Below, piece after piece: positions 1 to 64,000 of a DNA stretch of 64,000 bases. Every line of letters begins with the position of its first letter. The first letter of the stretch is position 1. The notes beneath the pieces are model-generated. The model did no database searches and was not told where the DNA came from. It worked only from the letters and a program-made list of their open reading frames with translations. The stretch is from Moritella viscosa. GTDB lineage: Bacteria > Pseudomonadota > Gammaproteobacteria > Enterobacterales > Moritellaceae. The stretch is from contig LN554852.1 in the NCBI GenBank assembly GCA_000953735.1, positions 2,925,846 to 2,989,845 on the forward strand, in the 5' to 3' direction. The position numbers and the translations under genes were made by a program.

Positions 1-2
1 GT

Positions 3-323
3 GAAACACAACAAGATAAAGACAACTATGCAGTCACTATTACCCTGTCATCCGCTTTTGATAAAGTAGCAAATGATGATAACTATGTACGTGTTAAAGA
101 CCTCCAAGGTAAATGGCAATTTATACCGCTAGATAACGGTATTGTCGAAGTTACTTACCAATTATTCCTAGCCCCAGCCGGAAGTGTACCAAGCATGATC
201 GCCACGACAACTGTCGTCGACACACCATATTATACCCTTCTCAATCTACGTAAAATTATTACTAAACCTGAGCTACAATCACAACAACTCGATCACATTA
301 GCGAACCGCCAGCGAATGAATAA
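3..323 (+). CDS. START-domain lipid-binding-like protein, C-terminal part
   Basis: An open frame enters from the left edge and stops with TAA at 321-323, giving about 106 residues. The fragment has the alternating hydrophobic pattern of the C-terminal half of a START/polyketide-cyclase fold (segments VRVKDLQGKWQFIPL and VEVTYQLFLAPAGSVPS, then a C-terminal helix with YYTLLNLRKII). START proteins bind a hydrophobic ligand in a helix-grip fold; the ligand here is unknown. It ends in a Pro/Glu-rich tail. The 5' end lies outside the window, so a signal peptide cannot be assessed. It is followed by a hairpin and then the two-component genes. Confidence 0.6.
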   Translation, partial: ETQQDKDNYAVTITLSSAFDKVANDDNYVRVKDLQGKWQFIPLDNGIVEVTYQLFLAPAGSVPSMIATTTVVDTPYYTLLNLRKIITKPELQSQQLDHISEPPANE

Positions 324-330
324 AACATAA

Positions 331-386
331 CAAGGATGATAATACCGACAAGCTTGCTAAAAGCTGTATTAATATTTTCATCCTTG
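331..386 (+). terminator. Stem-loop after the START-domain gene
   Basis: CAAGGATGA at 331 pairs with TCATCCTTG ending at 386 across a loop of about 38 nt. There is no long T tract, so it may be a weak terminator or an mRNA 3' stabiliser between the START gene and the response regulator. Confidence 0.35.
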
Positions 387-442
387 ATAACATAGGATTA
401 TATAAAAGTGCCTCCCTGTTATCGATTTATGAGTTAGTCCGA

Positions 443-1147
443 ATGATAAAACAACAATTACATATTGCCCTCGTTGAAGATGAAATCAATATCGCAGAAA
501 ATTATCGCGATGCATTACAACGCATTGGCTATCGGGTTTCACTTTTTCATAACCGCCAAGACACACTCGCAGCTTTTACCCTTGCGTTACCTGATATGGC
601 GATTATTGATGTAGGTTTACAAGATGAATACGAAGGCGGTTTTGACCTCTGTCGTACATTACGACAATTATCAGAGACACTTCCAATTATCTTTTTAACC
701 GCGCGTAGCAGCGAGTTAGATGAGATCTCAGCATTACGCCTTGGAGCTGATGATTATTTAACAAAAGACGTCAGTATTCATCAAGTATTGGCGCGCGTTT
801 CGGCGTTATTTCGTCGTATTCAAGCACTAAAAAAGCCACAATCCGCAGATGAACAAGTACTCAGTAGAGGTTCATTGCGCATTAACATTGAACGTATTGA
901 AACTTACTGGCAAGATCAGCCTGTGATACTCACTTTAACCGAATTTTGGATTGTGCACACACTTGCTAAGCACCCAGGTCAAGTTAAAAACCGAGACCAG
1001 CTCATGGATGCTGCACATGTGGTATTAGATAATAATACGATCACAACGCACATCAAACGAATACGTAAGAAATTTAGCCACATTGATAGCGAATTCAACG
1101 CCATAAAAACAGCTTACGGCATGGGTTATCGCTGGGTCATAGAGTGA
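443..1147 (+). CDS. pdsR: Response regulator of the proteobacterial dedicated sortase type (PdsR-like)
   Basis: A 234-residue OmpR-class regulator. The receiver domain spans about residues 6-120 with acidic pocket E12-D13, phospho-acceptor D56 (AIIDVGL), T86 and K108 (YLTKD). A C-terminal winged-helix domain contains TLTEFWIVHTLAKHPGQV and ends at GMGYRWVIE. The segment around D56-D104 (GGFDLCRTLRQLS, IIFLTARSSE, LRLGADDYLTKDVS) matches my memory of the family TIGR03787, regulators that accompany a variant sortase in marine proteobacteria. Its TGA overlaps the GTG start of the kinase by 4 bp (GTGA), so the two are translationally coupled. No sortase or LPXTG target gene is visible in the window. 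Confidence 0.8.
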   Translation: MIKQQLHIALVEDEINIAENYRDALQRIGYRVSLFHNRQDTLAAFTLALPDMAIIDVGLQDEYEGGFDLCRTLRQLSETLPIIFLTARSSELDEISALRLGADDYLTKDVSIHQVLARVSALFRRIQALKKPQSADEQVLSRGSLRINIERIETYWQDQPVILTLTEFWIVHTLAKHPGQVKNRDQLMDAAHVVLDNNTITTHIKRIRKKFSHIDSEFNAIKTAYGMGYRWVIE

Positions 1148-3207
1148 AAATTCACTTTAGTCTAAAAACCCAACTACTACTTGTGGCCAGCTTAATGCTA
1201 TTACTACCATGGGCGGGCTGCCAAAGTGTGAGCGTTTTAGAAACAAGTTTACGTCAAAGTCATAGTCAGTTACTTGATGTGCAAATGACCACTGCTGCAC
1301 AGCAAATAGAACGTAAGCTTAATCAATCACAATATCCCAGCCTTAATACCAACCAAGGCAACTATTACGCCCCGCTCACTGACAGTAAAATGTTATTAGA
1401 TGGGTTTGATGGTGAAGAAAGTGATTGGGAAAATATAACCACACCTTGGTTTCAACTTAATACCTATGATTACGTGGCTGGGCTATCAACAGAGGCTAAA
1501 CCATCCACAGCAGTTAAATTTAAATTAGCTGCAAATGATAAATTACTCTACATCTTAATTCAGACCTCTGCTCTAACACCGCATTATTTTAACCCTATGC
1601 AACCAAAAAAGATCGCAGATCAGCTCAATATTCGCAGTATCAATAATACCGGGCTTATTTCACGTTGGCAGATCAATCCGCAAGGCTCAGGCAGGGTAGA
1701 AATGCATAACATGAGCCAAACAATTAAAACAAGTCGAGATGCGGGTACCTGGTTATGGCGAGATGGTCATTATAATATTGAAATCGCAATACCTATTAAC
1801 TTAGCAAGCAATGCGATTGGGTTTGATCTCGTGCTTAATAACAAACAAAAAAATCAACACTTTAAATCGAAGCCAGCGACAACGTACGAGCGTAGCTTGG
1901 TTCGTGAAAAATCGGATTTAAATCAGCAACTCGCAAACTATATACAACCGGGTCTCAGTTTATATCTACTTAATAGTCAGTATTGGTTGGTTGGGCAAGT
2001 AAATGCAGAGCAAATAACAGGCGATAGTTTAGAAGATGACGATATCCAAGAAGAACCATCTTGGTTAACACACACCATCTACAACAAATTATTTACTTCA
2101 GGGTCATTACCTTATTGGCGAGAACCTACCAGCCTTGGCCGCTGGCGACGTCCGCAGCAATTAGAAAAAACAATCTGGTACCAAGACTCACCGATTAATA
2201 AACAACTGCACAGTAAAACCATTTATATCCATGGCCAACCTTTTTATTTTGTTGCAGTGCAAGATTCACGACAGAGTTTACTGTCAGCAAGCGTGGCGTT
2301 AAATCAGCTATTAACGCTACTTTTCACCATTATCGCCATCATTGTTTCTGGTTTATTTGCATTTGCATCCTCACTATCTTGGCGTATTGTTAAAATGAAA
2401 CAAAACTACCGCGATGCAATCGATTGTGACGGTAAGATAATGGCAGTGCCACAAGCAAGTAAACTGCCCGACGAACTCGGTGATTTATCTCGTGTCATGC
2501 AACAACTAACCATCAATCAAGGTAAATACACGAATTATCTCGCTTCGTTAGCAGACAAACTTTCTCATGAATTAAAAACACCCGTTGCTGTCATTCGAAC
2601 ATCACTCGAAAATCTGGAACTATCAAATTTAGATCCAGAAGCAACAAAATACCTCACACGCGCAATGCAAGGTACTAACCGTTTAAGCCAAACATTAAAT
2701 GCGCTAAGTGAAGCTAATAGGTTGGAGCAAAGCTTAGAATGTGCGCAATGGCAAATCGTCCCATTCGATGATATGTTAGAAGAATTAATCGAGGCTTATC
2801 GACAGATTTATAACCGTCATCAGTTTCAATTAAAGTATGATAATTACCTTGAGTATACTATCAATTTGGCACCAGAACTCATCGTACAATTACTTGATAA
2901 GCTCATCAGTAATGCCGTTGACTTCTCGCCAGAAAATGACGCCATTGTTTTTGTCCTAACCAAGCAAGATAAACAACTAAAATTAACGATTGAAAATCAA
3001 GGTCCACATTTTAGTAGCGATAATGTCTCGCTGTTATTTGATTCAATGGTCTCCATACGCCAACAATCTGAGACACCACACCTAGGCTTGGGTTTACATA
3101 TTGTTAAGTTAATCAGTGATTTCCACCTTGGTAACATAAATGCAAGAAACTTAGCCAGTGATAAAGGCGTTATATTTGAGCTATTATTACCTATAGAAAA
3201 CAAATAA
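1144..3207 (+). CDS. pdsS: Sensor histidine kinase of the dedicated sortase type (PdsS-like)
   Basis: A 687-residue membrane kinase with a GTG start overlapping the regulator. An N-terminal membrane segment (LLLVASLMLLLPWAG) is followed by a long periplasmic region containing LLDGFDGEESDW, a second membrane segment near residues 385-410, a HAMP-like linker, then the H-box LSHELKTPVAV with phospho-acceptor H475, an N-box (LISNAVDFS) and a degenerate G-box (HLGLGLHIVKL). The size, the long sensor region and the partner regulator fit TIGR03785-type kinases. It probably senses an envelope state and phosphorylates the adjacent regulator. The target genes are not shown by the sequence. Confidence 0.8.
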   Translation: MKIHFSLKTQLLLVASLMLLLPWAGCQSVSVLETSLRQSHSQLLDVQMTTAAQQIERKLNQSQYPSLNTNQGNYYAPLTDSKMLLDGFDGEESDWENITTPWFQLNTYDYVAGLSTEAKPSTAVKFKLAANDKLLYILIQTSALTPHYFNPMQPKKIADQLNIRSINNTGLISRWQINPQGSGRVEMHNMSQTIKTSRDAGTWLWRDGHYNIEIAIPINLASNAIGFDLVLNNKQKNQHFKSKPATTYERSLVREKSDLNQQLANYIQPGLSLYLLNSQYWLVGQVNAEQITGDSLEDDDIQEEPSWLTHTIYNKLFTSGSLPYWREPTSLGRWRRPQQLEKTIWYQDSPINKQLHSKTIYIHGQPFYFVAVQDSRQSLLSASVALNQLLTLLFTIIAIIVSGLFAFASSLSWRIVKMKQNYRDAIDCDGKIMAVPQASKLPDELGDLSRVMQQLTINQGKYTNYLASLADKLSHELKTPVAVIRTSLENLELSNLDPEATKYLTRAMQGTNRLSQTLNALSEANRLEQSLECAQWQIVPFDDMLEELIEAYRQIYNRHQFQLKYDNYLEYTINLAPELIVQLLDKLISNAVDFSPENDAIVFVLTKQDKQLKLTIENQGPHFSSDNVSLLFDSMVSIRQQSETPHLGLGLHIVKLISDFHLGNINARNLASDKGVIFELLLPIENK

Positions 3208-3231
3208 CAGCGTTTAGCGAGGAGGAACCTA

Positions 3232-3897
3232 ATGTTAATACGGCCTATCGCAAAACGTAATGGCATAACAGTGACGATTATTGCAGTCTTGTTCATTTTC
3301 AGCAGTGTAGTTTCGTTGTTAACAACATCCGCAGACACAGATAATTACCTTTACTTCCCTCTGTCAGCTGGCGCACTTATTATTGGCATATGCTTGTTAA
3401 TTGTTGGGATCGTGAAAATTAATGACGTATATTACCGTTTCTCACTGACAAAAGAAGGGATTCATTACTTCACTTCACGAGGTGGTTTTACTATTCTCTG
3501 GCAAGATGTACAACGCATCGATATACCAAAGATAAATGATGGATTAGAGTTAAAAGAATTACCTTATATAGGTATCCGGCTCAAACAACGAGAGCACCTT
3601 ATCAATAGCGCCTCATTACCCACTTTATCTCACATGCTGTTAGAACAAAGGACACTTATCATGCTCACAGATCCCAGTGCAACACTCTACAGTAATGCCG
3701 ATAATATGCTTTACCCTGACATAAAAGTAACCCACAAATACCTCGGATTACAGGCCATGTTTATTAACCGAATGCAATTCCTCCACAATACGCTTGGTTA
3801 TGATATTTACTTCCCGAACGATGATCTCGACCGTGCACCAGCAGAATTTGTTCAACTATTACGCGAGTTTAAATCAGATTGTTCTAGATCATTATAA
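3232..3897 (+). CDS. DUF2982-family membrane protein
   Basis: A 221-residue protein preceded by a strong GAGGAGG ribosome-binding site. Two N-terminal membrane segments (about residues 12-32 and 40-60) form a hairpin, followed by a soluble PH-like beta-rich region with an LWQDVQRIDIPKI motif typical of bacterial PH-like membrane proteins. I assign it to DUF2982 from the overall pattern; its function is unknown. It lies 24 bp after the kinase gene on the same strand, so it is probably co-transcribed with the two-component pair. Confidence 0.6.
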   Translation: MLIRPIAKRNGITVTIIAVLFIFSSVVSLLTTSADTDNYLYFPLSAGALIIGICLLIVGIVKINDVYYRFSLTKEGIHYFTSRGGFTILWQDVQRIDIPKINDGLELKELPYIGIRLKQREHLINSASLPTLSHMLLEQRTLIMLTDPSATLYSNADNMLYPDIKVTHKYLGLQAMFINRMQFLHNTLGYDIYFPNDDLDRAPAEFVQLLREFKSDCSRSL

Positions 3898-3915
3898 ATA
3901 GTAATAATTATCAAT
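3897..3915 (+). promoter_or_regulatory. Fur-box-like site before the FTR1/cytochrome cluster
   Basis: The 19-mer AATAGTAATAATTATCAAT agrees with the classical Fur box at about 12-13 of 19 positions by eye. It lies about 88 bp upstream of the first gene of a cluster encoding an iron permease. The surrounding DNA is AT-rich, so some of this match is expected by chance. Confidence 0.4.
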
Positions 3916-4002
3916 TAGAGTTGCAATTAACATATTTATATGGATAATACGAACTATTCTCATTAAGACATAGTCTATTATAAAAAATAAAAAGGATTTG
4001 CT

Positions 4003-6024
4003 GTGAAAAAATCTGCTCTCTGCTTTGCTATCTCTTCTGCGTTACTGTCTGCTGCATTTACTGCACAAGCTGCAAGCGTAAAAGTTCTTGATAAAACACT
4101 TTCTCCTGCTGCAAACTTTCTTGCGTATACAGAATTTGAATTATCAGGTGAACCTCTTGCTGAATCACTAGGCTTAGACCTCGATGTTTTAGATCCTAAC
4201 CAAGTTGATCAACCGACTGCATTCGATTACGCAGCGGGTATTGAAAGCTACGAGTATTCTGAAGAAGCTATGTATGCGTTAAACTACCAATCAACTATGG
4301 GTCCTCACCTAGTTAATGGTCCGATTAACCAAGCACGCGGTGGTTCTCTTGCTGACTTAGGTAAACGCTTCATCTCACTTGCTGGCGCAGTAGGCTTCCC
4401 AAGTGAAGAAATCCCACTAAACATGTATCCAATCTCGGTACCATACGTTTCAGGTAGCCCTGAATTTGCTGGTAAAGTAGATACAACAAAAGTTAATGGC
4501 GAAGAATTAGAAGTATTATCTGCAACAGGTAAAGCCGCGGTACATAACACTGTAATTCCAGCTTACTTCCGTGACTACAAAACGTTAGCATGGGACAACG
4601 CAAGTTTTGATAAAGCCTTAAACCCAGGCGCAATCGGTAGCATCTTCCTTAAAGAAGTAATGTGGTCACAAGATTTCCTAGGTGGCATGCACGTTACAAC
4701 GACAGATGAAGAAGTTGAAGCAACATCAAGAACAATGGATCAAGACGGTAAACACAGTCTTGGTGTATCTGCTGCCGATGGTTTCAACGGCATGATCTTA
4801 ACTGAAATGTCAATAGACAAACTACTTATCCTTCAACAGCAACTTGGCTTTGACGGTAAGAACCTAGGTGTTAAATTCGGTCCTGACTACGATGCATCTA
4901 AAAACCCAATTTGGTTTGCACACAAAGTAGCAGTCAAAGAAACACAAAAGAACAACGTAAATAACATCGGTAAATTAGCTGTTACAGATGGTTCATCATC
5001 ACTACGTGATACTTGGATGTTATTATGGCCTGTAAGTGAATTCTATGCATTTACTGACCAACGCACAGCGAATACTGCACAGAACCCAGCATTTAAAGCT
5101 GTATTTGATGGCAAGCCATTTGCTGCAGCACCGAAACAAAATATCGATGGGAAAACAAACAACAATGTAGTTGCTGACGATGCATTCTCTCTTGCAAGCA
5201 ACATTGCTAACCTATCGTTCCAAAACTTAGCAAATTTACACTTCAACAAAAAAGCTGGTACGTTTGTAACGAAATACGACGGCAAGCAAAATGCACAAGT
5301 TGAAACATTTGACGCTGCATACAGCATCGTAGCACTATCTATTTACCAACGTTCACAAGATGCACTACCTGTTGGTTATGCAGCTGCAGACGGCGGTGAT
5401 GTTGATTTAGCAACACCTCAAGGTAAACAAGCGCTTGGTTTAATCAAAGCACAAGCAGATTACATCGTTAATACATTAGTCGCTAAAAACGGTCTAGTAT
5501 ACGATGGTGCTACAGTTGGTAAATCAGTAGATAAAAACCAATCACTTGATGCACAATTCGCTGCAATCCGAGGTTTAGTTTCTGCTTACTTAGCAACACA
5601 AGATAACACTTACAAGCAAGCAGCACGTTCTATCTTCCTAGCTGTAGAGAAAAACATGTTTGATGCAGAGCTTGGTACATGGGCACAAACACCAGGTAAA
5701 GCAACAATTCACACACCGTTAACGGCTGCGGCAATCTCGGGTGGTTTACGTGAAACTATACTTCACCTTGCCAATGAAGAAGGCGAGCATGTTCCAGCAC
5801 TAGAACTACAACACTTAACAGAGCGCTACACAGCTTGGTTCAAGAAAGTAGTTAACGGTGGTCAACAATTATCAGAATGGGTTGGTGATTCAGGTGAAAA
5901 CTTACTGAAAAACAGTTCAACTACCGATTCAGATAATGATGGCGTACAACAAGTAACAGCTGCTGGCGGTAAATACGGTACAGCACAAACTATGGCAGCA
6001 AAAGTGTCGGTTAGTGCAAACTAG
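4003..6024 (+). CDS. Large secreted protein of unknown family at the head of the FTR1 cluster
   Basis: A 673-residue protein with a GTG start 8 nt after AAAAGG. A clear Sec signal peptide (MKKSALCFAISSALLSAAF, cleavage after TAQAA) sends it to the periplasm or beyond. The mature part has no CXXCH haem motif, no lipobox and no transmembrane segment. The C-terminal half (about residues 400-620) is helical with repeated aromatic/Ala helices and could be an alpha/alpha-barrel. I do not recognise the family. A strong terminator follows it, so it is probably made in excess over the downstream membrane genes. Its position before a b-type-like membrane protein and FTR1 suggests a periplasmic iron-handling role; this is inference only. 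Confidence 0.55.
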   Translation: MKKSALCFAISSALLSAAFTAQAASVKVLDKTLSPAANFLAYTEFELSGEPLAESLGLDLDVLDPNQVDQPTAFDYAAGIESYEYSEEAMYALNYQSTMGPHLVNGPINQARGGSLADLGKRFISLAGAVGFPSEEIPLNMYPISVPYVSGSPEFAGKVDTTKVNGEELEVLSATGKAAVHNTVIPAYFRDYKTLAWDNASFDKALNPGAIGSIFLKEVMWSQDFLGGMHVTTTDEEVEATSRTMDQDGKHSLGVSAADGFNGMILTEMSIDKLLILQQQLGFDGKNLGVKFGPDYDASKNPIWFAHKVAVKETQKNNVNNIGKLAVTDGSSSLRDTWMLLWPVSEFYAFTDQRTANTAQNPAFKAVFDGKPFAAAPKQNIDGKTNNNVVADDAFSLASNIANLSFQNLANLHFNKKAGTFVTKYDGKQNAQVETFDAAYSIVALSIYQRSQDALPVGYAAADGGDVDLATPQGKQALGLIKAQADYIVNTLVAKNGLVYDGATVGKSVDKNQSLDAQFAAIRGLVSAYLATQDNTYKQAARSIFLAVEKNMFDAELGTWAQTPGKATIHTPLTAAAISGGLRETILHLANEEGEHVPALELQHLTERYTAWFKKVVNGGQQLSEWVGDSGENLLKNSSTTDSDNDGVQQVTAAGGKYGTAQTMAAKVSVSAN

Positions 6025-6119
6025 TCTCACTCTTTTGGCAATGAAAAGCCATCTCGCAGCACACTTGTTAATTAACATGTATTGATTAATGAAAGTGTTG
6101 CGAAACTAAGATAAAAGTT

Positions 6120-6155
6120 GCAAAAAGGGATGAGAATTAACTCAGCCCTTTTTGC
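6120..6155 (+). terminator. Strong hairpin terminator inside the FTR1 cluster
   Basis: GCAAAAAGGG pairs with CCCTTTTTGC, with an inner TGAG/CTCA extension and a T-rich 3' arm. It lies between the secreted 673-residue protein and the 4-TM gene, so the downstream genes either have their own promoter or depend on read-through. Confidence 0.75.
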
Positions 6156-6189
6156 GTTTTCATTACGTCGATATGAATAAGGTTTTATC

Positions 6190-6672
6190 ATGTCAGTTCA
6201 AATAGCAACCCCAACCGGTGATAACATCTGGTCACGTTTACAGTCTCATTTTAAACGTTTCGCTTTTCATCATAAGAAAGCCGAAGCGATATTATATTTG
6301 ATGTTCCTATCAGGACTTTTACTGTGGCCATTTATCACTATTCCATGGCAAGTAGAACGTACCGTACTACTCATGCATATGCTTGCAGGTATCAGTATCT
6401 TCCCTGTTTTTGTTGGTAGTTTCTGGCTGTCTCACCGAAATCTTATTCAAAACAGTAAAAAGAAATTCTTACGTCAAACCGGTACCATTATCGAATATTT
6501 ACTCATTGTTTGTACTCTTACCGGCGTCTACCTTACTTTTTGGGGTAACACGGGTAATAACTTCAGTATACTCATGCAAGATATCCACTTTTACAGCTCA
6601 TGGCTGCTTGCCCCGCTTGTTCTTCGCCACGCTTGGCGCTGGACTGTAATCAAATTCTTTAGGAAGTCTTAA
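6190..6672 (+). CDS. Four-helix membrane protein with paired histidines, probable b-type cytochrome
   Basis: A 160-residue integral membrane protein with four hydrophobic helices (about residues 33-52, 62-84, 98-118, 130-150). Histidines lie at helix ends and inside helices: LLMHMLAG in helix 2, LSHRN just after it, QDIHFYSSW, and LRHAWRW in helix 4. This resembles cytochrome b561-type haem ligation, but no family assignment is certain. It ends 1 bp before the FTR1 start codon region, so the two are tightly coupled. An electron-transfer role next to an iron permease is an inference. Confidence 0.55.
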   Translation: MSVQIATPTGDNIWSRLQSHFKRFAFHHKKAEAILYLMFLSGLLLWPFITIPWQVERTVLLMHMLAGISIFPVFVGSFWLSHRNLIQNSKKKFLRQTGTIIEYLLIVCTLTGVYLTFWGNTGNNFSILMQDIHFYSSWLLAPLVLRHAWRWTVIKFFRKS

Positions 6673-6673
6673 T

Positions 6674-7510
6674 ATGTTTGCCAGTTTTTTAATCACTTTT
6701 CGTGAAGGACTTGAAGCCTTCCTACTCGTTGGCATTATACTTTCTTACTTAGCAAAGCTTGGCCAATCAAAGCACAACAAACTTATCTATCTAGGTGTTG
6801 CACTTGGTTTAATTGCCTCATTAATTGTCGCTTTCATTTTCCAGTTCGTTGTCGACCAGTTCGATTCACATGAATACCGCAATTTATTAATGGCGGGTAT
6901 TTTAGGCTTTGCGACCTTGGTACTCACCTACATGGCCATTTGGATGCAACGCCAAGCCAAAACCCAAGTCTCTAACATGCAAGAAAACATTCGCGAGATC
7001 TTAACCACAGGCAATGTATTTGGTTTAATATTTTTAGCTTTCCTTGCGGTAATGCGTGAAGGCTTTGAAACCGTCCTATTTTTCTCGGCGTTAATGTATT
7101 CAGGTCAAGGCAATTTCTCACTACAAGATGGATTAATCGGTGCTAGTGTGGGCTTAATTGCTTCTCTGGTATTGGTTGTCGTTCTGATGCGCGGTACCCG
7201 TAAAGTACCACTGCAGGCATTCTTTAAATGGACAAGCCTATTAATCATCATTATTGCCGCAGGTCTATTGTCTTCAGCATGCAATATGCTACAAAGCGCC
7301 GATGTATTACCGGTATTCCAGACCGCCGTATTTGATATTAGCCATATCCTTGATGATCAAGGCGTATTTGGTACTTTCCTACGTGCTTTATTTGGTTATA
7401 ATTCATCACCTAATCTATTACCATTGATTATCTGGGGCATATATTTAGCTGTATTTACCGTGTTCTGGCATCGTGGTTATCAAACACCAACAAAAGCAGC
7501 TGCTGCATAA
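6674..7510 (+). CDS. FTR1-family iron permease
   Basis: A 278-residue protein with seven predicted membrane helices and both REXXE iron-binding motifs of the family: REGLE at residues 10-14 and REGFE at about 128-132. FTR1/EfeU permeases move iron across the inner membrane, normally coupled to oxidation of Fe(II) by a partner. No multicopper oxidase, EfeO/EfeB or P19 gene lies beside it. The neighbours are instead a histidine-rich membrane protein and, further down, a hexahaem cytochrome. It is directly abutted by the 4-TM gene. Confidence 0.9.
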   Translation: MFASFLITFREGLEAFLLVGIILSYLAKLGQSKHNKLIYLGVALGLIASLIVAFIFQFVVDQFDSHEYRNLLMAGILGFATLVLTYMAIWMQRQAKTQVSNMQENIREILTTGNVFGLIFLAFLAVMREGFETVLFFSALMYSGQGNFSLQDGLIGASVGLIASLVLVVVLMRGTRKVPLQAFFKWTSLLIIIIAAGLLSSACNMLQSADVLPVFQTAVFDISHILDDQGVFGTFLRALFGYNSSPNLLPLIIWGIYLAVFTVFWHRGYQTPTKAAAA

Positions 7511-7532
7511 TTCAAAACAATAAAATGAGTGG

Positions 7533-7561
7533 CGAACATAAATACAATATCTTTATGTTCG
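7533..7561 (+). other. Intergenic stem-loop
   Basis: CGAACATAAA and TTTATGTTCG form a perfect 10-bp stem with a 9-nt loop between the FTR1 gene and the FAD oxidoreductase. There is no T tract, so it is more likely a processing or stabilising hairpin than a terminator. Confidence 0.5.
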
Positions 7562-7601
7562 TCATGTAAGAATAAAAAGCATATTAATCATTGAGTAAAT
7601 A

Positions 7602-9044
7602 ATGTCGAAAGAAATTGTAATTTTAGGTGCTGGTCCAGCCGGACTAATGGCCGCATGGGAATTTAATCAAGCTGGTTACAAAGTGACTATCCTAGAACGT
7701 GAAGAGTTTGTTGGTGGCATGTGCGCAACGCAAACCTTCCAAGGTGAAAAAGGTGAATACCGTTTTGACTACGGTGGCCATCGCTTTATTACTAAAAATC
7801 CGAAACTATTACAGTTTATCGATGACTTAATGACTGATGATCTACTGTATGCAGAGCGTACCAGTGTGATCCGTTTTAAAGGCCGTACCTACAACTACCC
7901 GCTTGCAATTGGTAACTTATTACGTAACGCACCGCTCAGTTTATTAGCCGGTGCGGCTGTAGACTTAGTATTTAAATTACCTTTCCAAAAGCGCCCAAGT
8001 GAACAAAGCACCAGTAACTTTGCTGAATGGATTGAAACTCGTTTCGGTACCACCTTATACAAAAATTTCTTTGAAGGTTATACCGGTAAGCTATGGGGCA
8101 TCGACCCACGTCAATTATCTGCTGATTGGGCATCGCAACGTATTAGCTTGCTCGATTTAAAAGATGTGGCACGACGTTTAATCCCAACGCGTGGCGCAAC
8201 ACCGCGTACTTACGCAAAAAAATATCGTTATCCTAAACTCGGCTTTGGTCAAATGTACACCAAACTTGCAGAAAGACTGCAAGAACAAGGTGTCGATATT
8301 ATTCAAGGCGCTAATATCACTGCTTTGAATCAAGGTAATAATTGTATTGATGCAGTTACATATGAACTTAACGGTGAGACACACTCAATTAACTGTGATC
8401 ACGTTGTCGGAACTATTCCTTTACCTGTGGTTTGTACTTTAACAGGATTTGATTCTGGCCTAACTTATCGCGCGCTACGCTTTTTCAACATGCCGATGGC
8501 CACAGAAAACGTATCACAAAATACCTGGCAGTATCTGTCTGACCCAGAGTTAATTGGTACGCGTTTGCAAGAACCTCGTCGCCGTTCACCATTTATGGCT
8601 CCCAAAGGACAAACATCAGTAATGATCGAGATCCCTTGTAACAAAGGTGACGATGTTTGGAACATGGACAACAACACGCTATTAAAACGTGTAAAACAAG
8701 ATCTTAACCACCTAGATGTACCAGATGTAAGTACGGGTGAATTCTTTACCACTTACACCGAGTACGCTTACCCTATGATGGATGTAAGTTATAATGCCAA
8801 ACGTGAAGCTGCAATTAAGCACCTTCACCAATTTGATAATTTAGTTATGACTGGTCGCCAAGGTACTTTCCGTTACATCTTTACTGATACTGCTATGGAA
8901 ATGGGCTTAATGGCGGCTGAAGGCATCATTAAAGGTGAAGATAATCGTCGCCAGATCTTCGATCACCGTAACGAAAAAACAGTGATTGAAGTACAAAGCA
9001 TTATGGATGATAAAAAAATATCAGAGGAAAAAAATGTCGCTTAA
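7602..9044 (+). CDS. FAD/NAD(P)-dependent oxidoreductase, UDP-galactopyranose-mutase/protoporphyrinogen-oxidase-like
   Basis: A 480-residue protein with an N-terminal dinucleotide-binding fold (VILGAGPAGLMAAWEF, then VTILEREEFVGGMC) and the DYGGHRF motif that follows the FAD-binding loop in the NAD-binding_8/amine-oxidase clan. The central GKLWGIDP and C-terminal VMTGRQGTFRYIFTDTAM segments are typical of the subgroup found in sugar and polyprenyl-glycan loci. The substrate is unknown. There is no signal peptide, so it is cytoplasmic. Its stop codon overlaps the start of the next gene, showing translational coupling. With the GT-C-like gene downstream it hints at glycan modification of an envelope component. 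Confidence 0.7.
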   Translation: MSKEIVILGAGPAGLMAAWEFNQAGYKVTILEREEFVGGMCATQTFQGEKGEYRFDYGGHRFITKNPKLLQFIDDLMTDDLLYAERTSVIRFKGRTYNYPLAIGNLLRNAPLSLLAGAAVDLVFKLPFQKRPSEQSTSNFAEWIETRFGTTLYKNFFEGYTGKLWGIDPRQLSADWASQRISLLDLKDVARRLIPTRGATPRTYAKKYRYPKLGFGQMYTKLAERLQEQGVDIIQGANITALNQGNNCIDAVTYELNGETHSINCDHVVGTIPLPVVCTLTGFDSGLTYRALRFFNMPMATENVSQNTWQYLSDPELIGTRLQEPRRRSPFMAPKGQTSVMIEIPCNKGDDVWNMDNNTLLKRVKQDLNHLDVPDVSTGEFFTTYTEYAYPMMDVSYNAKREAAIKHLHQFDNLVMTGRQGTFRYIFTDTAMEMGLMAAEGIIKGEDNRRQIFDHRNEKTVIEVQSIMDDKKISEEKNVA

Positions 9045-9642
9045 ATTTATTAATCAAATTACTGTGAAATCATTTATCTTAAGCTTTTTTGTATTGTTAT
9101 TCAGTGCGCAAAGCTTCGCTTATTCTTATGCAGCGGCAGGTAAAGAGCCATTAATTGAAGGTCGAGAAGCCTTGTTAAAAGCGTTATCGGCAAATGATTA
9201 TGCTGCGGTACAAACTGCCTATGATTCAATGCAGAAAGAATTCGTTTATTTCAACGAACACCATGGACTAGCTGTCGATGAGCAAATGCAAACAGCAATC
9301 ACCAACAAAGATCAGCAAGGTGTAGCTATAGCATTAATTACCACGATCAAAGCAGAAGTCATGCGCCGTCTCGACGGTGCAGAACAAAACATTAATGACT
9401 ATCAAGTAGCTAAAGTGTTAGTGGTAAAAAGTAAATTGTTTATTGATTTACTGGCTGCCGATTTAACCGCTGATAATCGTCAAAAGGCCGATATTGCCAT
9501 TCGCGGTGCCCTTGCATCAATTGGTAACCCAGGAGTATTTGGTGTGGGTCAAAAACCAGCAGATGTAACGCGTTACATCGAATATCGCTCTAATTTACAA
9601 GCAGCATTACAATTTACATTACCTGATGCACCAGAAAAATAA
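9034..9642 (+). CDS. Small secreted alpha-helical protein
   Basis: About 202 residues from the ATG at 9034, chosen because GAGG lies just upstream and a membrane-inserting signal peptide follows (VKSFILSFFVLLFSAQSFA, cleaved near residue 32). The mature protein is mostly helical and carries EHH and several conserved-looking acidic residues. The spacing (a short helix-rich domain with a YFNEHH segment) recalls the periplasmic N-terminal domain found fused to some FTR1 proteins, here as a separate gene. That relation is a guess. It overlaps the gene before by 11 bp and the gene after by 17 bp. Confidence 0.5.
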   Translation: MSLKFINQITVKSFILSFFVLLFSAQSFAYSYAAAGKEPLIEGREALLKALSANDYAAVQTAYDSMQKEFVYFNEHHGLAVDEQMQTAITNKDQQGVAIALITTIKAEVMRRLDGAEQNINDYQVAKVLVVKSKLFIDLLAADLTADNRQKADIAIRGALASIGNPGVFGVGQKPADVTRYIEYRSNLQAALQFTLPDAPEK

Positions 9643-11101
9643 TAAACCTTGGTGCGCTGATTTAGCCGTCTGTATTAGCTCAATAGCCTGCATTGCAGGC
9701 TATTTTTGTATGCTCAGCTATTATAGTTTTGATATTAGCAGTGATGATGCGCTTTATTTTCAGCGTGCGTTAAGCCATTTTTCAGTATTAGAATTTAGCC
9801 CTCACTTTCCCGGTTATCCTGGCTTTGTTTGGTTAGAACGCATTATCAGCGCAATAAGTTCACATCCCAACAGTAATGTATTACTCAGTTTCCTTTCTGC
9901 AATAGCGTTAACCTTTAGTGTTTTTATGTATTGCTATCAACGTATGCGAATAAAGTCATTTGCATTATTCGCAGTACTGTTTTTTTTACTGCAAGGCAAC
10001 ATTTCAGAATTAGCCTTAAACGGTTTATCAGATGCTTCCGCCCTGTGGTTTTTTAGCTTATATTTATTATTAACCCGCTTTCATCTACCGCTAGGTGCTA
10101 CCCCTTTATTAAAGACTAAATTACATCGTGTATTACAGTCTCTTTTCCAAATACAAACATTCACCGCGATTATTAGCGGGTTATTATTAGCGGCATGTTT
10201 AGCAACTCGACCGTCTTATTTACCCTTAGTCGCCAGCGCACTCCTGCTAGCTCTCTTTTACAATAATCAGGAGTACTCAAACTATAAGCAACTCGGTTGG
10301 CAGATATTAAGCATTACCCTGATAGGCATCATTTGTGCGCTTTACGTGTTCATGCAAGACGGTTGGGCGTATATTGAGGAAGGACAGCGATTCACCCAAG
10401 GTCATTTTACGATTTGGGGTAATACCACCAGTACAACAGATTCGCGGTTGAGTCAGTGGCTAACGACATTAACCAATACCTACTCCACTCTCGGGGTAAT
10501 ATTATTAACCTCGATACTAACCATTGGTTTATATCTACCAAAAACCCGTGGATTAAGTATTCTCGTGTGCAGTTGGTTTGCCTGGATCATCCGAGGCCAG
10601 AATCCAGAGAATATCCGTCACTTAGCTGTTTTTAGCTTATTACTACCAATTATCTGCGCGCAACTCTTGGAACACGTTTACCAAACTCAACGTATTCGAC
10701 CTGCTCTATATATATTAAGTATTATCTTGCTCGTGACACTGGGTTATCACAGTATCAAACAATTCACCCAACAAAAAAATGCCCCTGTATTTCAAGCAAT
10801 ACAGTTCTTTAACACAATAAATAATCAGCAAATCATCATCAGCAATTATAATATTGATAATTTACGACATAACTTGTCACAACATGTAATTTTAGACCGT
10901 CATTATCAAAGCAGTAGCAATTACCAAGCACAACAGCAAGGCTACTGGCGACTAAGCAGTAATAAACTAGATATTGATAAACGAAGTACTGATAAACCCG
11001 TTAACGGCGATTTAGTGGCATTGTTTAGAGGCCGCTTTCTTGGCGAACAAAGTTTACACCTATATTATTTTGATCTAAATCATTTAAACCCGCGATCATA
11101 G
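9626..11101 (+). CDS. Polytopic membrane protein, GT-C/ArnT-like glycosyltransferase fold
   Basis: A 491-residue protein with about ten membrane helices. The first periplasmic loop contains DISSDDALYFQRALSHFS followed by HFPGYPGFVWLERI, matching the acidic first-loop pattern of GT-C enzymes that use polyprenyl-phosphate sugars. A soluble C-terminal domain begins near residue 400. The start overlaps the preceding gene by 17 bp. It could glycosylate a protein or lipid of this cluster; the acceptor cannot be told from sequence. Confidence 0.55.
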   Translation: MHQKNNKPWCADLAVCISSIACIAGYFCMLSYYSFDISSDDALYFQRALSHFSVLEFSPHFPGYPGFVWLERIISAISSHPNSNVLLSFLSAIALTFSVFMYCYQRMRIKSFALFAVLFFLLQGNISELALNGLSDASALWFFSLYLLLTRFHLPLGATPLLKTKLHRVLQSLFQIQTFTAIISGLLLAACLATRPSYLPLVASALLLALFYNNQEYSNYKQLGWQILSITLIGIICALYVFMQDGWAYIEEGQRFTQGHFTIWGNTTSTTDSRLSQWLTTLTNTYSTLGVILLTSILTIGLYLPKTRGLSILVCSWFAWIIRGQNPENIRHLAVFSLLLPIICAQLLEHVYQTQRIRPALYILSIILLVTLGYHSIKQFTQQKNAPVFQAIQFFNTINNQQIIISNYNIDNLRHNLSQHVILDRHYQSSSNYQAQQQGYWRLSSNKLDIDKRSTDKPVNGDLVALFRGRFLGEQSLHLYYFDLNHLNPRS

Positions 11102-11132
11102 CTACAAATATTGCACTATGATTTCAACGCGA

Positions 11133-11151
11133 TATAATGATAACGATTCTT
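11133..11151 (+). promoter_or_regulatory. Fur-box-like site before the hexahaem cytochrome gene
   Basis: TATAATGATAACGATTCTT matches the 19-bp Fur consensus at about 14 positions by eye. It lies 41 bp before the ATG at 11193. The core AATGATAACGATTC is identical to that in the site before the TonB receptor at 43261. Confidence 0.6.
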
Positions 11152-11192
11152 AATAGTAATATCATTTTCCCCCACCAAGATGCCGTAGATTT

Positions 11193-14129
11193 ATGAATAT
11201 AAATATTTTCCCTAAACTAATGTTCGCCTTGTTACTATTAACAAGCCAATCACTTTATGCCAGCAGTATTTATTCAAATACGAAAAGTAACAGTTTATTA
11301 CTATCTGTAGATGGTACGCAGTTTATTAGTGCAAACATGGATGCCGGTAGCGTCAGTATTCTTAACGCTAAAACAGGTGAATTGATTACAGAACAAGCGC
11401 TTGGTAAAGATTTACGTCGACTTGCATTAGATCCAATAAATAATCAATTATTGGTCAGTGACTATCTTGCTGATCAACTTTACCTCATTGACGCTAAAAG
11501 CCTGAAATTAATTAAAACAATCAAAACAGGCTATCGCCCGTTTGGTATTGTTTATGATGAATATAACAAGCAATACTACGTCACACTCTTTGAAGCTAAA
11601 CAGCTAATAACCGTTTCAACTGATGGTGAAATAACCGCAACAACACAAACTGCTGATACACCACGTGGTCTTGCATTAGCTAACGATGGTCGTTTGTTTG
11701 TGACCCATAGCATGACTGGCCAAGTATCTATTTATGATACTCGACAGCCAACATTGCAATTAAATAAGATCATTCAACTTGCTGATACACCAGTACATTC
11801 CTCTCGTGCAACGCCACAAGGTAAACCGCGCGTATTAGATAACATTGCTATTTCCCCAGATGGCACACAAGCTTGGCTACCCCATGTATTGTGGTCGTTT
11901 ACGCAAAACTTCCAGTTTCAATCAACCGTCTTCCCAACAATTTCGTTACTTGATCTAACACCAGGTAAAGAAAAAGAACTAGTTGATAAACGTAAACAAT
12001 TATTCAAACAAATAAACATTATTGAGAACAACAATACCACGCGTATTGTGTCTAACCCACATGACGTGGCCTTCCGTGAAGACGGAAAAAAAGTATTTAT
12101 TACCCTGTCGGGTTCAGAAGACCTGCTTGTGTTTGATTTATCTCGTCAAGGAAAAATAGGTAAGAAATCTAAACGTCATCGCCGTACTAAATTACAAGGT
12201 GGTGTGAAAGCGACACAAATTTATCGTCATATACCAGGTACAAATCCGCGCAGTTTAATTGCCAAAGGTAGCACTCTGTACGTGCAAAACGCCATGTCGC
12301 ACGATTTAGTGAGCTTTGATATTAGCGGTCAAGGTCCTTTCGCCAAAGTAAAACTGGTTAATGCCCAATTTGCCCAGTTAATTGGCCAAGATCCCATTGC
12401 ACCAGAACTTCGTTTGGGTAAAACCCTCTTTAATCTTGCAAATAGTGATAAATTTGAAAATAGCGCTATGGCAGGTGATTATTGGATGAGCTGTAACTCT
12501 TGTCATGTTGACGGCTTTAACTTCACTAACAAATACTTATTAGCCGACGGTACCAAAGACGTTAAAGAAAATGCCATGACTGGACATGTAGGTTTAGCAA
12601 CCATGATCGCAGGTGACCCTATTGAAGCCTATATCGATATGATTCAAAAAACCCAAGGAGGTATGGGAACCGACCCGAAAAAACCAGAACTACCAAAAGT
12701 TAATCCTAAATCACCACCTGTAGAGATCGTACGCTTAATGTCAGCATTGAATATGTACGTGACGACGAAAGAAAATTTACCTTACTTATCAACTTGGTTA
12801 CGCTTTGATGACGAACGTAAATTCACCCACAAATCTGAATGGTTAAATTCAGCAAGTTGTGAATCTTGCCATAGTACCCTCTATAAGCAGTGGTCAGACT
12901 CGAACCATGGTATGCACATGGATAGTCCCTATTACCGTTTCCAAGAAAACCTAGCAGCAAAAGCAGAAGGTGAACCATTTAGAAACTTATGCCGTGGTTG
13001 TCATGCCCCACAAACCATTTTAAATAATAATACAGCGCCATTAACTCACCTTAATAGCATGTATGAAAAAGAGGGGCAGAGCCTACGTGATGCACTAAGA
13101 GAAGGCCTACCCGTTGATGAAACTGGCACCAGTTGTGTTTTCTGTCATCGAATCACCAAAGCGGAAGACGCTGGCGGTAATACTGACCTTACAGTTAACT
13201 TAAAAGATCGTGCTAAGTACCTGTTTGAGTTCTCTAACAACCCAGTGCTAAAATTCGCTGCTGAAGCACAGATAAATGCATCACCACAACAGCATAAAGA
13301 CAGCTATTCAAACCCAGAACTGTACAAGAGCTCATTATATTGTGCAACCTGCCATAATGAATTCACCCCCGGCCAAGGTGCTAATGTGAATAACAATTAT
13401 GGCGAATGGCAAGCATCTAGATTTAACGCACCGGACAACCCTGAGCAGAACAAAACATGTATCGATTGTCACATGCGCTTAGATATGACTGATTTTGATA
13501 ACAAGGTACCTGGACAAGCCACAGATAATGGTCCAATTAAGCCCAACTTGATTGCACATAACTTTATTGGTGGTAACTATTACTTCTCTGATATGCGCTC
13601 TAAAGAGCATGGAAAACTCAGTCGTGATATCTTGCGTAACGCCCTACTACTCGACGTTGAAACCAGCAAAGATGGCCGTAATATTGAAGTCAAAGTAACA
13701 AACCATAATACCGGCCATAAAATGCCAGGCGGTGCGCGTCGTCAGGTATGGGTTGATCTCGTAGTAACGGATAGTAAAGGCGTGGAACGTTTGGTTAGCG
13801 GTCAGTTAAACGATGGCTTCTTACCAAAAGATAGCCGTGTGTTTGCTAAAAAATCCGGTTACATGCATGGCGAACCCGTTGGCCTTAAGTTTTGGCGCGT
13901 TGAGAAAATTCTAGCAGATACCCGTATTTCTCCAGATGAAACACGTGTTGAATCATTTGAACTGCCTGAAGATATCAGCTATCCAATCACAGTCATCGCA
14001 AAAATTAATTATCGCTCCTTCTCGAAGCCGCTAACAAGTAAGGTACAAGCAGCTTTCCCTGAGCAGAATATTCCTTTTGCCGATGTGATTGAATTAAATA
14101 AAGTCACCAAGGTATTCCAAGAGAGATAA
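11193..14129 (+). CDS. Secreted beta-propeller multihaem c-type cytochrome (six CXXCH)
   Basis: A 978-residue protein with a Sec signal peptide (LMFALLLLTSQSLYA). Residues about 25-390 contain YVTN-type beta-propeller repeats (SVSILNAKTGELI, GYRPFGIVYDEYNKQYYVT, PRGLALANDGRLFVT). Six haem-c motifs follow: CNSCH (~433), CESCH (~556), CRGCH (~600), CVFCH (~648), CATCH (~717) and CIDCH (~756). The first sits in a MauG/di-haem-peroxidase-like stretch (APELRLGKTLFN), and the other five in a cytochrome c554-like block. A beta-sandwich-like C-terminal region includes NHNTGHKMPGGARR. The natural substrate is unknown. A Fur-like box and the linkage to FTR1 suggest iron oxidation/reduction or an iron-limitation redox role. 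Confidence 0.75.
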   Translation: MNINIFPKLMFALLLLTSQSLYASSIYSNTKSNSLLLSVDGTQFISANMDAGSVSILNAKTGELITEQALGKDLRRLALDPINNQLLVSDYLADQLYLIDAKSLKLIKTIKTGYRPFGIVYDEYNKQYYVTLFEAKQLITVSTDGEITATTQTADTPRGLALANDGRLFVTHSMTGQVSIYDTRQPTLQLNKIIQLADTPVHSSRATPQGKPRVLDNIAISPDGTQAWLPHVLWSFTQNFQFQSTVFPTISLLDLTPGKEKELVDKRKQLFKQINIIENNNTTRIVSNPHDVAFREDGKKVFITLSGSEDLLVFDLSRQGKIGKKSKRHRRTKLQGGVKATQIYRHIPGTNPRSLIAKGSTLYVQNAMSHDLVSFDISGQGPFAKVKLVNAQFAQLIGQDPIAPELRLGKTLFNLANSDKFENSAMAGDYWMSCNSCHVDGFNFTNKYLLADGTKDVKENAMTGHVGLATMIAGDPIEAYIDMIQKTQGGMGTDPKKPELPKVNPKSPPVEIVRLMSALNMYVTTKENLPYLSTWLRFDDERKFTHKSEWLNSASCESCHSTLYKQWSDSNHGMHMDSPYYRFQENLAAKAEGEPFRNLCRGCHAPQTILNNNTAPLTHLNSMYEKEGQSLRDALREGLPVDETGTSCVFCHRITKAEDAGGNTDLTVNLKDRAKYLFEFSNNPVLKFAAEAQINASPQQHKDSYSNPELYKSSLYCATCHNEFTPGQGANVNNNYGEWQASRFNAPDNPEQNKTCIDCHMRLDMTDFDNKVPGQATDNGPIKPNLIAHNFIGGNYYFSDMRSKEHGKLSRDILRNALLLDVETSKDGRNIEVKVTNHNTGHKMPGGARRQVWVDLVVTDSKGVERLVSGQLNDGFLPKDSRVFAKKSGYMHGEPVGLKFWRVEKILADTRISPDETRVESFELPEDISYPITVIAKINYRSFSKPLTSKVQAAFPEQNIPFADVIELNKVTKVFQER

Positions 14130-14134
14130 GATAT

Positions 14135-14175
14135 AATAAAGCCGTAATAATTAGTAAGACTATTATGGCTTTATT
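14135..14175 (+). terminator. Terminator after the hexahaem cytochrome gene
   Basis: AATAAAGCC and GGCTTTATT pair, extended by TAATAAT/ATTAT, just 6 bp after the stop codon. It closes the cluster. Confidence 0.7.
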
Positions 14176-14320
14176 TATTCGATATACAGCAGTATTTCCG
14201 CGTAGTACCAACTAAACCCTCACACATAATATTGAGTTTTTACCCATATTTGCTAATTAATTCGCCTTTTTGATAATTATGCATAAGCTTATAGATGTCT
14301 TTGTAAATAAAGTAACCTCT

Positions 14321-14947
14321 ATGCACGCATATATCGCTAAGCAACCGATCGTAAATCGTGCCCGTCACATAGTGGCTTATGAACTTTTATATCGGGATAG
14401 TTTAGAAAATACGTTTCCACTTATTAATGCTGAGATTGCAACAGAGCGATTGGTTCATGAGCATTTATTGAGTTCCAATATCGATAAACTTGTTGATAAC
14501 AAACCTTACTTTATTAATTTCACGGAGAAAAGTATTCTGAATGGTTTACCCAAGAAGCTCATTAATAAACCCATTGTAATTGAAGTGCTTGAAGATGTTC
14601 CACCCACACAGGCAGTATTAAAAGCGTTAAATAAGTTAAAAGATGATGGGTTTACGATTGCACTGGATGACTTTATTTATTCTGAAGATTGGCTACCATT
14701 TTTTGGTGTTGTCGATATTATTAAGTTTGATATTACCCTCACCTCATTTAACGAAATAAGAGAATTAATACCATTGTTAGAAAAACATGATATTAGTATA
14801 TTGATCGAAAAAATAGAGACTGAGGAGCAATTTAAACAAGCTAAAAAACTCCAAAGTACATATTTTCAAGGCTATCTGTTTGCAGAACCTGAAATTGTGC
14901 TAAACGACATTAATAAACCTAATTTAGAAATAATTAACGTTAATTAA
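14321..14947 (+). CDS. EAL-domain protein (YuxH-like, no HDOD partner domain)
   Basis: About 208 residues from ATG 14321; an in-frame ATG at 14279 would add 14 residues, and neither has a good ribosome-binding site. The EAL fold residues of c-di-GMP phosphodiesterases are largely present: YELLYRD, FINFTEK, IEVLED, ALDDF, IKFDI and IEKIET. YuxH proteins usually continue into an HDOD domain, but this one stops after the EAL barrel at the GYLFAEPE segment. It may hydrolyse or merely bind c-di-GMP. It stands alone between a terminator and the convergent tdk gene. Confidence 0.75.
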   Translation: MHAYIAKQPIVNRARHIVAYELLYRDSLENTFPLINAEIATERLVHEHLLSSNIDKLVDNKPYFINFTEKSILNGLPKKLINKPIVIEVLEDVPPTQAVLKALNKLKDDGFTIALDDFIYSEDWLPFFGVVDIIKFDITLTSFNEIRELIPLLEKHDISILIEKIETEEQFKQAKKLQSTYFQGYLFAEPEIVLNDINKPNLEIINVN

Positions 14948-14952
14948 TTCGA

Positions 14953-15534
14953 TTAACGGCTCGCATTACCATTCATGAAATGTTTACGACACAGTGAGAC
15001 ATAACGCTCATTACCGCCAATTTCAACTTGTTCACCTTCTCTTAATACCACACCACTATCACTGACTCTGGCATTCATGTGTGCTTTATTACCACACCAA
15101 CAGACGGTTTTAAGTTCTTCAACTTTATCTGCAAGACACATTAGATGGTATGAACCTTCAAACATCTCTAATTTAAAATCTGTTTTCAACCCATAAACAA
15201 TCACTGGAATATTGAGTTGGTCGACCACATTAGCTAATTGGTAAACCTGTTCTCGGGATAAGAATTGACCTTCATCAATGATAAATACATCAATCTTTTG
15301 ATTTTCTAATCGCGTAGAAATAGTGGTAAATAAATTGGTCTCTTTCTCAAATACATCAACTTCTAGTTTTAAGCCAACACGCGCACCTATAACACCCTTG
15401 CCGTAACGACTGTCACACTCTGGTGTCATGGCTAATGGGTACATACCACGCTCAATATAGTTAAAGTGAGCTTGGATCAATTGTGTTGATTTACCTGAAT
15501 TCATTGCTGCAAATTTGAAATGCAAAGATGCCAT
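14953..15534 (-). CDS. tdk: Thymidine kinase
   Basis: A 193-residue type II thymidine kinase. It has the P-loop FKFAAMNSGKSTQL at residues about 6-19, the DEGQF segment with the catalytic Glu, the lasso/zinc cysteines CWCG and C-R-K-H, and the substrate loop near GSYHLM. It salvages thymidine to dTMP in the cytoplasm. The RBS GAGGG lies 7 nt before the ATG, and the T tract of the upstream nhaC terminator ends only about 11 bp before the start codon. Full family length. Confidence 0.95.
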   Translation of the reverse strand: MASLHFKFAAMNSGKSTQLIQAHFNYIERGMYPLAMTPECDSRYGKGVIGARVGLKLEVDVFEKETNLFTTISTRLENQKIDVFIIDEGQFLSREQVYQLANVVDQLNIPVIVYGLKTDFKLEMFEGSYHLMCLADKVEELKTVCWCGNKAHMNARVSDSGVVLREGEQVEIGGNERYVSLCRKHFMNGNASR

Positions 15535-15544
15535 TTTATACCCT

Positions 15545-15572
15545 CAAAAAAAACGCCTGTATCAACAGGCGT
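15545..15572 (-). terminator. Rho-independent terminator of nhaC
   Basis: On the minus strand ACGCCTG, a short loop and CAGGCGT are followed by a run of eight T. It lies between nhaC and tdk and almost touches the tdk ribosome-binding site, so tdk needs read-through or a promoter overlapping the hairpin. Confidence 0.85.
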
Positions 15573-15630
15573 ATATAATTACTTCACATTAATACTGTTC
15601 ATTATAAACAGCGTGTTATTAATGTCTTAT

Positions 15631-17226
15631 TTATACTTTATGACTTAATCGCGACATAATAGCAACCACAATTGTAAATGCAATTGCTGAAGCAATAAAG
15701 CCCGATAGCACAGAACTTGTTATACCGAGTACCAAATAACCAATCGCACTTACTAACGCAATTGATAGCGCATATGGAAGCTGTGTCATTACGTGATCCA
15801 TATGATGGCAGTTTGCACCCGTTGACGATAAGATCGTGGTATCAGAGATAGGTGAGCAATGATCGCCAAATACAGAACCGGCTAGCACTGATGCTAACAC
15901 AGGTAACATTAACGCTACTTCAGTACCCGCAGCCATATCGCCAGCGATAGGTAACATGATACCAAATGTACCCCAGCTAGTTCCTGTCGCAAACGCCATA
16001 AAGCCTGCTAGGACAAACATAATAACAGGTAATAAGCTACTTGGGATAGAATCACCCACTAATGCAGCAAGGTACTTACCTGTTTCCATAGAACCAATAG
16101 TCGAACCAATTGCCCATGCGAAGAATAAGATATAAACCGCTGGTAGCATTGATTTAGCACCGTGGAAACTTGCTTGTGCGAGTAATGAAATAGATACACC
16201 AGAAATAAGACTTAGCACAAGTGCTACAGCAAGACCTGATAATGCACCATACACTAACGAACTACCTACATCTGTATTTTCAAATGCACCTAAAATATCA
16301 AATGTTTTGTCATCAGCTGCGAGCGCGGATGCTCCAGAGTTAATCATAAAGAAGATAGTCGCAAAGATAAGCACTAAAATAGGTAGGATTAAGCCTGAAA
16401 TATGACCACCTTCAGCTTCTTCTAATTCTACCGTAGAACCGGCAGGGCAGCCTTTTTTAGCATCAAACAGTTCACCATTTTTCGCCGCTTCTTCTTCTTT
16501 TGCCATCAAGCCAAAGTCAAGATTGAAGCAAACAACCGCAAATACCATTGCAATAGCAAACATAGCGTAGAAGTTCATTGGTATCATCTGAACGAATGCT
16601 GCTAGTGGACTTATATCCGTGATTGCATGACTGGCTAAAATACCACCAATAACAGCAATAATATAAGCACCCCAACTTGATATAGGCATTAATACGCACA
16701 TAGGTGCTGCGGTAGAATCAAGCAGATAAGCTAATTTAGCACGAGAAACTTTATAACGGTCTGTCAGTGGACGACTCACACTACCCACAGCAAGGCTATT
16801 AAAGTAATCATCAACGAAGATGAAAACACCTAAAAAAGCTGTCAGCAGTGTACTACCACGACGCGTTGTGATTCGCTGTTTTGCCCAATCAGCAAACGCG
16901 CTTGTTGCACCGCTTACCATCATAACACTGGTTAACATACCTAATATGAATAGGAATACGATGATTGACAAATTCCAAGTATTGAACGAACCCACTTTCC
17001 AGAATGAGCCCTTGCTCGCATCACCCGACTCCCAAACTAAGCTCAATGCCAAATCTGAAAGGTGTTTCGCTGCATTAACAACATTAAAATCTGTTAAAAA
17101 TAGTGCGCCAAGTAAGATACCACAACCAAGTGATAACAATACTTTACGTGTAAGAATTACTAATGTAAGTGCAACTAGTGGTACAACCAGCGATAACGCT
17201 GAGTCTGAATAATTAATGAGTTCCAT
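15631..17226 (-). CDS. NhaC-family Na+/H+ or lysine-linked antiporter
   Basis: A 531-residue polytopic protein with about 11-12 helices and NhaC-family segments: FVDDYFNSLAVGSVSRPLTD near residue 140, PISSWGAYI, a GTSWGTFGIMLPI motif near 425, and SVFGDHCSPISDTTILSSTG near 460. NhaC carriers exchange Na+ with H+ or with an organic solute. Because a lysine riboswitch precedes this gene, the transported solute may well be lysine or a cation linked to it. RBS AAAGGGAT precedes the ATG. Confidence 0.85.
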   Translation of the reverse strand: MELINYSDSALSLVVPLVALTLVILTRKVLLSLGCGILLGALFLTDFNVVNAAKHLSDLALSLVWESGDASKGSFWKVGSFNTWNLSIIVFLFILGMLTSVMMVSGATSAFADWAKQRITTRRGSTLLTAFLGVFIFVDDYFNSLAVGSVSRPLTDRYKVSRAKLAYLLDSTAAPMCVLMPISSWGAYIIAVIGGILASHAITDISPLAAFVQMIPMNFYAMFAIAMVFAVVCFNLDFGLMAKEEEAAKNGELFDAKKGCPAGSTVELEEAEGGHISGLILPILVLIFATIFFMINSGASALAADDKTFDILGAFENTDVGSSLVYGALSGLAVALVLSLISGVSISLLAQASFHGAKSMLPAVYILFFAWAIGSTIGSMETGKYLAALVGDSIPSSLLPVIMFVLAGFMAFATGTSWGTFGIMLPIAGDMAAGTEVALMLPVLASVLAGSVFGDHCSPISDTTILSSTGANCHHMDHVMTQLPYALSIALVSAIGYLVLGITSSVLSGFIASAIAFTIVVAIMSRLSHKV

Positions 17227-17290
17227 GATCCCTTTGACCTAATAATTTTTATAGGGAACGACTAAATAAGACAGATGAGATGTGCAATAA

Positions 17291-17325
17291 GGGTATTTAC
17301 AATATGATAGATGTAAAGATAACCC
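17291..17325 (-). promoter_or_regulatory. Expression-platform hairpin downstream of the lysine riboswitch
   Basis: GGGTTATCTTTACA and TGTAAATACCC on the minus strand form a stem between the aptamer and nhaC. It may be the switching hairpin. The exact terminator/antiterminator or RBS-masking mechanism is not clear by eye. Confidence 0.4.
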
Positions 17326-17340
17326 ATATGCTCTTCTATT

Positions 17341-17520
17341 TAGTAGCGCCCCATAGTTAATATAAAATTGACTATGACAGTGATGTCTCTATTCGAACAC
17401 ATCACCAGAATGAATTTTTTTAGCTTAAAATTCATTCTTCGGCGCAATTCCCTTTTGTGTTGTTATTATTGGAGCTACCTAAATAACACTACTTATGAAT
17501 TGCGCACCTCTACTTAGGAG
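17341..17520 (-). ncRNA. Lysine riboswitch (L box)
   Basis: On the minus strand the region opens with AGTAGAGGTGCGCAATTCAT, has the internal AAAAGGGAATTGCGCCGAAG block and a CTGGTGATG...CATCACTGTCA arm, and closes with GGGGCGCTACT that pairs with the 5' AGTAG strand. These are the conserved elements of the five-helix lysine aptamer. It lies 115 nt before nhaC, a known regulatory target of this class in gammaproteobacteria. Binding of lysine should lower expression. Confidence 0.88.
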
Positions 17521-17530
17521 GAAGCCCGAT

Positions 17531-17912
17531 AATAGCAGATAATTTCACCACTTCAAGACAACATAGGTGTTAACGTTCATAAAATAAACAACATGTGATA
17601 TAAGGAGCTGATTGGTAAACTAATTATTTTTTCCAAAATAGAGTAAATCAACTTCAAATAATTGACCATTAAATGACTTTAAATAAAGTAAATTGACTTA
17701 AAGCAATAAACCATTTAATCGTTTAAAGTTAGATTTCTAAATCTATTTTACTTTATTAATCTATTTATTTAATAAATCGATCCTAGATAAGTTTTATAAA
17801 TAAGTGTAAATATATTATTGGTATTTATTTAACTATTGTATATTAACCACATTAAAGTATATTAATCTTATTACAGTTGATTAATCCCCCTGTCTATATT
17901 TAGGTACTAATT
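17531..17912. other. AT-rich divergent intergenic region between nhaC and hns
   Basis: About 380 bp without a gene. It is very AT-rich with repeated TTTAAAG/AATAAA tracts and short inverted repeats, including related segments AAATGACTTTAAATAAAG and TTGACTTAAAGCAATAAACC. It should hold the promoters of nhaC and hns. The curved, AT-rich character would suit H-NS autoregulation. I see no individual site I can define. Confidence 0.4.
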
Positions 17913-18314
17913 ATGAATGATTTTATTAAGGTGTTTTTAAATGCTCGTAGCTTACGCGCTGTAACAAAAGAATTAAGCGTTGTTCAACTCGAAGATGTTT
18001 TAATTAAATTCACTAAAATTGTTGAAGATAGAAAAGAATCAGAAAACGCTGAATTAGAAAAGCAACAAGAAAAACAAGCAATGATGAACGAGATATTATT
18101 GCAACTTAAAGAAAACGGTATCAGCCCTGAAGAATTAATGAATTTAACCGATTCAACAACTGAGAAAACGAAAACTAAACGAGGTCCTCGTCCTGCAAAA
18201 TACGCTTATGAACTAAATGGTGAAACAAAAACATGGACAGGCCAAGGCCGTATGCCATTACCACTTCAAGACGTGATGAATGAGAAAGGTTCAATTGAAG
18301 AATTCTTAATATAG
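17913..18314 (+). CDS. hns: H-NS family nucleoid protein
   Basis: A 133-residue protein of the usual H-NS length. An N-terminal helical oligomerisation domain with a long coiled coil rich in Glu/Lys/Gln spans residues about 1-65. A basic linker (KTKTKRGPRPAKYAY) follows, then the C-terminal DNA-binding domain with the AT-hook-like motif TWTGQGRMP. It silences AT-rich genes. The upstream AT-rich stretch suggests self-repression. The HIT gene follows 10 bp later. Confidence 0.93.
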   Translation: MNDFIKVFLNARSLRAVTKELSVVQLEDVLIKFTKIVEDRKESENAELEKQQEKQAMMNEILLQLKENGISPEELMNLTDSTTEKTKTKRGPRPAKYAYELNGETKTWTGQGRMPLPLQDVMNEKGSIEEFLI

Positions 18315-18324
18315 AGAGACTCGC

Positions 18325-18750
18325 GTGACTCAATTTTTATTACACCCACAACTTGTTGCTGATACAACCTTAGTTGGTGAGTTCCCGCTATGCCAAGTAC
18401 TATTAACAAACGACGGTAATTTCCCGTGGTTAATTTTAGTACCTAAAATTAATGGCATCACTGAATTTCATGAATTAACGGATGAGCAGCAAGCTCAATT
18501 TTTAATTGAATCAAATGCAGTAAGTCGGTTATTAAAAGATGGGCTATATGCAGATAAAATAAATATCGCAGCATTAGGGAATATGGTACCGCAGTTACAT
18601 ATTCATCACGTGGCTCGTTTTAAAGAAGATGCTTGTTGGCCAAAACCTATTTGGGGTCAACTCCCCCCAATAAGCAGAACACCAGAGCAAGCAGCCCAGC
18701 TGATAACTATCATATCAACTACGCTGAAAGCTGGATTTATCAGCAGATAA
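18325..18750 (+). CDS. HIT-family nucleotide hydrolase/transferase-like protein
   Basis: A 141-residue protein with a GTG start after GAGAG. The C-terminal histidine-triad segment is PQLHIHHVARF, the variant spacing seen in a bacterial subgroup of short HIT proteins. The preceding LGNMV and LILVPKINGITEFHEL segments also fit the HIT fold. The substrate is unknown (adenylylated or phosphoramidate nucleotides in the family). It is probably co-transcribed with hns, and converges on galE with a 2-bp gap. Confidence 0.8.
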   Translation: MTQFLLHPQLVADTTLVGEFPLCQVLLTNDGNFPWLILVPKINGITEFHELTDEQQAQFLIESNAVSRLLKDGLYADKINIAALGNMVPQLHIHHVARFKEDACWPKPIWGQLPPISRTPEQAAQLITIISTTLKAGFISR

Positions 18751-18752
18751 AA

Positions 18753-19769
18753 TTAACCCTTGCTATAACCATTCGGGTTATTTGATTGCCAGCGCCAAGT
18801 ATCAACAGTCATATCTGATACTTGGCGTGTTGCTTTCCAACCGAGTTCTCGTTCAGCTAGATCTGTTGCAGCATAACATTGCGCAATATCCCCTTCACGT
18901 CTTGGTGCAATTTTATAAGCTATTGTCTTACCAGAAGCCTGTTCAAATGCTTTCACCATGTCTAATACACTATAACCTTGACCCGTTCCTAAGTTATAAG
19001 TTACAAGACCTGGGTTTGTCATTAATTTCTCTAACGCTTTCAAATGGCCTAACGCTAAATCAACGACATGGATATAGTCACGCACACCTGTTCCATCTGA
19101 TGTTGCATAATCATCGCCGAATACGTTTAGCTCTGCTAATTTACCCACTGCCACTTGTGAAATATATGGCATCAAGTTGTTGGGAATATCATTTGGATCT
19201 TCACCAATTAAGCCGCTTTCGTGCGAACCAACAGGGTTAAAATAACGTAAGCGTGCAATATTCCAACTATTATCTGATTTGTATAAATCAGCAAGAATTT
19301 CTTCAACCATTAATTTTGAACGGCCGTACGGGTTCGTAGCGGAAGTAGGAAAACTTTCATCAATCGGCACTGATGCAGGATCACCATACACAGTCGCAGA
19401 CGAACTAAATACGAAATTCTTAACGTTATTAGCAGCCATTACTTCACAAAGGTTAATCGTGGCAGCGATATTATTACGGTAATACGTTAATGGTATTTGA
19501 TTGGATTCACCAACCGCTTTTAAACCAGCAAAGTGAATCACAGACGAGATCGCGTGTTCGGTAAATATTTGCGTTAACAAATTTGAATCTAATACATCAC
19601 CACAATAAAAAGTTATCTCTTTATCTGTAATTGCACGTACACGATTTAATGACTCTTCACTTGAATTAGATAAGTTATCGATAACGACAACATCTTGCCC
19701 CGCGGTTAATAATTCTAAAACTGTATGGCTACCTATATATCCGGCACCACCTGTCACTAAAATTGCCAT
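18753..19769 (-). CDS. galE: UDP-glucose 4-epimerase
   Basis: A 338-residue short-chain dehydrogenase-like epimerase with the NAD-binding loop [11 protein letters not shown] at the N-terminus, the catalytic SSSATVYG and YGRSK (Tyr/Lys) motifs, and RYFNPVGSH. It interconverts UDP-glucose and UDP-galactose for polysaccharide synthesis. The length is normal. The start codon lies 32 bp downstream (minus strand) of a pentanucleotide microsatellite, which could alter promoter or leader spacing. Confidence 0.95.
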
Positions 19770-19800
19770 TCGAATTCCTTCTTAAGAACATAAAAATATA

Positions 19801-19849
19801 ACTAAACTAAACTAAACTAAACTAAACTAAACTAAACTAAACTAAACTA
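19801..19849. repeat. Pentanucleotide microsatellite (ACTAA)9 upstream of galE
   Basis: Nine perfect tandem copies of ACTAA plus a partial tenth (ACTA) lie 32-80 bp before the galE start codon. The tract reads TTAGT on the galE strand. Such tracts change length by slipped-strand mispairing; here it sits in the promoter/leader, not in a reading frame. Confidence 0.97.
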
Positions 19850-19894
19850 GTTACTATTAGGTATTATTATTTATAAAAACACAAGAAATAGTGA

Positions 19895-20134
19895 TCACCC
19901 TTCATTATTTAAATATACCGATGGACGCTTCAGTAATGGTACAAGCATAGATTCAAGTCCATTTAACTTCACCTCGTATATTAGCGCGAGTTGTTGCCCT
20001 AACTTAGAATTAGGAAAGCCATTACTGTGAAACCACACTAAATAAGGTTCAGGTAATTCAAGTAACAAACGCCCCCGATATTTACCAAACGGCATTTCTG
20101 TGTTGATTGCTTCAATTAACTGCTGTTGTGACAT
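19895..20134 (-). CDS. DUF3820 family protein
   Basis: A 79-residue protein with the family's MPFGKYRGRLLLELPEPYL segment and a following YLVWFHSNGFPNSKLGQ stretch, covering the whole short domain. DUF3820 members are small cytoplasmic proteins, and their function is not settled. It has its own short upstream region and no clear operon partner. Confidence 0.8.
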   Translation of the reverse strand: MSQQQLIEAINTEMPFGKYRGRLLLELPEPYLVWFHSNGFPNSKLGQQLALIYEVKLNGLESMLVPLLKRPSVYLNNEG

Positions 20135-20253
20135 ATAAAATCCATATTAACGAATTATTTAGTGTAAATGCACTTATTTTGCAAAAAGACAATATTAAAC
20201 ATCACACCATTAAATTATTTATCTGACTTGCCGCACGATTTATTCGTTCACAC

Positions 20254-20901
20254 CTATTTATAATTTTTATTAAATAAACCTGCTGGCATCTGCGCAATTT
20301 GAAAATTAATCATATATTCAAATGCAGCCAGTAAAGGTTGATATTTTATTTTATCTTTTTCTAACGTTGAAAGTAATAAGTAACCGGCTTCAACAGTCGA
20401 CAAACCTCCTTCGATCGAGGTTTGTCTAATTGTATATTGGCTTTCTTCTTCAGCGTTCAATCGCACAGCAGGTATACCCTGTAAATTCATCGATGTTTGG
20501 TACATTTTAAATGCTTTACGCCATGTACCATCCAATAAAATAAATGTGCGCTTCATATTATGTTTTATAATTGCACTGTTACTAACCATATCACTGCTTT
20601 TTGCAATGCTCAACCGCTCCACATCAATACTCTTTTCACTTGGGTAGAGCAAATAACATTGTCGTGTTGGATCATTCAATATGTCATTTAACTGCGTATT
20701 ATCAGTAAAGTTCTCGCCAATTATAATTTGACATTGTGGTAATGAAAGATTGAGAATACGGGCGGTTCCGATCGCATTTTTAACTTCACCTGGGTGTTGT
20801 AATATAATTAATTCAATATCAGAATCAATAACCGTTATGTGCTGACATATACAGGCTGATAATGCTTTATCACATACAGTACACTTTTTTCTTTTACTCA
20901 C
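20254..20901 (-). CDS. tapT: DTW-domain tRNA-uridine aminocarboxypropyltransferase
   Basis: A 215-residue protein with the N-terminal cysteine cluster CTVCDKALSACIC and the family signature ILLDGTWRKAFKM (D-x-T-W). TapT/YfiP enzymes transfer the aminocarboxypropyl group of S-adenosylmethionine to U47 of tRNAs, making acp3U. Length and motif order are standard. It is divergent from the rhombosortase gene with a 31-bp gap, so promoters must overlap the coding ends. Confidence 0.85.
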   Translation of the reverse strand: MSKRKKCTVCDKALSACICQHITVIDSDIELIILQHPGEVKNAIGTARILNLSLPQCQIIIGENFTDNTQLNDILNDPTRQCYLLYPSEKSIDVERLSIAKSSDMVSNSAIIKHNMKRTFILLDGTWRKAFKMYQTSMNLQGIPAVRLNAEEESQYTIRQTSIEGGLSTVEAGYLLLSTLEKDKIKYQPLLAAFEYMINFQIAQMPAGLFNKNYK

Positions 20902-20932
20902 GACAAACCTAAATATTATGGATTAATAAGAT

Positions 20933-21511
20933 ATGCTAATTCAACATAGATGGCTAAACTGGTTCATTCTCGGGCTGTTATGCCTCATTATTTATGCCTT
21001 ATCCACCGAAAATATAACCATCTTAGATTATAACAGGGAATTGATTCTCGATGGTGAATTATGGCGTTTAATCACGGGGAATTTTAACCATACAAATATC
21101 TATCATGTACTGCTAAACGTCTGTGCGCTGGCTGTTATTAGCGGACTACATTACCGTTATTATAGTGAAACGACTTACCTTGGTTTAATTTTAATATTAT
21201 CCATTGGCGTTGGCGCAGGTATATTTTTTCTATCGCCTAACACGCATTTATATGTCGGATTATCAGGCATACTCCATGGCATTATCATTGTCGGCGCGAT
21301 TATTGACGTGACAAAACAATATTATTCCGGTTATGTTTTAATTGCAGGTACAATCATCAAAATCATCAATGAACAATTTTTCAATAGCCCGATAGAGATG
21401 AGTAAGTTAATTCAAGCGCAAGTACTGACCGAGGCGCACCTGTATGGCCTTGTAACGGGATTAATCATTGCCCCACTGTTTGTTTATCTAAATAAAAAAA
21501 AGAGCGCCTGA
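20933..21511 (+). CDS. rrtA: Rhombosortase (rhomboid-family intramembrane protease)
   Basis: A 192-residue six-helix membrane protein with GELWRLITGNFNHTNIYHVL at the end of helix 1/start of helix 2, the catalytic serine in GLSGILHG (about residue 116) and the catalytic His in EAHLYGLVTG. The size and motifs fit rhombosortase, which processes proteins with a C-terminal GlyGly-CTERM tail for cell-surface delivery. No protein with such a tail is visible in the window, so its substrates lie elsewhere. Confidence 0.85.
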   Translation: MLIQHRWLNWFILGLLCLIIYALSTENITILDYNRELILDGELWRLITGNFNHTNIYHVLLNVCALAVISGLHYRYYSETTYLGLILILSIGVGAGIFFLSPNTHLYVGLSGILHGIIIVGAIIDVTKQYYSGYVLIAGTIIKIINEQFFNSPIEMSKLIQAQVLTEAHLYGLVTGLIIAPLFVYLNKKKSA

Positions 21512-21518
21512 GCGCTCT
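21493..21518 (-). terminator. Terminator of the pyrF operon
   Basis: AGAGCGC-TCAG-GCGCTCT followed by TTTTTTTT on the minus strand. It overlaps the last codons of the convergent rhombosortase gene, so the Lys-rich C-terminus of that protein is encoded by the terminator itself. Confidence 0.85.
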
Positions 21519-21549
21519 TATCGATATGAATATTGAATTAAAGAATCAT

Positions 21550-22251
21550 TTAGCTCGCTAAACTTTCATTAATCTCAGTTAACACTTGCATTGGTGATTC
21601 AGCTTGTGTGATTGGTCGACCGATGACTAAATAATCTGAACCAGCAGTAACCGCTTCAACAGGCGTCATGATACGGCGCTGATCACCAGCTGCACTTCCT
21701 GCTGGGCGAATACCAGGCGTGATCAATAGGAAAGAATCGCCCAATTCTTTTTTCAGCATTGATGCTTCTTGTGAAGAACAAACTACACCGTCTAAGCCAC
21801 TTTTTTGTGTTAGCGTCGCTAAACGGATAACCTGTTCAGCGGGGGTAATGTTAACACCCATTTGTGCGAGATCTTCTTGTTCCATACTTGTTAATACGGT
21901 AACAGCAATCAGTATCGGTGCTTTATCGCCATAAGGAACCAGCGCTGCTTTTGCAGCTTCCATCATACGTTGACCACCACATGCATGTACATTCACCATC
22001 CATACACCCAGCTCAGCAGCAGCGGCTACAGCTTTTGCTACTGTATTTGGAATATCATGAAACTTAAGGTCTAAAAATACATCAAAATCACGTGCAACTA
22101 ATTTGCGAACAAATTCTGGTCCAAATAACGTGAACATTTCTTTGCCTACTTTCAGACGGCATTGGCTAGGATTGATTTTATCAACAAAATTCAATGCACT
22201 TGCTTCATCAGCATAATCAAGTGCGACAACTACTTTACTCTCTTGCAACAT
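21550..22251 (-). CDS. pyrF: Orotidine 5'-phosphate decarboxylase
   Basis: About 233 residues from the ATG at 22251, chosen over one 27 bp upstream because AGGA lies 6 nt before it. The family motifs are [21 protein letters not shown] (Asp-Lys-Asp-x-x catalytic tetrad), [15 protein letters not shown] and IGRPIT. It makes UMP from OMP in pyrimidine synthesis. It follows lapB, as in many enterics and Vibrionales, and is terminated just downstream. Confidence 0.96.
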
Positions 22252-22307
22252 ATTTTTTCCTAGGTCCGAGTTACTCATTATCGTATTACAAATTTGCTCT
22301 ATCTACA

Positions 22308-23477
22308 CTATTCGCCATCTAAGCCTCGAATAGGTTTCACACTGCCCCAACGCTTACACGATGGACAATGCCAGTATATTCGTTTAGTACTAAAGCCACA
22401 TTTACTGCATCGATAAATCGGCTTCAATTTAAGCTGTTCACCAACAAGACTGCGTAACATAGCTAAACTTTCTTTTGCCTTACCTTCTTCTGCAGCTTGT
22501 TCTTGATACTGCATTAGATGATAAAAGCCTTTCATCGTCGGCGTGCGAACAATTTGATTTAATATCAACTTTTCAGCCGGCTCTAACCCCACACTGCTCA
22601 CTGTAAAATCAGCTAATGCAATCGCAACACTAATACCCGCTTTATTGTTTTGGGCATCATTAAGGAAATGAATAAAACCATCTTCATTATTAATTTCAGT
22701 GTAGCAATCTTTTAGTTTCTGTAAAATTTCGGTGACAAAATCTATGTCCTGAGTCATTACGTGCTCAAGCCAGACAATGGCCTTTTTATAATCGTTTTGC
22801 TCAATGTAAAAATCAGCCAACATGATACTAGCTCTGACACATTGCTTGTCATGCTGTAAGGCTTTTTTAAGACTCGCTAAACGTTTTTTAGGCTCATTCA
22901 CTAATGATGTAGAGGCTGCTAGCGCACAATGGAAATGTGCCACTTTACGTTCAACTTTCGTATCGCCCATTTTTTTTAATTTAATCCCAATCGCAATGGC
23001 TTGTTCCCATTCCTTGGTCTGTTCATAAATAATGATAAGTTGTGATAAAGCAGTTTGACGATGATCGTGTTCATCAATCAATTTTAAAAATAACTCTTCA
23101 GCGCGATCAACCAAACCCGCAGCAAGATAATCACGCGCAAGTTGTAATAATGCAAGATTACGCTGTTCATGTGTTAATGAAGGCCGTGCAATTAGATTTT
23201 GGTGGATCTTAATTGCCCTTTGTACTTCACCACGTTGACGGAATAAATTACCTAGCGCCAAGTGCGTATCAATCGTTTCACTATCAACATCAAGTAAATC
23301 AATAAATAAGTCTACCGCTTTATCAGGTTGGTCTGATAATAAAAAGTTAAGCCCCGTCACATACTCTCTAGACATGGTATGTTGCTTATCTTGTTGTAAA
23401 TAGCGGCCATTTCTTCTACCCATATACCAGCCATACGCGGCGGCAACAGGAAGTAAAAGAAATAAAAGTTCAAACAT
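22308..23477 (-). CDS. lapB: Lipopolysaccharide assembly protein LapB (YciM)
   Basis: 389 residues: an N-terminal membrane anchor (FELLFLLLPVAAAYGWYMG), a long series of TPR helices (about residues 40-340) and a C-terminal rubredoxin-like zinc ribbon with CSKCG and CPSC pairs. LapB helps FtsH degrade LpxC and so sets LPS output. It starts 8 bp after lapA, and the two form an operon. Confidence 0.95.
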   Translation of the reverse strand: MFELLFLLLPVAAAYGWYMGRRNGRYLQQDKQHTMSREYVTGLNFLLSDQPDKAVDLFIDLLDVDSETIDTHLALGNLFRQRGEVQRAIKIHQNLIARPSLTHEQRNLALLQLARDYLAAGLVDRAEELFLKLIDEHDHRQTALSQLIIIYEQTKEWEQAIAIGIKLKKMGDTKVERKVAHFHCALAASTSLVNEPKKRLASLKKALQHDKQCVRASIMLADFYIEQNDYKKAIVWLEHVMTQDIDFVTEILQKLKDCYTEINNEDGFIHFLNDAQNNKAGISVAIALADFTVSSVGLEPAEKLILNQIVRTPTMKGFYHLMQYQEQAAEEGKAKESLAMLRSLVGEQLKLKPIYRCSKCGFSTKRIYWHCPSCKRWGSVKPIRGLDGE

Positions 23478-23485
23478 ACAGTAAA

Positions 23486-23773
23486 TTAACCTTTAATTTC
23501 AGCAGTACGTAATCGTTCAAGTTCTGTAACTTGACGCTTTGATTTACGTTTCAATTTCGACAGTGATAATTTTAATTTCATTAACAACAGCCCCATACAT
23601 ACACCAGCCACGACTAAACCAGAAATAAATGCACCAACAAGCAGAGAAGATAATTTAAATGAATCTAGCGCAATTAGATAATTAAAATCAACTAACTGAT
23701 CGTTACTCGAAGCAAATGCTGCAGCAAGCGCCAGTATACAAGCGATAATAATAAAAAAGATAAATGATTTCAT
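23486..23773 (-). CDS. lapA: LapA domain inner-membrane protein
   Basis: 95 residues from ATG 23773, preferred because GAGGACG lies just upstream. Two membrane helices (FFIIIACILALAAAFA and the SSLLVGAFISGLVVAGVCMGL region) flank a short FNYLIALDSFKLS loop, followed by a basic coiled-coil tail. It works with LapB in LPS control. Confidence 0.88.
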   Translation of the reverse strand: MKSFIFFIIIACILALAAAFASSNDQLVDFNYLIALDSFKLSSLLVGAFISGLVVAGVCMGLLLMKLKLSLSKLKRKSKRQVTELERLRTAEIKG

Positions 23774-23888
23774 CGACGTCCTCTGTGATATAAATAGCAA
23801 TATAAGGATTATCGCCAATTAATGAGCCAAGTGCTAGTAATATATGGTGTAATCCATAAACTATGGGTCAGTGTGGAAAAAAAACAAA

Positions 23889-23920
23889 AAAAAACGACAT
23901 ACCTAAGTATGCCGTTTTTA
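23889..23920 (-). terminator. Terminator of ihfB
   Basis: AAAACGGCATAC-TTAG-GTATGTCGTTTTTTTT on the minus strand, just after the ihfB stop codon. Confidence 0.85.
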
Positions 23921-23933
23921 CAAGTATCAACTG

Positions 23934-24218
23934 CTATAAAGAAGCGTTAACACGATCTCGAAGTTCTTTACCAGGTTTAAAATGAGGAACATATTTCCCC
24001 TCTAATTCAACCTTTTCACCTGATTTAGGATTACGCCCAATTCGAGGTTCACGGTAATGTAGAGAAAAACTTCCAAAACCCCGAATTTCAATTCGATCAC
24101 CAGTTGCTAAAGTATCTACCATCTGATCAAGTATAGCTTTCACAGATAATTCAACATCTTTAGTCGCCAGCTGCGAATTTGCAGTGCAAAGACGTTCGAT
24201 AAGTTCTGATTTTGTCAT
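23934..24218 (-). CDS. ihfB: Integration host factor subunit beta
   Basis: 94 residues from [10 protein letters not shown]; the start at 24218 is set by GGAGAT 7 nt upstream. The DNA-bending arm carries [19 protein letters not shown] with the conserved proline for minor-groove intercalation. With IhfA it bends DNA at specific sites. It lies directly after rpsA, the standard gammaproteobacterial order. Confidence 0.96.
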
Positions 24219-24286
24219 ATAATCTCCATATAAGAATATTGTCGACATCGTACTAATGAGGGATGAATAAACATCCCTCCGGCTGA

Positions 24287-25954
24287 TTATTCGCCTTTAG
24301 CAGCTTTAAATGCTTCTGCCATAGCAGATAGACCAGACTCTTGCGGTTGGCTGTTTACACTAGCCATTGCTTCTTTCTCGTCAGCTTCATCTTTAGCTTT
24401 AACTGAAAGACTAATTACGCGGTTTTTACGATCAACACCAACATATTTAGCTTCAAGTGATTCGCCTACAGATAATACTAGGCTTGCATCTTCGATACGG
24501 TCACGAGAGATATCGCCAACACGGATGTAACCTTCAACACCTTTAGCTAGTTCAATTGTCGCGCCTTTAGCGTCAACAGAAGAAACTGTACCATTAACAA
24601 TAGCATTCTTCTTGTTATTCGCTAGGTATTCGTTGAACGGGTCTTCATCAATTTGCTTGATACCTAAAGAAATACGTTCACGCTCTGGGTCTACTTGTAG
24701 AACTACAGCTGTGATTTCGTCGCCTTTTTTGTACTCGCGAACTGCTTCTTCACCAGTAGCATCCCAAGAGATGTCTGAAAGATGAACTAGACCGTCGATG
24801 CCGCCGTCAAGACCGATGAAGATACCGAAATCTGTAATAGATTTGATCTTACCAGTAACTTGCTCGCCTTTGATACGTGAAGTTGAGAAGTTTTCCCAAG
24901 GATTAGCAATACATTGCTTAAGGCCTAGAGAGATACGACGACGTTCTTCGTCGATATCAAGAACCATAACTTCAACAGAATCGCCAACGTTAACAACTTT
25001 AGAAGGGTGGATATTTTTGTTAGTCCAATCCATTTCTGAAACGTGAACTAGACCTTCAACGCCTTCTTCGATTTCAACGAAACAACCGTAGTCAGTTAGG
25101 TTCGTAACTTTACCCGTAAGCTTAGTGCTTTCAGGGTAACGTTTCGCGATAGCTACCCATGGATCTTCACCAAGCTGTTTAAGGCCTAGAGATACACGTG
25201 TACGTTCACGATCGAATTTAAGAACTTTAACATTGATTTCGTCACCAACATTAACGATTTCACTTGGGTGCTTAACGCGTTTCCAAGCCATATCAGTAAT
25301 GTGTAGAAGACCATCAACACCACCAAGATCAACGAATGCGCCATAGTCCGTAAGGTTCTTAACGATACCTTTAACTTCTTGACCTTCTTGAAGGTTAGCA
25401 AGAAGTTCTTCACGTTCTGCACTGTTTTCAGTTTCGATAACTGCGCGACGAGAAACAACTACGTTGTTACGTTTTTGGTCAAGTTTGATTACTTTGAACT
25501 CTAACTCTTTGCCTTCAAGGTGAGTAGTGTCACGTACAGGACGAACGTCTACTAAAGAACCTGGTAAGAATGCGCGAATTGTGTTCACTTCAACCGTGAA
25601 ACCACCTTTAACTTTACCGTTGATAACACCGATAACAGTTTCTTGATCTTCGTATGCTTTTTCAAGCTGAATCCAAGACTCATGACGTTTAGCTTTTTCA
25701 CGAGAAAGTTGAGTTTCACCGAAACCGTCTTCAATTGATTCTAGTGCTACATCAACTTCTTGACCAACTTCAACTTCAAGTTCGCCAGCAGCGTTCTTGA
25801 ATTCTTCAGCAGGAATAGAAGATTCTGATTTAAGACCAGCGTCAACTAAAACGTAACCGTTTTCGATTGCAACAACAGTTGCTTTGATGATGCTACCAGG
25901 AGCAGCAAGTTCTTGTAGTGACTCTTCAAAGAGTAAAGCGAAAGATTCATTCAT
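24287..25954 (-). CDS. rpsA: 30S ribosomal protein S1
   Basis: 555 residues with six S1/OB-fold repeats. The repeated signatures are [46 protein letters not shown] and [19 protein letters not shown]. It binds mRNA and aids 30S initiation. Codon use is strongly biased towards highly expressed codons. A structured leader lies between cmk and rpsA. Confidence 0.98.
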
Positions 25955-26076
25955 AATGAGTTATTTGTACTTATAAAACGTTCACATAAGCAATCCGGCT
26001 AATGTGGGTTGTTAATCAAAAGTCATCATCATCCTTGATGCTTGACCGCTAAATAATCGATAGAATACCGACTACT
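25955..26076 (-). promoter_or_regulatory. rpsA 5' leader with GGA-loop hairpins (S1 autoregulation)
   Basis: The 122-nt cmk-rpsA gap can fold into hairpins whose loops show GGA. CATC-AAG-GATG lies near 26032, and CACAT...CCGGATT...ATGTG near 26000. Such GGA-loop hairpins are the known autoregulatory leader of gammaproteobacterial rpsA. No strong Shine-Dalgarno precedes the start codon, as expected. Confidence 0.55.
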
Positions 26077-26751
26077 TTAAATTTTACCTTCAGCAAAAGC
26101 CAACACACTAGCAACTACGTCTTCGATTGACATAGATGTCGAATCAATAACAAGTGCATCATCTGCAGGCTTTAGTGGAGCGACCAATCGGTTGCGATCT
26201 TGATGATCACGCTTCTTGATCTCCTCCAGAAGGGCTGGCATGTTAACATCGAAGCCTTTGTCTTGCAACTGATTAAACCGGCGAATGGCTCTTTCTTCAG
26301 CAGAAGCATCTAAAAATATTTTTACATTGGCATCAGTAAAGACAACAGTCCCCATATCACGGCCGTCGGCAATTAAGCCAGGCGCAACACGGAAGTCACG
26401 TTGACGTTGTAACAACGCTGCGCGCACAGCCGGATATACAGCGGTGCGAGAGGCTGCAAAACCTGCTTCTTCAGTACGAATTTCACGTGACACATTCTCG
26501 CCTTCAAGGATCACTTGCAAGCCATCATCAGTTGGTACAAAACGTACATCTAAGTTTGCAGCTAATACCGTGAGTGCTTCTTCGTTGTCTAAATTCACGT
26601 TATGGTGCATTGCAGCTAGGGCTAATACACGATAAATAGCGCCACTGTCTAGTATATGCCAACCTAGCTTAGCCGCAAGTAATTGGCATAAAGTACCTTT
26701 ACCAGAGCCGCTTGGCCCATCAACTGTAATAATTGGTGCTACTACTGTCAT
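26077..26751 (-). CDS. cmk: Cytidylate kinase
   Basis: About 224 residues from ATG 26751, chosen for GGAG 8 nt upstream. P-loop [22 protein letters not shown], and the KRDHQDRNR lid segment identify CMP kinase. It phosphorylates CMP/dCMP. It lies upstream of rpsA in the usual order and downstream of aroA, whose terminator separates them. Confidence 0.96.
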
Positions 26752-26864
26752 AAATTCTCCAAACTCGATATCTAACATACAACTTTAAACAATGCTGTAT
26801 GGATCTGGCCGCGATTATAACGGATCTTCATGAAAATAGTATGAAATAATAACCGCAAATAAAA

Positions 26865-26902
26865 AAATAGCGAGGTACCACTTCAGTGATACCTCGCTAT
26901 TT
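26865..26902 (-). terminator. Terminator of aroA
   Basis: AAATAGCGAGGTA pairs with TACCTCGCTATTT, followed by a T run on the minus strand. Confidence 0.88.
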
Positions 26903-26946
26903 AAGAACAATGCTAAATAACAGCATCAAATTGGGCAACGCTCAAT

Positions 26947-28230
26947 TTAAGCTTGAACTAAGCCTGTAAATTGATCGAAATAATCTGGGAACGTTTTTGA
27001 TGTACAGCCTGGATCATTAATCGTTACAGGTGTATCACTTAATGCAACTAATGAGAAACACATAGCCATACGGTGATCGTTATAAGTATCAATGGCAGCA
27101 TGAATTAATTGCGCAGGAGGTGTGATTTTAATGTAATCATTACCCTCTTCTACTTCTGCACCCACTTTACGTAATTCTGTCGCCATCGCCGCTAAGCGAT
27201 CAGTTTCTTTCACGCGCCAATTGTATACATTACGAATAACCGTTGTACCTTTTGCAAACAATGCGGTTGTTGCAATTGTCATTGCTGCATCAGGAATATG
27301 GTTCATATCCATATCAACAGCATTTAATTCACCCACTTCAGCTTCGATATAACTATCAGCCCAAGTGATTTTACCACCCATTGCTGCGATCACATCTGCA
27401 AACTGGATATCACCTTGGATTGATTTTTTACCAATACCCGTTACACGGATCTTACCACCTTTAATTGCCGCTGCTGCAAGGAAATAAGACGCAGAAGAAG
27501 CATCACCTTCAACTAAAAAATCACCAGCGGCTTGGTATGTTTGCTTACCTTTAATGGTAAACGTCTGATAATTATCATGACTTACTGATATACCAAATTG
27601 CTGCATAATGTGAAGAGTAATCTCGATATACGGTTTAGATACAAGTTCACCAAGGATCTCAATCGTCGTATCATTCTCAGCCAATGGAGCAGCCATTAAG
27701 AATGCAGTCAAGAACTGACTAGATACACTGCCGTCAATCTTAATATTACCGCCTTTCAAGCCAGTACCTTTAATACGTACTGGTGGATAATCTTCATTTT
27801 TCAAATAAGTAACATCTGCGCCAGCTTGACGTAAACTATCCACTAAACTGCCAATTGGACGCTCTTCCATACGCGGTTCGCCGGTCAATTCAAACTCACC
27901 TTCGCTCAAACATAACGCTGCACATAATGGACGCATTGCCGTACCTGCGTTACCTAAAAATAACTCAAGTTTTTCATCTACAGAAAATGCACGACCTAAG
28001 CCAGTTACTGTACAAATTGTTTTACATGCAGAAAGATCATACTGCACACCTAATTTTGTCAGTGCGTTTAACATATGACGAATATCATCACTGTCTAATA
28101 AATTTGTTAATCGCGTTGTGCCTTCAGCCAGCGCTGCAAGTAGCAATGCTCGGTTTGAAACACTTTTAGAGCCTGGTAAGTTAATAGTACCAGATACTTT
28201 ACTAATTGGTTTTAATGTTAATTTTTCCAT
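26947..28230 (-). CDS. aroA: 3-phosphoshikimate 1-carboxyvinyltransferase (EPSP synthase)
   Basis: About 427 residues from [10 protein letters not shown]. Both signature regions are present: [31 protein letters not shown], and DYNDHRMAM near the C-terminus (as [11 protein letters not shown]). It joins PEP to shikimate 3-phosphate in aromatic synthesis. There is no good ribosome-binding site at either candidate ATG (28242 or 28230). Confidence 0.96.
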
Positions 28231-28285
28231 AAATTTATTCACTTAATTTTTAATTAATACAACGAATAGTCGCTAGCCTTACTTG

Positions 28286-29398
28286 CTATGCGTCTAACTC
28301 CGCCAACACTGTCAGTAGCGCCTGCATGAATGTTTTATTTTCCAATTCAGTACCAATACTCACTCGCAAATGCTTTGTTAAGCCATAACCAGCAACAGGA
28401 CGAACAATTACGCCCTTATGTAATAATGCCTGGTACACAATAGCCGGTTCTTGAACAAGTTCCACAGTAATGAAATTACCTTTAGACGGAATATAATCAA
28501 TACCCTGCTCACTGAAAAATGTTTCTAACACAGCCCGTTGTTCATTATTTAACGCCACACTCGCGGTTAAAAAATCATGATCAGACAATGCCGCTTGCGC
28601 AGCCGCTAATGCAAAACTATTACAATTAAATGGCTGACGAACGCGGTTTAAAATATCCGCGATATCCGGATGTGACATGCTATAACCGACACGTAAACCC
28701 GCAAGGCCATAGGCTTTAGAGAAGGTACGTGTAATGATTAAATTTGAAAACGTATTTAACCAAGTAATTGACGGTGCTTGTAGCTCTTTATCTACGTATT
28801 CAAAATACGCTTCGTCCAATACTACAATTACGTCTTCTGGTACTTTATTCAAAAAGTCATACAAGGCTTCAGCTGTTAAAAACGTACCAGTCGGATTATT
28901 TGGATTGGCAATAAAGATAAGACGAGTATTATCTGTAATTGCGGCCAACATTGCAGGTAAATCATGACCCCAATCTTTGGCAGGTACAGCCACCCCCCTT
29001 GCTCCAATCGCTTGTGTCACTAATGGATAAACCACAAACGCATGCTCAGCAAAAATAACTTCATGCTCAGGCGTAACAAAACTGCGGGCAATAAGTTCTA
29101 GCACATCATTTGAACCATTACCTAAAGTAAATTGTCCTGGCGCAAGATCGTATTTATCTGCTAGCGCTTGCTTTAGATAGTAGCCATTTGCATCTGGATA
29201 ACGGGTGATACCCGATAGTTCTTTCTCTAATGCAGCTTTAACTAATTCACCAACACCCAATGGATTTTCATTCGATGCTAATTTAACAATATCTGTTAAC
29301 CCTAGTTCACGCTCTAATTCATCAGTCGGTTTTCCCGCTTGATAAGGGTGTAAACCTTGTACCCCTGTATTTGCTAAAGCAAAAAAATCACAACTCAT
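28286..29398 (-). CDS. hisC: Histidinol-phosphate aminotransferase
   Basis: A 370-residue class I/II PLP aminotransferase with LASNENPLG, GNGSNDVLELI, NPNNPTG and the PLP-lysine segment TRTFSKAYGLAGLRVGY. It converts imidazole-acetol phosphate to histidinol phosphate, and paralogues in this position can also serve aromatic transamination. The gene lies between serC and aroA outside any his operon, which hints at the second role. RBS AAGGATT is good. Confidence 0.93.
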   Translation of the reverse strand: MSCDFFALANTGVQGLHPYQAGKPTDELERELGLTDIVKLASNENPLGVGELVKAALEKELSGITRYPDANGYYLKQALADKYDLAPGQFTLGNGSNDVLELIARSFVTPEHEVIFAEHAFVVYPLVTQAIGARGVAVPAKDWGHDLPAMLAAITDNTRLIFIANPNNPTGTFLTAEALYDFLNKVPEDVIVVLDEAYFEYVDKELQAPSITWLNTFSNLIITRTFSKAYGLAGLRVGYSMSHPDIADILNRVRQPFNCNSFALAAAQAALSDHDFLTASVALNNEQRAVLETFFSEQGIDYIPSKGNFITVELVQEPAIVYQALLHKGVIVRPVAGYGLTKHLRVSIGTELENKTFMQALLTVLAELDA

Positions 29399-29537
29399 AA
29401 TAAATCCTTGTAGACGGCACTCTTATGTAGTTAGCACGCTTGTCATCGACATTAATCATGCTCAACACATTTTTCCATTGCCTTTAAATACGTATTAATT
29501 GTTCTATTGCTAAGAACGCTTTCTTATCTATTCACGA

Positions 29538-30629
29538 TTAACGCTGTTGACGTTCAAATTTTTCCATAAAGCCAATAAGTGCTTTCACCCCTTCGATTGG
29601 CATCGCGTTATAAATACTTGCGCGCATACCACCAACAATACGGTGACCTTTTAATGCCATTAAATTCGCATCTTGAGATTGTTTTAAGAACGCAGCATCT
29701 AGATCACTCAATGCTAATGTAAACGGCACATTCATTTTTGAGCGGTTACCCGTCGCTACGTTGTTACTGTAGAAATCGCTGCTATCAATATAGCCATAAA
29801 GTAGCTTGGCTTTTTCTGCATTAATTTCTTCAATAGCAGACAGACCACCTTGTGCTTTTAACCACTTGAACACAAGTCCTGCTAAATACCAAGAATAGGT
29901 CGGCGGCGTATTAAACATCGAGTCATTTTCAGCCATCAACTTATAGTTAAAGATTGATGGGGTTTCTTGTTTGGCTTTATCGAGCAGATCATCACGTACA
30001 ATCACTACCCCCAAACCTGATGGGCCGATGTTCTTTTGCGCACCCGCATAAACAATACCGAATTTACTAATATCTAATGGTTTAGAAAGGATATTTGATG
30101 ACATATCAGCAACAAGCGGAATATCACCTGTGTCAGGGATATCATTAATTTCAATACCTTCGATAGTTTCATTCGGACAATAGTGTACGTAAGCCGTTTT
30201 TTTGCTTGATACTTGCCATTGTGATGCAGGTTTAACTGCAACAATACCATCGGTACTTGGCATTAGAATATTGGATTCATTAATCTGGCAGTATTTCTTA
30301 CCTTCAACAACCGCTGATTTTGACCATTGGCCAGTTAATAAATAATCTGCTTCAGTTTTATCACCAAGGATATTCAGGGGCACAGCAGCAAACTGACCGC
30401 GACCGCCACCTTGTGAAAAGATAACCTTGTAGTTGTCTGGAATGGCTAATAGATCACGTAAGTCTTGCTCTGCGGCAGAAGCGACAGCCATGTAGTCTTT
30501 ACTACGATGACTGAGTTCCATTACCGATACGCCGGTATTATTCCAATTAATAAATTCTTTTTGGGCTTGTTCCATCACTGCATGTGGCAACATTGCGGGA
30601 CCAGCGCAAAAATTATAAGTCTGACTCAT
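29538..30629 (-). CDS. serC: Phosphoserine aminotransferase
   Basis: About 363 residues from [14 protein letters not shown]; the ATG at 30629 has AAGGA 8 nt upstream, better than two upstream in-frame ATGs. Family motifs include [21 protein letters not shown] and the PLP lysine in [13 protein letters not shown]. It acts in serine and pyridoxine synthesis. Confidence 0.96.
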
Positions 30630-30723
30630 ATCCATAATCCTTGTTAACAAAGCAGCTTAAACGTTTTAAACCCTTATTGAATAACTATCTAATGTAAGCC
30701 ATTAATGTTGTTTTTCAAAGCAA

Positions 30724-31002
30724 TTATTTAATTACCTTTATCGCCTTCTTAGGCAAAGCTGATCTCGCGAAAAAGATAACTATTGTGCCGATAGCCATTG
30801 ATAACATAGCCAATCCAAACTGAGCGTCACTCCCTATTCCCATTATGAGTAAAAACAGACCTATAACAATAAGTAATGAGCCAGTGAACATCGATACACG
30901 AGGATGTGTACTAACAAAATCAGTCTGTTTAGCCGATGCCTTTAAACCTTGATGTTTATGCGAATGCTTTGCTGCTTTACGTTTATGTTTTCTTGTTGAC
31001 AT
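30724..31002 (-). CDS. Small membrane protein of unknown function
   Basis: 92 residues from ATG 31002 (GGAG 7 nt upstream). A strongly basic, His/Lys-rich N-terminus (TRKHKRKAAKHSHKHQG) is followed by two membrane helices and a short basic tail. I do not recognise a family. It sits between serC and the Nnr gene on the same strand. Confidence 0.6.
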   Translation of the reverse strand: MSTRKHKRKAAKHSHKHQGLKASAKQTDFVSTHPRVSMFTGSLLIVIGLFLLIMGIGSDAQFGLAMLSMAIGTIVIFFARSALPKKAIKVIK

Positions 31003-31077
31003 AACACACTCCAAAATTGACGAATTTAATATGCTATTGATTACTTTAAATAATGATGATTTAAGATAGCCATGGAC

Positions 31078-32484
31078 TTACAGTCCTTTTACTCCCTCGA
31101 TAATATCCATTGGTGTTAAAGCGTAATTATTCTTAGTATAGGTTTTTGCTGACATAGCGTGAGCGAGACTTGCCGTAATTGTCGCATTTATTATGCAGTA
31201 TTCTTGCGCTAACAATGCCGAAATCAATCCCGTTAACACATATCCAGATCCACCTTTACTCAGAATGTTACTTCCCAAAGGATTGATGTATATAATATTA
31301 TTATAGGTGATAAGCGAGTTCGCGCCTTTTAACAACAGCACAGTTTTGGGATAATTTACAGCAAAGAGTCTTACATACTTAAATCGATTATTTTGCAGTT
31401 CTGCTACGGTTATTTCTGCAAGATTGGTTAATTTCAACAGAGAGCAGAACTCTTTAGGGTGTGGCGTTAACACCACATTCTCATGATTTAAAACCGTTAG
31501 AATAATTTCGTCATGAAATAAATCTGCATCAACAACTTTTGGAATCTCAATATCTAAAATCTGTTCTATTTCCGCTTTTATAAATTGGCCAAGTCCCATA
31601 CCAATTGCGATCGCAGTGCATTTTTCAGGCAGGGTATGCTGTCGCATAATATGAAACGGTATATTTACATCTGCGTCTGTAATCACAGTGACCAAACCTG
31701 TGCCAAATGCAAAAGCGGCTTCCGCTGCAATGATCCCCGCCCCTGTTTTATTACCTAAAATGACGCTTAAATGCCCAAATGACCCTTTGTGCGAGTTTTG
31801 CTTTGTACGTAATGGCAATTGCATATCAGAGGGTTCTAAAAGATAGGTACTAGTTGTCGTTTCATAAAGACTACGGTGCACACCTAAGTCACTGACAATA
31901 ATATGTCCCGTATAATCTTTCGCAACGTCACTGTAAAGTTGCGTTTTTAACGCTCCCATAGTGATGGTTATATTAGCGCAAAAACCGACTGTCGTTACTT
32001 CGCCCTGCTTGTTTATCCCCGAAGGAATATCACAAGCAATTTTATGCCCAGGCCGAGAGTTTAGTCGAGAGATCAGACGTTGCGACTCGTCATCCAGATC
32101 TCTGTTTAAGCCGGAACCAAAAAGACAATCGACTATGACATCAGGCGCGTGTTCAAGTGATAGTTCGGATAAGCCACCGATGATCTTAATACCTAAAAGG
32201 CTGGCTCTTTTATATTGCAGTTTTGCCATTGCAGATTTCACATGATACGGCACAAGCATACTGACATCGTATTGAGAGTATAAAAGTCTGGCAAGCGCTA
32301 TTCCATCAGCACCATTATTACCTGAGCCGCAAACGATAAGTACCTTTTCATTATTTGAAAACTTACCGTGTATATATTGCATCATCGACGCAGCTGCATG
32401 CTCCATCAGTAAATCTTCACTTAACCCAAACAGATCAACACATCGCTTATCTAAAGCGTTCACATCATCAAATACCTTTTGCAT
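31078..32484 (-). CDS. nnr: Bifunctional NAD(P)HX epimerase/dehydratase homologue (YjeF/Nnr) with altered dehydratase loop
   Basis: 468 residues. The N-terminal YjeF_N epimerase domain (about 1-200) has CGSGNNGADGIALARLL and DCLFGSGLNRDL. The C-terminal ribokinase-like dehydratase domain (about 220-468) has SHKGSFGHLSVILGN and VLTPHPKEF. The catalytic-loop motif, normally GSGDVLxG, reads GSGYVLTG here: codon TAT for Tyr instead of GAT for Asp. The dehydratase activity may be lost. The position away from tsaE suggests a second copy, not the housekeeping one. Confidence 0.8.
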   Translation of the reverse strand: MQKVFDDVNALDKRCVDLFGLSEDLLMEHAAASMMQYIHGKFSNNEKVLIVCGSGNNGADGIALARLLYSQYDVSMLVPYHVKSAMAKLQYKRASLLGIKIIGGLSELSLEHAPDVIVDCLFGSGLNRDLDDESQRLISRLNSRPGHKIACDIPSGINKQGEVTTVGFCANITITMGALKTQLYSDVAKDYTGHIIVSDLGVHRSLYETTTSTYLLEPSDMQLPLRTKQNSHKGSFGHLSVILGNKTGAGIIAAEAAFAFGTGLVTVITDADVNIPFHIMRQHTLPEKCTAIAIGMGLGQFIKAEIEQILDIEIPKVVDADLFHDEIILTVLNHENVVLTPHPKEFCSLLKLTNLAEITVAELQNNRFKYVRLFAVNYPKTVLLLKGANSLITYNNIIYINPLGSNILSKGGSGYVLTGLISALLAQEYCIINATITASLAHAMSAKTYTKNNYALTPMDIIEGVKGL

Positions 32485-32529
32485 TCGTTACTCCATTATT
32501 GAACGTCTTTAGACAAGTATGCTTTATGA

Positions 32530-33438
32530 TCAGCCTGCTTGCTTGTGTTTTAATGATCTTCGATTAAGGCTACCAAACACATTAATTAATGCGCTCAGAA
32601 TAATTAAACTGCCTCCAATCCAAGTCCACAGAGAAGGTACTTCGCTAAACAATAACCAACCGAATATAATTGAGAAAACAACTTGCACATAAGAATAAGC
32701 CGTCGCTTTGCTCGCTACTTCTGTTTGCATCGCTTTGGTTAATCCCACCTGCCCTATTTGGGTGAAAATACCAATAAACATTAACAATACAAACGCTTCT
32801 ATATTTGGCACAACAAAGTCATCACCAAGTAAGATTAATGACAAGGGTAATGCAACGAGTGGAAAATAAAATATAATCACAGAACTATCTTCAGTACTAC
32901 TAAGACGCTTAACAATCACATAAGCAATCGCACTCCCCAACGCCCCCAGCAGTGCAACTGCAACGCTGAATAAAGGTAACTCTGCAGTCCCTGAAAATGT
33001 CAGGCTTGGGCTAACAATAAGTAATAGCCCTATAATACAAAACAGAATGCAGATAATAGTCGAGCGTTGAATTCGTTCTTTAAGAAAAATCAAGGCGAGT
33101 ATTGCCGTAAATACGGGATGTAAATATTGTAAAATAGTGGCCTCAGCTAAAGGCAGAGTCGTCACTGCGAAATAAACACAGATGAGGGCTAATGAACCAA
33201 CAGCACCACGCGCCATGAGTAATTGTTTATTATTACCCCAAACAGATATACGCTTACGACGCACGTCCACGTAGCTAATTATTAATGAAACCATTGCTCT
33301 TGCTGCCACAATTTCAAAAACAGGAATATCATAAGTACTGACTAATTTAACAAAGCTCGTCATAATCGAAAAAGCCAATGCTGACATCAGCATGAACCTT
33401 ACACTAACAGGAATATTTTTTATAAATTGAACTGGCAT
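32530..33438 (-). CDS. EamA/DMT-family transporter
   Basis: A 302-residue protein with ten predicted helices and two EamA repeats; the first repeat ends around TILQYLHPVFTAILALIFLKE, the usual helix 4-5 signature. The substrate is unknown (family members export metabolites). A short basic C-terminus (RRSLKHKQAG) is cytoplasmic. It is followed by nnr on the same strand after 45 bp. Confidence 0.85.
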   Translation of the reverse strand: MPVQFIKNIPVSVRFMLMSALAFSIMTSFVKLVSTYDIPVFEIVAARAMVSLIISYVDVRRKRISVWGNNKQLLMARGAVGSLALICVYFAVTTLPLAEATILQYLHPVFTAILALIFLKERIQRSTIICILFCIIGLLLIVSPSLTFSGTAELPLFSVAVALLGALGSAIAYVIVKRLSSTEDSSVIIFYFPLVALPLSLILLGDDFVVPNIEAFVLLMFIGIFTQIGQVGLTKAMQTEVASKATAYSYVQVVFSIIFGWLLFSEVPSLWTWIGGSLIILSALINVFGSLNRRSLKHKQAG

Positions 33439-33599
33439 AGGGAATCATTAACTTCAGATGGTTAGAAATAATGATCTTATAAAACAAATTGCGTAAATGA
33501 AAGTAGTTTTAAATATTAACGACTACAGTTTAGGGTTATGTTTGCGTATACTGCGCGATTAAATTAATACCAACACTAATACAAAGATGGTGCAACAAA

Positions 33600-34091
33600 A
33601 TGATTATTTTTACCACGAACTTAGGTGACATCGAAATTGAACTGAATATGGAGCAAGCGCCAGTCACGTCAAAGAACTTTCTACGCTATTGCAAAGAGGG
33701 TTTTTATGAAGGCACTATTTTTCATCGCGTGATTAAAGACTTCATGATCCAAGGTGGTGGTTTTACTGAAAAAATGCAGGAAAAGAAGACTCGTCCAGCC
33801 ATTGCTAACGAAGCTAATCGAGGCCTCAAAAATGTGATTGGTTCAATCGCAATGGCGCGTACCGATTCGCCACACTCTGCAACAGCGCAGTTCTTTATTA
33901 ACTTAGATGATAATGATTTTCTTGATCATACCGCAACGACAAACGCAGGCTGGGGTTACACGGCATTTGGTACTGTTGCCGCGGGAATGGATGTAGTTAA
34001 CATGATTGCATTTTCAAGAACGACAACAGTGAAAGGTCATGAAGATGTACCGAGCGAAGCTATTATAGTTAAAAAAGTAATCATCAAATAA
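33600..34091 (+). CDS. ppiB: Peptidyl-prolyl cis-trans isomerase B (cyclophilin)
   Basis: A 163-residue single cyclophilin domain with FHRVIKDFMIQGGG (catalytic Arg/Phe), SIAMARTDSPHSATAQFFIN and FGTVAAGMDVV. There is no signal peptide, so it is the cytoplasmic form. It marks the right border of the core-genome block. Confidence 0.95.
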   Translation: MIIFTTNLGDIEIELNMEQAPVTSKNFLRYCKEGFYEGTIFHRVIKDFMIQGGGFTEKMQEKKTRPAIANEANRGLKNVIGSIAMARTDSPHSATAQFFINLDDNDFLDHTATTNAGWGYTAFGTVAAGMDVVNMIAFSRTTTVKGHEDVPSEAIIVKKVIIK

Positions 34092-34098
34092 TGCATTA

Positions 34099-34127
34099 GG
34101 ATGCCGTAACTTAATGATGGCATCCTC
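34099..34127 (+). terminator. Terminator of ppiB
   Basis: AGGATGCC and GGCATCCT form an 8-bp stem with a 13-nt loop 7 bp after the ppiB stop codon. The T tract is weak, and the hairpin may be shared with the convergent GFA gene. Confidence 0.6.
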
Positions 34128-34166
34128 GTATTATCACTTAGAGTAACTACATCCCTATCTCATGAT

Positions 34167-34568
34167 TCAATCAAACTCTTGTTGCTGAGGTAGATCATCA
34201 GTGATGTCATGCCATGCAGCCTTACTCCCCACGTAAACATGTCGTGTTGCTTTGACTTTTGGATCGGTATCGAGCGTCCCAAAAGGGAAACCAAGTATGT
34301 CAGGGTAAGCATCAAATTTTGTAAACAGACTCGAACCACATTCAGCACAAAAACCTTTATGTTCACCAGGTGAAGATTCGTAAAACTTAATGAATGTTTC
34401 ACCTTCAAGAGTTTTCCAACTCTCGGTTTTTATCTTGGCTCTGGTTCTAAATGCCGACGCGTGTAATTTACGGCACATACTACAATGACAATTGAGTACA
34501 TCGTCAAATTCGCCATCAATTTCGTATTGCACTTTATTGCACAAACAACTTCCTTTGTTGATCATCAT
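34167..34568 (-). CDS. GFA-family protein (zinc fold, CENP-V/Gfa-like), copy 1
   Basis: 133 residues. The zinc-binding pattern of the family is complete: GSCLCNKVQYEI, NCHCSMCRKLHASAF and FCAECGSSLF. Family members bind zinc and some act on S-hydroxymethyl-glutathione, but most, including this, have no known substrate. Two ATGs follow GGAAG closely, so the start may be 34568 or 34565. It is the first gene of the accessory region and one of three GFA genes in it. Confidence 0.85.
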   Translation of the reverse strand: MMINKGSCLCNKVQYEIDGEFDDVLNCHCSMCRKLHASAFRTRAKIKTESWKTLEGETFIKFYESSPGEHKGFCAECGSSLFTKFDAYPDILGFPFGTLDTDPKVKATRHVYVGSKAAWHDITDDLPQQQEFD

Positions 34569-34580
34569 TCTTCCTTAAAT

Positions 34581-35060
34581 TTATAGATTACATAATTCAC
34601 TGAGGTGTTTAATTTGTTGATAATGCCCCGTATTTTCTCCACCTGATGCATCAGGCCTATACCAAATCGCATTCAATCCAGCCTCAATGGCAGGCTCTAT
34701 ATCGCGATGTAATATATCACCGACCATGGTAACGTCGCTTGCATCAACACCAAGCGCTTCTACCACAGCTTGATAATAAGCCGCGGTTCCCTTACCAATA
34801 CCTAAATTTGATTGGCAAAAAAATTCTAATATGTACCCTGCAAGCCCAACGCGTTCAAATGCAGCTTTAATATCCTCTTCACTTGAGTCCGCAGCACCAG
34901 TCGCTACATAAAGTTTACAACCCTGTTGCGACAGTAAAGCCAACGTATCATGTGCCCCGTTTATCGCTTCAACATGCTCCCAATTACACATCTTACCTTT
35001 CATATGCGCTGGATTAACCATTAAGGTATCACCCCAATCAAACAGATAAACCTTAGCCAT
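34581..35060 (-). CDS. HAD-superfamily hydrolase
   Basis: 159 residues from ATG 35060 (AGGAG six nt upstream). Motif I is LFDWGDTL (nucleophile and acid Asp), motif II lies near YVATGAADSS, motif III Lys near GIGKGTAAYY and motif IV is MVGDILHRDIEPA. The cap region is very short. A phosphatase of unknown substrate. Confidence 0.85.
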   Translation of the reverse strand: MAKVYLFDWGDTLMVNPAHMKGKMCNWEHVEAINGAHDTLALLSQQGCKLYVATGAADSSEEDIKAAFERVGLAGYILEFFCQSNLGIGKGTAAYYQAVVEALGVDASDVTMVGDILHRDIEPAIEAGLNAIWYRPDASGGENTGHYQQIKHLSELCNL

Positions 35061-35116
35061 CATGCACTCCTTTCCGTTTAATCGTTTTGTGCTTATTCTT
35101 TACGATAGAGGGTATA

Positions 35117-35761
35117 TTAAGCTTTACATACAATAACATGCACAAGTTTATCGACACTCTCACCAGTATTACTTAAACCATGTTCAGTAAATTCATGGAC
35201 ACTTTCAATGTTAAAACCCACTTCGCGTAGAAGATTACAAGCACTAGAGTCATCATACAATTCAAAACCATACTTCACAAAAGGAAGGTTTTTCATAAAC
35301 TCTCGGTTTCCGAAAGCAATACAGAAAGTGCCGGATGGCTTCAATACTCGTCGAATTTCAGAAAGATGTTCATAAGGTTTGTCCCAAAAATATAAAGTGT
35401 GAACTGTAAACACCTTGTCAAAGTAACCAGCTTCGAAAGGAAGATCCGCTGAGTCACCACACTCAAATTTGGCAACCCCTTTTCTAACCTGATAGTCATT
35501 AAGCCTGCTAGCCTCGGCAACGAGCGCTGTTGAAATATCAATTCCCACATAATTAATGCCTTTGGCTTCTTGCAAGATTTCCTGCACGAATGCCCCATTA
35601 CCGGGTCCAATTTCTAGCACCCTATTGTCGTCATTTAATTCTAATAGGTTTATGCATTCTCGATTAAGGTTATAATTTGCCTTATTCATACTAATACCAA
35701 CTTCAAGCGCTTTATCTCCGCTCGGACATCGAAGTTGAGATGCTAAATGTTCAGGTTCCAT
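35117..35761 (-). CDS. Class I SAM-dependent methyltransferase
   Basis: 214 residues with motif I VLEIGPGNGAFV, the Asp of motif II in YVGIDIS, and ECGDSADLPFEAGYFDKVFT as the motif III/IV area. AAGGA lies 8 nt before the ATG. It resembles the UbiE/Methyltransf_11 group; the substrate is unknown. A second methyltransferase gene lies 31 bp upstream. Confidence 0.85.
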   Translation of the reverse strand: MEPEHLASQLRCPSGDKALEVGISMNKANYNLNRECINLLELNDDNRVLEIGPGNGAFVQEILQEAKGINYVGIDISTALVAEASRLNDYQVRKGVAKFECGDSADLPFEAGYFDKVFTVHTLYFWDKPYEHLSEIRRVLKPSGTFCIAFGNREFMKNLPFVKYGFELYDDSSACNLLREVGFNIESVHEFTEHGLSNTGESVDKLVHVIVCKA

Positions 35762-35792
35762 ATTGAACGTCCTTATAAATCATCAACAAAAT

Positions 35793-36389
35793 TTAAGTAT
35801 GCTTTACCGCAATCACTGAAAAAGTATGCCAATGCTTGATTTTTCCTATGGCCGTTTGCCCTTTTTCATCACGCTCATGAAATTCTATAATTTCAAATTC
35901 GCCAAACAAATTCAAGACTTGTTGCTTGTTCATCGGGTTTGTTGCACTACGATACCCTTTAGCCCAGCTATCATTTACACCCATAAAATCACCAGCAAAC
36001 ACACCACCTTTGGCTAAGCTAGATGATATTTTTATCCATGTGTTTTGAAAATCGTTAGGTTCGGCAAAATAAAGACTAGAGTGAGCTAAAACCAGACCAT
36101 TCTTTGGGTAGTCATAGTCCTCAAAACTATCACGTGATATTTCGACCAAAGCATTATCAACAAAACGTTCATGACAAATTGCTAACGCATCTTCATTAAT
36201 ATCAAAACCAGAAACTTGATAGCCTAAATCACTCAGGTAATGAATATCACTTCCTATTCCGCAGCCACAATCTGTTGCTGTTTTATAATTAGATGTGTTT
36301 AGCTTCACCGCGGATTCTGTGCTTGGTCTATGTTTACGTATTAACGCCTTTTCGTAATATTGACGCCAAATATCTGCATTTTTTTCCAT
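35793..36389 (-). CDS. Class I SAM-dependent methyltransferase (TehB-like)
   Basis: 198 residues. Motif I is ATDCGCGIGSDIHYLS and motif II VSGFDINEDALAIC; LVLAHSSLYFAEP follows. The N-terminal WRQYYEKALIRKHRPSTESA segment is common in a group of short bacterial methyltransferases. The target is unknown. It is tandem with the methyltransferase after it but not closely similar. Confidence 0.82.
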   Translation of the reverse strand: MEKNADIWRQYYEKALIRKHRPSTESAVKLNTSNYKTATDCGCGIGSDIHYLSDLGYQVSGFDINEDALAICHERFVDNALVEISRDSFEDYDYPKNGLVLAHSSLYFAEPNDFQNTWIKISSSLAKGGVFAGDFMGVNDSWAKGYRSATNPMNKQQVLNLFGEFEIIEFHERDEKGQTAIGKIKHWHTFSVIAVKHT

Positions 36390-36430
36390 AAAGTCTGCTT
36401 ATTTACTCTTGCTCAAGGCCATTATCATGA

Positions 36431-36541
36431 TTAAAAGATCATGACGTGATCGACTAAATATTTAGACCCGTCCATCAAGTTATCCATGATAGGCGTTGCT
36501 ATCTCCCACAATTCTGCTTCTGACATACTTTCAAACGTCAT
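36431..36541 (-). pseudogene. Truncated NTF2/SnoaL-like gene start
   Basis: A 36-codon frame preceded by AAGGATTTAAC and ATG. It encodes a peptide beginning MTFESMSEAELWEIATPIMD, which looks like the N-terminal helix of an NTF2-like protein; the rest of the domain is missing. A similar but shorter remnant lies at 51283. The same leader AAGGATTTAACATG stands before the DUF6434 gene at 48800. It could be a real short peptide, but a remnant is more likely. Confidence 0.4.
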
Positions 36542-36550
36542 GTTAAATCC

Positions 36551-37177
36551 TTATTTTTGTGTCAGAATCATTGAACTGAAATATATCATGGCAGTGCCCG
36601 AAAGCCTTTGAACCCAATTTCCCATTCTGGTATTTTTAGCCGATGATTTTATTTTCTCTATTGCTAAGGTTACACCGACAAACCACATGAATATGATGCT
36701 TGCATGAATTGAAACTAACGAAAATGCATTCAAATACGAGAAATTGTCGGGTGATATAAATTGAGGAAAAGCTGCCAAGTAAAACATCGATACTTTTGGA
36801 TTTAGGATTTGAGTGATGAACCCTTCATTAAAATAACCAACTCCGTTCTTCTGAGCATTGATTTTTTTATTCGTTTCGGTATCGCAGCTCTTTGTTTTGT
36901 AAGAGCTAATAATTGCCTTTACACCGATATAAAACAGATACCCAGCACCGAGTATTTTAATGATGAAAAATAACTCTGCTGATTGCATCAATAATGCAGA
37001 AAATCCGAAAATAGACAGCGCGCCATGAAAGAAGGTTGCCGTGGTTAATCCGAAAATATTCAAGATGGAAGCTCGCTGTCCCTGTGACGACGCAGTTTTT
37101 AAAATCAACACGCCATTTGGGCCTGGTGATACAACTAAAAGTAACGCGATCAAGCTAAAAGCTAATATGTCATTCAC
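36551..37177 (-). CDS. LysE/RhtB-family amino-acid exporter, copy 1
   Basis: 208 residues with six helices and the family N-terminus LLVVSPGPNGVLILKTA. The mid-protein FITQILNPKVSMFYLAAFPQF is the other family landmark. It should export an amino acid or a related compound; the substrate cannot be told. A second LysE gene lies at 47869. Confidence 0.85.
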   Translation of the reverse strand: MNDILAFSLIALLLVVSPGPNGVLILKTASSQGQRASILNIFGLTTATFFHGALSIFGFSALLMQSAELFFIIKILGAGYLFYIGVKAIISSYKTKSCDTETNKKINAQKNGVGYFNEGFITQILNPKVSMFYLAAFPQFISPDNFSYLNAFSLVSIHASIIFMWFVGVTLAIEKIKSSAKNTRMGNWVQRLSGTAMIYFSSMILTQK

Positions 37178-37308
37178 TATTATTTACTCCTTTTTAGTGT
37201 CTATAAAAATATTCCTTCAATAACCAGTACACTTTGTAATATCGGTCTTCTAAGCAGCCGATGCATTAATACTTATTTTATGTTCAAATTCCATTCTGAT
37301 TCCACTTG

Positions 37309-37785
37309 TTAATTTTTAGCTGTAATAATCTCTGTCACAATTTCAGTTTTGACCGAATTGGCGATGAAGCACTGTTGATGCGATTGATGATGCATTTTTT
37401 CAAGTTGCGCTATCGTCGGTTTTTTATCTCCCGAAAACTCAACATAAGGTCGAAGTGTTACCTTTGTCATTGAAATATTACCGTCACTGTCTTTTCCCAT
37501 TATTCCAACAGCATTATCTATATATGAATCGACTACATACTTTCGTTTAGCTGCGATAGATAAAAAGAACAACATATGACAGCTAGAAAGGGATGCAACA
37601 AACGCCTCTTCAGGGTCTACATTTGCTTCGACAGAATAAGGTAAAGGTACAACGTGAGGTGAAGATGAGGCTTGAACAACTACGCCACCATCAAAGATCC
37701 ATTCATGCCCTCGGCTGTATTTGTTATCAACATAACTTTCATTGCTATCTCTAACCCAATTAATTTTGGCAAAATACTCTGACAT
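37309..37785 (-). CDS. OsmC-family protein
   Basis: 158 residues. The two active cysteines of Ohr/OsmC peroxidases appear as SLSSCHMLFFLSIAA (about residue 70) and HQQCFIANSVKTE (about residue 140). A conserved Arg near the N-terminus and the DPEEAFVASL helix also fit. It probably reduces organic hydroperoxides in the cytoplasm. Confidence 0.82.
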   Translation of the reverse strand: MSEYFAKINWVRDSNESYVDNKYSRGHEWIFDGGVVVQASSSPHVVPLPYSVEANVDPEEAFVASLSSCHMLFFLSIAAKRKYVVDSYIDNAVGIMGKDSDGNISMTKVTLRPYVEFSGDKKPTIAQLEKMHHQSHQQCFIANSVKTEIVTEIITAKN

Positions 37786-37834
37786 TTTAACTCCCTGTAA
37801 ATAGTTTTATATGACCTAAATTCCAATAAATTCG

Positions 37835-38371
37835 CTATGTAAATTCAACTAGTGCAGACTTGTAAGCATTTCGAGCCTCAAAACTTAAGTACCTATCCAT
37901 TCCCTCAAACAATGCCAATAGTTCTAAACCATATTTACTTTTAAATTCATCACAGGCATATACAAGCTCCAATTCGTTTGCAACGGTTAACTCGCAAAAT
38001 AGATTAGCTAGCTCGGCGGATAAGATAAATGAAGATTGAGTAAATCGGTCTGTAAACTCAATGGTTGCTGACTTACCAAATTGAGGGAAAACATAGTCGC
38101 GATCGCACGAACAATATAAATATACCAAAGCCTCTGCGTCATGACCGATAACAGCCGAAATCTCTTCACGTTGTGATAAGGAAACCATACTGTCTTCAAA
38201 ACCAGCGGTACCATATGCAGCATGAAACAATCCGGCCGTTCTCAGCATTCCATTAGCCCCCCAGTGCGCAAGTATTGATTCAGTTCCTTTTAAATGCGCC
38301 TCTAACGAACCATTTAGATGCTTAGAATCTCCGGCACCTAACGATTCTAATGCCTTAAATTCTTTATCCAT
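37835..38371 (-). CDS. DUF6817-like, HD-fold-related protein
   Basis: 178 residues from ATG 38371, set by AGGGAG five nt upstream. Helical, with HLNGSLEAHLKGTESILAHW, then AGLFHAAYGTAGF and EALVYLYCSCDRDYV. The His/Asp spacing recalls HD-domain hydrolases, and the pattern fits DUF6817. Function is unknown. Confidence 0.6.
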   Translation of the reverse strand: MDKEFKALESLGAGDSKHLNGSLEAHLKGTESILAHWGANGMLRTAGLFHAAYGTAGFEDSMVSLSQREEISAVIGHDAEALVYLYCSCDRDYVFPQFGKSATIEFTDRFTQSSFILSAELANLFCELTVANELELVYACDEFKSKYGLELLALFEGMDRYLSFEARNAYKSALVEFT

Positions 38372-38408
38372 ACTGGCTCCCTTCACTCAAATGATGTTTA
38401 TAACAAAG

Positions 38409-39209
38409 TTATTCATTTTTTAGTTCGTCAATAAAATTAACAACTTGCGTAAGTAAAACATTCACCGTCAATTCAATGCTATCACTTTGGCTCTGACTAA
38501 CATGGAAAAAACCACCTTGGATCGATAGCTGACTTACCTCTAGTTCTTTTACAGATAACTTATTTAACCAATATGGCGCTAATGAACATTGAGCGGAACC
38601 CGTGGCAATATCTTCATTAATCCCGATGTTAGGAGGAAAATACCTAAGTACATAACCACCTGCTCCTTTTTGAGCTGTTATGATTACGGCGTGGTACTGA
38701 CTGAAACTTTTTATAACATCAAAGTCAGGTACGAAGTCACGAACTTGCTTTTCACTATCCAGCACTAAAACCAAATCCCTTGTGCTGAATATATCAATGG
38801 CTTCCAAACCAAGTAATTTACTGTATTTTTTCAATTCGGGATTATATTCTGACTGCCAGCTTGGCATAGTCATCGTATAACCATAAGTACATTTCTTGAC
38901 TGAAATCACACCGTGCTTACTAACAAACTGGATATCAAGATCATGGTCAGGATCCATTTCGAAAATAGCGGCTGCAGCGGCTAAGCTACCATGTCCACAT
39001 AGATTAATTTCGACACAACCCGCAAACCAACGGATCTCATAACTATGTTCGATATAAACAATAAATGAAGTAACAGGTTGACCCAAGTTACGTGAAATAG
39101 TTTGTAATTCATGGTCTGGTAACCACGATGTTAGCTTAACAACAGCTGCGGGATTACCCATTGCGTTGTCACCAGTAAATACATTCAGTATATGTGCGTC
39201 GATAATCAA
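38409..39209 (-). CDS. PhzF-family isomerase/epimerase-like protein
   Basis: About 266 residues. The two halves of the PhzF fold are visible: NVFTGDNAMGNPAAVV at the start, EINLCGHGSLAAAA in the first half and GINEDIATGSAQCSLAPYW in the second. The catalytic Glu lies in the second helix segment (CVEINL). GGAGGAA precedes a TTG at 39209; another TTG at 39218 and an ATT at 39206 are possible, so the start is unusual. The substrate is unknown. Confidence 0.85.
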   Translation of the reverse strand: MIIDAHILNVFTGDNAMGNPAAVVKLTSWLPDHELQTISRNLGQPVTSFIVYIEHSYEIRWFAGCVEINLCGHGSLAAAAAIFEMDPDHDLDIQFVSKHGVISVKKCTYGYTMTMPSWQSEYNPELKKYSKLLGLEAIDIFSTRDLVLVLDSEKQVRDFVPDFDVIKSFSQYHAVIITAQKGAGGYVLRYFPPNIGINEDIATGSAQCSLAPYWLNKLSVKELEVSQLSIQGGFFHVSQSQSDSIELTVNVLLTQVVNFIDELKNE

Positions 39210-39238
39210 TTCCTCCAATACATTAATGCCCAGTTAAA

Positions 39239-39652
39239 TTATAAATCAGATACAAGCTTCCGATCAGCTGGATGATTAACCCCATCATTCGTGACAATAT
39301 CGTCGATGTCAAAAGGATTAACCCCGTCAAGGCAACCAATGTTGAAACCATATTCACTTGGGTTCGAACGGCGTTGATGATGTGTATAAATGCCACAATT
39401 AGAACAGAAATAGTGTTTAGCTGTATTGGTATTAAATTGATACAAGCGCAGAACCTCAGCACCTCTAATAATACGAATACCACCAAGATCGACAGACCCT
39501 ACAATGGCACCTTTCCGACGACAAATAGAACAGTCGCAACGCCTAGGCTTTTCAATGCCATTAGGTAACGATAATTCAAGCTCAACAGAACCACAATGAC
39601 AGGTTAATTTATGCTTAGGCTGAATCTTAGCCTTCCCTACTTGCTTCAACAT
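39239..39652 (-). CDS. GFA-family protein, copy 2
   Basis: 137 residues with LTCHCGSVELELS, RRCDCSICRRKGAIVGS and YFCSNCGIYTHHQRRS, the full zinc-ligand set of the family. It is divergent from copies 1 and 3 in sequence, so not a recent duplicate. It lies 29 bp upstream of the PhzF gene on the same strand. Confidence 0.85.
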   Translation of the reverse strand: MLKQVGKAKIQPKHKLTCHCGSVELELSLPNGIEKPRRCDCSICRRKGAIVGSVDLGGIRIIRGAEVLRLYQFNTNTAKHYFCSNCGIYTHHQRRSNPSEYGFNIGCLDGVNPFDIDDIVTNDGVNHPADRKLVSDL

Positions 39653-39691
39653 ATTTAGAACTTCCCTATAAAATTAATACCGATGACTTTA

Positions 39692-40189
39692 TTAACAGGC
39701 TATTTCAAATCGAATGAAGGACATTAATAAATCGGTGTCTATATCTTTAGACAATGTGTAATCTTGCTCCACAATATTTGATACTGACGACTTCCAAAAA
39801 TGAAGCGCATCAACATTTTCAAGTAACACTCTAATCTGCCATTTCCCTGGGAATGACTGGGTTACTAACTCAAAAGCCTTCTTTCCGATACCTTTGCCTT
39901 TGAACGTTCGTAAAACAAAAAACTGTTCGATATCGTTAATAGATAAATCTGAAGGGTATTTACGAAGTAACACAAAACCAGCTAATTCCGAACCAGCATA
40001 AATAAAATAAGGAACGTGATCATCCTTATCCCAATAAGCATCAAATTGTGATTTATTAAAACCGAACTGACCATTTTCATGCAGAGACAACGCCAAAAAA
40101 TAAGACATATCATAAACGTAATAATGAAATAAATTTTCTAATATGTTTCGATGCTCTTTCTCAATTTTAACTAATGAAACGTCCATACA
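39692..40189 (-). CDS. GNAT-family N-acetyltransferase
   Basis: 165 residues from ATG 40189 (GGGTGTG upstream), matching family starts better than the longer frame. The acetyl-CoA loop is VLRTFKGKGIGKKAFELV, preceded by the NDIEQFF strand. The N-terminus EKEHRNILENLFHYYVYDMS is seen in a group of uncharacterised acetyltransferases. Confidence 0.82.
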   Translation of the reverse strand, partial: CMDVSLVKIEKEHRNILENLFHYYVYDMSYFLALSLHENGQFGFNKSQFDAYWDKDDHVPYFIYAGSELAGFVLLRKYPSDLSINDIEQFFVLRTFKGKGIGKKAFELVTQSFPGKWQIRVLLENVDALHFWKSSVSNIVEQDYTLSKDIDTDLLMSFIRFEIAC

Positions 40190-40362
40190 CACCCTATTCG
40201 TGAACACTCGAACAATAGCTAACAAGCGCAACCTTGAGCAGCCTCTGCTACAACTAAATTTACCGTGGATCGACCAAACCTTATAATAATGTCTAATCTT
40301 CTTTTAATGTGGCAAGTAATAATTCTCGTAACCTTGAAACCATAGATGAACAATTCTTATTT

Positions 40363-40842
40363 TTACTGTGCTATTTCCGCTGCCACAAAAGCCATTTCTA
40401 TTTCATTATTTTGACTGTTCACTATGTTGAACCCAGCGTTTTGGTATGTTTTTATTGCACTTAAATTCGTTTGATACACAGTTAAAATAAGCGAATTACA
40501 GTTAAATAGTTTGAGATGATGCTTTGCTAAATCAAGTAATTTAAAAGCAATCCCTAGACCTCTGTTCTTGTTTACTACGTACATTTGGATGATTTCGACT
40601 TGTTTCGATGTTGAAGGAGTCAGTCCACACAAACCAACCAACTCGCTACCAATAAATGCACCTAACATAGCGCTATTTTTGCTTTCTTCTTCAATGAGCT
40701 TTTCAAAGTACAATTGAGGTAACTTAACTTGTTTTTCGTATCTCGAACCGAAACATTCAGGATGCAATTTCAAACTTTCTAATCTCAATTCACGATATAC
40801 ACGGCTATCCTCAGCCTCCAACACTCTACAATATACTTCCAT
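40363..40842 (-). CDS. GNAT-family N-acetyltransferase
   Basis: 159 residues with motif A MYVVNKNRGLGIAFKLLDLA and the C-terminal NLSAIKTYQNAGF. The N-terminus (YRELRLESLKLHPECFGSRY) fits the common 'REL-LEAL..AP..F' type of small bacterial acetyltransferase. The substrate is unknown. The peptidase E gene begins 10 bp upstream on the coding strand. Confidence 0.85.
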   Translation of the reverse strand: MEVYCRVLEAEDSRVYRELRLESLKLHPECFGSRYEKQVKLPQLYFEKLIEEESKNSAMLGAFIGSELVGLCGLTPSTSKQVEIIQMYVVNKNRGLGIAFKLLDLAKHHLKLFNCNSLILTVYQTNLSAIKTYQNAGFNIVNSQNNEIEMAFVAAEIAQ

Positions 40843-40851
40843 ATAACCTCG

Positions 40852-41469
40852 TTAAACACTTACCAACTCTACCTTGTCACCATCTACCAATATCACTTGC
40901 GCATTACTGAAAGGGATAAGATTAATCGCATCCATGTAATTTGACATTATTTTTTGCGTACTTTCTTGAAACGGAAAGTTTGTATAATGCGGTAACGGGT
41001 AAAAATCAATGACACTTAAAGAAGAAAAAGAGACTAGGTCTGCAACAGCGTTAAAGTCATCCATCTCTTTTACATATTCAATATTTGGAGACAGGATTAC
41101 TGACCCCGCAGATTCGCCAATATACGGTTTACCTCGGTTAATTTGTTCCTTTATTAATTCATCGGCACCCGTTCTTCTTAGCTCTTTAAGCAAGAAAAAT
41201 GTATTTCCTCCACTGATATAAATAAAGTCATTACTTTCTAGCTTACTTGATATTTCATTTTTTGTAGCTGTAGAAATTTCTAACACATCAATAATTAAAC
41301 CTAGATCTTGCAACACCTTTTTACCTGCATCCACATAAAAAGTGACTTCTTCATGAATACTCGCTGTAGGGATGAATGTAACAGTCTTCCCCTTTAGCTC
41401 AGTTTTTTCTGATTGAACAAATAACTCGACTACATCAGTAAACGATGACGTTAAAAACAATCTTTTCAT
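40852..41469 (-). CDS. Peptidase E-like (S51) protein
   Basis: 205 residues. The nucleophile elbow is YIGESAGSVIL with the Ser of family S51; GGNTFFLLKELR precedes it and FYPLPHYTNFPF supplies a His. Peptidase E cleaves Asp-X dipeptides, but many homologues in accessory DNA have unknown targets. Normal length. Confidence 0.82.
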   Translation of the reverse strand: MKRLFLTSSFTDVVELFVQSEKTELKGKTVTFIPTASIHEEVTFYVDAGKKVLQDLGLIIDVLEISTATKNEISSKLESNDFIYISGGNTFFLLKELRRTGADELIKEQINRGKPYIGESAGSVILSPNIEYVKEMDDFNAVADLVSFSSLSVIDFYPLPHYTNFPFQESTQKIMSNYMDAINLIPFSNAQVILVDGDKVELVSV

Positions 41470-41572
41470 TACTTTTCCCTAAAACTAAACAAGATAATCC
41501 AGCTTAAAACTGAACGCATGACTAATTTAAATGACTGCTTCGCACACAATCATTAATATTATCAGTCATTTG

Positions 41573-41812
41573 TCATACTGTTACATTACTTTCTATAATT
41601 TCATTTAATAACGCAGGAAGCCACTCAGGTTTAAAGCTATCGTTACCTGCAGCACGCATTTCCTCTAAAGACCACCACTTCCATTTTTGAATCGTGCTTT
41701 TTTCTTCTTCAGTCCACTGTGCTGTAAAAACCTCACAATCGGTAGCGCAATTAACCAAATAGTATTTCTCTAACCATCGAGCAGGCGTTGACCTTTCTAC
41801 GCCAAAAAATCC
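41573..41812 (-). pseudogene. NUDIX hydrolase, C-terminal fragment
   Basis: About 79 codons stay open directly after the stop codon of the dfrA-like gene. The visible part reads GFFGVERSTPARWLEKYY, then CEVFTAQWTEEE, KWKWWSLEEM and PEWLPALL, the usual last third of a NUDIX protein. The GX5EX7REUXEEXGU box is absent, so the 5' part has been deleted and the rest fused to the dfrA-like gene's end. Not functional as it stands. Confidence 0.65.
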
Positions 41813-42217
41813 TTAAACGCTCGGTACAATGGCTTCTTCACTCTTTTGCCAAATTTGATAGCAATAGTTAATATTCGATTCAAATTTTTGCTCAAACGCT
41901 AAACTAAATGAATCAGGAATTTCAGGGAAAACAATATCGTAATCGGTAATATCATCTAACTGTCTTAAAGCACTCTCAATTGAAGAGAAAACCATTACAT
42001 TTTCATCCTCTGAAACAAAATCAGATCGTGATATTACGGCGTACTTACGATTTGGTAGCGACCCCATAGACTCAAAAGTTTTGCGTCCAACTAAAAGACA
42101 TTGATTATATGTCATGGCTTTGAATAAAAGTTGCTCACCTTTGGCTCTCCATGGAATATCAGGGCCATTGCCGATGATGCCGTTCTGAGACTTTGCAGCC
42201 ATTAATGATAACTTCAT
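41813..42217 (-). pseudogene. dfrA: dfrA1-like dihydrofolate reductase with an internal in-frame deletion
   Basis: 134 codons. The N-terminal 90 residues closely follow integron DfrA1-type enzymes ([48 protein letters not shown]). DfrA1 is 157 residues and has a VIVSGGGEIY...ISTIDIEPEGD segment before FFPEIP. Here ITDYD runs straight into IVFPEIP, so about 32 residues including the Gly-Gly-Gly NADPH motif are missing, in frame. The C-terminus regains the family pattern (NYCYQIWQK) and then has nine extra residues. I expect no enzyme activity. Confidence 0.75.
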
Positions 42218-42427
42218 GATTAATTCCTTTGGTGAATACCTAATTATGTTCGACTAGGATTTTTTGATAACAACATAAACACTTTCGAATTAAAAAAGAA
42301 GACATTACAAAAATACACCTTTACTTACAGTACCTTACTATACTTTAATCTAGTTGTATTGTTTTAAATTTAGTGTCATTTATAATCTGCCCATCAAAAT
42401 AATCCATAATAAATATAAAGGTAAATA

Positions 42428-42997
42428 ATGAAATCTATAACTGTACTTGGTGCTTTAGCTACAATCGTATTAACGACACATGTTCAAGCAAACCAAGACG
42501 TCTCAGGCTTCTACATTGGTGGTGGTTTAGGCTCGACATTTAGTGATTCTGATAGCAGTTCATTTTATTCTGATACCCATGGTAGTACACTAAAACTTAT
42601 TGGTGGTTACCAGTTTAACCGTATCGTTGCAATTGAAACTCAATATACAAAATACGGAGATGTAACACCACTTCGCAACGAAAATGACTATAAATGGGCT
42701 CCCAGTACTATATCTCTAGCCGCTAATCTTGGTTACACTTTCCAAAATGGCTTACGTCCTTTTACTACAATCGGTTTGTCATCACTAAACCTAAACCAAA
42801 CAACAAAAAAAATAGACGATAACAATGCCACAGCCGCACGTTTGGGACTCGGTTTAGAATATACACCAGCTAATTTATCTAATATAAACTTCCGTGCAGG
42901 TTATGAAGCTGATGCTTTCACACTTAATTCTCCTAGTAAGTCTGATACTGATGTTATTTTAAGTTCACTATACCTAGCTGCGTCTTACAAATTCTAA
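42428..42997 (+). CDS. Outer-membrane beta-barrel protein (OmpA-like N-terminal barrel type)
   Basis: 189 residues with a signal peptide ending THVQA. The mature part is an eight-strand barrel pattern: SGFYIGGGLGSTF, LKLIGGYQFNRIVAIET, LAANLGYTFQNGLRPFTTIG, and a C-terminal phenylalanine (YLAASYKF) as needed for BAM insertion. No periplasmic OmpA domain follows. It is one of few plus-strand genes in the accessory region. Confidence 0.82.
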   Translation: MKSITVLGALATIVLTTHVQANQDVSGFYIGGGLGSTFSDSDSSSFYSDTHGSTLKLIGGYQFNRIVAIETQYTKYGDVTPLRNENDYKWAPSTISLAANLGYTFQNGLRPFTTIGLSSLNLNQTTKKIDDNNATAARLGLGLEYTPANLSNINFRAGYEADAFTLNSPSKSDTDVILSSLYLAASYKF

Positions 42998-43017
42998 TTT
43001 TATAAATTTATAGCGTT

Positions 43018-43037
43018 GGACTACATCTAGTTAGTCC
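43018..43037 (+). terminator. Hairpin after the outer-membrane barrel gene
   Basis: GGACTACATCTAGTTAGTCC: five-bp stem with a ten-nt loop, 20 bp after the stop codon. No strong T tract. Confidence 0.4.
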
Positions 43038-43222
43038 GATTCAAATCTGACGATAGCCTACAGCGAATAGTAGGCCATCACTCTCATTAGTCGTTCTTAA
43101 ATCCCCTCTTATTCTTTCGATAACCCATTCATAGACGCCATATATCTCATATCCTTTCCATAGCGATAAACCAACTCGGCTGATATTTAAATCGATCTCA
43201 AGAAAGTATGTAAATAAAGTAA

Positions 43223-43267
43223 ACAATGTAAAGTAGTGCAATGTAAACAATGTAAACAATGTAAATG
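43223..43267. repeat. Short direct repeats of GTAAACAAT before the TonB receptor
   Basis: Four to five near-perfect 9-bp units (GTAAACAAT) occur between 43219 and 43267, two of them immediately adjacent to the Fur-like site. They lie where promoter elements of the receptor gene are expected, so copy-number changes could alter expression. Confidence 0.75.
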
Positions 43268-43279
43268 ATAACGATTCCT
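43261..43279 (+). promoter_or_regulatory. Fur-box-like site before the TonB-dependent receptor
   Basis: GTAAATGATAACGATTCCT matches the Fur consensus at about 12 of 19 positions and shares the core AATGATAACGATTC with the site at 11133. It lies 62 bp before the likely ATG at 43341. Confidence 0.6.
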
Positions 43280-44091
43280 ATTTATATTGAATGTTAGAAT
43301 GCGGATCTTATATACAACACATAACGAGACAGATAATAATATGAAATTAAAATTATTACCTTCGGCAATAGCCATTGCACTAACATCATTTTCAGCAATT
43401 TCAGATGATGGAAGTATGGTTGTCACAGCAACAGCTTTAGAGCAGCTGGTTCAAACTGAGATTAACGCTGAAACATTAGAGCAAAAACAAGCTTCCGACA
43501 TCAAAGATATTTTAAACACAATGCCAAGTGTTACAGTTGATGGTAATGCCAGATACTCACGTAAGGTATTTATTCGAGGAATGGAAGACAAGTTCGCTGT
43601 TGTTACTATTGATGGCGCTCGTCAGGAAGGTCAACTTTTCCATCACTCCGGCGACCAAACTATCGATCCAGCCCTTTTGAAAGTGGCTGAAATTGAGCTC
43701 GGTGCTAATTCTGTACTTAATGGTTCAGGAGTCATCAACGGTTCGTTCAGCTACGAAACAAAAGACCCAAACGACTTACTTCAAGGTGATGATAAGTTTG
43801 GCACTCGTATCAAGACGAGTTATCAAAGTGCATACGAACGAACGGGCGTTGACGTTGCCGTATACACAAAGCTGAACGACAAGCTTCAGTTTATGGGTAT
43901 CGCGAACTACTCAGAAGATGGCGACCTGTATATCCCAAACAAAGAGGATATTAGTTCCAAACAAGGCGAGCTAAAATCAGGCTTAGCAAAAGTCGTTTTT
44001 ATTCCAAATAACAGTAACGAATTCAAGCTAATGATAAACCACTATAGTGATGGTGGTAAACTGTAATGGTCAACTCAAATCGGACACTTGC

Positions 44092-44889
44092 TTAAGCTAC
44101 TTTTCTTAATATCTGCTGCTCAAATTCCATCGGTGATAAATACCCCAATGTTGTATGTGGCCGCTTGCTGTTGTAATAAGCAAGGTAATCCAAAATACAG
44201 CGTTCAGCGTCTTTCTTTGTTTTCAAGCGATAGTAATGCATATGCTCGTGTTTGAAGCTTCTAAAAAATCGCTCTGTTGGTGCATTATCCCAACACTCAC
44301 CTTTGCCGCTCATGCTGGGTATCATCTCCATTTTCGAAAGCATTTCCTGGTACTTGCCGCTTGCGTATTGGCTGCCTCTATCTGAATGATGCATAACTCC
44401 AGCATTGGGTTTTCGTCGCCAGTAAGCCATCTGTAGCGCCTGCAAACACATTTCTGTTTTCATGTTGTCGGCAATACTCCATCCAATGATTTGCCTTGAA
44501 TATAAATCCATTACAACGGCTAAATACATCCAACCTTCAAGCGTCCAAACGTAGGTGATATCAGTTGTCCAATATTTATTGGGCTGCTGAACATCGAATT
44601 TACGCTCTAACAAGTTATCTGCAATATTAAAATTATGCTTACTATCAGTAGTTACCTTGAATCGTCTTGGGTAGCGGGCTTGCAAGCCTAAGCGTGACAT
44701 TAAACGCCATATTTTGTAATGACCAACATCAAAGCCTTCTTTGCGTAACTCATTGGTTAATCTGCGATAACCTAGCGTTTTTTTGTGTAAGTCGAATATC
44801 TCGGTAGCCTTAATCTCAAGCGCCACATCCTTATTAGGCGATGCTTTATTTGATAACCAGTGATAAAAAGCACTTGGGCTTACATCCAT
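44092..44889 (-). CDS. IS3-family transposase OrfB (DDE integrase domain)
   Basis: 265 residues from the internal ATG. The reading frame continues upstream through KRVRFQFIAEYKKTFPIRVT in the -1 frame relative to OrfA, so the natural product is an OrfAB fusion by frameshifting. An HTH_21 segment is followed by the rve catalytic core with WTTDITY (first Asp), MHHSDRGSQYAS (second Asp) and NAPTERFFRSFKHE (Glu). Full length. Confidence 0.93.
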   Translation of the reverse strand: MDVSPSAFYHWLSNKASPNKDVALEIKATEIFDLHKKTLGYRRLTNELRKEGFDVGHYKIWRLMSRLGLQARYPRRFKVTTDSKHNFNIADNLLERKFDVQQPNKYWTTDITYVWTLEGWMYLAVVMDLYSRQIIGWSIADNMKTEMCLQALQMAYWRRKPNAGVMHHSDRGSQYASGKYQEMLSKMEMIPSMSGKGECWDNAPTERFFRSFKHEHMHYYRLKTKKDAERCILDYLAYYNSKRPHTTLGYLSPMEFEQQILRKVA

Positions 44890-44948
44890 AACTTTACATG
44901 TAACTCGAATTGGAAATGTCTTCTTATACTCTGCGATGAACTGAAATC

Positions 44949-45260
44949 TTACTCGCTTTCCTTGGCAAAGAAGACTGCGGCCTTTTTTAAAATTTCTTTC
45001 TCCATCAGCAGTTTTGCATTTTCTTTACGTAGTATTTCAAGTTCATTACGTTCGGATAGGTTTAGGCCTTCTTGTTTGGTTCCAGGTCTAGCTTGCGTGC
45101 CGCTTTCTGCTTGAACCCAGCGTGTAATTGCACTTAACGATACACCTAAGCTAGCAGCGGCTGCTTGTCTGGTATATCCTTGCTCAGTAACGAGTTTTAC
45201 TGCGCCTTGTTTGAATTCAGTTGTAAATTTCGGACGTTTAAACTTAGTATTCATGATCAC
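44949..45260 (-). CDS. IS3-family transposase OrfA (HTH and leucine zipper)
   Basis: 103 residues. The helix-turn-helix is FKQGAVKLVTEQGYTRQAAA followed by SLGVSLSAITRWV, and a coiled coil runs through LSERNELEILRKENAKLLME. A slippery A6G run near the 3' end (+ strand CTTTTTT near 44982) fits -1 frameshifting into OrfB. Confidence 0.92.
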   Translation of the reverse strand: MIMNTKFKRPKFTTEFKQGAVKLVTEQGYTRQAAAASLGVSLSAITRWVQAESGTQARPGTKQEGLNLSERNELEILRKENAKLLMEKEILKKAAVFFAKESE

Positions 45261-46717
45261 CTCTAATTAACATTATACTTAAATGCTTTAGAAGTGTCCG
45301 GTAGAATTAAACCACATCAAACGTCAACTTTCAGGTGAAAAGAGCGGCTCCTTATATGCAGACCAAGAGCATAATTACAATTCTATCAACCGAGATACGG
45401 TAACGCTTCAACACCACTACAACCCAGGCAATGATCTCGTTAATCTAAAGAGCAATCTATACTACAACCGCCAGTACATGAAACGCGACCCGCTGACAGA
45501 TGACATTTGGCAAAAAGATGCTAACGGAAAATGGATCACAGATGGTCAAGTATCAATCCCAAATCGCGAATATAATGTAACAACAATCGGTGGTGATATT
45601 CGTAACGTATCTTGGATTGCTGATCATGAGCTAACATATGGCGTTGACGGTTACACAGCAAAACAATGGATTGATGCCGAGAGTGGCGAAGTACTCTCGG
45701 GCTCACAAAAAGGTGAAACTAAAAAATATGGTTTCGATGGCGGTAAGATTACAGCTTATGGCCTTTACATCCAGGACTCATTCGAAATTAACGATTTCCG
45801 TTTAACTTCAGGACTACGTTACGATATCCATAAACTTGGTGGTCTATATTCTGGTACGGTTGACCAACTTTCTCCAAAATTCAAAGGGGAATACCAAGCA
45901 ACAGATGATCTACGACTACGTGTAGGCTATGGTCGTTTATTCAAAGGTGCTTCATTACCAGAAGCCTTAATGATAGGAGATCCAAGTAAGGTAACCCAAG
46001 GTGATACAAAGGCCATGACGGGTAACAACTATGAAACAGGCTTCGATTACAATTTATCTAACTTACTTGGGGCTGACGACTCAATAATTGGGTTCACTGC
46101 GTATAAGTATAACCTTGATAACCAAATGCACCCAACTAAGAACACTAGTTTAACTAACAAGTACGATGCTGAAGTATGGGGTATCGAAACTGTATTCACT
46201 TACAAATTAGAAGACCTTAGCATTTATGCTAACCACTCATATTCAGATGGCGATCAGAAGAACCTTAAAGACAACACGACTAGCCATATGAATAAAACAG
46301 GTATTCATAATATCAAAGCTGGTTTCAATTATGGCCTGAGCGAAGAGATCGTGTTTGGTTGGGATTCACGCTTCGTTCTAGGTAACGAATATACCGATGA
46401 AGAAAATGAAAAGGTTAGTCGATCTGGATTTGGTGTTCACAACATGTGGGCCGCCTACAACCCTACGTTTGCGAAAGACCTAACTATAAATCTTGGCGTA
46501 GACAACTTATTCAACAAGCAATATGCAGAACATACAGGCTTCGGTATTTCTTGGGGCTCAGATAAATACACCAGCTACGAAGTCGGTCGTAACTTCAAAG
46601 CAAGCCTTGCCTACGCGTTCTAATAGCGAAAGGTCTTAAATACAAGAGTGATGAAAAACTAAGTTTACAGACATATGTATACTTATAGATAAGTTCATAC
46701 TTGAATTTGAGTTAATA

Positions 46718-46744
46718 CCCCCTTCTACTTATGCAGAAGGGGGG
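46718..46744 (+). terminator. Strong hairpin after the TonB receptor
   Basis: CCCCCTTCT-loop-AGAAGGGGG, nine-bp GC-rich stem about 95 bp after the receptor stop codon. A short pyrimidine tract follows (ACTTCATTC). Likely terminator for the receptor, possibly bidirectional. Confidence 0.7.
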
Positions 46745-46815
46745 ACTTCATTCATTTCAATACGGTCTAATTTTTTATTTCAAAGACAGCGTATCTACAT
46801 CTTCTGCAGGTGCTA

Positions 46816-47289
46816 CTACCAACAACTTTCACTTATTTTCTTTGACATATTATAACCACTAATAGCAAAACCAACTTCCTGATATAACTTTAAAGCCCTT
46901 TGATTGTGGTAAGCAACTCTTAGTTTTATTTGTTCAATGCCAATTGATTGCAGTTGTAATTCAAGCGCCTTAATTGCCAACTTTCCATAGCCGTTATTAC
47001 GGCTATTAGGGAATATGAAAAAGTCATAAATAAATGTGGATTTATCACTTACCTTAATCGAGTGCCATAAATAGCCAACAAGGTTCGATTCTGATTCAAT
47101 ACACAGCAGTTCGTGTTCATTGGTTTCCAATCCCTTAGGAAAACAACGTATTAGGTCTTGCTGAGCTAATTCGACAGCCCGGTCCATTGAGTGACCATAA
47201 TTTTTAGAAATCTCATGGCTGTAATCGTCAATGAAATAATCACAATACGCGGGATATTCATCTGATGTCATTGGTCTAAGTTGGATCAT
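46816..47289 (-). CDS. GNAT-family N-acetyltransferase
   Basis: 157 residues. Motif A is FIFPNSRNNGYGKLAIKALE; the C-terminal NQRALKLYQEVGFAISGYNM fits motif B. N-terminus MIQLRPMTSDEYPAYCDYF. The substrate is unknown. Confidence 0.85.
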   Translation of the reverse strand: MIQLRPMTSDEYPAYCDYFIDDYSHEISKNYGHSMDRAVELAQQDLIRCFPKGLETNEHELLCIESESNLVGYLWHSIKVSDKSTFIYDFFIFPNSRNNGYGKLAIKALELQLQSIGIEQIKLRVAYHNQRALKLYQEVGFAISGYNMSKKISESCW

Positions 47290-47370
47290 GCTTAATCCTA
47301 TTAAAAGTGATTTTAGCCTGTATTACACCGACACAACTAGCGGTGTTCGGTTACAGTCCTCGATATGTAT

Positions 47371-47763
47371 TTACTCAAACTTTTCACGTTCCGGTAGTTG
47401 TGAGCTTGTGCAATTCCAATTTGCTTTTTCTGATACCCAGATATGCTCTTTTGCTTGCGAACCAATATCGCTATCTAAAGAACCTAATCTTAAAATGACG
47501 TGGGCTGCACCATCCCTTTTTGCATAAATTTGAGAACCACAATTCGAGCAAAAATAACGATATTTTCCTGCTGATGACTCATAAGAACCAAGACTATCTT
47601 TAGCTAATAGATTGAAGTCACAATCTTGCACAGCAGCCACACTCGAAAATGCACTGCCGTGCGCTTTTCTGCAAGTCTTGCAGTGGCAATGTACTATATC
47701 ACCGACTTTTCCTGATATTTCGTATTTAACTAAGCCACAGAGGCAACTTCCATTTATCATCAT
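47371..47763 (-). CDS. GFA-family protein, copy 3
   Basis: About 130 residues from ATG 47763, placed after AAGGAAG. The ligands are GSCLCGLVKYEI, VHCHCKTCRKAHGSAF and YFCSNCGSQIYAKR. It is closer in pattern to copy 1 (34167) than to copy 2. Same zinc fold, unknown substrate. Confidence 0.87.
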   Translation of the reverse strand: MMINGSCLCGLVKYEISGKVGDIVHCHCKTCRKAHGSAFSSVAAVQDCDFNLLAKDSLGSYESSAGKYRYFCSNCGSQIYAKRDGAAHVILRLGSLDSDIGSQAKEHIWVSEKANWNCTSSQLPEREKFE

Positions 47764-47868
47764 CTTCCTTGGTATTGGCAAATATGTCCATTAGGTGACC
47801 GTAGAACTTTTTACGTTACCAATGTATAACACCGAACTCCAATTGCGAGGCAATATCAGCCATACTAT

Positions 47869-48495
47869 TCATCGCTGTTTCATAAAAGCCACTGCTAGTC
47901 CTGAAGATACAAATGTAATACCAGCACCTATGTTTAAACCGTTAACTAGTTTTGGCTTACGCTTTAACCAAGTTGACAATTTTGAAGCGAAAATACCCAT
48001 CACACTGAAACCAACAGCGGTAAGTAAGGCAAACCAAACGCCATAAACCAACATTTGGCTTGAAACAGGTCCTAAATTAGGGTTAACAAATTGAGGTATA
48101 AAAGCGAGTACAAACATACCCGGCTTCGGATTTAATGCAGCGGATAAAAAGCCTGTTGAGAATATTGTTTTTAATGGCTGCTTTTTTGCGGGCTCTAACG
48201 AAAATAGATTTCGAGACCCAAGCACTTTAATCCCAAGCCAAATTAGATACGCAGCACCTATAAATTTCACAACATAAAATGCGATAGTTGATGTTTGAAG
48301 TAACAGCGTTAATCCAAACGTTGCAGCCAGTACATGAAATAGAATACCTACGCCTGATGAGGAGCCCGAAACAATAGCGGCTAATCTACCTTGACTGAGA
48401 CCGCGCCCTATCGCAAGCAAGTTATCTGGTCCTGGTGAGATAACCAATAGTAAACATGCGAGCGTATACGCAAGCCAAACTTCTGATGGAAACAT
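47869..48495 (-). CDS. LysE/RhtB-family exporter, copy 2
   Basis: 208 residues from ATG 48495 (AAGGAAG six nt upstream). N-terminal VISPGPDNLLAIGRGLSQG and mid-region GFLSAALNPKPGMFVLAFIPQ are family landmarks. Six helices. The substrate is unknown; it is not closely similar to the exporter at 36551. Confidence 0.87.
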   Translation of the reverse strand: MFPSEVWLAYTLACLLLVISPGPDNLLAIGRGLSQGRLAAIVSGSSSGVGILFHVLAATFGLTLLLQTSTIAFYVVKFIGAAYLIWLGIKVLGSRNLFSLEPAKKQPLKTIFSTGFLSAALNPKPGMFVLAFIPQFVNPNLGPVSSQMLVYGVWFALLTAVGFSVMGIFASKLSTWLKRKPKLVNGLNIGAGITFVSSGLAVAFMKQR

Positions 48496-48584
48496 AAAAC
48501 TTCCTTGTAAATGGTACATCACAACGCTAACAGAGCAATTGAAACAAACCTAAAAAGTAGAAATTTAAACAATAACTTAACCTT

Positions 48585-48800
48585 CTAATACCAGGGTTCC
48601 CTACTTAGCCACTCCCCGACTGCGTCACCCATAGTTAATCCTTGCGCACCTTTCATCCACAGCATGAAATTACGATCAAACTTAAAATTTTCGCCACACT
48701 TTAACTTAAAGAACCGACGAACATTTTGAGTGTTCTTATAAGACGATGTAATCAAAGTACTGCTAGAAATAGTATCTTTATGCCAATCAAATTCATCCAT
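48585..48800 (-). CDS. DUF6434-like small protein
   Basis: 71 residues: FDWHKDTISSSTLITSSYKN, then TQNVRRFFKLKCGENFKF and FMLWMKGAQGLTMGDAVGEW. This is the whole of a short helical domain that I associate with DUF6434, often found beside SAP domains. The ATG follows AAGGATTTAAC, the same leader as the remnant at 36541. The two genes may be from one cassette lineage. Confidence 0.7.
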   Translation of the reverse strand: MDEFDWHKDTISSSTLITSSYKNTQNVRRFFKLKCGENFKFDRNFMLWMKGAQGLTMGDAVGEWLSREPWY

Positions 48801-48809
48801 GTTAAATCC

Positions 48810-49352
48810 TTATGCTCGAAAGTCTTCAATTTCGATTAAAAGATCAGTAACACCAACATCAATATCTAACTGATTTAAAATGGTACTTAGCTGGCCTCGA
48901 TGATAGGTTTGGTGATTGAATAAGTGACTAACTAAGGCACCAAGGTTTCTTTCACTAACCACACCGGCTGTATTCGAGTACACCAAGGTATCCTCAAAGT
49001 CGTCACTTTTAACTTCGTGTGATAACCACTCGATAATCGATAAATCGACCAGTTCGCGTGCTTGCTTTAAAGAGGCCAGATCTGAATACAACATATCGCT
49101 CAACCTATTTGGCCGAGGAAATTCTGATAGCTTATGCAGCGATAAGTAGGGCGTTGAAAATGATGAAAACCGTGTAAGCCAAATCAAGTCCCCCACCAAT
49201 ATATGATTGAGAGTACCTAAGATTGATTTAAAAAACGCAGCCCTATCTTCAATAAGAATTTCAGGTTGCAAAAACTCAATAGATTCATAAACCTGACGAT
49301 TCATTCGTCGATTGTAGTTTGCTAATAGTAGATAGTGTTCCGTTGATAACAT
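48810..49352 (-). CDS. DinB-family protein
   Basis: 180 residues from ATG 49352; the frame is open further upstream but that stretch lies in an attC-like gap. Four-helix bundle with the metal-binding histidines of the family: LNHILVGDLIWL and LFNHQTYHRGQLSTIL. DinB/YfiT proteins bind a metal and act as thiol-linked transferases in some species. It is 9 bp from the DUF6434 gene. Confidence 0.85.
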   Translation of the reverse strand: MLSTEHYLLLANYNRRMNRQVYESIEFLQPEILIEDRAAFFKSILGTLNHILVGDLIWLTRFSSFSTPYLSLHKLSEFPRPNRLSDMLYSDLASLKQARELVDLSIIEWLSHEVKSDDFEDTLVYSNTAGVVSERNLGALVSHLFNHQTYHRGQLSTILNQLDIDVGVTDLLIEIEDFRA

Positions 49353-49466
49353 GGATATTCCTTTATCCGAACAGAGATGACTTGTACAATAACCTGTCCT
49401 TAATGAGTACACAATAACACTATGCGCATAACATCATGTTTATTCAACTAATTCTATTCTTATAGG

Positions 49467-49928
49467 CTATATCCGTTGTTCAACATTAAGTTCCATAGGC
49501 ACATAACGAATGCCATTTATACTCAACTCCTCCGACATAGCTTTAAACCCTACTTTCCCATAAAAGCCAAGTGCATAAATTGATGCTTTGACTCGAATCA
49601 ACCTTGCACTACTAACTTGTTTCATTTCTTCGACTAGTCGTTTAGCGACACCAAAACCATGATATTCAGTTTTAACATAAAGATGACCGATGTAGTTCTC
49701 TTCCCGCCAAGCTATATAACCGATGATTTCGTTACCAATAGTAGCTTTAACCGCCGAGTAAATTTCGGGATTTTTCACCTGTTCGATATCAGCCTTAAAC
49801 GCAATTCTAATGGCTTTTTGACCTTCTGCATTTAGTAGAGGTACAACATGTTCTTCATTAACTGATTCACCTAATTCAAAGATCAAATCTAGCTCCCTGT
49901 GAGTCACTTTTTCAAAAGTAAATTCCAT
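49467..49928 (-). CDS. GNAT-family N-acetyltransferase
   Basis: 153 residues from ATG 49928 (AGGAG upstream). Motif A: LYVKTEYHGFGVAKRLVEEM. IYALGFYGKVGFKAMSEE completes the fold. The type is the common small 'GNAT with GFYxKxGF' group, often toxin-free cassette genes. Confidence 0.85.
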   Translation of the reverse strand: MEFTFEKVTHRELDLIFELGESVNEEHVVPLLNAEGQKAIRIAFKADIEQVKNPEIYSAVKATIGNEIIGYIAWREENYIGHLYVKTEYHGFGVAKRLVEEMKQVSSARLIRVKASIYALGFYGKVGFKAMSEELSINGIRYVPMELNVEQRI

Positions 49929-49941
49929 TTTCTCTCCTAGT

Positions 49942-50035
49942 ACATAACGTCCAAATACCCACAAGCAATATCATATTTCACCTACCAAGACCAACCACTT
50001 TAGAGGTGGGCCATGTTAATCCAATTCTAGTTAGA
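49942..50035 (-). repeat. attC-like site L
   Basis: On the minus strand: CTAACTAG at the 5' end, inner arms CCCACC...GGTTGG, and GACGTTATGTAC at the 3' end just before the GNAT leader. The form (AAC-type core, imperfect palindrome, GTTA-type core) matches integron attC sites, although the outer cores do not match each other fully. Confidence 0.45.
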
Positions 50036-50040
50036 GTCCG

Positions 50041-50075
50041 CGAACACCTAGCCGAAAGGCGAATATAATAAGGAT
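50041..50075. repeat. Dispersed repeat copy 1 (CTAGCCGAAAGGCGAA)
   Basis: CGAACACCTAGCCGAAAGGCGAATATAATAAGGAT-type sequence, with internal GCCGAAAGGC hairpin. A second copy with few changes lies at 63433-63466, beside the IS91-type remnant. Origin unknown; perhaps a cassette tail. Confidence 0.7.
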
Positions 50076-50136
50076 CATTATAAATAACAAAATAAAAAGA
50101 TTTATGACAAAAACAATTCCGTTATTAAGTTTAATA

Positions 50137-50556
50137 TTAGGAATATCGGCTGCGATATAGTTCAGCATGTTCGATGCAATACTCACCTGCAAGTTCAGCT
50201 TTAACCTCTCCAGAAACGACCATTTCCGGTAGCTTTCCATAAGCAAAAACACTCAGTTCCTCACCAGATTCTAAGCAAGTAACCCATATCGTGATTTTAC
50301 GATAACCATCAGGTTCGTTGATTCGCTCCAGTACATCTATTAACTCTAGCTCATCGTTTGTCACTTCAAAAACTTGCCCTCTAACAGGCTGGCCTTTACC
50401 CGGATTTAAAATCAACCAAGGCGAAAAACGCTCACCGACCAAATAAAGTGGATAACTTTCCTTAGTATCAAAATTTTGACGATAACGAATTCCTTTATTT
50501 GTTTTAAAATTAGGGAAACTTTCTTTCAAAGTTCCAAATACGAAGACTTTGTGCAC
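50137..50556 (-). CDS. Gamma-glutamylcyclotransferase/AIG2-like protein
   Basis: 139 residues, GTG start with GGGAG upstream. The GGCT signature VFVFGTLKESFPNFK opens the protein; the catalytic-type Glu lies in LELIDVLE. A glutamyl-amine or gamma-glutamyl peptide substrate is possible. After its stop codon another frame encodes a hydrophobic peptide (IVFVINLFILLFIMILII), perhaps a remnant of a fused membrane gene. Confidence 0.8.
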   Translation of the reverse strand: MHKVFVFGTLKESFPNFKTNKGIRYRQNFDTKESYPLYLVGERFSPWLILNPGKGQPVRGQVFEVTNDELELIDVLERINEPDGYRKITIWVTCLESGEELSVFAYGKLPEMVVSGEVKAELAGEYCIEHAELYRSRYS

Positions 50557-50569
50557 GAAATACTCCCTA

Positions 50570-50662
50570 TTCCTAACGCTTAGCTAGAAGCCAAATACAG
50601 TGGACTAAAATGGGTCGAACAGCCTGCTGTATTGAGTCCTTTTGAAGGACTTATTATGTGAA
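50570..50662 (-). repeat. attC-like site A
   Basis: Minus strand: CACATAATAAGTCCTTCAAA, arm CAATACAGCAGGCTG, arm TTTTAGTCCACTGTATTTGG, and end CTAAGCGTTAGG. It shares arms and end with site C at 53100-53190, and fills the whole gap between the lipoprotein gene and the AIG2-like gene. Confidence 0.65.
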
Positions 50663-50672
50663 TTGATAACGA

Positions 50673-50975
50673 CTACTTCAAATTTAAAGCTTCTGAAAAA
50701 GAAACAGGTGTAGCTTTAATCTTTCTCATTAAGCGTACATTTCTACTATCATATGAAGCTATACATCTCTCTGAGGTATCAAGGCTACGTTTTTTTATTT
50801 CATCAGCTATCGCCCATTGCCAACCAGCATGATATTTAAATGTCTTATTAGCTAATTCTGTACATAGTTCAATATCACTAAATCCCCCTACGCGTTCATC
50901 AGGCTCACCTAAAAATACGGTGCATGCACTTAAACCCATAACACTAGAACACAATAACAATTTACAACCTTTCAT
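50673..50975 (-). CDS. Small lipoprotein of unknown function
   Basis: 100 residues from ATG 50975 (GGAAAG upstream). Lipoprotein signal peptide with lipobox LSAC (Cys at about residue 17), then GEPDERVGGFSDIELC and a charged helical tail. This is the pattern of small outer-membrane lipoproteins seen in marine integron cassettes; no family name is certain. It lies between attC-like sites A and B, so it is the clearest single-gene cassette here. Confidence 0.7.
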   Translation of the reverse strand: MKGCKLLLCSSVMGLSACTVFLGEPDERVGGFSDIELCTELANKTFKYHAGWQWAIADEIKKRSLDTSERCIASYDSRNVRLMRKIKATPVSFSEALNLK

Positions 50976-51019
50976 TTTACTTTCCATTTTTGATATTAAA
51001 TTTGTACCGATGATGATGA

Positions 51020-51121
51020 GCATAACGCCAAGTACCCTATCTAATCCATTGTAACATAAACATTTAAGCTAAATCTAACCAAAAACGCCGAGCGTTGAAG
51101 CCCCCTCTGAACGCCTTGTTT
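51020..51121 (-). repeat. attC-like site B (VCR-like)
   Basis: Minus strand: AACAAGGCGTTCAGAGGGGG, then CTTCAACGCTCGGCGTTTTT, then an AT-rich loop, ending ACTTGGCGTTATGC. The first 40 nt resemble the 5' part of Vibrio cholerae repeats (AACAAACGCC..AGAGGG..CAACGC.TGGCGTTT) as I remember it. Length about 102 bp. This is the most convincing attC in the window. Confidence 0.75.
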
Positions 51122-51282
51122 ACATTTGGTATCGGACTACATCAAAACTAATAAATACGCATCCGACAAACTCATTTTGTGTTTTAGGATATACAAACTT
51201 TCAAACGGATATGCGCATTTTAGTGAAGTCGTTCTGACTTGATCTTGCGACCACAAAGGGGTTTCATTTTTGTTACATCTCT

Positions 51283-51351
51283 CTACTGTTTTAGTAGGAA
51301 ATCAGACGCAATTTCCCAATATTCCTCTAACGAAGCTTTGACCAATTCCAT
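51283..51351 (-). pseudogene. NTF2-like gene remnant (22 codons)
   Basis: MELVKASLEEYWEIASDFLL then stop. It resembles the first helix of the remnant at 36431-36541 (ELWEIATPIMD). The domain body is missing. It sits between attC-like site B and the AraC gene. The rest of 51122-51374 shows nothing I can assign. Confidence 0.35.
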
Positions 51352-51374
51352 TTGTTCTCCATATATAAACACTG

Positions 51375-52520
51375 CTAAAATGATTCAATATTTTCCTTTT
51401 TAATCAATTTTCGATATTGGCTCGGTGTTTCTTTCGTATATTTTTTAAACACTTGGTTAAAACTAGACTTAGAGTTAAAACCACAGTCATAAGCTATATT
51501 AATTAATTTTTCACATATTGGTCGTTCTTTCATTTCTTTAATAACAGCTTCAACTCTTAATTGATTTATTAATTGATAAAAGCTACCAGATGAATGAAAA
51601 GTTAATAACTCAGATAGCTGATGCCTACTTATTTTCATTTTTTCTGCAAGCTGCTGTTGATTAAAATCAGGTCGTAAGTAATGTTTATTTGTATTTAACT
51701 CTTGATCAAGCCTTTTTAATAAGTTTTGCTGTGCCATTGTATTTGGCTCTTTACTCTTTGAAGTAGGATTGCTTTTTATATTTATCGATATATTTAAACG
51801 TCCAATAGGTGTTCCTATACGTATTAATAAATAGGTTATATAAAATATTCCGGCCACAGTTGATAAATCACTTAAAGCAAGTAAGTCATGTGATTTTTCT
51901 AGTTTCATTAAAACTGCTGTAATAGATACAATAAAAACACTAAATATCATCAAATAAGAAATTATCAACACCGTAAATAACCAGCAGAGTTGATTTAAAC
52001 TATTTTTATCTCGCTGTTGTAACCAGAATTTAAAAACATACCAGCTGCTAAACACCAAATAGACACAAAAATGAACTGCTGTTGCTAGTGGAATAAAAGA
52101 AAATCTATCATCGAAAGGTAGCATTGATACCTGTTGTAAATTACCTGCTTGCATTGAGAAAAAAGACGATAGTTCGTAAGGCGATATTGCAGTATGCCCC
52201 CAAAAATACACTAAAAATGGTAATAGGTGTATCGCGTCCATTTTATTAAAGTGACGGTCTGAATTTATCATTTTTATGATAAAAGCCATCAAAACAGGGC
52301 CAAGTAATAAGTAACTATTTAGGCTTTTCCAAATTGTTACTAATAACATTGAGGAGTCAAATAAACCACTATCAATATAAAAACTAACACACATATTAAT
52401 TGAAAGTAGTGATAAAAAAAATGCAAGAATTCTACTCGGCCCAGAAAAGGCAAAAAGGTATATAGATTGTATTATTCCTTGAATGCAACCTAATGCAACT
52501 AAATTACTAAAACTGAACAA
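51375..52520 (-). CDS. AraC-family regulator with N-terminal membrane domain
   Basis: 381 residues, TTG start six nt after AAGGAG. About six or seven helices occupy residues 1-235. A C-terminal AraC DNA-binding domain follows (two HTH: QQQLAEKMKISRHQLSELL and KLINIAYDCGFNSKSSFNQVF, then FKKYTKETPSQYRK). Such regulators sense a membrane or external signal directly. The gene is divergent from the small plus-strand membrane gene at 52713, a possible target. Confidence 0.85.
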   Translation of the reverse strand: MFSFSNLVALGCIQGIIQSIYLFAFSGPSRILAFFLSLLSINMCVSFYIDSGLFDSSMLLVTIWKSLNSYLLLGPVLMAFIIKMINSDRHFNKMDAIHLLPFLVYFWGHTAISPYELSSFFSMQAGNLQQVSMLPFDDRFSFIPLATAVHFCVYLVFSSWYVFKFWLQQRDKNSLNQLCWLFTVLIISYLMIFSVFIVSITAVLMKLEKSHDLLALSDLSTVAGIFYITYLLIRIGTPIGRLNISINIKSNPTSKSKEPNTMAQQNLLKRLDQELNTNKHYLRPDFNQQQLAEKMKISRHQLSELLTFHSSGSFYQLINQLRVEAVIKEMKERPICEKLINIAYDCGFNSKSSFNQVFKKYTKETPSQYRKLIKKENIESF

Positions 52521-52712
52521 AACAACTCCTTAATTTATCTTTCACATGTCCAACCCGGTCTATTTACACCTATACAACAAAAAAATAAAACATATAAAAT
52601 CAACCACTTGACCGTAAAAGTAAAATATTTAATCTATATTGGCCTATTTCGACGCAAAGCCTTTTAATTAAATATAACATGCAGTTCAACACCAATAAAA
52701 CAGAGATAGAAT

Positions 52713-53063
52713 ATGAAAACAAAAATCGAATTAACGTTAAGTTACATTGTTTTTTCAATAGCCTTAATCTACGGTACTTTAGTATTTATTAAGTTTAATT
52801 TTCAATTTACACCTACCCAAATGAGTTATCCAGGTATGGTCATAGCATTCTTAATGTCTTGCATGCTAAATATAATCAAGTTGAAAGAAAACTCAATGAG
52901 CTCACGAATACACTTTGCTTCTGTATTTGCCAACATCCTAACTTTTAGCTACGCCACTGCTTTCGCAATACAAGACCCTTGGATAGGGAAAGTAATAACG
53001 ACTATTTTGATGGGTTTCATTTTAATATTTTCTGTCATCAAACTGCTTCAGCTAAAAATGTAA
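52713..53063 (+). CDS. Small four-helix membrane protein of unknown function
   Basis: 116 residues after GAGATAG. Four hydrophobic helices with few charged residues (LSYIVFSIALIYGTLVFIKF, MSYPGMVIAFLMSCML, IHFASVFANILTFSYATAF, VITTILMGFILIFSVIKL). No family recognised. It diverges from the membrane AraC gene with a 190-bp shared promoter region. Confidence 0.6.
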   Translation: MKTKIELTLSYIVFSIALIYGTLVFIKFNFQFTPTQMSYPGMVIAFLMSCMLNIIKLKENSMSSRIHFASVFANILTFSYATAFAIQDPWIGKVITTILMGFILIFSVIKLLQLKM

Positions 53064-53099
53064 CTAGCAGGTCTACCGCTTGATGTTAGAGAGTTCAAA

Positions 53100-53190
53100 C
53101 TAACGCTTACTTAAGTGGAAAAATATAGTTGGCTAAAATATTGAATAAAGTGAAAGCAGCCGACTGTATTTTCCATTTGAAGTTCTTATT
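53100..53190 (-). repeat. attC-like site C
   Basis: Minus strand: CTCAATAAGAACTTCAAATG, arm GGAAAATACAGTCGGCTG, arm TTTTAGCCAACTATATTTTTCC, and end AAGTAAGCGTTAGTTTG. It is homologous to site A throughout. The two long arms can pair with bulges, as attC bottom strands do. Confidence 0.65.
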
Positions 53191-53283
53191 GAGCGAAGAA
53201 ACTACGCGGCAGAATAAACAAACCTGTGTTCATACTTGCCAATACTATCACTATTATGGTGGTATCTTATTGGAGTATGACGT
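53191..53283. repeat. Palindromic dispersed repeat, copy 1
   Basis: Starts GAGCGAAGAAACTACGCGGC and contains CCAATA-n4-CACTATTATGGTG-n6-TATTGG (53239-53273), a long near-perfect palindrome. Copy 2 at 62763-62860 keeps the palindrome while the spacers differ, so the fold seems conserved. Confidence 0.8.
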
Positions 53284-53302
53284 ATTAACCCTATTTAAAA
53301 TA

Positions 53303-53440
53303 TTAATCCAAAACACCTGAATTTTTGAGATGCTCCTCAAGTCTAATTAGTTTACTAAATGCAACGAACCCGAACATGCCAAATGTCATACCAATTACAC
53401 CGAATTCGTATCCACTAATGCCAAATGCTTCCATATTCAT
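53303..53440 (-). CDS. Short single-helix membrane protein (45 residues)
   Basis: A 45-codon gene with GAGGGAT before the ATG at 53440. It reads MNMEAFGISGYEFGVIGMTF, then GMFGFVAFSKLIRLEEHL and ends GVLD. One hydrophobic Gly/Phe-rich helix is followed by a charged tail. The clean start site and codon use suggest a true small gene. Function unknown. Confidence 0.6.
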   Translation of the reverse strand: MNMEAFGISGYEFGVIGMTFGMFGFVAFSKLIRLEEHLKNSGVLD

Positions 53441-53483
53441 TATCCCTCTAAATTTTACAATATAGCTAAACCTAAAAGCCTGC

Positions 53484-53521
53484 TAACGCCTCAATAAGAG
53501 TCCTGATTTATTGAGGCGTTA
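53484..53521 (-). repeat. Perfect GGCGTTA-ended hairpin (short attC-like site or terminator)
   Basis: TAACGCCTCAATAA and TTATTGAGGCGTTA are exact inverted repeats around a 10-nt loop. The arms carry AACGCC/GGCGTT cores as in VCR ends, but the total (38 bp) is shorter than known attC sites. It follows the membrane gene at 53566. Confidence 0.6.
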
Positions 53522-53565
53522 TGTTACGACTAACTACCTAAAAATATGATTTCATTATTAATTTT

Positions 53566-53958
53566 TTAAATATTTTGAGCCTTAAGTCTGCCAGAAAGCC
53601 AAATATAGAAAAACGAAATACATAAAATTGATTCTATGACGATAGCGCCAATAATATCGTGACCAACAAACCCTCGATTTAACTCATACATTCCACTAAA
53701 AGCTAAACCAAGCATTGTCACACCGATACTTAAACAAATAGCCTGCCTAGCTTGGGAGTTAGGGATGTTCCGCCCAAAGAACATTAACACGCTAATACCT
53801 AGCATTAATATAGCTGCACGGCGGGAAATAAAGTAAGCAGCCTCTGTTCCTTCGACACCGAGATCATTCAAAAATGAATGCGCGGAAAAGAAAAGCAAGT
53901 AAAATAAGTAAAAGCAAAGTAATGAAGTAAACGTGCTCAATATTTTAAATTTATTCAT
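53566..53958 (-). CDS. Four-helix membrane protein of unknown function
   Basis: 130 residues with four hydrophobic segments, a SRRAAILMLGISVLMFFGR motif after the first, and ELNRGFVGHDIIGAIVIE before the last. The arrangement resembles small DUF4345/DoxX-like membrane proteins, but I cannot name the family. Confidence 0.55.
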   Translation of the reverse strand: MNKFKILSTFTSLLCFYLFYLLFFSAHSFLNDLGVEGTEAAYFISRRAAILMLGISVLMFFGRNIPNSQARQAICLSIGVTMLGLAFSGMYELNRGFVGHDIIGAIVIESILCISFFYIWLSGRLKAQNI

Positions 53959-54173
53959 AAAATCTCCATTTTTAAGAAAATCAATTATAAGTACACGGCT
54001 CTAAAATTTGAATTTAATAGATATCCATAATAAACACACAAAAAAATAAAATAACATCGTATAACCAGCATGTTTCCACTAGATTTTTTGTACAAACTTG
54101 CGAATAAAATGTACAAAAATGGTAGTGTAAACATGTCCGGTTGATGCCTTGCTATAGTTTGATTGAGTTTAAT

Positions 54174-54992
54174 TCAATACAAAAACCCTTCAATTTTATT
54201 AGATAATAATTTAGCAGAAGAAATCATTGGAAGGTGTCCAGTTTCTAATGTAGCACTATTCTTAAGATTCATATTCCTAGTTATATTTTTTTGCGAAGCA
54301 AGAGATATAATATTATCAAATTTAGTATATATGTAAAATTTATTAATCTTAGCGAAATATGAAATGTCATAACTCACAATTCCTTCACCAATCATTGCGG
54401 GTTCATCAACCGAACTTTTAATTATTTTATTTCTAACTGCGTTCGATTCACTGTTAGTAAAGGAGTTAACGAACAATGATTTATTATTGATAACCATCCA
54501 GCCTGAATCATCATAGTTAATTCCTTTAAGGTAATTAAATTCATCAGCTTTATTTAACAGTGAAAAAGGTTTTTCGCCGTTACTTGGCGATACTGCCGCT
54601 ATATAAATAATACTTTTTATATTTTTCTTCGGGCAAATAGATAACGCATTATTTGATATTGCACCACCTTGACTATGAGCAACAAGAACTATCGGAGTCG
54701 ATATAAATTTTATTGTTTCACACAGATATTTTGATGAAACATTTAACGTTATTTCATTAGGATTAACGGAAGAGTTTCTCCCTGGTAAATTAACAAGTAG
54801 AGTTTTAAACCCTTTTATTTCTAATGTTTTAGCCACATCAAACCAAGAATCTCTTGTTAAATGGGCACCATGTACAAAAACGAGTGTTTCTTTATTTTCT
54901 TCTAAATTAGATGTAGTTTGACTTAAGTAGAAGCCGATTGAAGAAAGAAGAAGAAAAAGAAATAATACTATTACAATAAACCTTAATTTCAT
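54174..54992 (-). CDS. Secreted or membrane-anchored alpha/beta hydrolase
   Basis: 272 residues from ATG 54992 (GGAG six nt upstream). An N-terminal membrane segment/signal anchor (FIVIVLFLFLLLSSIGFYL) is followed by an alpha/beta hydrolase: oxyanion strand LVFVHGAHLTRDSW, nucleophile LVAHSQGGAI and catalytic-type His in ETGHLPM. It resembles EstC/MenH-like salicylate-esterase hydrolases. The substrate is unknown. Confidence 0.78.
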   Translation of the reverse strand: MKLRFIVIVLFLFLLLSSIGFYLSQTTSNLEENKETLVFVHGAHLTRDSWFDVAKTLEIKGFKTLLVNLPGRNSSVNPNEITLNVSSKYLCETIKFISTPIVLVAHSQGGAISNNALSICPKKNIKSIIYIAAVSPSNGEKPFSLLNKADEFNYLKGINYDDSGWMVINNKSLFVNSFTNSESNAVRNKIIKSSVDEPAMIGEGIVSYDISYFAKINKFYIYTKFDNIISLASQKNITRNMNLKNSATLETGHLPMISSAKLLSNKIEGFLY

Positions 54993-55026
54993 TTTTAACT
55001 CCATGTTAGTATTTGATTGTTTTTAA

Positions 55027-55108
55027 AGCGTAATGCTAAATAACAGGCTAAGTAATGGTCGGCTAATATTGTGTAGAAAAACGTAACCAACTATTATTTA
55101 TTTTATCG
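55027..55108 (-). repeat. attC-like site E (degenerate)
   Basis: Minus strand: AATAATAGTTGGTTACG, later ATATTAGCCGACCATTACTT and end TTTAGCATTACGC. The arms TAGTTGG/CCGACCA resemble those of sites A, C and H. The 3' core has lost the GCGTTA form. Confidence 0.4.
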
Positions 55109-55564
55109 TTATATTTTTACACATAAAAAGTACGCCCATGCGATCAGTATAATTTGCAATGGTGCTCGTATTAATAAATAAACCGAACCCCATTGATGTC
55201 CACCTAGTCCAACACTATTTAACGCTGCGTATATATTCGCAGGGAAGAAAATCACAAAAATAAAAATCCCCAACTTTGCAGCCATAATTTGAAACTTAGA
55301 CTTAAAAAGTGCAATACCAACTAATAATTCAAGAGCACCGGTGAAATATATTAATGTAACTTTGAAGGGTACACAAGGAGGTAACATTTCAACCATTCCC
55401 TCTGTTTTTACGATGTGACCGATAAAGAAAAATATAAACGTTAGACCTAAACCCCAACAAGCATATTTGTTCATATCAACAGGCACCTTTCCTAATTTTG
55501 CATAAACAAAGGCTATTATCAGTGGAAAAGATAGAATAAAAAGAATTATTATTGGAGTTACCAT
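55109..55564 (-). CDS. DoxX-like membrane protein
   Basis: 151 residues with four helices. The central LIYFTGALELLVGIALFKS and FVIFFPANIYAALNSVGLGG are typical of DoxX-like small membrane proteins. GGATGG lies before the ATG. Function unknown. It lies between the monooxygenase-like gene and the hydrolase on the same strand. Confidence 0.65.
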   Translation of the reverse strand: MVTPIIILFILSFPLIIAFVYAKLGKVPVDMNKYACWGLGLTFIFFFIGHIVKTEGMVEMLPPCVPFKVTLIYFTGALELLVGIALFKSKFQIMAAKLGIFIFVIFFPANIYAALNSVGLGGHQWGSVYLLIRAPLQIILIAWAYFLCVKI

Positions 55565-55668
55565 AGTTCCATCCTAAGAACGTAGCCCATTTAAGGGGGT
55601 TGATAAAAATGCCCCCCCTCAAGAACTAGCCTTCTCTCTCGATCATGAATAGATCGTGTCACACTACA

Positions 55669-55974
55669 TTAGACTGAATTATCATTAAATTCTTCAGTAT
55701 TAAAGTATCGAATTGAGGGCGGTGAATTAAAGGTGTCAGCTAATTTATTCATTACCCCAGTTTCAGTCCGCCAATTTAAATAAGCATGATAATTATCAAT
55801 CGACTGCCATTTTTCATAGAAAACCACCTTATTAGTATCTTTTTCACTATGAATAGAGATACTAATAAACCCTTTATACTTGTTAGTCTCTGGTAAATAC
55901 TCAGATAGTAATTTAAGTAAGTTTGATTTACTTTCCGGTTTAACATCTGCTTCTAAGATAACTGTAACGCTCAT
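55669..55974 (-). CDS. Antibiotic biosynthesis monooxygenase (ABM) domain protein
   Basis: 101 residues from ATG 55974 (GGGGAA upstream). Ferredoxin-like single domain: VTVILEADVKPESKSNLLK, FISISIHSEKDTNKVVFYEK and WQSIDNYHAYLNWR. ABM proteins are small cofactor-free oxygenases or their sensors, often for quinones. An AraC regulator lies just upstream, now broken. Confidence 0.8.
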   Translation of the reverse strand: MSVTVILEADVKPESKSNLLKLLSEYLPETNKYKGFISISIHSEKDTNKVVFYEKWQSIDNYHAYLNWRTETGVMNKLADTFNSPPSIRYFNTEEFNDNSV

Positions 55975-56061
55975 TTTATTCCCCTTTGGAATTAAAAACA
56001 TAATGTTACGGCTTTACAAAAATACCACTACTCTCAAAAAGTCAAAAGTGTTCATTTCATG

Positions 56062-56939
56062 TCAAAGATTGTTATTTTTTATTTCTTTTGGGGTCTTTCC
56101 ATAGATCGCTTTATAAGCTCTAATAAAATGTGAAACATTGCTATAACCAACTTCGAGTGCACAGCTTGTAACATTTGAGCCATTAGCTAATAGGCTATTG
56201 GCCTTTGTCATCTTTTTCGTTATCAACCACTGCTTAGGGGATTCCCCATATTTTCTTTTAAAATCTCGGTTAAATGTAGATAAGCTTCTACCGCTAAGGT
56301 TAGCAAAGTCAGAAACAGTAAGATTCTTGTTATAATTTTCAAGCATGAGTGAAGCTATATTACGCTTTTTTTTCTGTTGTTCAGAGACATAAAGTGTTTT
56401 AACAATATCATTGCGGTTATCTATATTGATTAAATGCAGAAACTCTAAGAGTTTGAGATTTAAAATTTCAACACTGTTTTCTACTCCAGAATAAACATCT
56501 CTAAGAGCATTAAAATAATAGTTGATGCTTGTACTGGCATGTAGCTTACAAATAGTAGGCGTTGTCGAGCTCACTTTTTTATTATTTCCCCCTTCTGAAC
56601 TCAAAAAACGATCCACAATTTCATGGCCAATAAAAATTAAATAGAGTTCAGCGCTATTATTTTCTGTAACGAAGTCAGAAATAAGATAAGTATCTCTAGG
56701 CATAAATAACATCTCACCAGATTGAGTTGTTATTAAGTTACCTTGATTAGTTTGTACTTGTACTTCTCCACCTAAAACATACATAAAACATACATAAAAC
56801 AGTGTGATGTTGCTATTTTCTCTTGGCTTAATAAACTATGAGTTAATTTTTTAAATAAGATACATGACTGATTGTCATACAATATTTTTTTTACTCCAGG
56901 GTAAGCGTATAGAGCTTTAGGTAATGTCAGGTATTTCAT
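56062..56939 (-). pseudogene. AraC-family regulator, frameshifted by an 11-bp tandem duplication
   Basis: The C-terminal AraC domain is intact (LTVSDFANLSGRSLSTFNRD, VTSCALEVGYSNVSHFIRAY, KAIYGKTPKEI). The true N-terminus is in another frame: ATG 56939 begins MKYLTLPKALYAYPGVKKIL and runs to HCFMYVL, where TGTTTTATGTA occurs twice in tandem (about 56783-56806). With one copy removed, CFMYVL reads on into GGEVQVQTNQG in frame, giving about 289 residues of ExsA-like AraC type. With two copies the frame ends at TAG. A sequencing error is unlikely for an 11-bp duplication; slippage could restore it. Confidence 0.8.
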
Positions 56940-57047
56940 TATCATCCATTATTGTAAAAACAGAAAAGAACTATTTAATACCAAAGGAACTTACGATGAC
57001 ACTTCCCCCTTCGATACTTTCATTAAGATACACGACTTTTAAAATGC

Positions 57048-57284
57048 CTAGTCATCAGCTAGATCTGTAAACTCTTTTCTCTTAGATTCAAACCAGTTTT
57101 TTAATGCTTCAGGCTGTTGCATGAGTTCACTCATTTTTCCCATAGCTTTAAGATGCGCTTCATCTTGTTTTTGATACATTTCCATTCCATGTGCTTTACT
57201 TAATTCTGCTATTTCATCAAAAGATTCAGCTTGGAATTTTTCATCACATGCACCACCTAATTGATTACAAGTCATAGTTTTCAT
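57048..57284 (-). CDS. DUF1059-like small protein
   Basis: 78 residues from ATG 57284 (GAGAG upstream). Opens MKTMTCNQLGGACDEKFQA with the two family cysteines, then SFDEIAELSKAHGMEMYQK. Small soluble protein, function unknown, frequent in integron cassette arrays. Confidence 0.75.
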   Translation of the reverse strand: MKTMTCNQLGGACDEKFQAESFDEIAELSKAHGMEMYQKQDEAHLKAMGKMSELMQQPEALKNWFESKRKEFTDLADD

Positions 57285-57327
57285 AATTCTCTCCATTGAT
57301 ATGATTAAACACCTAACACTTAAAAAC

Positions 57328-57540
57328 CTAGTTTTGGTACATTAATATCGCATGTAAGCTAGCGTTCAAATAGATCTCATTTACCCTTTCAAATGCAGTT
57401 TTAGTTAGCTCAGTTAGAACCTGCGTCCCTAACCCCTTTCTTTGCATATTGGGTTGCACTACCATTTTAGATATTTTGAACACATTCGGATCTTCTTCAC
57501 TAAGTCGGACATATGCACACAGGCAACCTTTACGTGTCCG
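57328..57540 (-). pseudogene. GNAT acetyltransferase remnant
   Basis: About 70 codons lacking a start: RKGCLCAYVRLSEEDPNVFK, then MVVQPNMQRKGLGTQVL (motif A). It ends at NASLHAILMYQN-TAG, where the expected Leu-Gly-Phe is found one base out of frame (a missing T). The 5' end is cut at the tail of the DUF523 gene, whose last codons overlap it. Confidence 0.7.
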
Positions 57541-58018
57541 CGTTTAATGACTTGTTGGCTTCTATTAACTGGTGCTGACTAAAGACCTTAATACCATGAC
57601 TTGTTAATAATGCAGCTGTAACACCAACTCCATTTACTTTGCGTCCTGAGAAATCTCCACTATATACTGATGAGCTTCCACACGAAGGGCTAAACTCCGC
57701 CAAAACTGCAACAGTGATTTCGTTCGCTTTACATAAAGTCAATGCGTTATTAGCCCCCCTTACGAAACCTTCAGTGACATTATTACCGGTATTTTCAATA
57801 ACCGATATTCTCCCTTCAAGTACATCGTAGCCATCACCGCCATTTATTTCAGCAGGAGCTCTTGGAATACTCATCCCAGAACTCACCTCTGGACAGATAG
57901 AAATAATTCTCCCCTTATCTATCCACTCTTGGAGTATATCGCTTGATGTAAATAATGACTCACCATCATAGCGAACTTTATCTCCCAACAAGCAAGCGCT
58001 AATTAAAACTTTATTCAT
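57530..58018 (-). CDS. DUF523 family protein
   Basis: 162 residues. N-terminal VLISACLLGDKVRYDGES and CPEVSSGMSIPRAPAEI, mid AEFSPSCGSSSVYSGDFSGR are the family's cysteine motifs. Function is unknown. The last codons (NKSLNADT) are written by AACAAGTCATTAAACGCGGA, which looks like the 5' core of an attC site. The rest of that site is replaced by the GNAT remnant. Confidence 0.85.
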   Translation of the reverse strand: MNKVLISACLLGDKVRYDGESLFTSSDILQEWIDKGRIISICPEVSSGMSIPRAPAEINGGDGYDVLEGRISVIENTGNNVTEGFVRGANNALTLCKANEITVAVLAEFSPSCGSSSVYSGDFSGRKVNGVGVTAALLTSHGIKVFSQHQLIEANKSLNADT

Positions 58019-58044
58019 TCAATACTCTCAATACATTCAGGAAA

Positions 58045-58593
58045 CTAACGCTCAGCCAAAAAGTGAGCTGAATACTGGCTACACAAACCATAGATATAAT
58101 CATCTACATACTTGTTACGAATTAAAGAGTTTTGCTGTAAACGGCCCTCACGAACAAAGCCAAGTTTTTCGAGTAGTTTAAATGACCCCATATTATGAAC
58201 TGAACATGTAGCTGTTAGCTTATTAAGTTCCAATCCATTAAGCGCATAGTCTTTAAGCAGGTTCAATGCCTCAGTTGCAAACCCTTTTCCTTGAGCACTC
58301 TGTTTAATCATATAGCCAACCACTGCAATTTTGGCTTCATGGTTAACAATTTTAAGACCTATACTGCCGAGTTTTTCACCGGTTACGGTTTCAGATATGC
58401 CTAATGACAGCCACCCGTTACTTTCAATAGTCCAAGGCTGTGATTTAACTGCGAACGCTGCTGCAGCGTCTTCATATGTGAAGGTTTCATAAACATGCTC
58501 CATCATTTTGGGACACATTGATATTTCAATAAAAAGGCTCTTATCCGTTTCGTCGAATGGTGATAATTTTATTCTTTGACCTGATAGTTGCAC
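58045..58593 (-). CDS. GNAT-family N-acetyltransferase (RimJ/RimL type)
   Basis: 182 residues, GTG start after GGGGAGA. RimJ-like: RIKLSPFDETD, motif A GYMIKQSAQGKGFATEAL, CSVHNMGSFKLLEKLGFVRE. Its last codons and stop (GCTGAGCGTTAG) coincide with an attC-type 3' core, so the gene's end has been fused to attC sequence. Confidence 0.87.
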   Translation of the reverse strand: MQLSGQRIKLSPFDETDKSLFIEISMCPKMMEHVYETFTYEDAAAAFAVKSQPWTIESNGWLSLGISETVTGEKLGSIGLKIVNHEAKIAVVGYMIKQSAQGKGFATEALNLLKDYALNGLELNKLTATCSVHNMGSFKLLEKLGFVREGRLQQNSLIRNKYVDDYIYGLCSQYSAHFLAER

Positions 58594-58718
58594 AACTCTC
58601 CCCTTGAGTCTTTATAACCCCGTAATAACACATGCGTACGCCTTAACTTCTAAACCAATTACTCGAAGCCGCGATGCCACATGTGATAAGTATTATGTTG
58701 ATTACTCTGTTATATTGC
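58594..58718 (-). repeat. attC-like site G (weak)
   Basis: Minus strand: AACATAATACTTATCACATG...GGCGTACGCATGTGTTATTA, so CACATG/CATGTG arms close a loop, and the end is GGGTTATAAA. The layout (gap fully used, arms near both ends) agrees with the other sites, but the cores are poor. Confidence 0.35.
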
Positions 58719-59183
58719 CTATTGATGAACTACATGAAATCGCTCCAATACAAGAACCATGTCTTCATTAGGTTGAATATTTAACTCTGAACATTCAGTA
58801 ACAAAAAAACGCCAATGAGCTTCACGCCACCATTTTAATGAACGGTCACCCTCTCCTTCTGCGTGAGCAAATTCAGCGGTTACTTCATTATATTTACAGG
58901 TTTCAACTGAATCAATTTTAATGATACAAATTGGCTTACCATTCCAATCAACGACAACTTGTAAATGTCCAATCGTTGGCATTGGTTCTTCACCAGACTC
59001 ATACCAAATATTAAGACTACAAGTTGCTGTCTTTTGACCAATTCGGATTAGTTCCGCACATAAATTGGCATTATGCTCATCACCACAGAAATAGTCTGAA
59101 CTGAATGATTGATACTTTTTACGCTCATTTTCACAAAGTGAGCTGAGATATTTATCCAAGTAGATTTTCGGCTGTTCTTCCAT
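58719..59183 (-). CDS. ASCH-domain protein
   Basis: 154 residues with AGAGGATTT before the ATG. ASCH features: FCGDEHNANLCAELIRIGQK, TATCSLNIWYESGEE, VVVDWNGKPICIIKIDSVE, and GEGDRSLKWWREAHWRFF. The domain resembles PUA and probably binds RNA or a nucleoside; some members are amidohydrolases of N4-acetylcytidine. Confidence 0.85.
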   Translation of the reverse strand: MEEQPKIYLDKYLSSLCENERKKYQSFSSDYFCGDEHNANLCAELIRIGQKTATCSLNIWYESGEEPMPTIGHLQVVVDWNGKPICIIKIDSVETCKYNEVTAEFAHAEGEGDRSLKWWREAHWRFFVTECSELNIQPNEDMVLVLERFHVVHQ

Positions 59184-59210
59184 GAAATCCTCTTAACTAT
59201 TTTCGTAATA

Positions 59211-59282
59211 TAACGTCAAGCGTTGAACCCTGTTTACTGACAATACTCGTGACTAAATATTCAATAAGTAGAGTCCAAAGAA
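59211..59282 (-). repeat. attC-like partial site after selO
   Basis: Minus strand: GGTTCAACGCTTGACGTTATA at its 3' end. TTCAACGCT is shared with site B (TTCAACGCTCGGCGTT), and the end is ACGTTATAT. The 5' half is not evident. Confidence 0.35.
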
Positions 59283-61067
59283 TCACGACGAACAACTAAG
59301 ATGGGACAGTCCACCCACCTCAAAGAACTCAGGCGGTTTCAATCTGTAGTATTTATCCTCTACATCCTTCGACTGCTCTGTATATGGCTGTGTCATCACG
59401 TCCTGCAATTCTCGAATTAGAGCGTAATTTCCCGCAGTTGCTTGCTGATAAGCCGGCATAACAAACCACTCTCGCAAAATGTATTTTGGATTGACGAGCT
59501 TCATCTGCCTAGAGATTTCCTCACTGGATAGCGGTGAAATAGCATTCGCGTCACAGGCGCTGTTGAGGAGCGTTTTCCATTTTTCGAGCCACTCAGTCCA
59601 GCGCTTGTCCATCTCGTTGGACTCTTTATCATTTGACCAATTATTGTAGAAGCTTTTCTTGAGTGGGCCAATGTCGTCGGGTATCGACGAGAGCTCGCGG
59701 AAGAAGATAGTGTAATCGACAGGAGTTTGCATCATGAGTGTTTCTAGCTCGCTGAACAGCACGTTGCAAAGTGCCTTGTCAGACGCTGCGTTCAAAGTGC
59801 TAAGACCCAGCTTGGCAGCCCACATCTCTTCCATTTTAGTGTGCATGACTTTCGAAAAGCCACTTTGAATCTCGTCGAGCTCTTGCAAATAGTCCTGATG
59901 CGACGTCAGCAACGGCCGTAACGCCGAACAAAACATGCCGAAGTTTCTTTGCGCTGCGCTTGGTTGGTTCATGAACGAAAAGTGACGACCACCACCCGTC
60001 CAAGGCTGATAATACGGGTTAAACACATCGCAAAAGCCGAAGGGACCATAATCAAGTGTAAAGCCACCGACTGCACAGTTATCGCTGTTGAAGTTACCCT
60101 GACAGAAACCGATGCGGATCCAGTTCGCCACCAGTGACGTGAGTCGGCTACAAAACTCGCTCGCCAGCAACACCACTTTCTCTGAGATGCTGAGCTGCCT
60201 ATCGACAACATCAGCATACTCTCGATCAATCAAGTGCAGTACAATCTTCTCGAGTTCCTCCATCGCTTTCAGGTGTTCGTTTTTACGAGCACGGCGAGCG
60301 AAAAGTTCGAGTTGGCCGACACGGATAAACGACGGTGCGACACGTGTCGAGATGGCGACGGCTTCAGATATAAGCATGTCGGGATTTTCCGAACGAGAGT
60401 CCTGCGAGTACCACGGTCGCTTTACCTTCTCCGTTTTTGAAACATACAAACTTAAAGACCGTGATGTAGGCACGCCCAGTGCGTGCATGTGCTCCTGAGC
60501 TAAGAACTCGCGGATGCTAGACCGCAAGACAGCACGACCGTCCGCGCCGCGACAATATGGCGTGCGACCGCCACCTTTTAGCTGCATTTCCCAGCGACAA
60601 CCGTTGATTACGGCCTCAAACACAGAAATTGCACGACCGTCTCCATATCCGTTGCCTGTTTGGAACGGACACTGCTGGATGTATTCTGTGCCGTAAATAG
60701 ATAGTGCGTACCCACTCGTCCAACCTACCTTGCGCATCGGCTCTGGAACCTGAGAGATATCGCCGGAGAACATGCGGACGAAGTCCGAGGACTCTGCAAT
60801 ACTGTCGGCGAAGCCAAGCTCGGAAAAAAAGTTTTTGCTGTGCGCTACATACTCAGGGTCTTTGATTGGAGTCGGATTGACGGGGACATAATGCCCCGAG
60901 AAGACTTGCCGTGGCGCATGGTCGGCACCGTTTTCTGTCGCATCAGGATCACAGTTGAGCGTGTCCATGAGGGAATAATTTGCCAACTTCGCAAGAGCGT
61001 TGAGCGTCGATATAGTCGATATAGTCGATATAGTCGAGGATATTTTCTGATGCTGTCGGTTTGTCAT
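59283..61067 (-). CDS. selO: Protein adenylyltransferase SelO variant
   Basis: 594 residues. The pseudokinase-fold AMPylase features are present: [20 protein letters not shown] with the Lys, [20 protein letters not shown], and the active-site loop [20 protein letters not shown] (Asp/Asn and metal Asp). SelO attaches AMP to protein targets in redox control. The protein ends [10 protein letters not shown], where eukaryotic SelO selenoproteins carry Sec-Ser-Ser. It uses [16 protein letters not shown] in place of the YGGHQFGHWAGQ-type segment. Base composition looks more GC-rich than neighbours. The N-terminus holds a 9-bp tandem repeat. Confidence 0.85.
61006..61037. repeat. 9-bp tandem repeat in the 5' end of selO
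   Basis: GTCGATATA three times plus GTCGA. On the coding strand this encodes Ser-Thr-Ile repeats ([11 protein letters not shown]). Unit changes keep the frame, so the N-terminus can vary in length. Confidence 0.93.
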
Positions 61068-61146
61068 AATTGTTTATACCAAGCTCGTAAGATGAATTTT
61101 AATACTTTGTATCTGACGCCGTATTTGTGCAGATAGTTTTAGTTGT

Positions 61147-61243
61147 TACATACACCCTTATTCGGGTAAATTGTAGTTGGCTAAAACGTGATGAGGAGGT
61201 GTCCACTAAAGCGGGGGAACTACATTGCCCGCAGAGCAGCCTC
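61147..61243 (-). repeat. attC-like site H
   Basis: Minus strand: CATAAGAGGCTGCTCTGC, arm GGGCAATGTAGTT, loop, then TTTTAGCCAACTACAATTTACCC. The arms pair well and the second is like the same arm in site C. The 3' core (TGTAACAAC) is degenerate. Confidence 0.5.
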
Positions 61244-61660
61244 TTATGTACCAGAGACTGAAAGTAATCCATATGAAATACCTAGAAATAAAATTACCGG
61301 TGAAAAATATTTAGTATCTAGGGTAGCAAAGTTACTGTTGTATACCTTTTTAAAAAAACCGACATATTTAAAGTCACCTATCGCTCGAACAACCAAAATA
61401 AAAGAGACGCAATAACCTAAGTAATGAACATAACCTTTAAGCGGCCCCATAGGAGAGAACAGTTGAATAGACAATATAGCAAGACCAAATAACAAACTTG
61501 CCACGATAAATATCAACCAACGACTAGGTACAAAAATTTTTCCGTTTTCTAAATCAGGGCCTGCAGATTTTAGTCCATACTTTCCGCCAAAGGCCCAGTA
61601 AAAATGAAAAACAGCAGCTATTAACATAATAACAAAAACAACAATGGATAACGTAAACAT
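61244..61660 (-). CDS. DUF3995 membrane protein
   Basis: 138 residues, four helices, with AVFHFYWAFGGKYGLKSAGP after helix 1 and FVPSRWLIFIVASLLFGLA next, plus VRAIGDFKYVGFFKKV. These fit DUF3995. GAGAGG precedes the ATG. Function unknown; common in cassette arrays. Confidence 0.82.
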   Translation of the reverse strand: MFTLSIVVFVIMLIAAVFHFYWAFGGKYGLKSAGPDLENGKIFVPSRWLIFIVASLLFGLAILSIQLFSPMGPLKGYVHYLGYCVSFILVVRAIGDFKYVGFFKKVYNSNFATLDTKYFSPVILFLGISYGLLSVSGT

Positions 61661-61689
61661 GATACCTCTCTAAAGGTGCATAGACATAA

Positions 61690-62032
61690 TGACTCCCCAC
61701 TAGGTGCTAGCCTTTAACATCGTGGCTTAGTTTTAAAACCAGAGTCATAATATACTTATCATAAATATAAAATGAAGGCTAGCATGAGTAAACATAACAT
61801 AGTTTTTATTGGCATGGACACACACATCATTTATTGAGGTCGCTTATATTGAAGATGTGTGAGTCGTAAGGTATGCGCTGCTTATGAAAACAAGTAATCC
61901 ACGAATATCAGCATGATAACCGACGAATATACTTGCTTCATTTCTTACGTTACTCACTTTATTTAATGAAAGTGAATTTATGGCTATATTTTTTAGCAAG
62001 GGTCTCTGCGTTTTACTTGACGTGGGGAGTCA
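61690..62032 (+). mobile_element. IS110-type remnant, 343 bp with 11-bp terminal inverted repeats
   Basis: TGACTCCCCAC (61690-61700) and GTGGGGAGTCA (62022-62032) are perfect inverted repeats. Inside, ATG 61784 begins MSKHNIVFIGMDTH, the start of IS110/IS1111 DEDD transposases, and breaks within 20 codons; EVAYIEDV continues in another frame. The rest of the transposase is gone. The element abuts attC-like site I. Confidence 0.65.
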
Positions 62033-62128
62033 TACCAACACCAAAATAACTGGCGAAATTGCGCGCCAGCGTGATTCAGCCCAGTGCGTAGCGGTGTTTA
62101 CGCACGAAGTTCATTGTTTTGTTAGTAC
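62033..62128 (-). repeat. attC-like site I
   Basis: Minus strand: CTAACAAAACAATGAACTTC, GTGCGTAAACACCGCTACGCAC (a stem), CTGGCGCGCAATTTCGCCAG (a second stem) and end ATTTTGGTGTTGG. It follows the GNAT gene stop by 5 bp. The extended imperfect palindrome is of attC type. Confidence 0.65.
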
Positions 62129-62133
62129 TTGAA

Positions 62134-62652
62134 TTATAAGTCGAGAGCATACTCATTTATCTTCTCTTCGATTCCATTCGCTAATAAATGGGTTCTAGTG
62201 CCTATTGAACGAAAGTTTAATTTTTTTAAGACTAAGGAGCTTGCTTCATTCCATTCAGCAGTTCCAGCCCATAATCTACTGTTATAGCCACTTTGTTTAA
62301 CTTGATCGATTAGGGTTACACATGCTTCTGTTGCGAAACCATTAGACCAGCTTTCAGGATTCACCCAATATGCCAATGCATAAGCAGACTCACGCGGGAA
62401 AAGTGATATCTGACCAATAACTATGCCTGTAGGTTTAAACTCCATGCTCCATACAAAGCCTGCATCCATATCCCAATCTTTGCTACGATCATCAATCCAA
62501 CTTCGCACTTTGCTCTCAGTGTTAAGTCTAGAAAGTGGTAGTCGTGCAGGGAACTCGTTAGAGTTAAATGTATCTAACAACGCACTCCAATCCCTAACTT
62601 CAACTTTTCTAATGATTAATCTTTCGGTCTCAAAATTGATTGGTAATTTCAT
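62134..62652 (-). CDS. GNAT-family N-acetyltransferase (RimJ/RimL type)
   Basis: 172 residues: FETERLIIRKVEVRDWSALL, motif A AYWVNPESWSNGFATEACVT, NEASSLVLKKLNFRSIGTRT. It stands between attC-like sites I and J, so it forms a cassette with correct gene-attC order on the minus strand. Confidence 0.87.
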   Translation of the reverse strand: MKLPINFETERLIIRKVEVRDWSALLDTFNSNEFPARLPLSRLNTESKVRSWIDDRSKDWDMDAGFVWSMEFKPTGIVIGQISLFPRESAYALAYWVNPESWSNGFATEACVTLIDQVKQSGYNSRLWAGTAEWNEASSLVLKKLNFRSIGTRTHLLANGIEEKINEYALDL

Positions 62653-62666
62653 ACGATCTCTAGAGT

Positions 62667-62765
62667 ACTAACGCCCCACTAATAAGTGACCAAATGCTGG
62701 CGGGGGATTTGCTCCGCAAATGGCATTACATTGTTTGTAAATCTTAATTTAGCGTTTTGTTGAAC
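62667..62765 (-). repeat. attC-like site J
   Basis: Minus strand: GTTCAACAAAACGCTAAATT (GTTCAAC fits the RYYYAAC core), a stem ATTTGC-GGAG-CAAAT, then CACTTATTAGTGGGGCGTTAG. Ends in GGCGTTAG like other sites. About 99 bp. Confidence 0.65.
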
Positions 62766-62860
62766 GAAGCCGCTGCGCGGCAGAGTCTTTGCCCTGCCAG
62801 TCATACTAACCAATAGCATCACCATTATGGTGGTGCCTTATTGGAATTATTCGTATGAAG
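62763..62860. repeat. Palindromic dispersed repeat, copy 2
   Basis: GAACGAAGCCGCTGCGCGGC then CCAATA-n4-CACCATTATGGTG-n6-TATTGG (62810-62844). Homologous to copy 1 at 53191-53283. Here it immediately precedes the IS91-type recombinase remnant. Confidence 0.8.
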
Positions 62861-62875
62861 ACCTGACAACCGCAA

Positions 62876-63300
62876 CGATTTAATTATATTTATAAACAAC
62901 ACCTTACCAATTTAAGGCTACAAGGTAAACGCCTGCCTGATATTTTAACTCTTACGCAAATAAGTAAAGTCATTAACGGCACCAAGAAGCAACGCTACCA
63001 AGTGCTTTTTCTCACCCTTTACAGCATGGGACTACGATTAAGCGAAGGCTTAAACCTGACTGTTCATGATATTGATAGCCAGACTATGCAAGTCCATATC
63101 CGTGAAGCTAAAGGTGGCAAAGACAGGTTGGTGCCATTACCTAAACGAACTTTACTCGCACTACGCAGTCATTGGCAAACGCATCATCATGCGCGACTGA
63201 TTTTCCCAGGACAGGGAAATGGTATGAACTCACCGATGGACAAAGGCGGTATCCAGAAAGCCATCAAACAAACTTTTCACATGGTAATACCAAACGGCTG
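62876..63300 (+). pseudogene. IS91-associated-type tyrosine recombinase remnant
   Basis: An open frame without a clear start: IYKQHLTNLRLQGKRLPDIL, then RYQVLFLTLYSMGLRLSEGL (with the first catalytic Arg in GLRLSEG), HIREAKGGKDRLVPLPKRTL (beta-hairpin Lys) and ARLIFPGQG. It stops at TGA before the HxxR and Tyr boxes. This is the type of integrase gene that precedes IS91-family transposases, not an integron IntI, since no IntI-specific insertion is visible. Not functional. Confidence 0.7.
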
Positions 63301-63444
63301 AGAGTGCGAATTCAAGCTATATTACTGTATCTGTTCAATTGGAAAATGCCTAAACTCGTCGCAACGTTCACTGCGAAAGTCATCAGAATTTATCCTTGCT
63401 GCCAGCATGAAATGAAGTGCGTTGGTATAACACGAACGACCTAG
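63301..63444 (+). pseudogene. Possible IS91-type transposase C-terminal remnant
   Basis: In a frame shifted from the recombinase, an IRIYPCCQHEMKCVG segment resembles the short cysteine motif at the C-terminus of IS91-type transposases. Together with the truncated recombinase just before it, this suggests an internally deleted IS91-like element. Confidence 0.35.
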
Positions 63445-63466
63445 CCGAAAGGCGAACATAATAGGA
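63433..63466. repeat. Dispersed repeat copy 2 (CTAGCCGAAAGGCGAA)
   Basis: CGAACGACCTAGCCGAAAGG then CGAACATAATAGGA; near-identical to 50041-50075. From here to 63693 I see no gene; a short inverted repeat (CTTGGGGTTAAACCCAAG type) lies near 63570-63590. Confidence 0.7.
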
Positions 63467-63693
63467 ATAATGGCATTAACATGACAGGTTGGAGATATTA
63501 AATTTATGGTACAACTAGCTAGTTAATTGATAAATAACAGGTCTGTTGTTTATTTCGATTTAGCTCGTCTTGGGTTTAACCCCAAGACGAAGTATCCACT
63601 AAGATCAAACACGTTATTTACTATATAAAGAAGGGCTTGGGCTTGCTCAACACTCGAATAAGGTGTCGGCTGCGCGACACCTATTCTTATATG

Positions 63694-64000
63694 TTATATT
63701 TCACAGTACTCGGACTTAATTAAGCCAAAGCATTTAAGATCATGAAACTGATTTTTCCAGTAACCACTTTGACGCCTAATACCTTCCTCTTTGAATCCAA
63801 CCTTTAGAAGAAGTGATTCTGATGCGGAGTTACCCGGAACAGTATCGCCTTGTATACGATTAAGTTTGCTGCAAGATAACTCACCTAAAAATGCAGCTTT
63901 TACTATTCGATGAACTGCTTCAGTGGTAAGCCCCATCCCCCAATATTTTGGTAGTAAATCGTATCCAAGAACAGCATTCTTCATTTTGTGGTCCCAAGTA
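63694..64000 (-). CDS. GNAT-family N-acetyltransferase (RimJ/RimL type), 5' end outside the window
   Basis: The frame is open to the right edge (TWDHKMKNAVLGYDLLPKYW), so the ATG at 63984 is probably internal. Motif A is YDLLPKYWGMGLTTEAVHRI, motif B-like SASESLLLKVGFKEEGIRRQ. The C-terminal about 100 residues are seen. Another GNAT of the accessory array. Confidence 0.8.
   Translation of the reverse strand, partial: TWDHKMKNAVLGYDLLPKYWGMGLTTEAVHRIVKAAFLGELSCSKLNRIQGDTVPGNSASESLLLKVGFKEEGIRRQSGYWKNQFHDLKCFGLIKSEYCEI

Follow-up and report, generated by a model that had tools for sequence, protein, structure and literature searches.

The window analyzed here is a stretch of 64,000 nucleotides from the Moritella viscosa genome (2925846-2989845 on its contig), in which a preliminary description had reported seven co-directional genes. 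We confirmed all seven open reading frames on the plus strand where they had been placed, together with the overlaps of 11 bp (FADox/S202) and 17 bp (S202/GTC); TM4 and FTR1 are separated by 1 bp. The genes are listed below with the regulatory-type features beside them, which the preliminary description does not mention.

S673, 4003-6024, plus strand: core gene with a GTG start; secreted protein (Sec-type signal, assigned by eye) with the predicted fold of an (alpha/alpha)6 toroid
TM4, 6190-6672, plus strand: membrane protein with four helices and four invariant histidines, probable diheme b cytochrome; core gene
FTR1, 6674-7510, plus strand: FTR1/EfeU-type iron permease with two REXXE motifs; accessory
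FADox, 7602-9044, plus strand: FAD oxidoreductase of the PRK07208 group; accessory
S202, 9034-9642, plus strand: small secreted helical protein of no family, going with FADox and GTC
GTC, 9626-11101, plus strand: GT-C-like polytopic membrane protein; accessory
cytc, 11193-14129, plus strand: secreted protein whose N-terminal half is a beta-propeller, six c-type heme sites; core gene
Fur-box-like site 1 upstream of S673, 3897-3915, plus strand: 13 of the 16 defined positions of AATGANAATNATTNTCATT
Fur-box-like site 2 upstream of S673, 3946-3964, plus strand: 13 of 16 positions
Fur-box-like site upstream of cytc, 11136-11154, plus strand: 13 of 16 positions, kept in four other Moritella loci
Terminator-like hairpin between S673 and TM4, 6119-6156, plus strand: fold z of -5.3

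Pfam and NCBIfam recognized FTR1, FADox, and parts of cytc. S673, TM4, S202, and GTC stayed below every cutoff of both collections and gave weak matches only, such as that of S202 to UGSC at 15 bits. FTR1 scored 157.1 bits against PF03239 (cutoff, 25.3), and its REXXE motifs, at residues 10 to 14 and 128 to 132, were kept in all 12 sequences aligned out of 22, in accordance with the original identification of a permease carrying both motifs. It fell below the cutoffs of the EfeU equivalog NF041756 (209.2 bits against 255) and of TIGR00145 (187.5 against 303.8), and we regard it from its sequence as a putative iron transporter of the FTR1/OFeT family. The alignments used here and below cover a subset of the sequences collected (37 for S673, 27 for TM4, 20 for cytc, 19 for S202, 16 for GTC, 14 for FADox, and 12 for FTR1) and leave out FADox of loci L047, L053, and L059, S202 of L087, and cytc of L093, which have a stop in frame at the chosen start. 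Within the start of GTC (9682-9704) is an inverted repeat of 10 bp followed by a short T-rich tail. Directly upstream of S673, at 443-3207, we found a response regulator and a histidine kinase of the "proteobacterial dedicated sortase" (pds) type, matched by TIGR03787 above its cutoff and by TIGR03785 below it. These two-component genes were considered as members of the system and rejected, since they adjoin S673 in Moritella loci only and had no match in non-Moritella loci.

Using two conserved peptide patterns against a species genome collection, we obtained 65 further loci, 27 of which are from Aeromonas. Among the 38 non-Aeromonas loci, TM4 was found in 37 and cytc in 36. S673 stands without TM4 or cytc in the locus of L058, the contig of L050 stops after TM4, TM4 and cytc of L065 lie about 8.4 kb from S673, and L092 (an Arcobacter metagenome-assembled genome [MAG]) has a TM4 copy. 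In Aeromonas, S673 is separate from a TM4-cytc-FTR1-FADox-S202-GTC locus in all nine genomes examined (of 12 S673-positive ones in the sample; one contig ends within GTC). The genes are not always in the same order: in most lineages cytc comes immediately after TM4, whereas it is last in Moritella, Vibrionaceae, and Ferrimonas. Beyond the seven genes, no neighbor recurred across most genera. The genes recur together across other families and classes of bacteria, marine and freshwater, which indicates that their clustering is not due to chance, and S673-TM4-cytc is the conserved core unit. The preliminary interpretation is supported in this respect, as the genes hold together in other genomes.

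The set is nevertheless patchy, as seen from a phylum sample of 398 genomes, where the only full S673 match was the window's genome (two partial matches covered 89 to 90 positions). Of 295 genomes sampled from the order, 25 carry S673 (4 of 99 genera); TM4 occurs in the same 25 plus G189, which shares its genus code with the Aeromonas genomes. G189 carries a TM4 fragment in a 71-codon frame (L133) and no S673 in the genome, with no other cluster gene within 19.9 kb of the fragment, which is possibly a relic. Eight of the 25 S673-positive order genomes were tried for cytc, and all eight, including six from Aeromonas, have it. The literature searched, which leaves most subscription journals outside its coverage, yielded no recognized description of the seven-gene set.

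FTR1 is a frequent yet optional companion of this core. It was found in 21 of the 38 non-Aeromonas loci, each time with FADox, S202, and GTC, and these three occur without it in five loci (L053, L057, L058, L059, and L093). A search of whole genomes for PF03239 found none in 14 of 16 S673-positive genomes without FTR1 in the locus (16 of 17 such genomes, L077 being left out, and several of them MAGs); the other two, the Arcobacter MAG and Motiliproteus coralliicola, have FTR1 elsewhere. Contigs end soon after the core in L050, L085, and L092. By title, isolates among the genomes with FTR1-less loci include Pseudoalteromonas denitrificans, Cognaticolwellia mytili, Motiliproteus MSK22-1 (with no TM4 or cytc in its S673 locus), Amphritea balenae, and Saccharospirillum salsuginis. 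A quick tree was built from 40 S673 proteins, with six Aeromonas rows set as FTR1 positive from sister genomes and three rows unlabeled; on it, the presence or absence of FTR1 switches at least four times. Besides, FTR1 occurs in 98 of the 295 order genomes, including 24 of the 25 with S673, and 74 have FTR1 but no S673. The absences, the changes on the tree, and the occurrence of FTR1 without S673 together argue that S673-TM4-cytc is the unit and that FTR1-FADox-S202-GTC is a second module. The preliminary description had proposed a heme-based FTR1 system. Its iron-linked heme redox idea gains support from the Fur-type sites and the genomic context described below, but the set does not depend on FTR1, and "FTR1 system" is too narrow a name, given that no FTR1 was found anywhere in 14 of the 16 genomes.

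FADox scored 589.9 bits against NF005547 (PRK07208 group; cutoff, 380). Its nearest solved relatives are UDP-galactopyranose mutases, a distant relation only, and it gave 66 bits against the NCBIfam equivalog of that enzyme, below the cutoff of 303.75. Weak GT87, PMT_2, and Glyco_transf_22 matches were obtained for GTC in a few relatives and none in the window's copy. S202 was accompanied by FADox and GTC in all 26 non-Aeromonas loci that have it; in 274 class genomes it was found in the window's genome only, apart from one weak chance match (G661) that, on our reading of the sequence, sits in an adenylate-cyclase-like frame. We also considered S202 as a detached extracytoplasmic domain of FTR1 and rejected this, since by profile comparison it is unrelated to the extra domains of large FTR1 proteins (probability, 1%). 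FADox, S202, and GTC perhaps form a glycan-related helper module.

The predicted fold of S673 is an (alpha/alpha)6 toroid, shared with many sugar-active enzymes. The protein had been described as belonging to no known family, and it indeed matched no Pfam family at an E value of 0.1, with a best NCBIfam score of 13.7 bits against a cutoff of 800. Compared with the toroids of AGE (a sugar epimerase), GH105, and GH76, S673 showed 7 to 14% identity over about half of the chain. S673 has not turned out to be a known unrelated enzyme, although its predicted fold is common among sugar-active enzymes and leaves room for another role. Taken with the likenesses of FADox and GTC, the toroid hints at a glycan, which would make S673 a periplasmic sugar or polysaccharide enzyme, with TM4-cytc oxidizing or reducing its product, FADox-GTC supplying or remodeling the glycan, and FTR1 feeding iron for the hemes. 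We consider this unlikely. An uncharacterized Aeromonas protein of 72.17 kDa, K1J5J8, appears in an iron-starvation proteome (PMC4957856). It was tried as a candidate for S673 and rejected, the 27 Aeromonas S673 precursors being 70.3 to 71.1 kDa.

The other two core proteins are putative heme proteins. The claim that the four-helix protein has histidines placed like heme ligands agrees with our alignment, in which H63, H82, H133, and H147 of TM4 are invariant in 27 of 27 sequences. In the TM4 model these histidines sit in helices 53-87 and 124-151, and we take TM4 to be a probable diheme b cytochrome. Among its fold matches, heme b cytochromes rank high, yet not above unrelated helical bundles. 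In cytc, the six CXXCH motifs noted earlier proved invariant in 20 of 20 aligned sequences, PF14522 and PF13435 were matched above their cutoffs, and an export signal was judged by eye. A single frame encodes TM4 fused to cytc in L071, L087, L088, and L092, four loci that form one clade on the S673 tree. In L093, the TM4 frame extends into the cytc region and the cytc frame contains a stop. A TM4-cytc fusion in Aeromonas, hinted at by open frames of 1128 and 1197, was unconfirmed by a strict check in nine loci and was rejected. We also observed that cytc is split over two frames, with two and three CXXCH, in L033 and L052 (Kangiellaceae MAG), and that in Cognaticolwellia (L056:15736-16775) cytc is followed by a DUF4920 gene and a PepSY_TM-like gene; some PepSY_TM proteins have been linked to the reduction of ferric siderophores.

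We scanned the 250 bases upstream of S673 in the window and the 65 loci for sites with at least 13 of the 16 defined positions of AATGANAATNATTNTCATT, which we take to be the Fur consensus. Such a site was present in 57 of the 66 sequences (24 of the 27 from Aeromonas, which are mutually close, and 33 of the 39 others), the remaining nine scoring below 13. In 62 of the 66, no more than 5 of 100 shuffles reached the observed score. Across 35 loci, frames labeled S673 reached 13 in 29 of 35 cases, against 7 of 262 other frames from the same loci, a contrast to be read as descriptive, given the relatedness of the rows and the presence of spurious and coding-region frames among the controls. Fur-type sites upstream of S673 are present in FTR1-less lineages too, and in L041 (Moritella PE36) the counterpart of site 2 scores 13 at position -57. 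The separate TM4 operon of Aeromonas has an upstream site scoring 13 to 14 in nine of nine cases. Within the 64-kb window, six sites reach 13 (two to three in shuffles), of which two precede S673 and one precedes cytc; this last site recurs in the four other Moritella loci and nowhere else among the loci. Ahead of TM4, a score of 13 was reached in 7 of 37 sequences. With an alternative Fur consensus, the 19-mer GATAATGATAATCATTATC, the contrast was weaker and the window's promoter was not above chance, as 27 of 100 shuffles reached its score. Judged from these sites, the genes are apparently an envelope set switched on by iron shortage. In addition, by our own scan 26 of 36 loci have a terminator-like hairpin after S673, where 2.7 would be expected; among the Aeromonas loci it is 13 of 27, against an expectation of 1.2. 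The ten of the 36 loci without it belong mostly to more distant lineages, and the hairpin at 6119-6156 was not among the calls of a ready-made terminator scan. Because of this hairpin, the membrane genes are probably expressed at a lower level than S673.

Putative iron-related genes occur around the core in some lineages. In L052, which lacks FTR1, ABC importer genes adjoin the core on the opposite strand, and the binding protein matches FbpA (1q35; E value, 8.6e-119). In L084, also FTR1-less, an ABC set lies downstream beyond a hydrolase gene, and its binding protein matches an "Iron transport protein" (2pt1; E value, 4.5e-109); the same ABC families are near the core in its near relative L086. 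None of these ABC proteins reached an NCBIfam cutoff, and the nearest models are for other substrates, often aminoethylphosphonate. Divergently oriented chorismate-binding and AMP-ligase genes are found about 1 kb from S673 in 14 of the 27 Aeromonas loci (two other loci have less than 2 kb of sequence on that side). We take these to be putative catechol siderophore genes; since the other flank of S673 is constant, they may be an insertion beside a constant gene.

The usual partners of FTR1 were also sought. EfeO/M75 (PF09375) was found in none of six FTR1-positive genomes tried, the window's included, and P19 (PF10634) was absent from the window's genome and present in two of seven genomes tried. 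In the S673-positive genomes G103 and G036, P19 adjoins a second, larger FTR1 of about 630 to 650 amino acids (L145 in G103; G036:C1:2874994-2876550) and not the cluster FTR1. According to Pfam, there is no multicopper oxidase among the seven genes; nor is there a DyP-like frame among them, the single one in the genome (302 amino acids) lying about 2.6 Mb from the window. Hence, the lack of a usual partner noted in the preliminary description extends to the whole genome for EfeO/M75 and P19, and for multicopper oxidases it holds among the seven genes.

Several known systems resemble this set in part. EfeUOB likewise combines an FTR1/EfeU-type permease with a heme-containing periplasmic partner, the heme peroxidase EfeB (PMC9174327). 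Unlike EfeUOB, however, the present set comes without EfeO/M75 in the genomes tried, its heme partner is a six-heme c-type beta-propeller protein with a b-type membrane partner, and its core also exists without FTR1. The P19-FTR1 system of Campylobacter (CJJ81176_1649-1656), described in PMC6083913 as a conserved operon with a Fur box, FTR1, and extra membrane and redox proteins, resembles our locus in these traits, whereas the window's genome lacks P19 and the seven genes include no ABC or thioredoxin genes. Cytochrome c-FTR1 fusion permeases also link a c-type heme motif to FTR1, as in L148 of the same order, where a 666-amino-acid FTR1 frame has one CXXCH ahead of the REXXE region; in our set, in contrast, the permease is bare and the hemes are on a separate six-heme protein. 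Diheme cytochrome b subunits of the FdnI and HyaC types are also counted among the closest known systems.

Our preferred reading, with a probability of roughly 0.4, is that the core forms a Fur-controlled, quinone-linked heme relay acting on periplasmic iron handled by S673 and leaning toward oxidation. On iron shortage, S673 would be made, probably in excess, and exported. TM4, as a membrane b-type cytochrome with two bis-His hemes, would link the quinone pool to cytc. S673 would handle iron or an iron chelate, with which the periplasmic six-heme cytc would exchange electrons. Import would proceed through FTR1 where present and otherwise through a ferric ABC importer or another route. FTR1 couples transport to Fe(II) oxidation; this coupling and the ferric-type importer genes near the core in two FTR1-less lineages make us lean slightly toward oxidation of Fe(II) to Fe(III), with the electrons passing to quinone. 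That iron is the substrate of the relay, both directions taken together, is probable.

The main rival is electron flow in the opposite direction, in which TM4 oxidizes quinol and cytc reduces ferric chelates or siderophores handled by S673, with Fe(II) then taken up via FTR1, Feo, or a different carrier. In favor of this direction, Fur-type control suits an oxic shortage of iron, under which the metal is ferric, and a diheme b cytochrome with a multiheme c protein is usually a quinol dehydrogenase. S673 adjoins siderophore-type genes in the 14 Aeromonas loci, and an iron reduction step ahead of FTR1 is proposed in the P19-FTR1 paper (PMC6083913). Reduced iron would not be needed by the ferric-type ABC importers that accompany the core in lineages without FTR1, however, and we consider the reductive direction rather unlikely. 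The glycan role ranks next after it. A heme- or metal-related stress function, e.g., removing periplasmic Fe(II) with FTR1 as a passenger, would agree with the dispensability of FTR1 and the changes of its state on the S673 tree. A Fur box, on the other hand, normally means repression by iron, which is the wrong sense for iron detoxification, and such a function seems highly improbable.

The heme relay reading is weakened on several sides: about eight heme irons per complex would be costly under iron shortage; the Fur-like sites of the window's set score no higher than 13 of 16, and its promoter was not above chance with the other consensus; S673 has a sugar-enzyme fold and FADox and GTC look sugar related; the fold matches of TM4 do not exceed unrelated helical bundles; the ABC genes are below the NCBIfam cutoffs; and the locus of L058 lacks TM4 and cytc. 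We tentatively suggest that the set may represent an undescribed class of iron acquisition, in which a Fur-controlled diheme b/hexaheme c relay tied to the respiratory chain and a toroidal periplasmic protein for iron or ferric chelates would change the redox state of periplasmic iron and feed interchangeable importers (FTR1 or ferric ABC), replacing EfeO/EfeB, P19, or a copper oxidase.

If the relay reading is true, iron uptake in these bacteria would be tied to the quinone pool via a heme wire, and the bare FTR1, which in the genomes tried has no EfeO or P19 of its own, would gain a partner. It would also present a testable paradox, as iron-short cells apparently invest about eight heme irons per complex. 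Moreover, four protein families below the Pfam and NCBIfam cutoffs gain a concrete and testable hypothesis.
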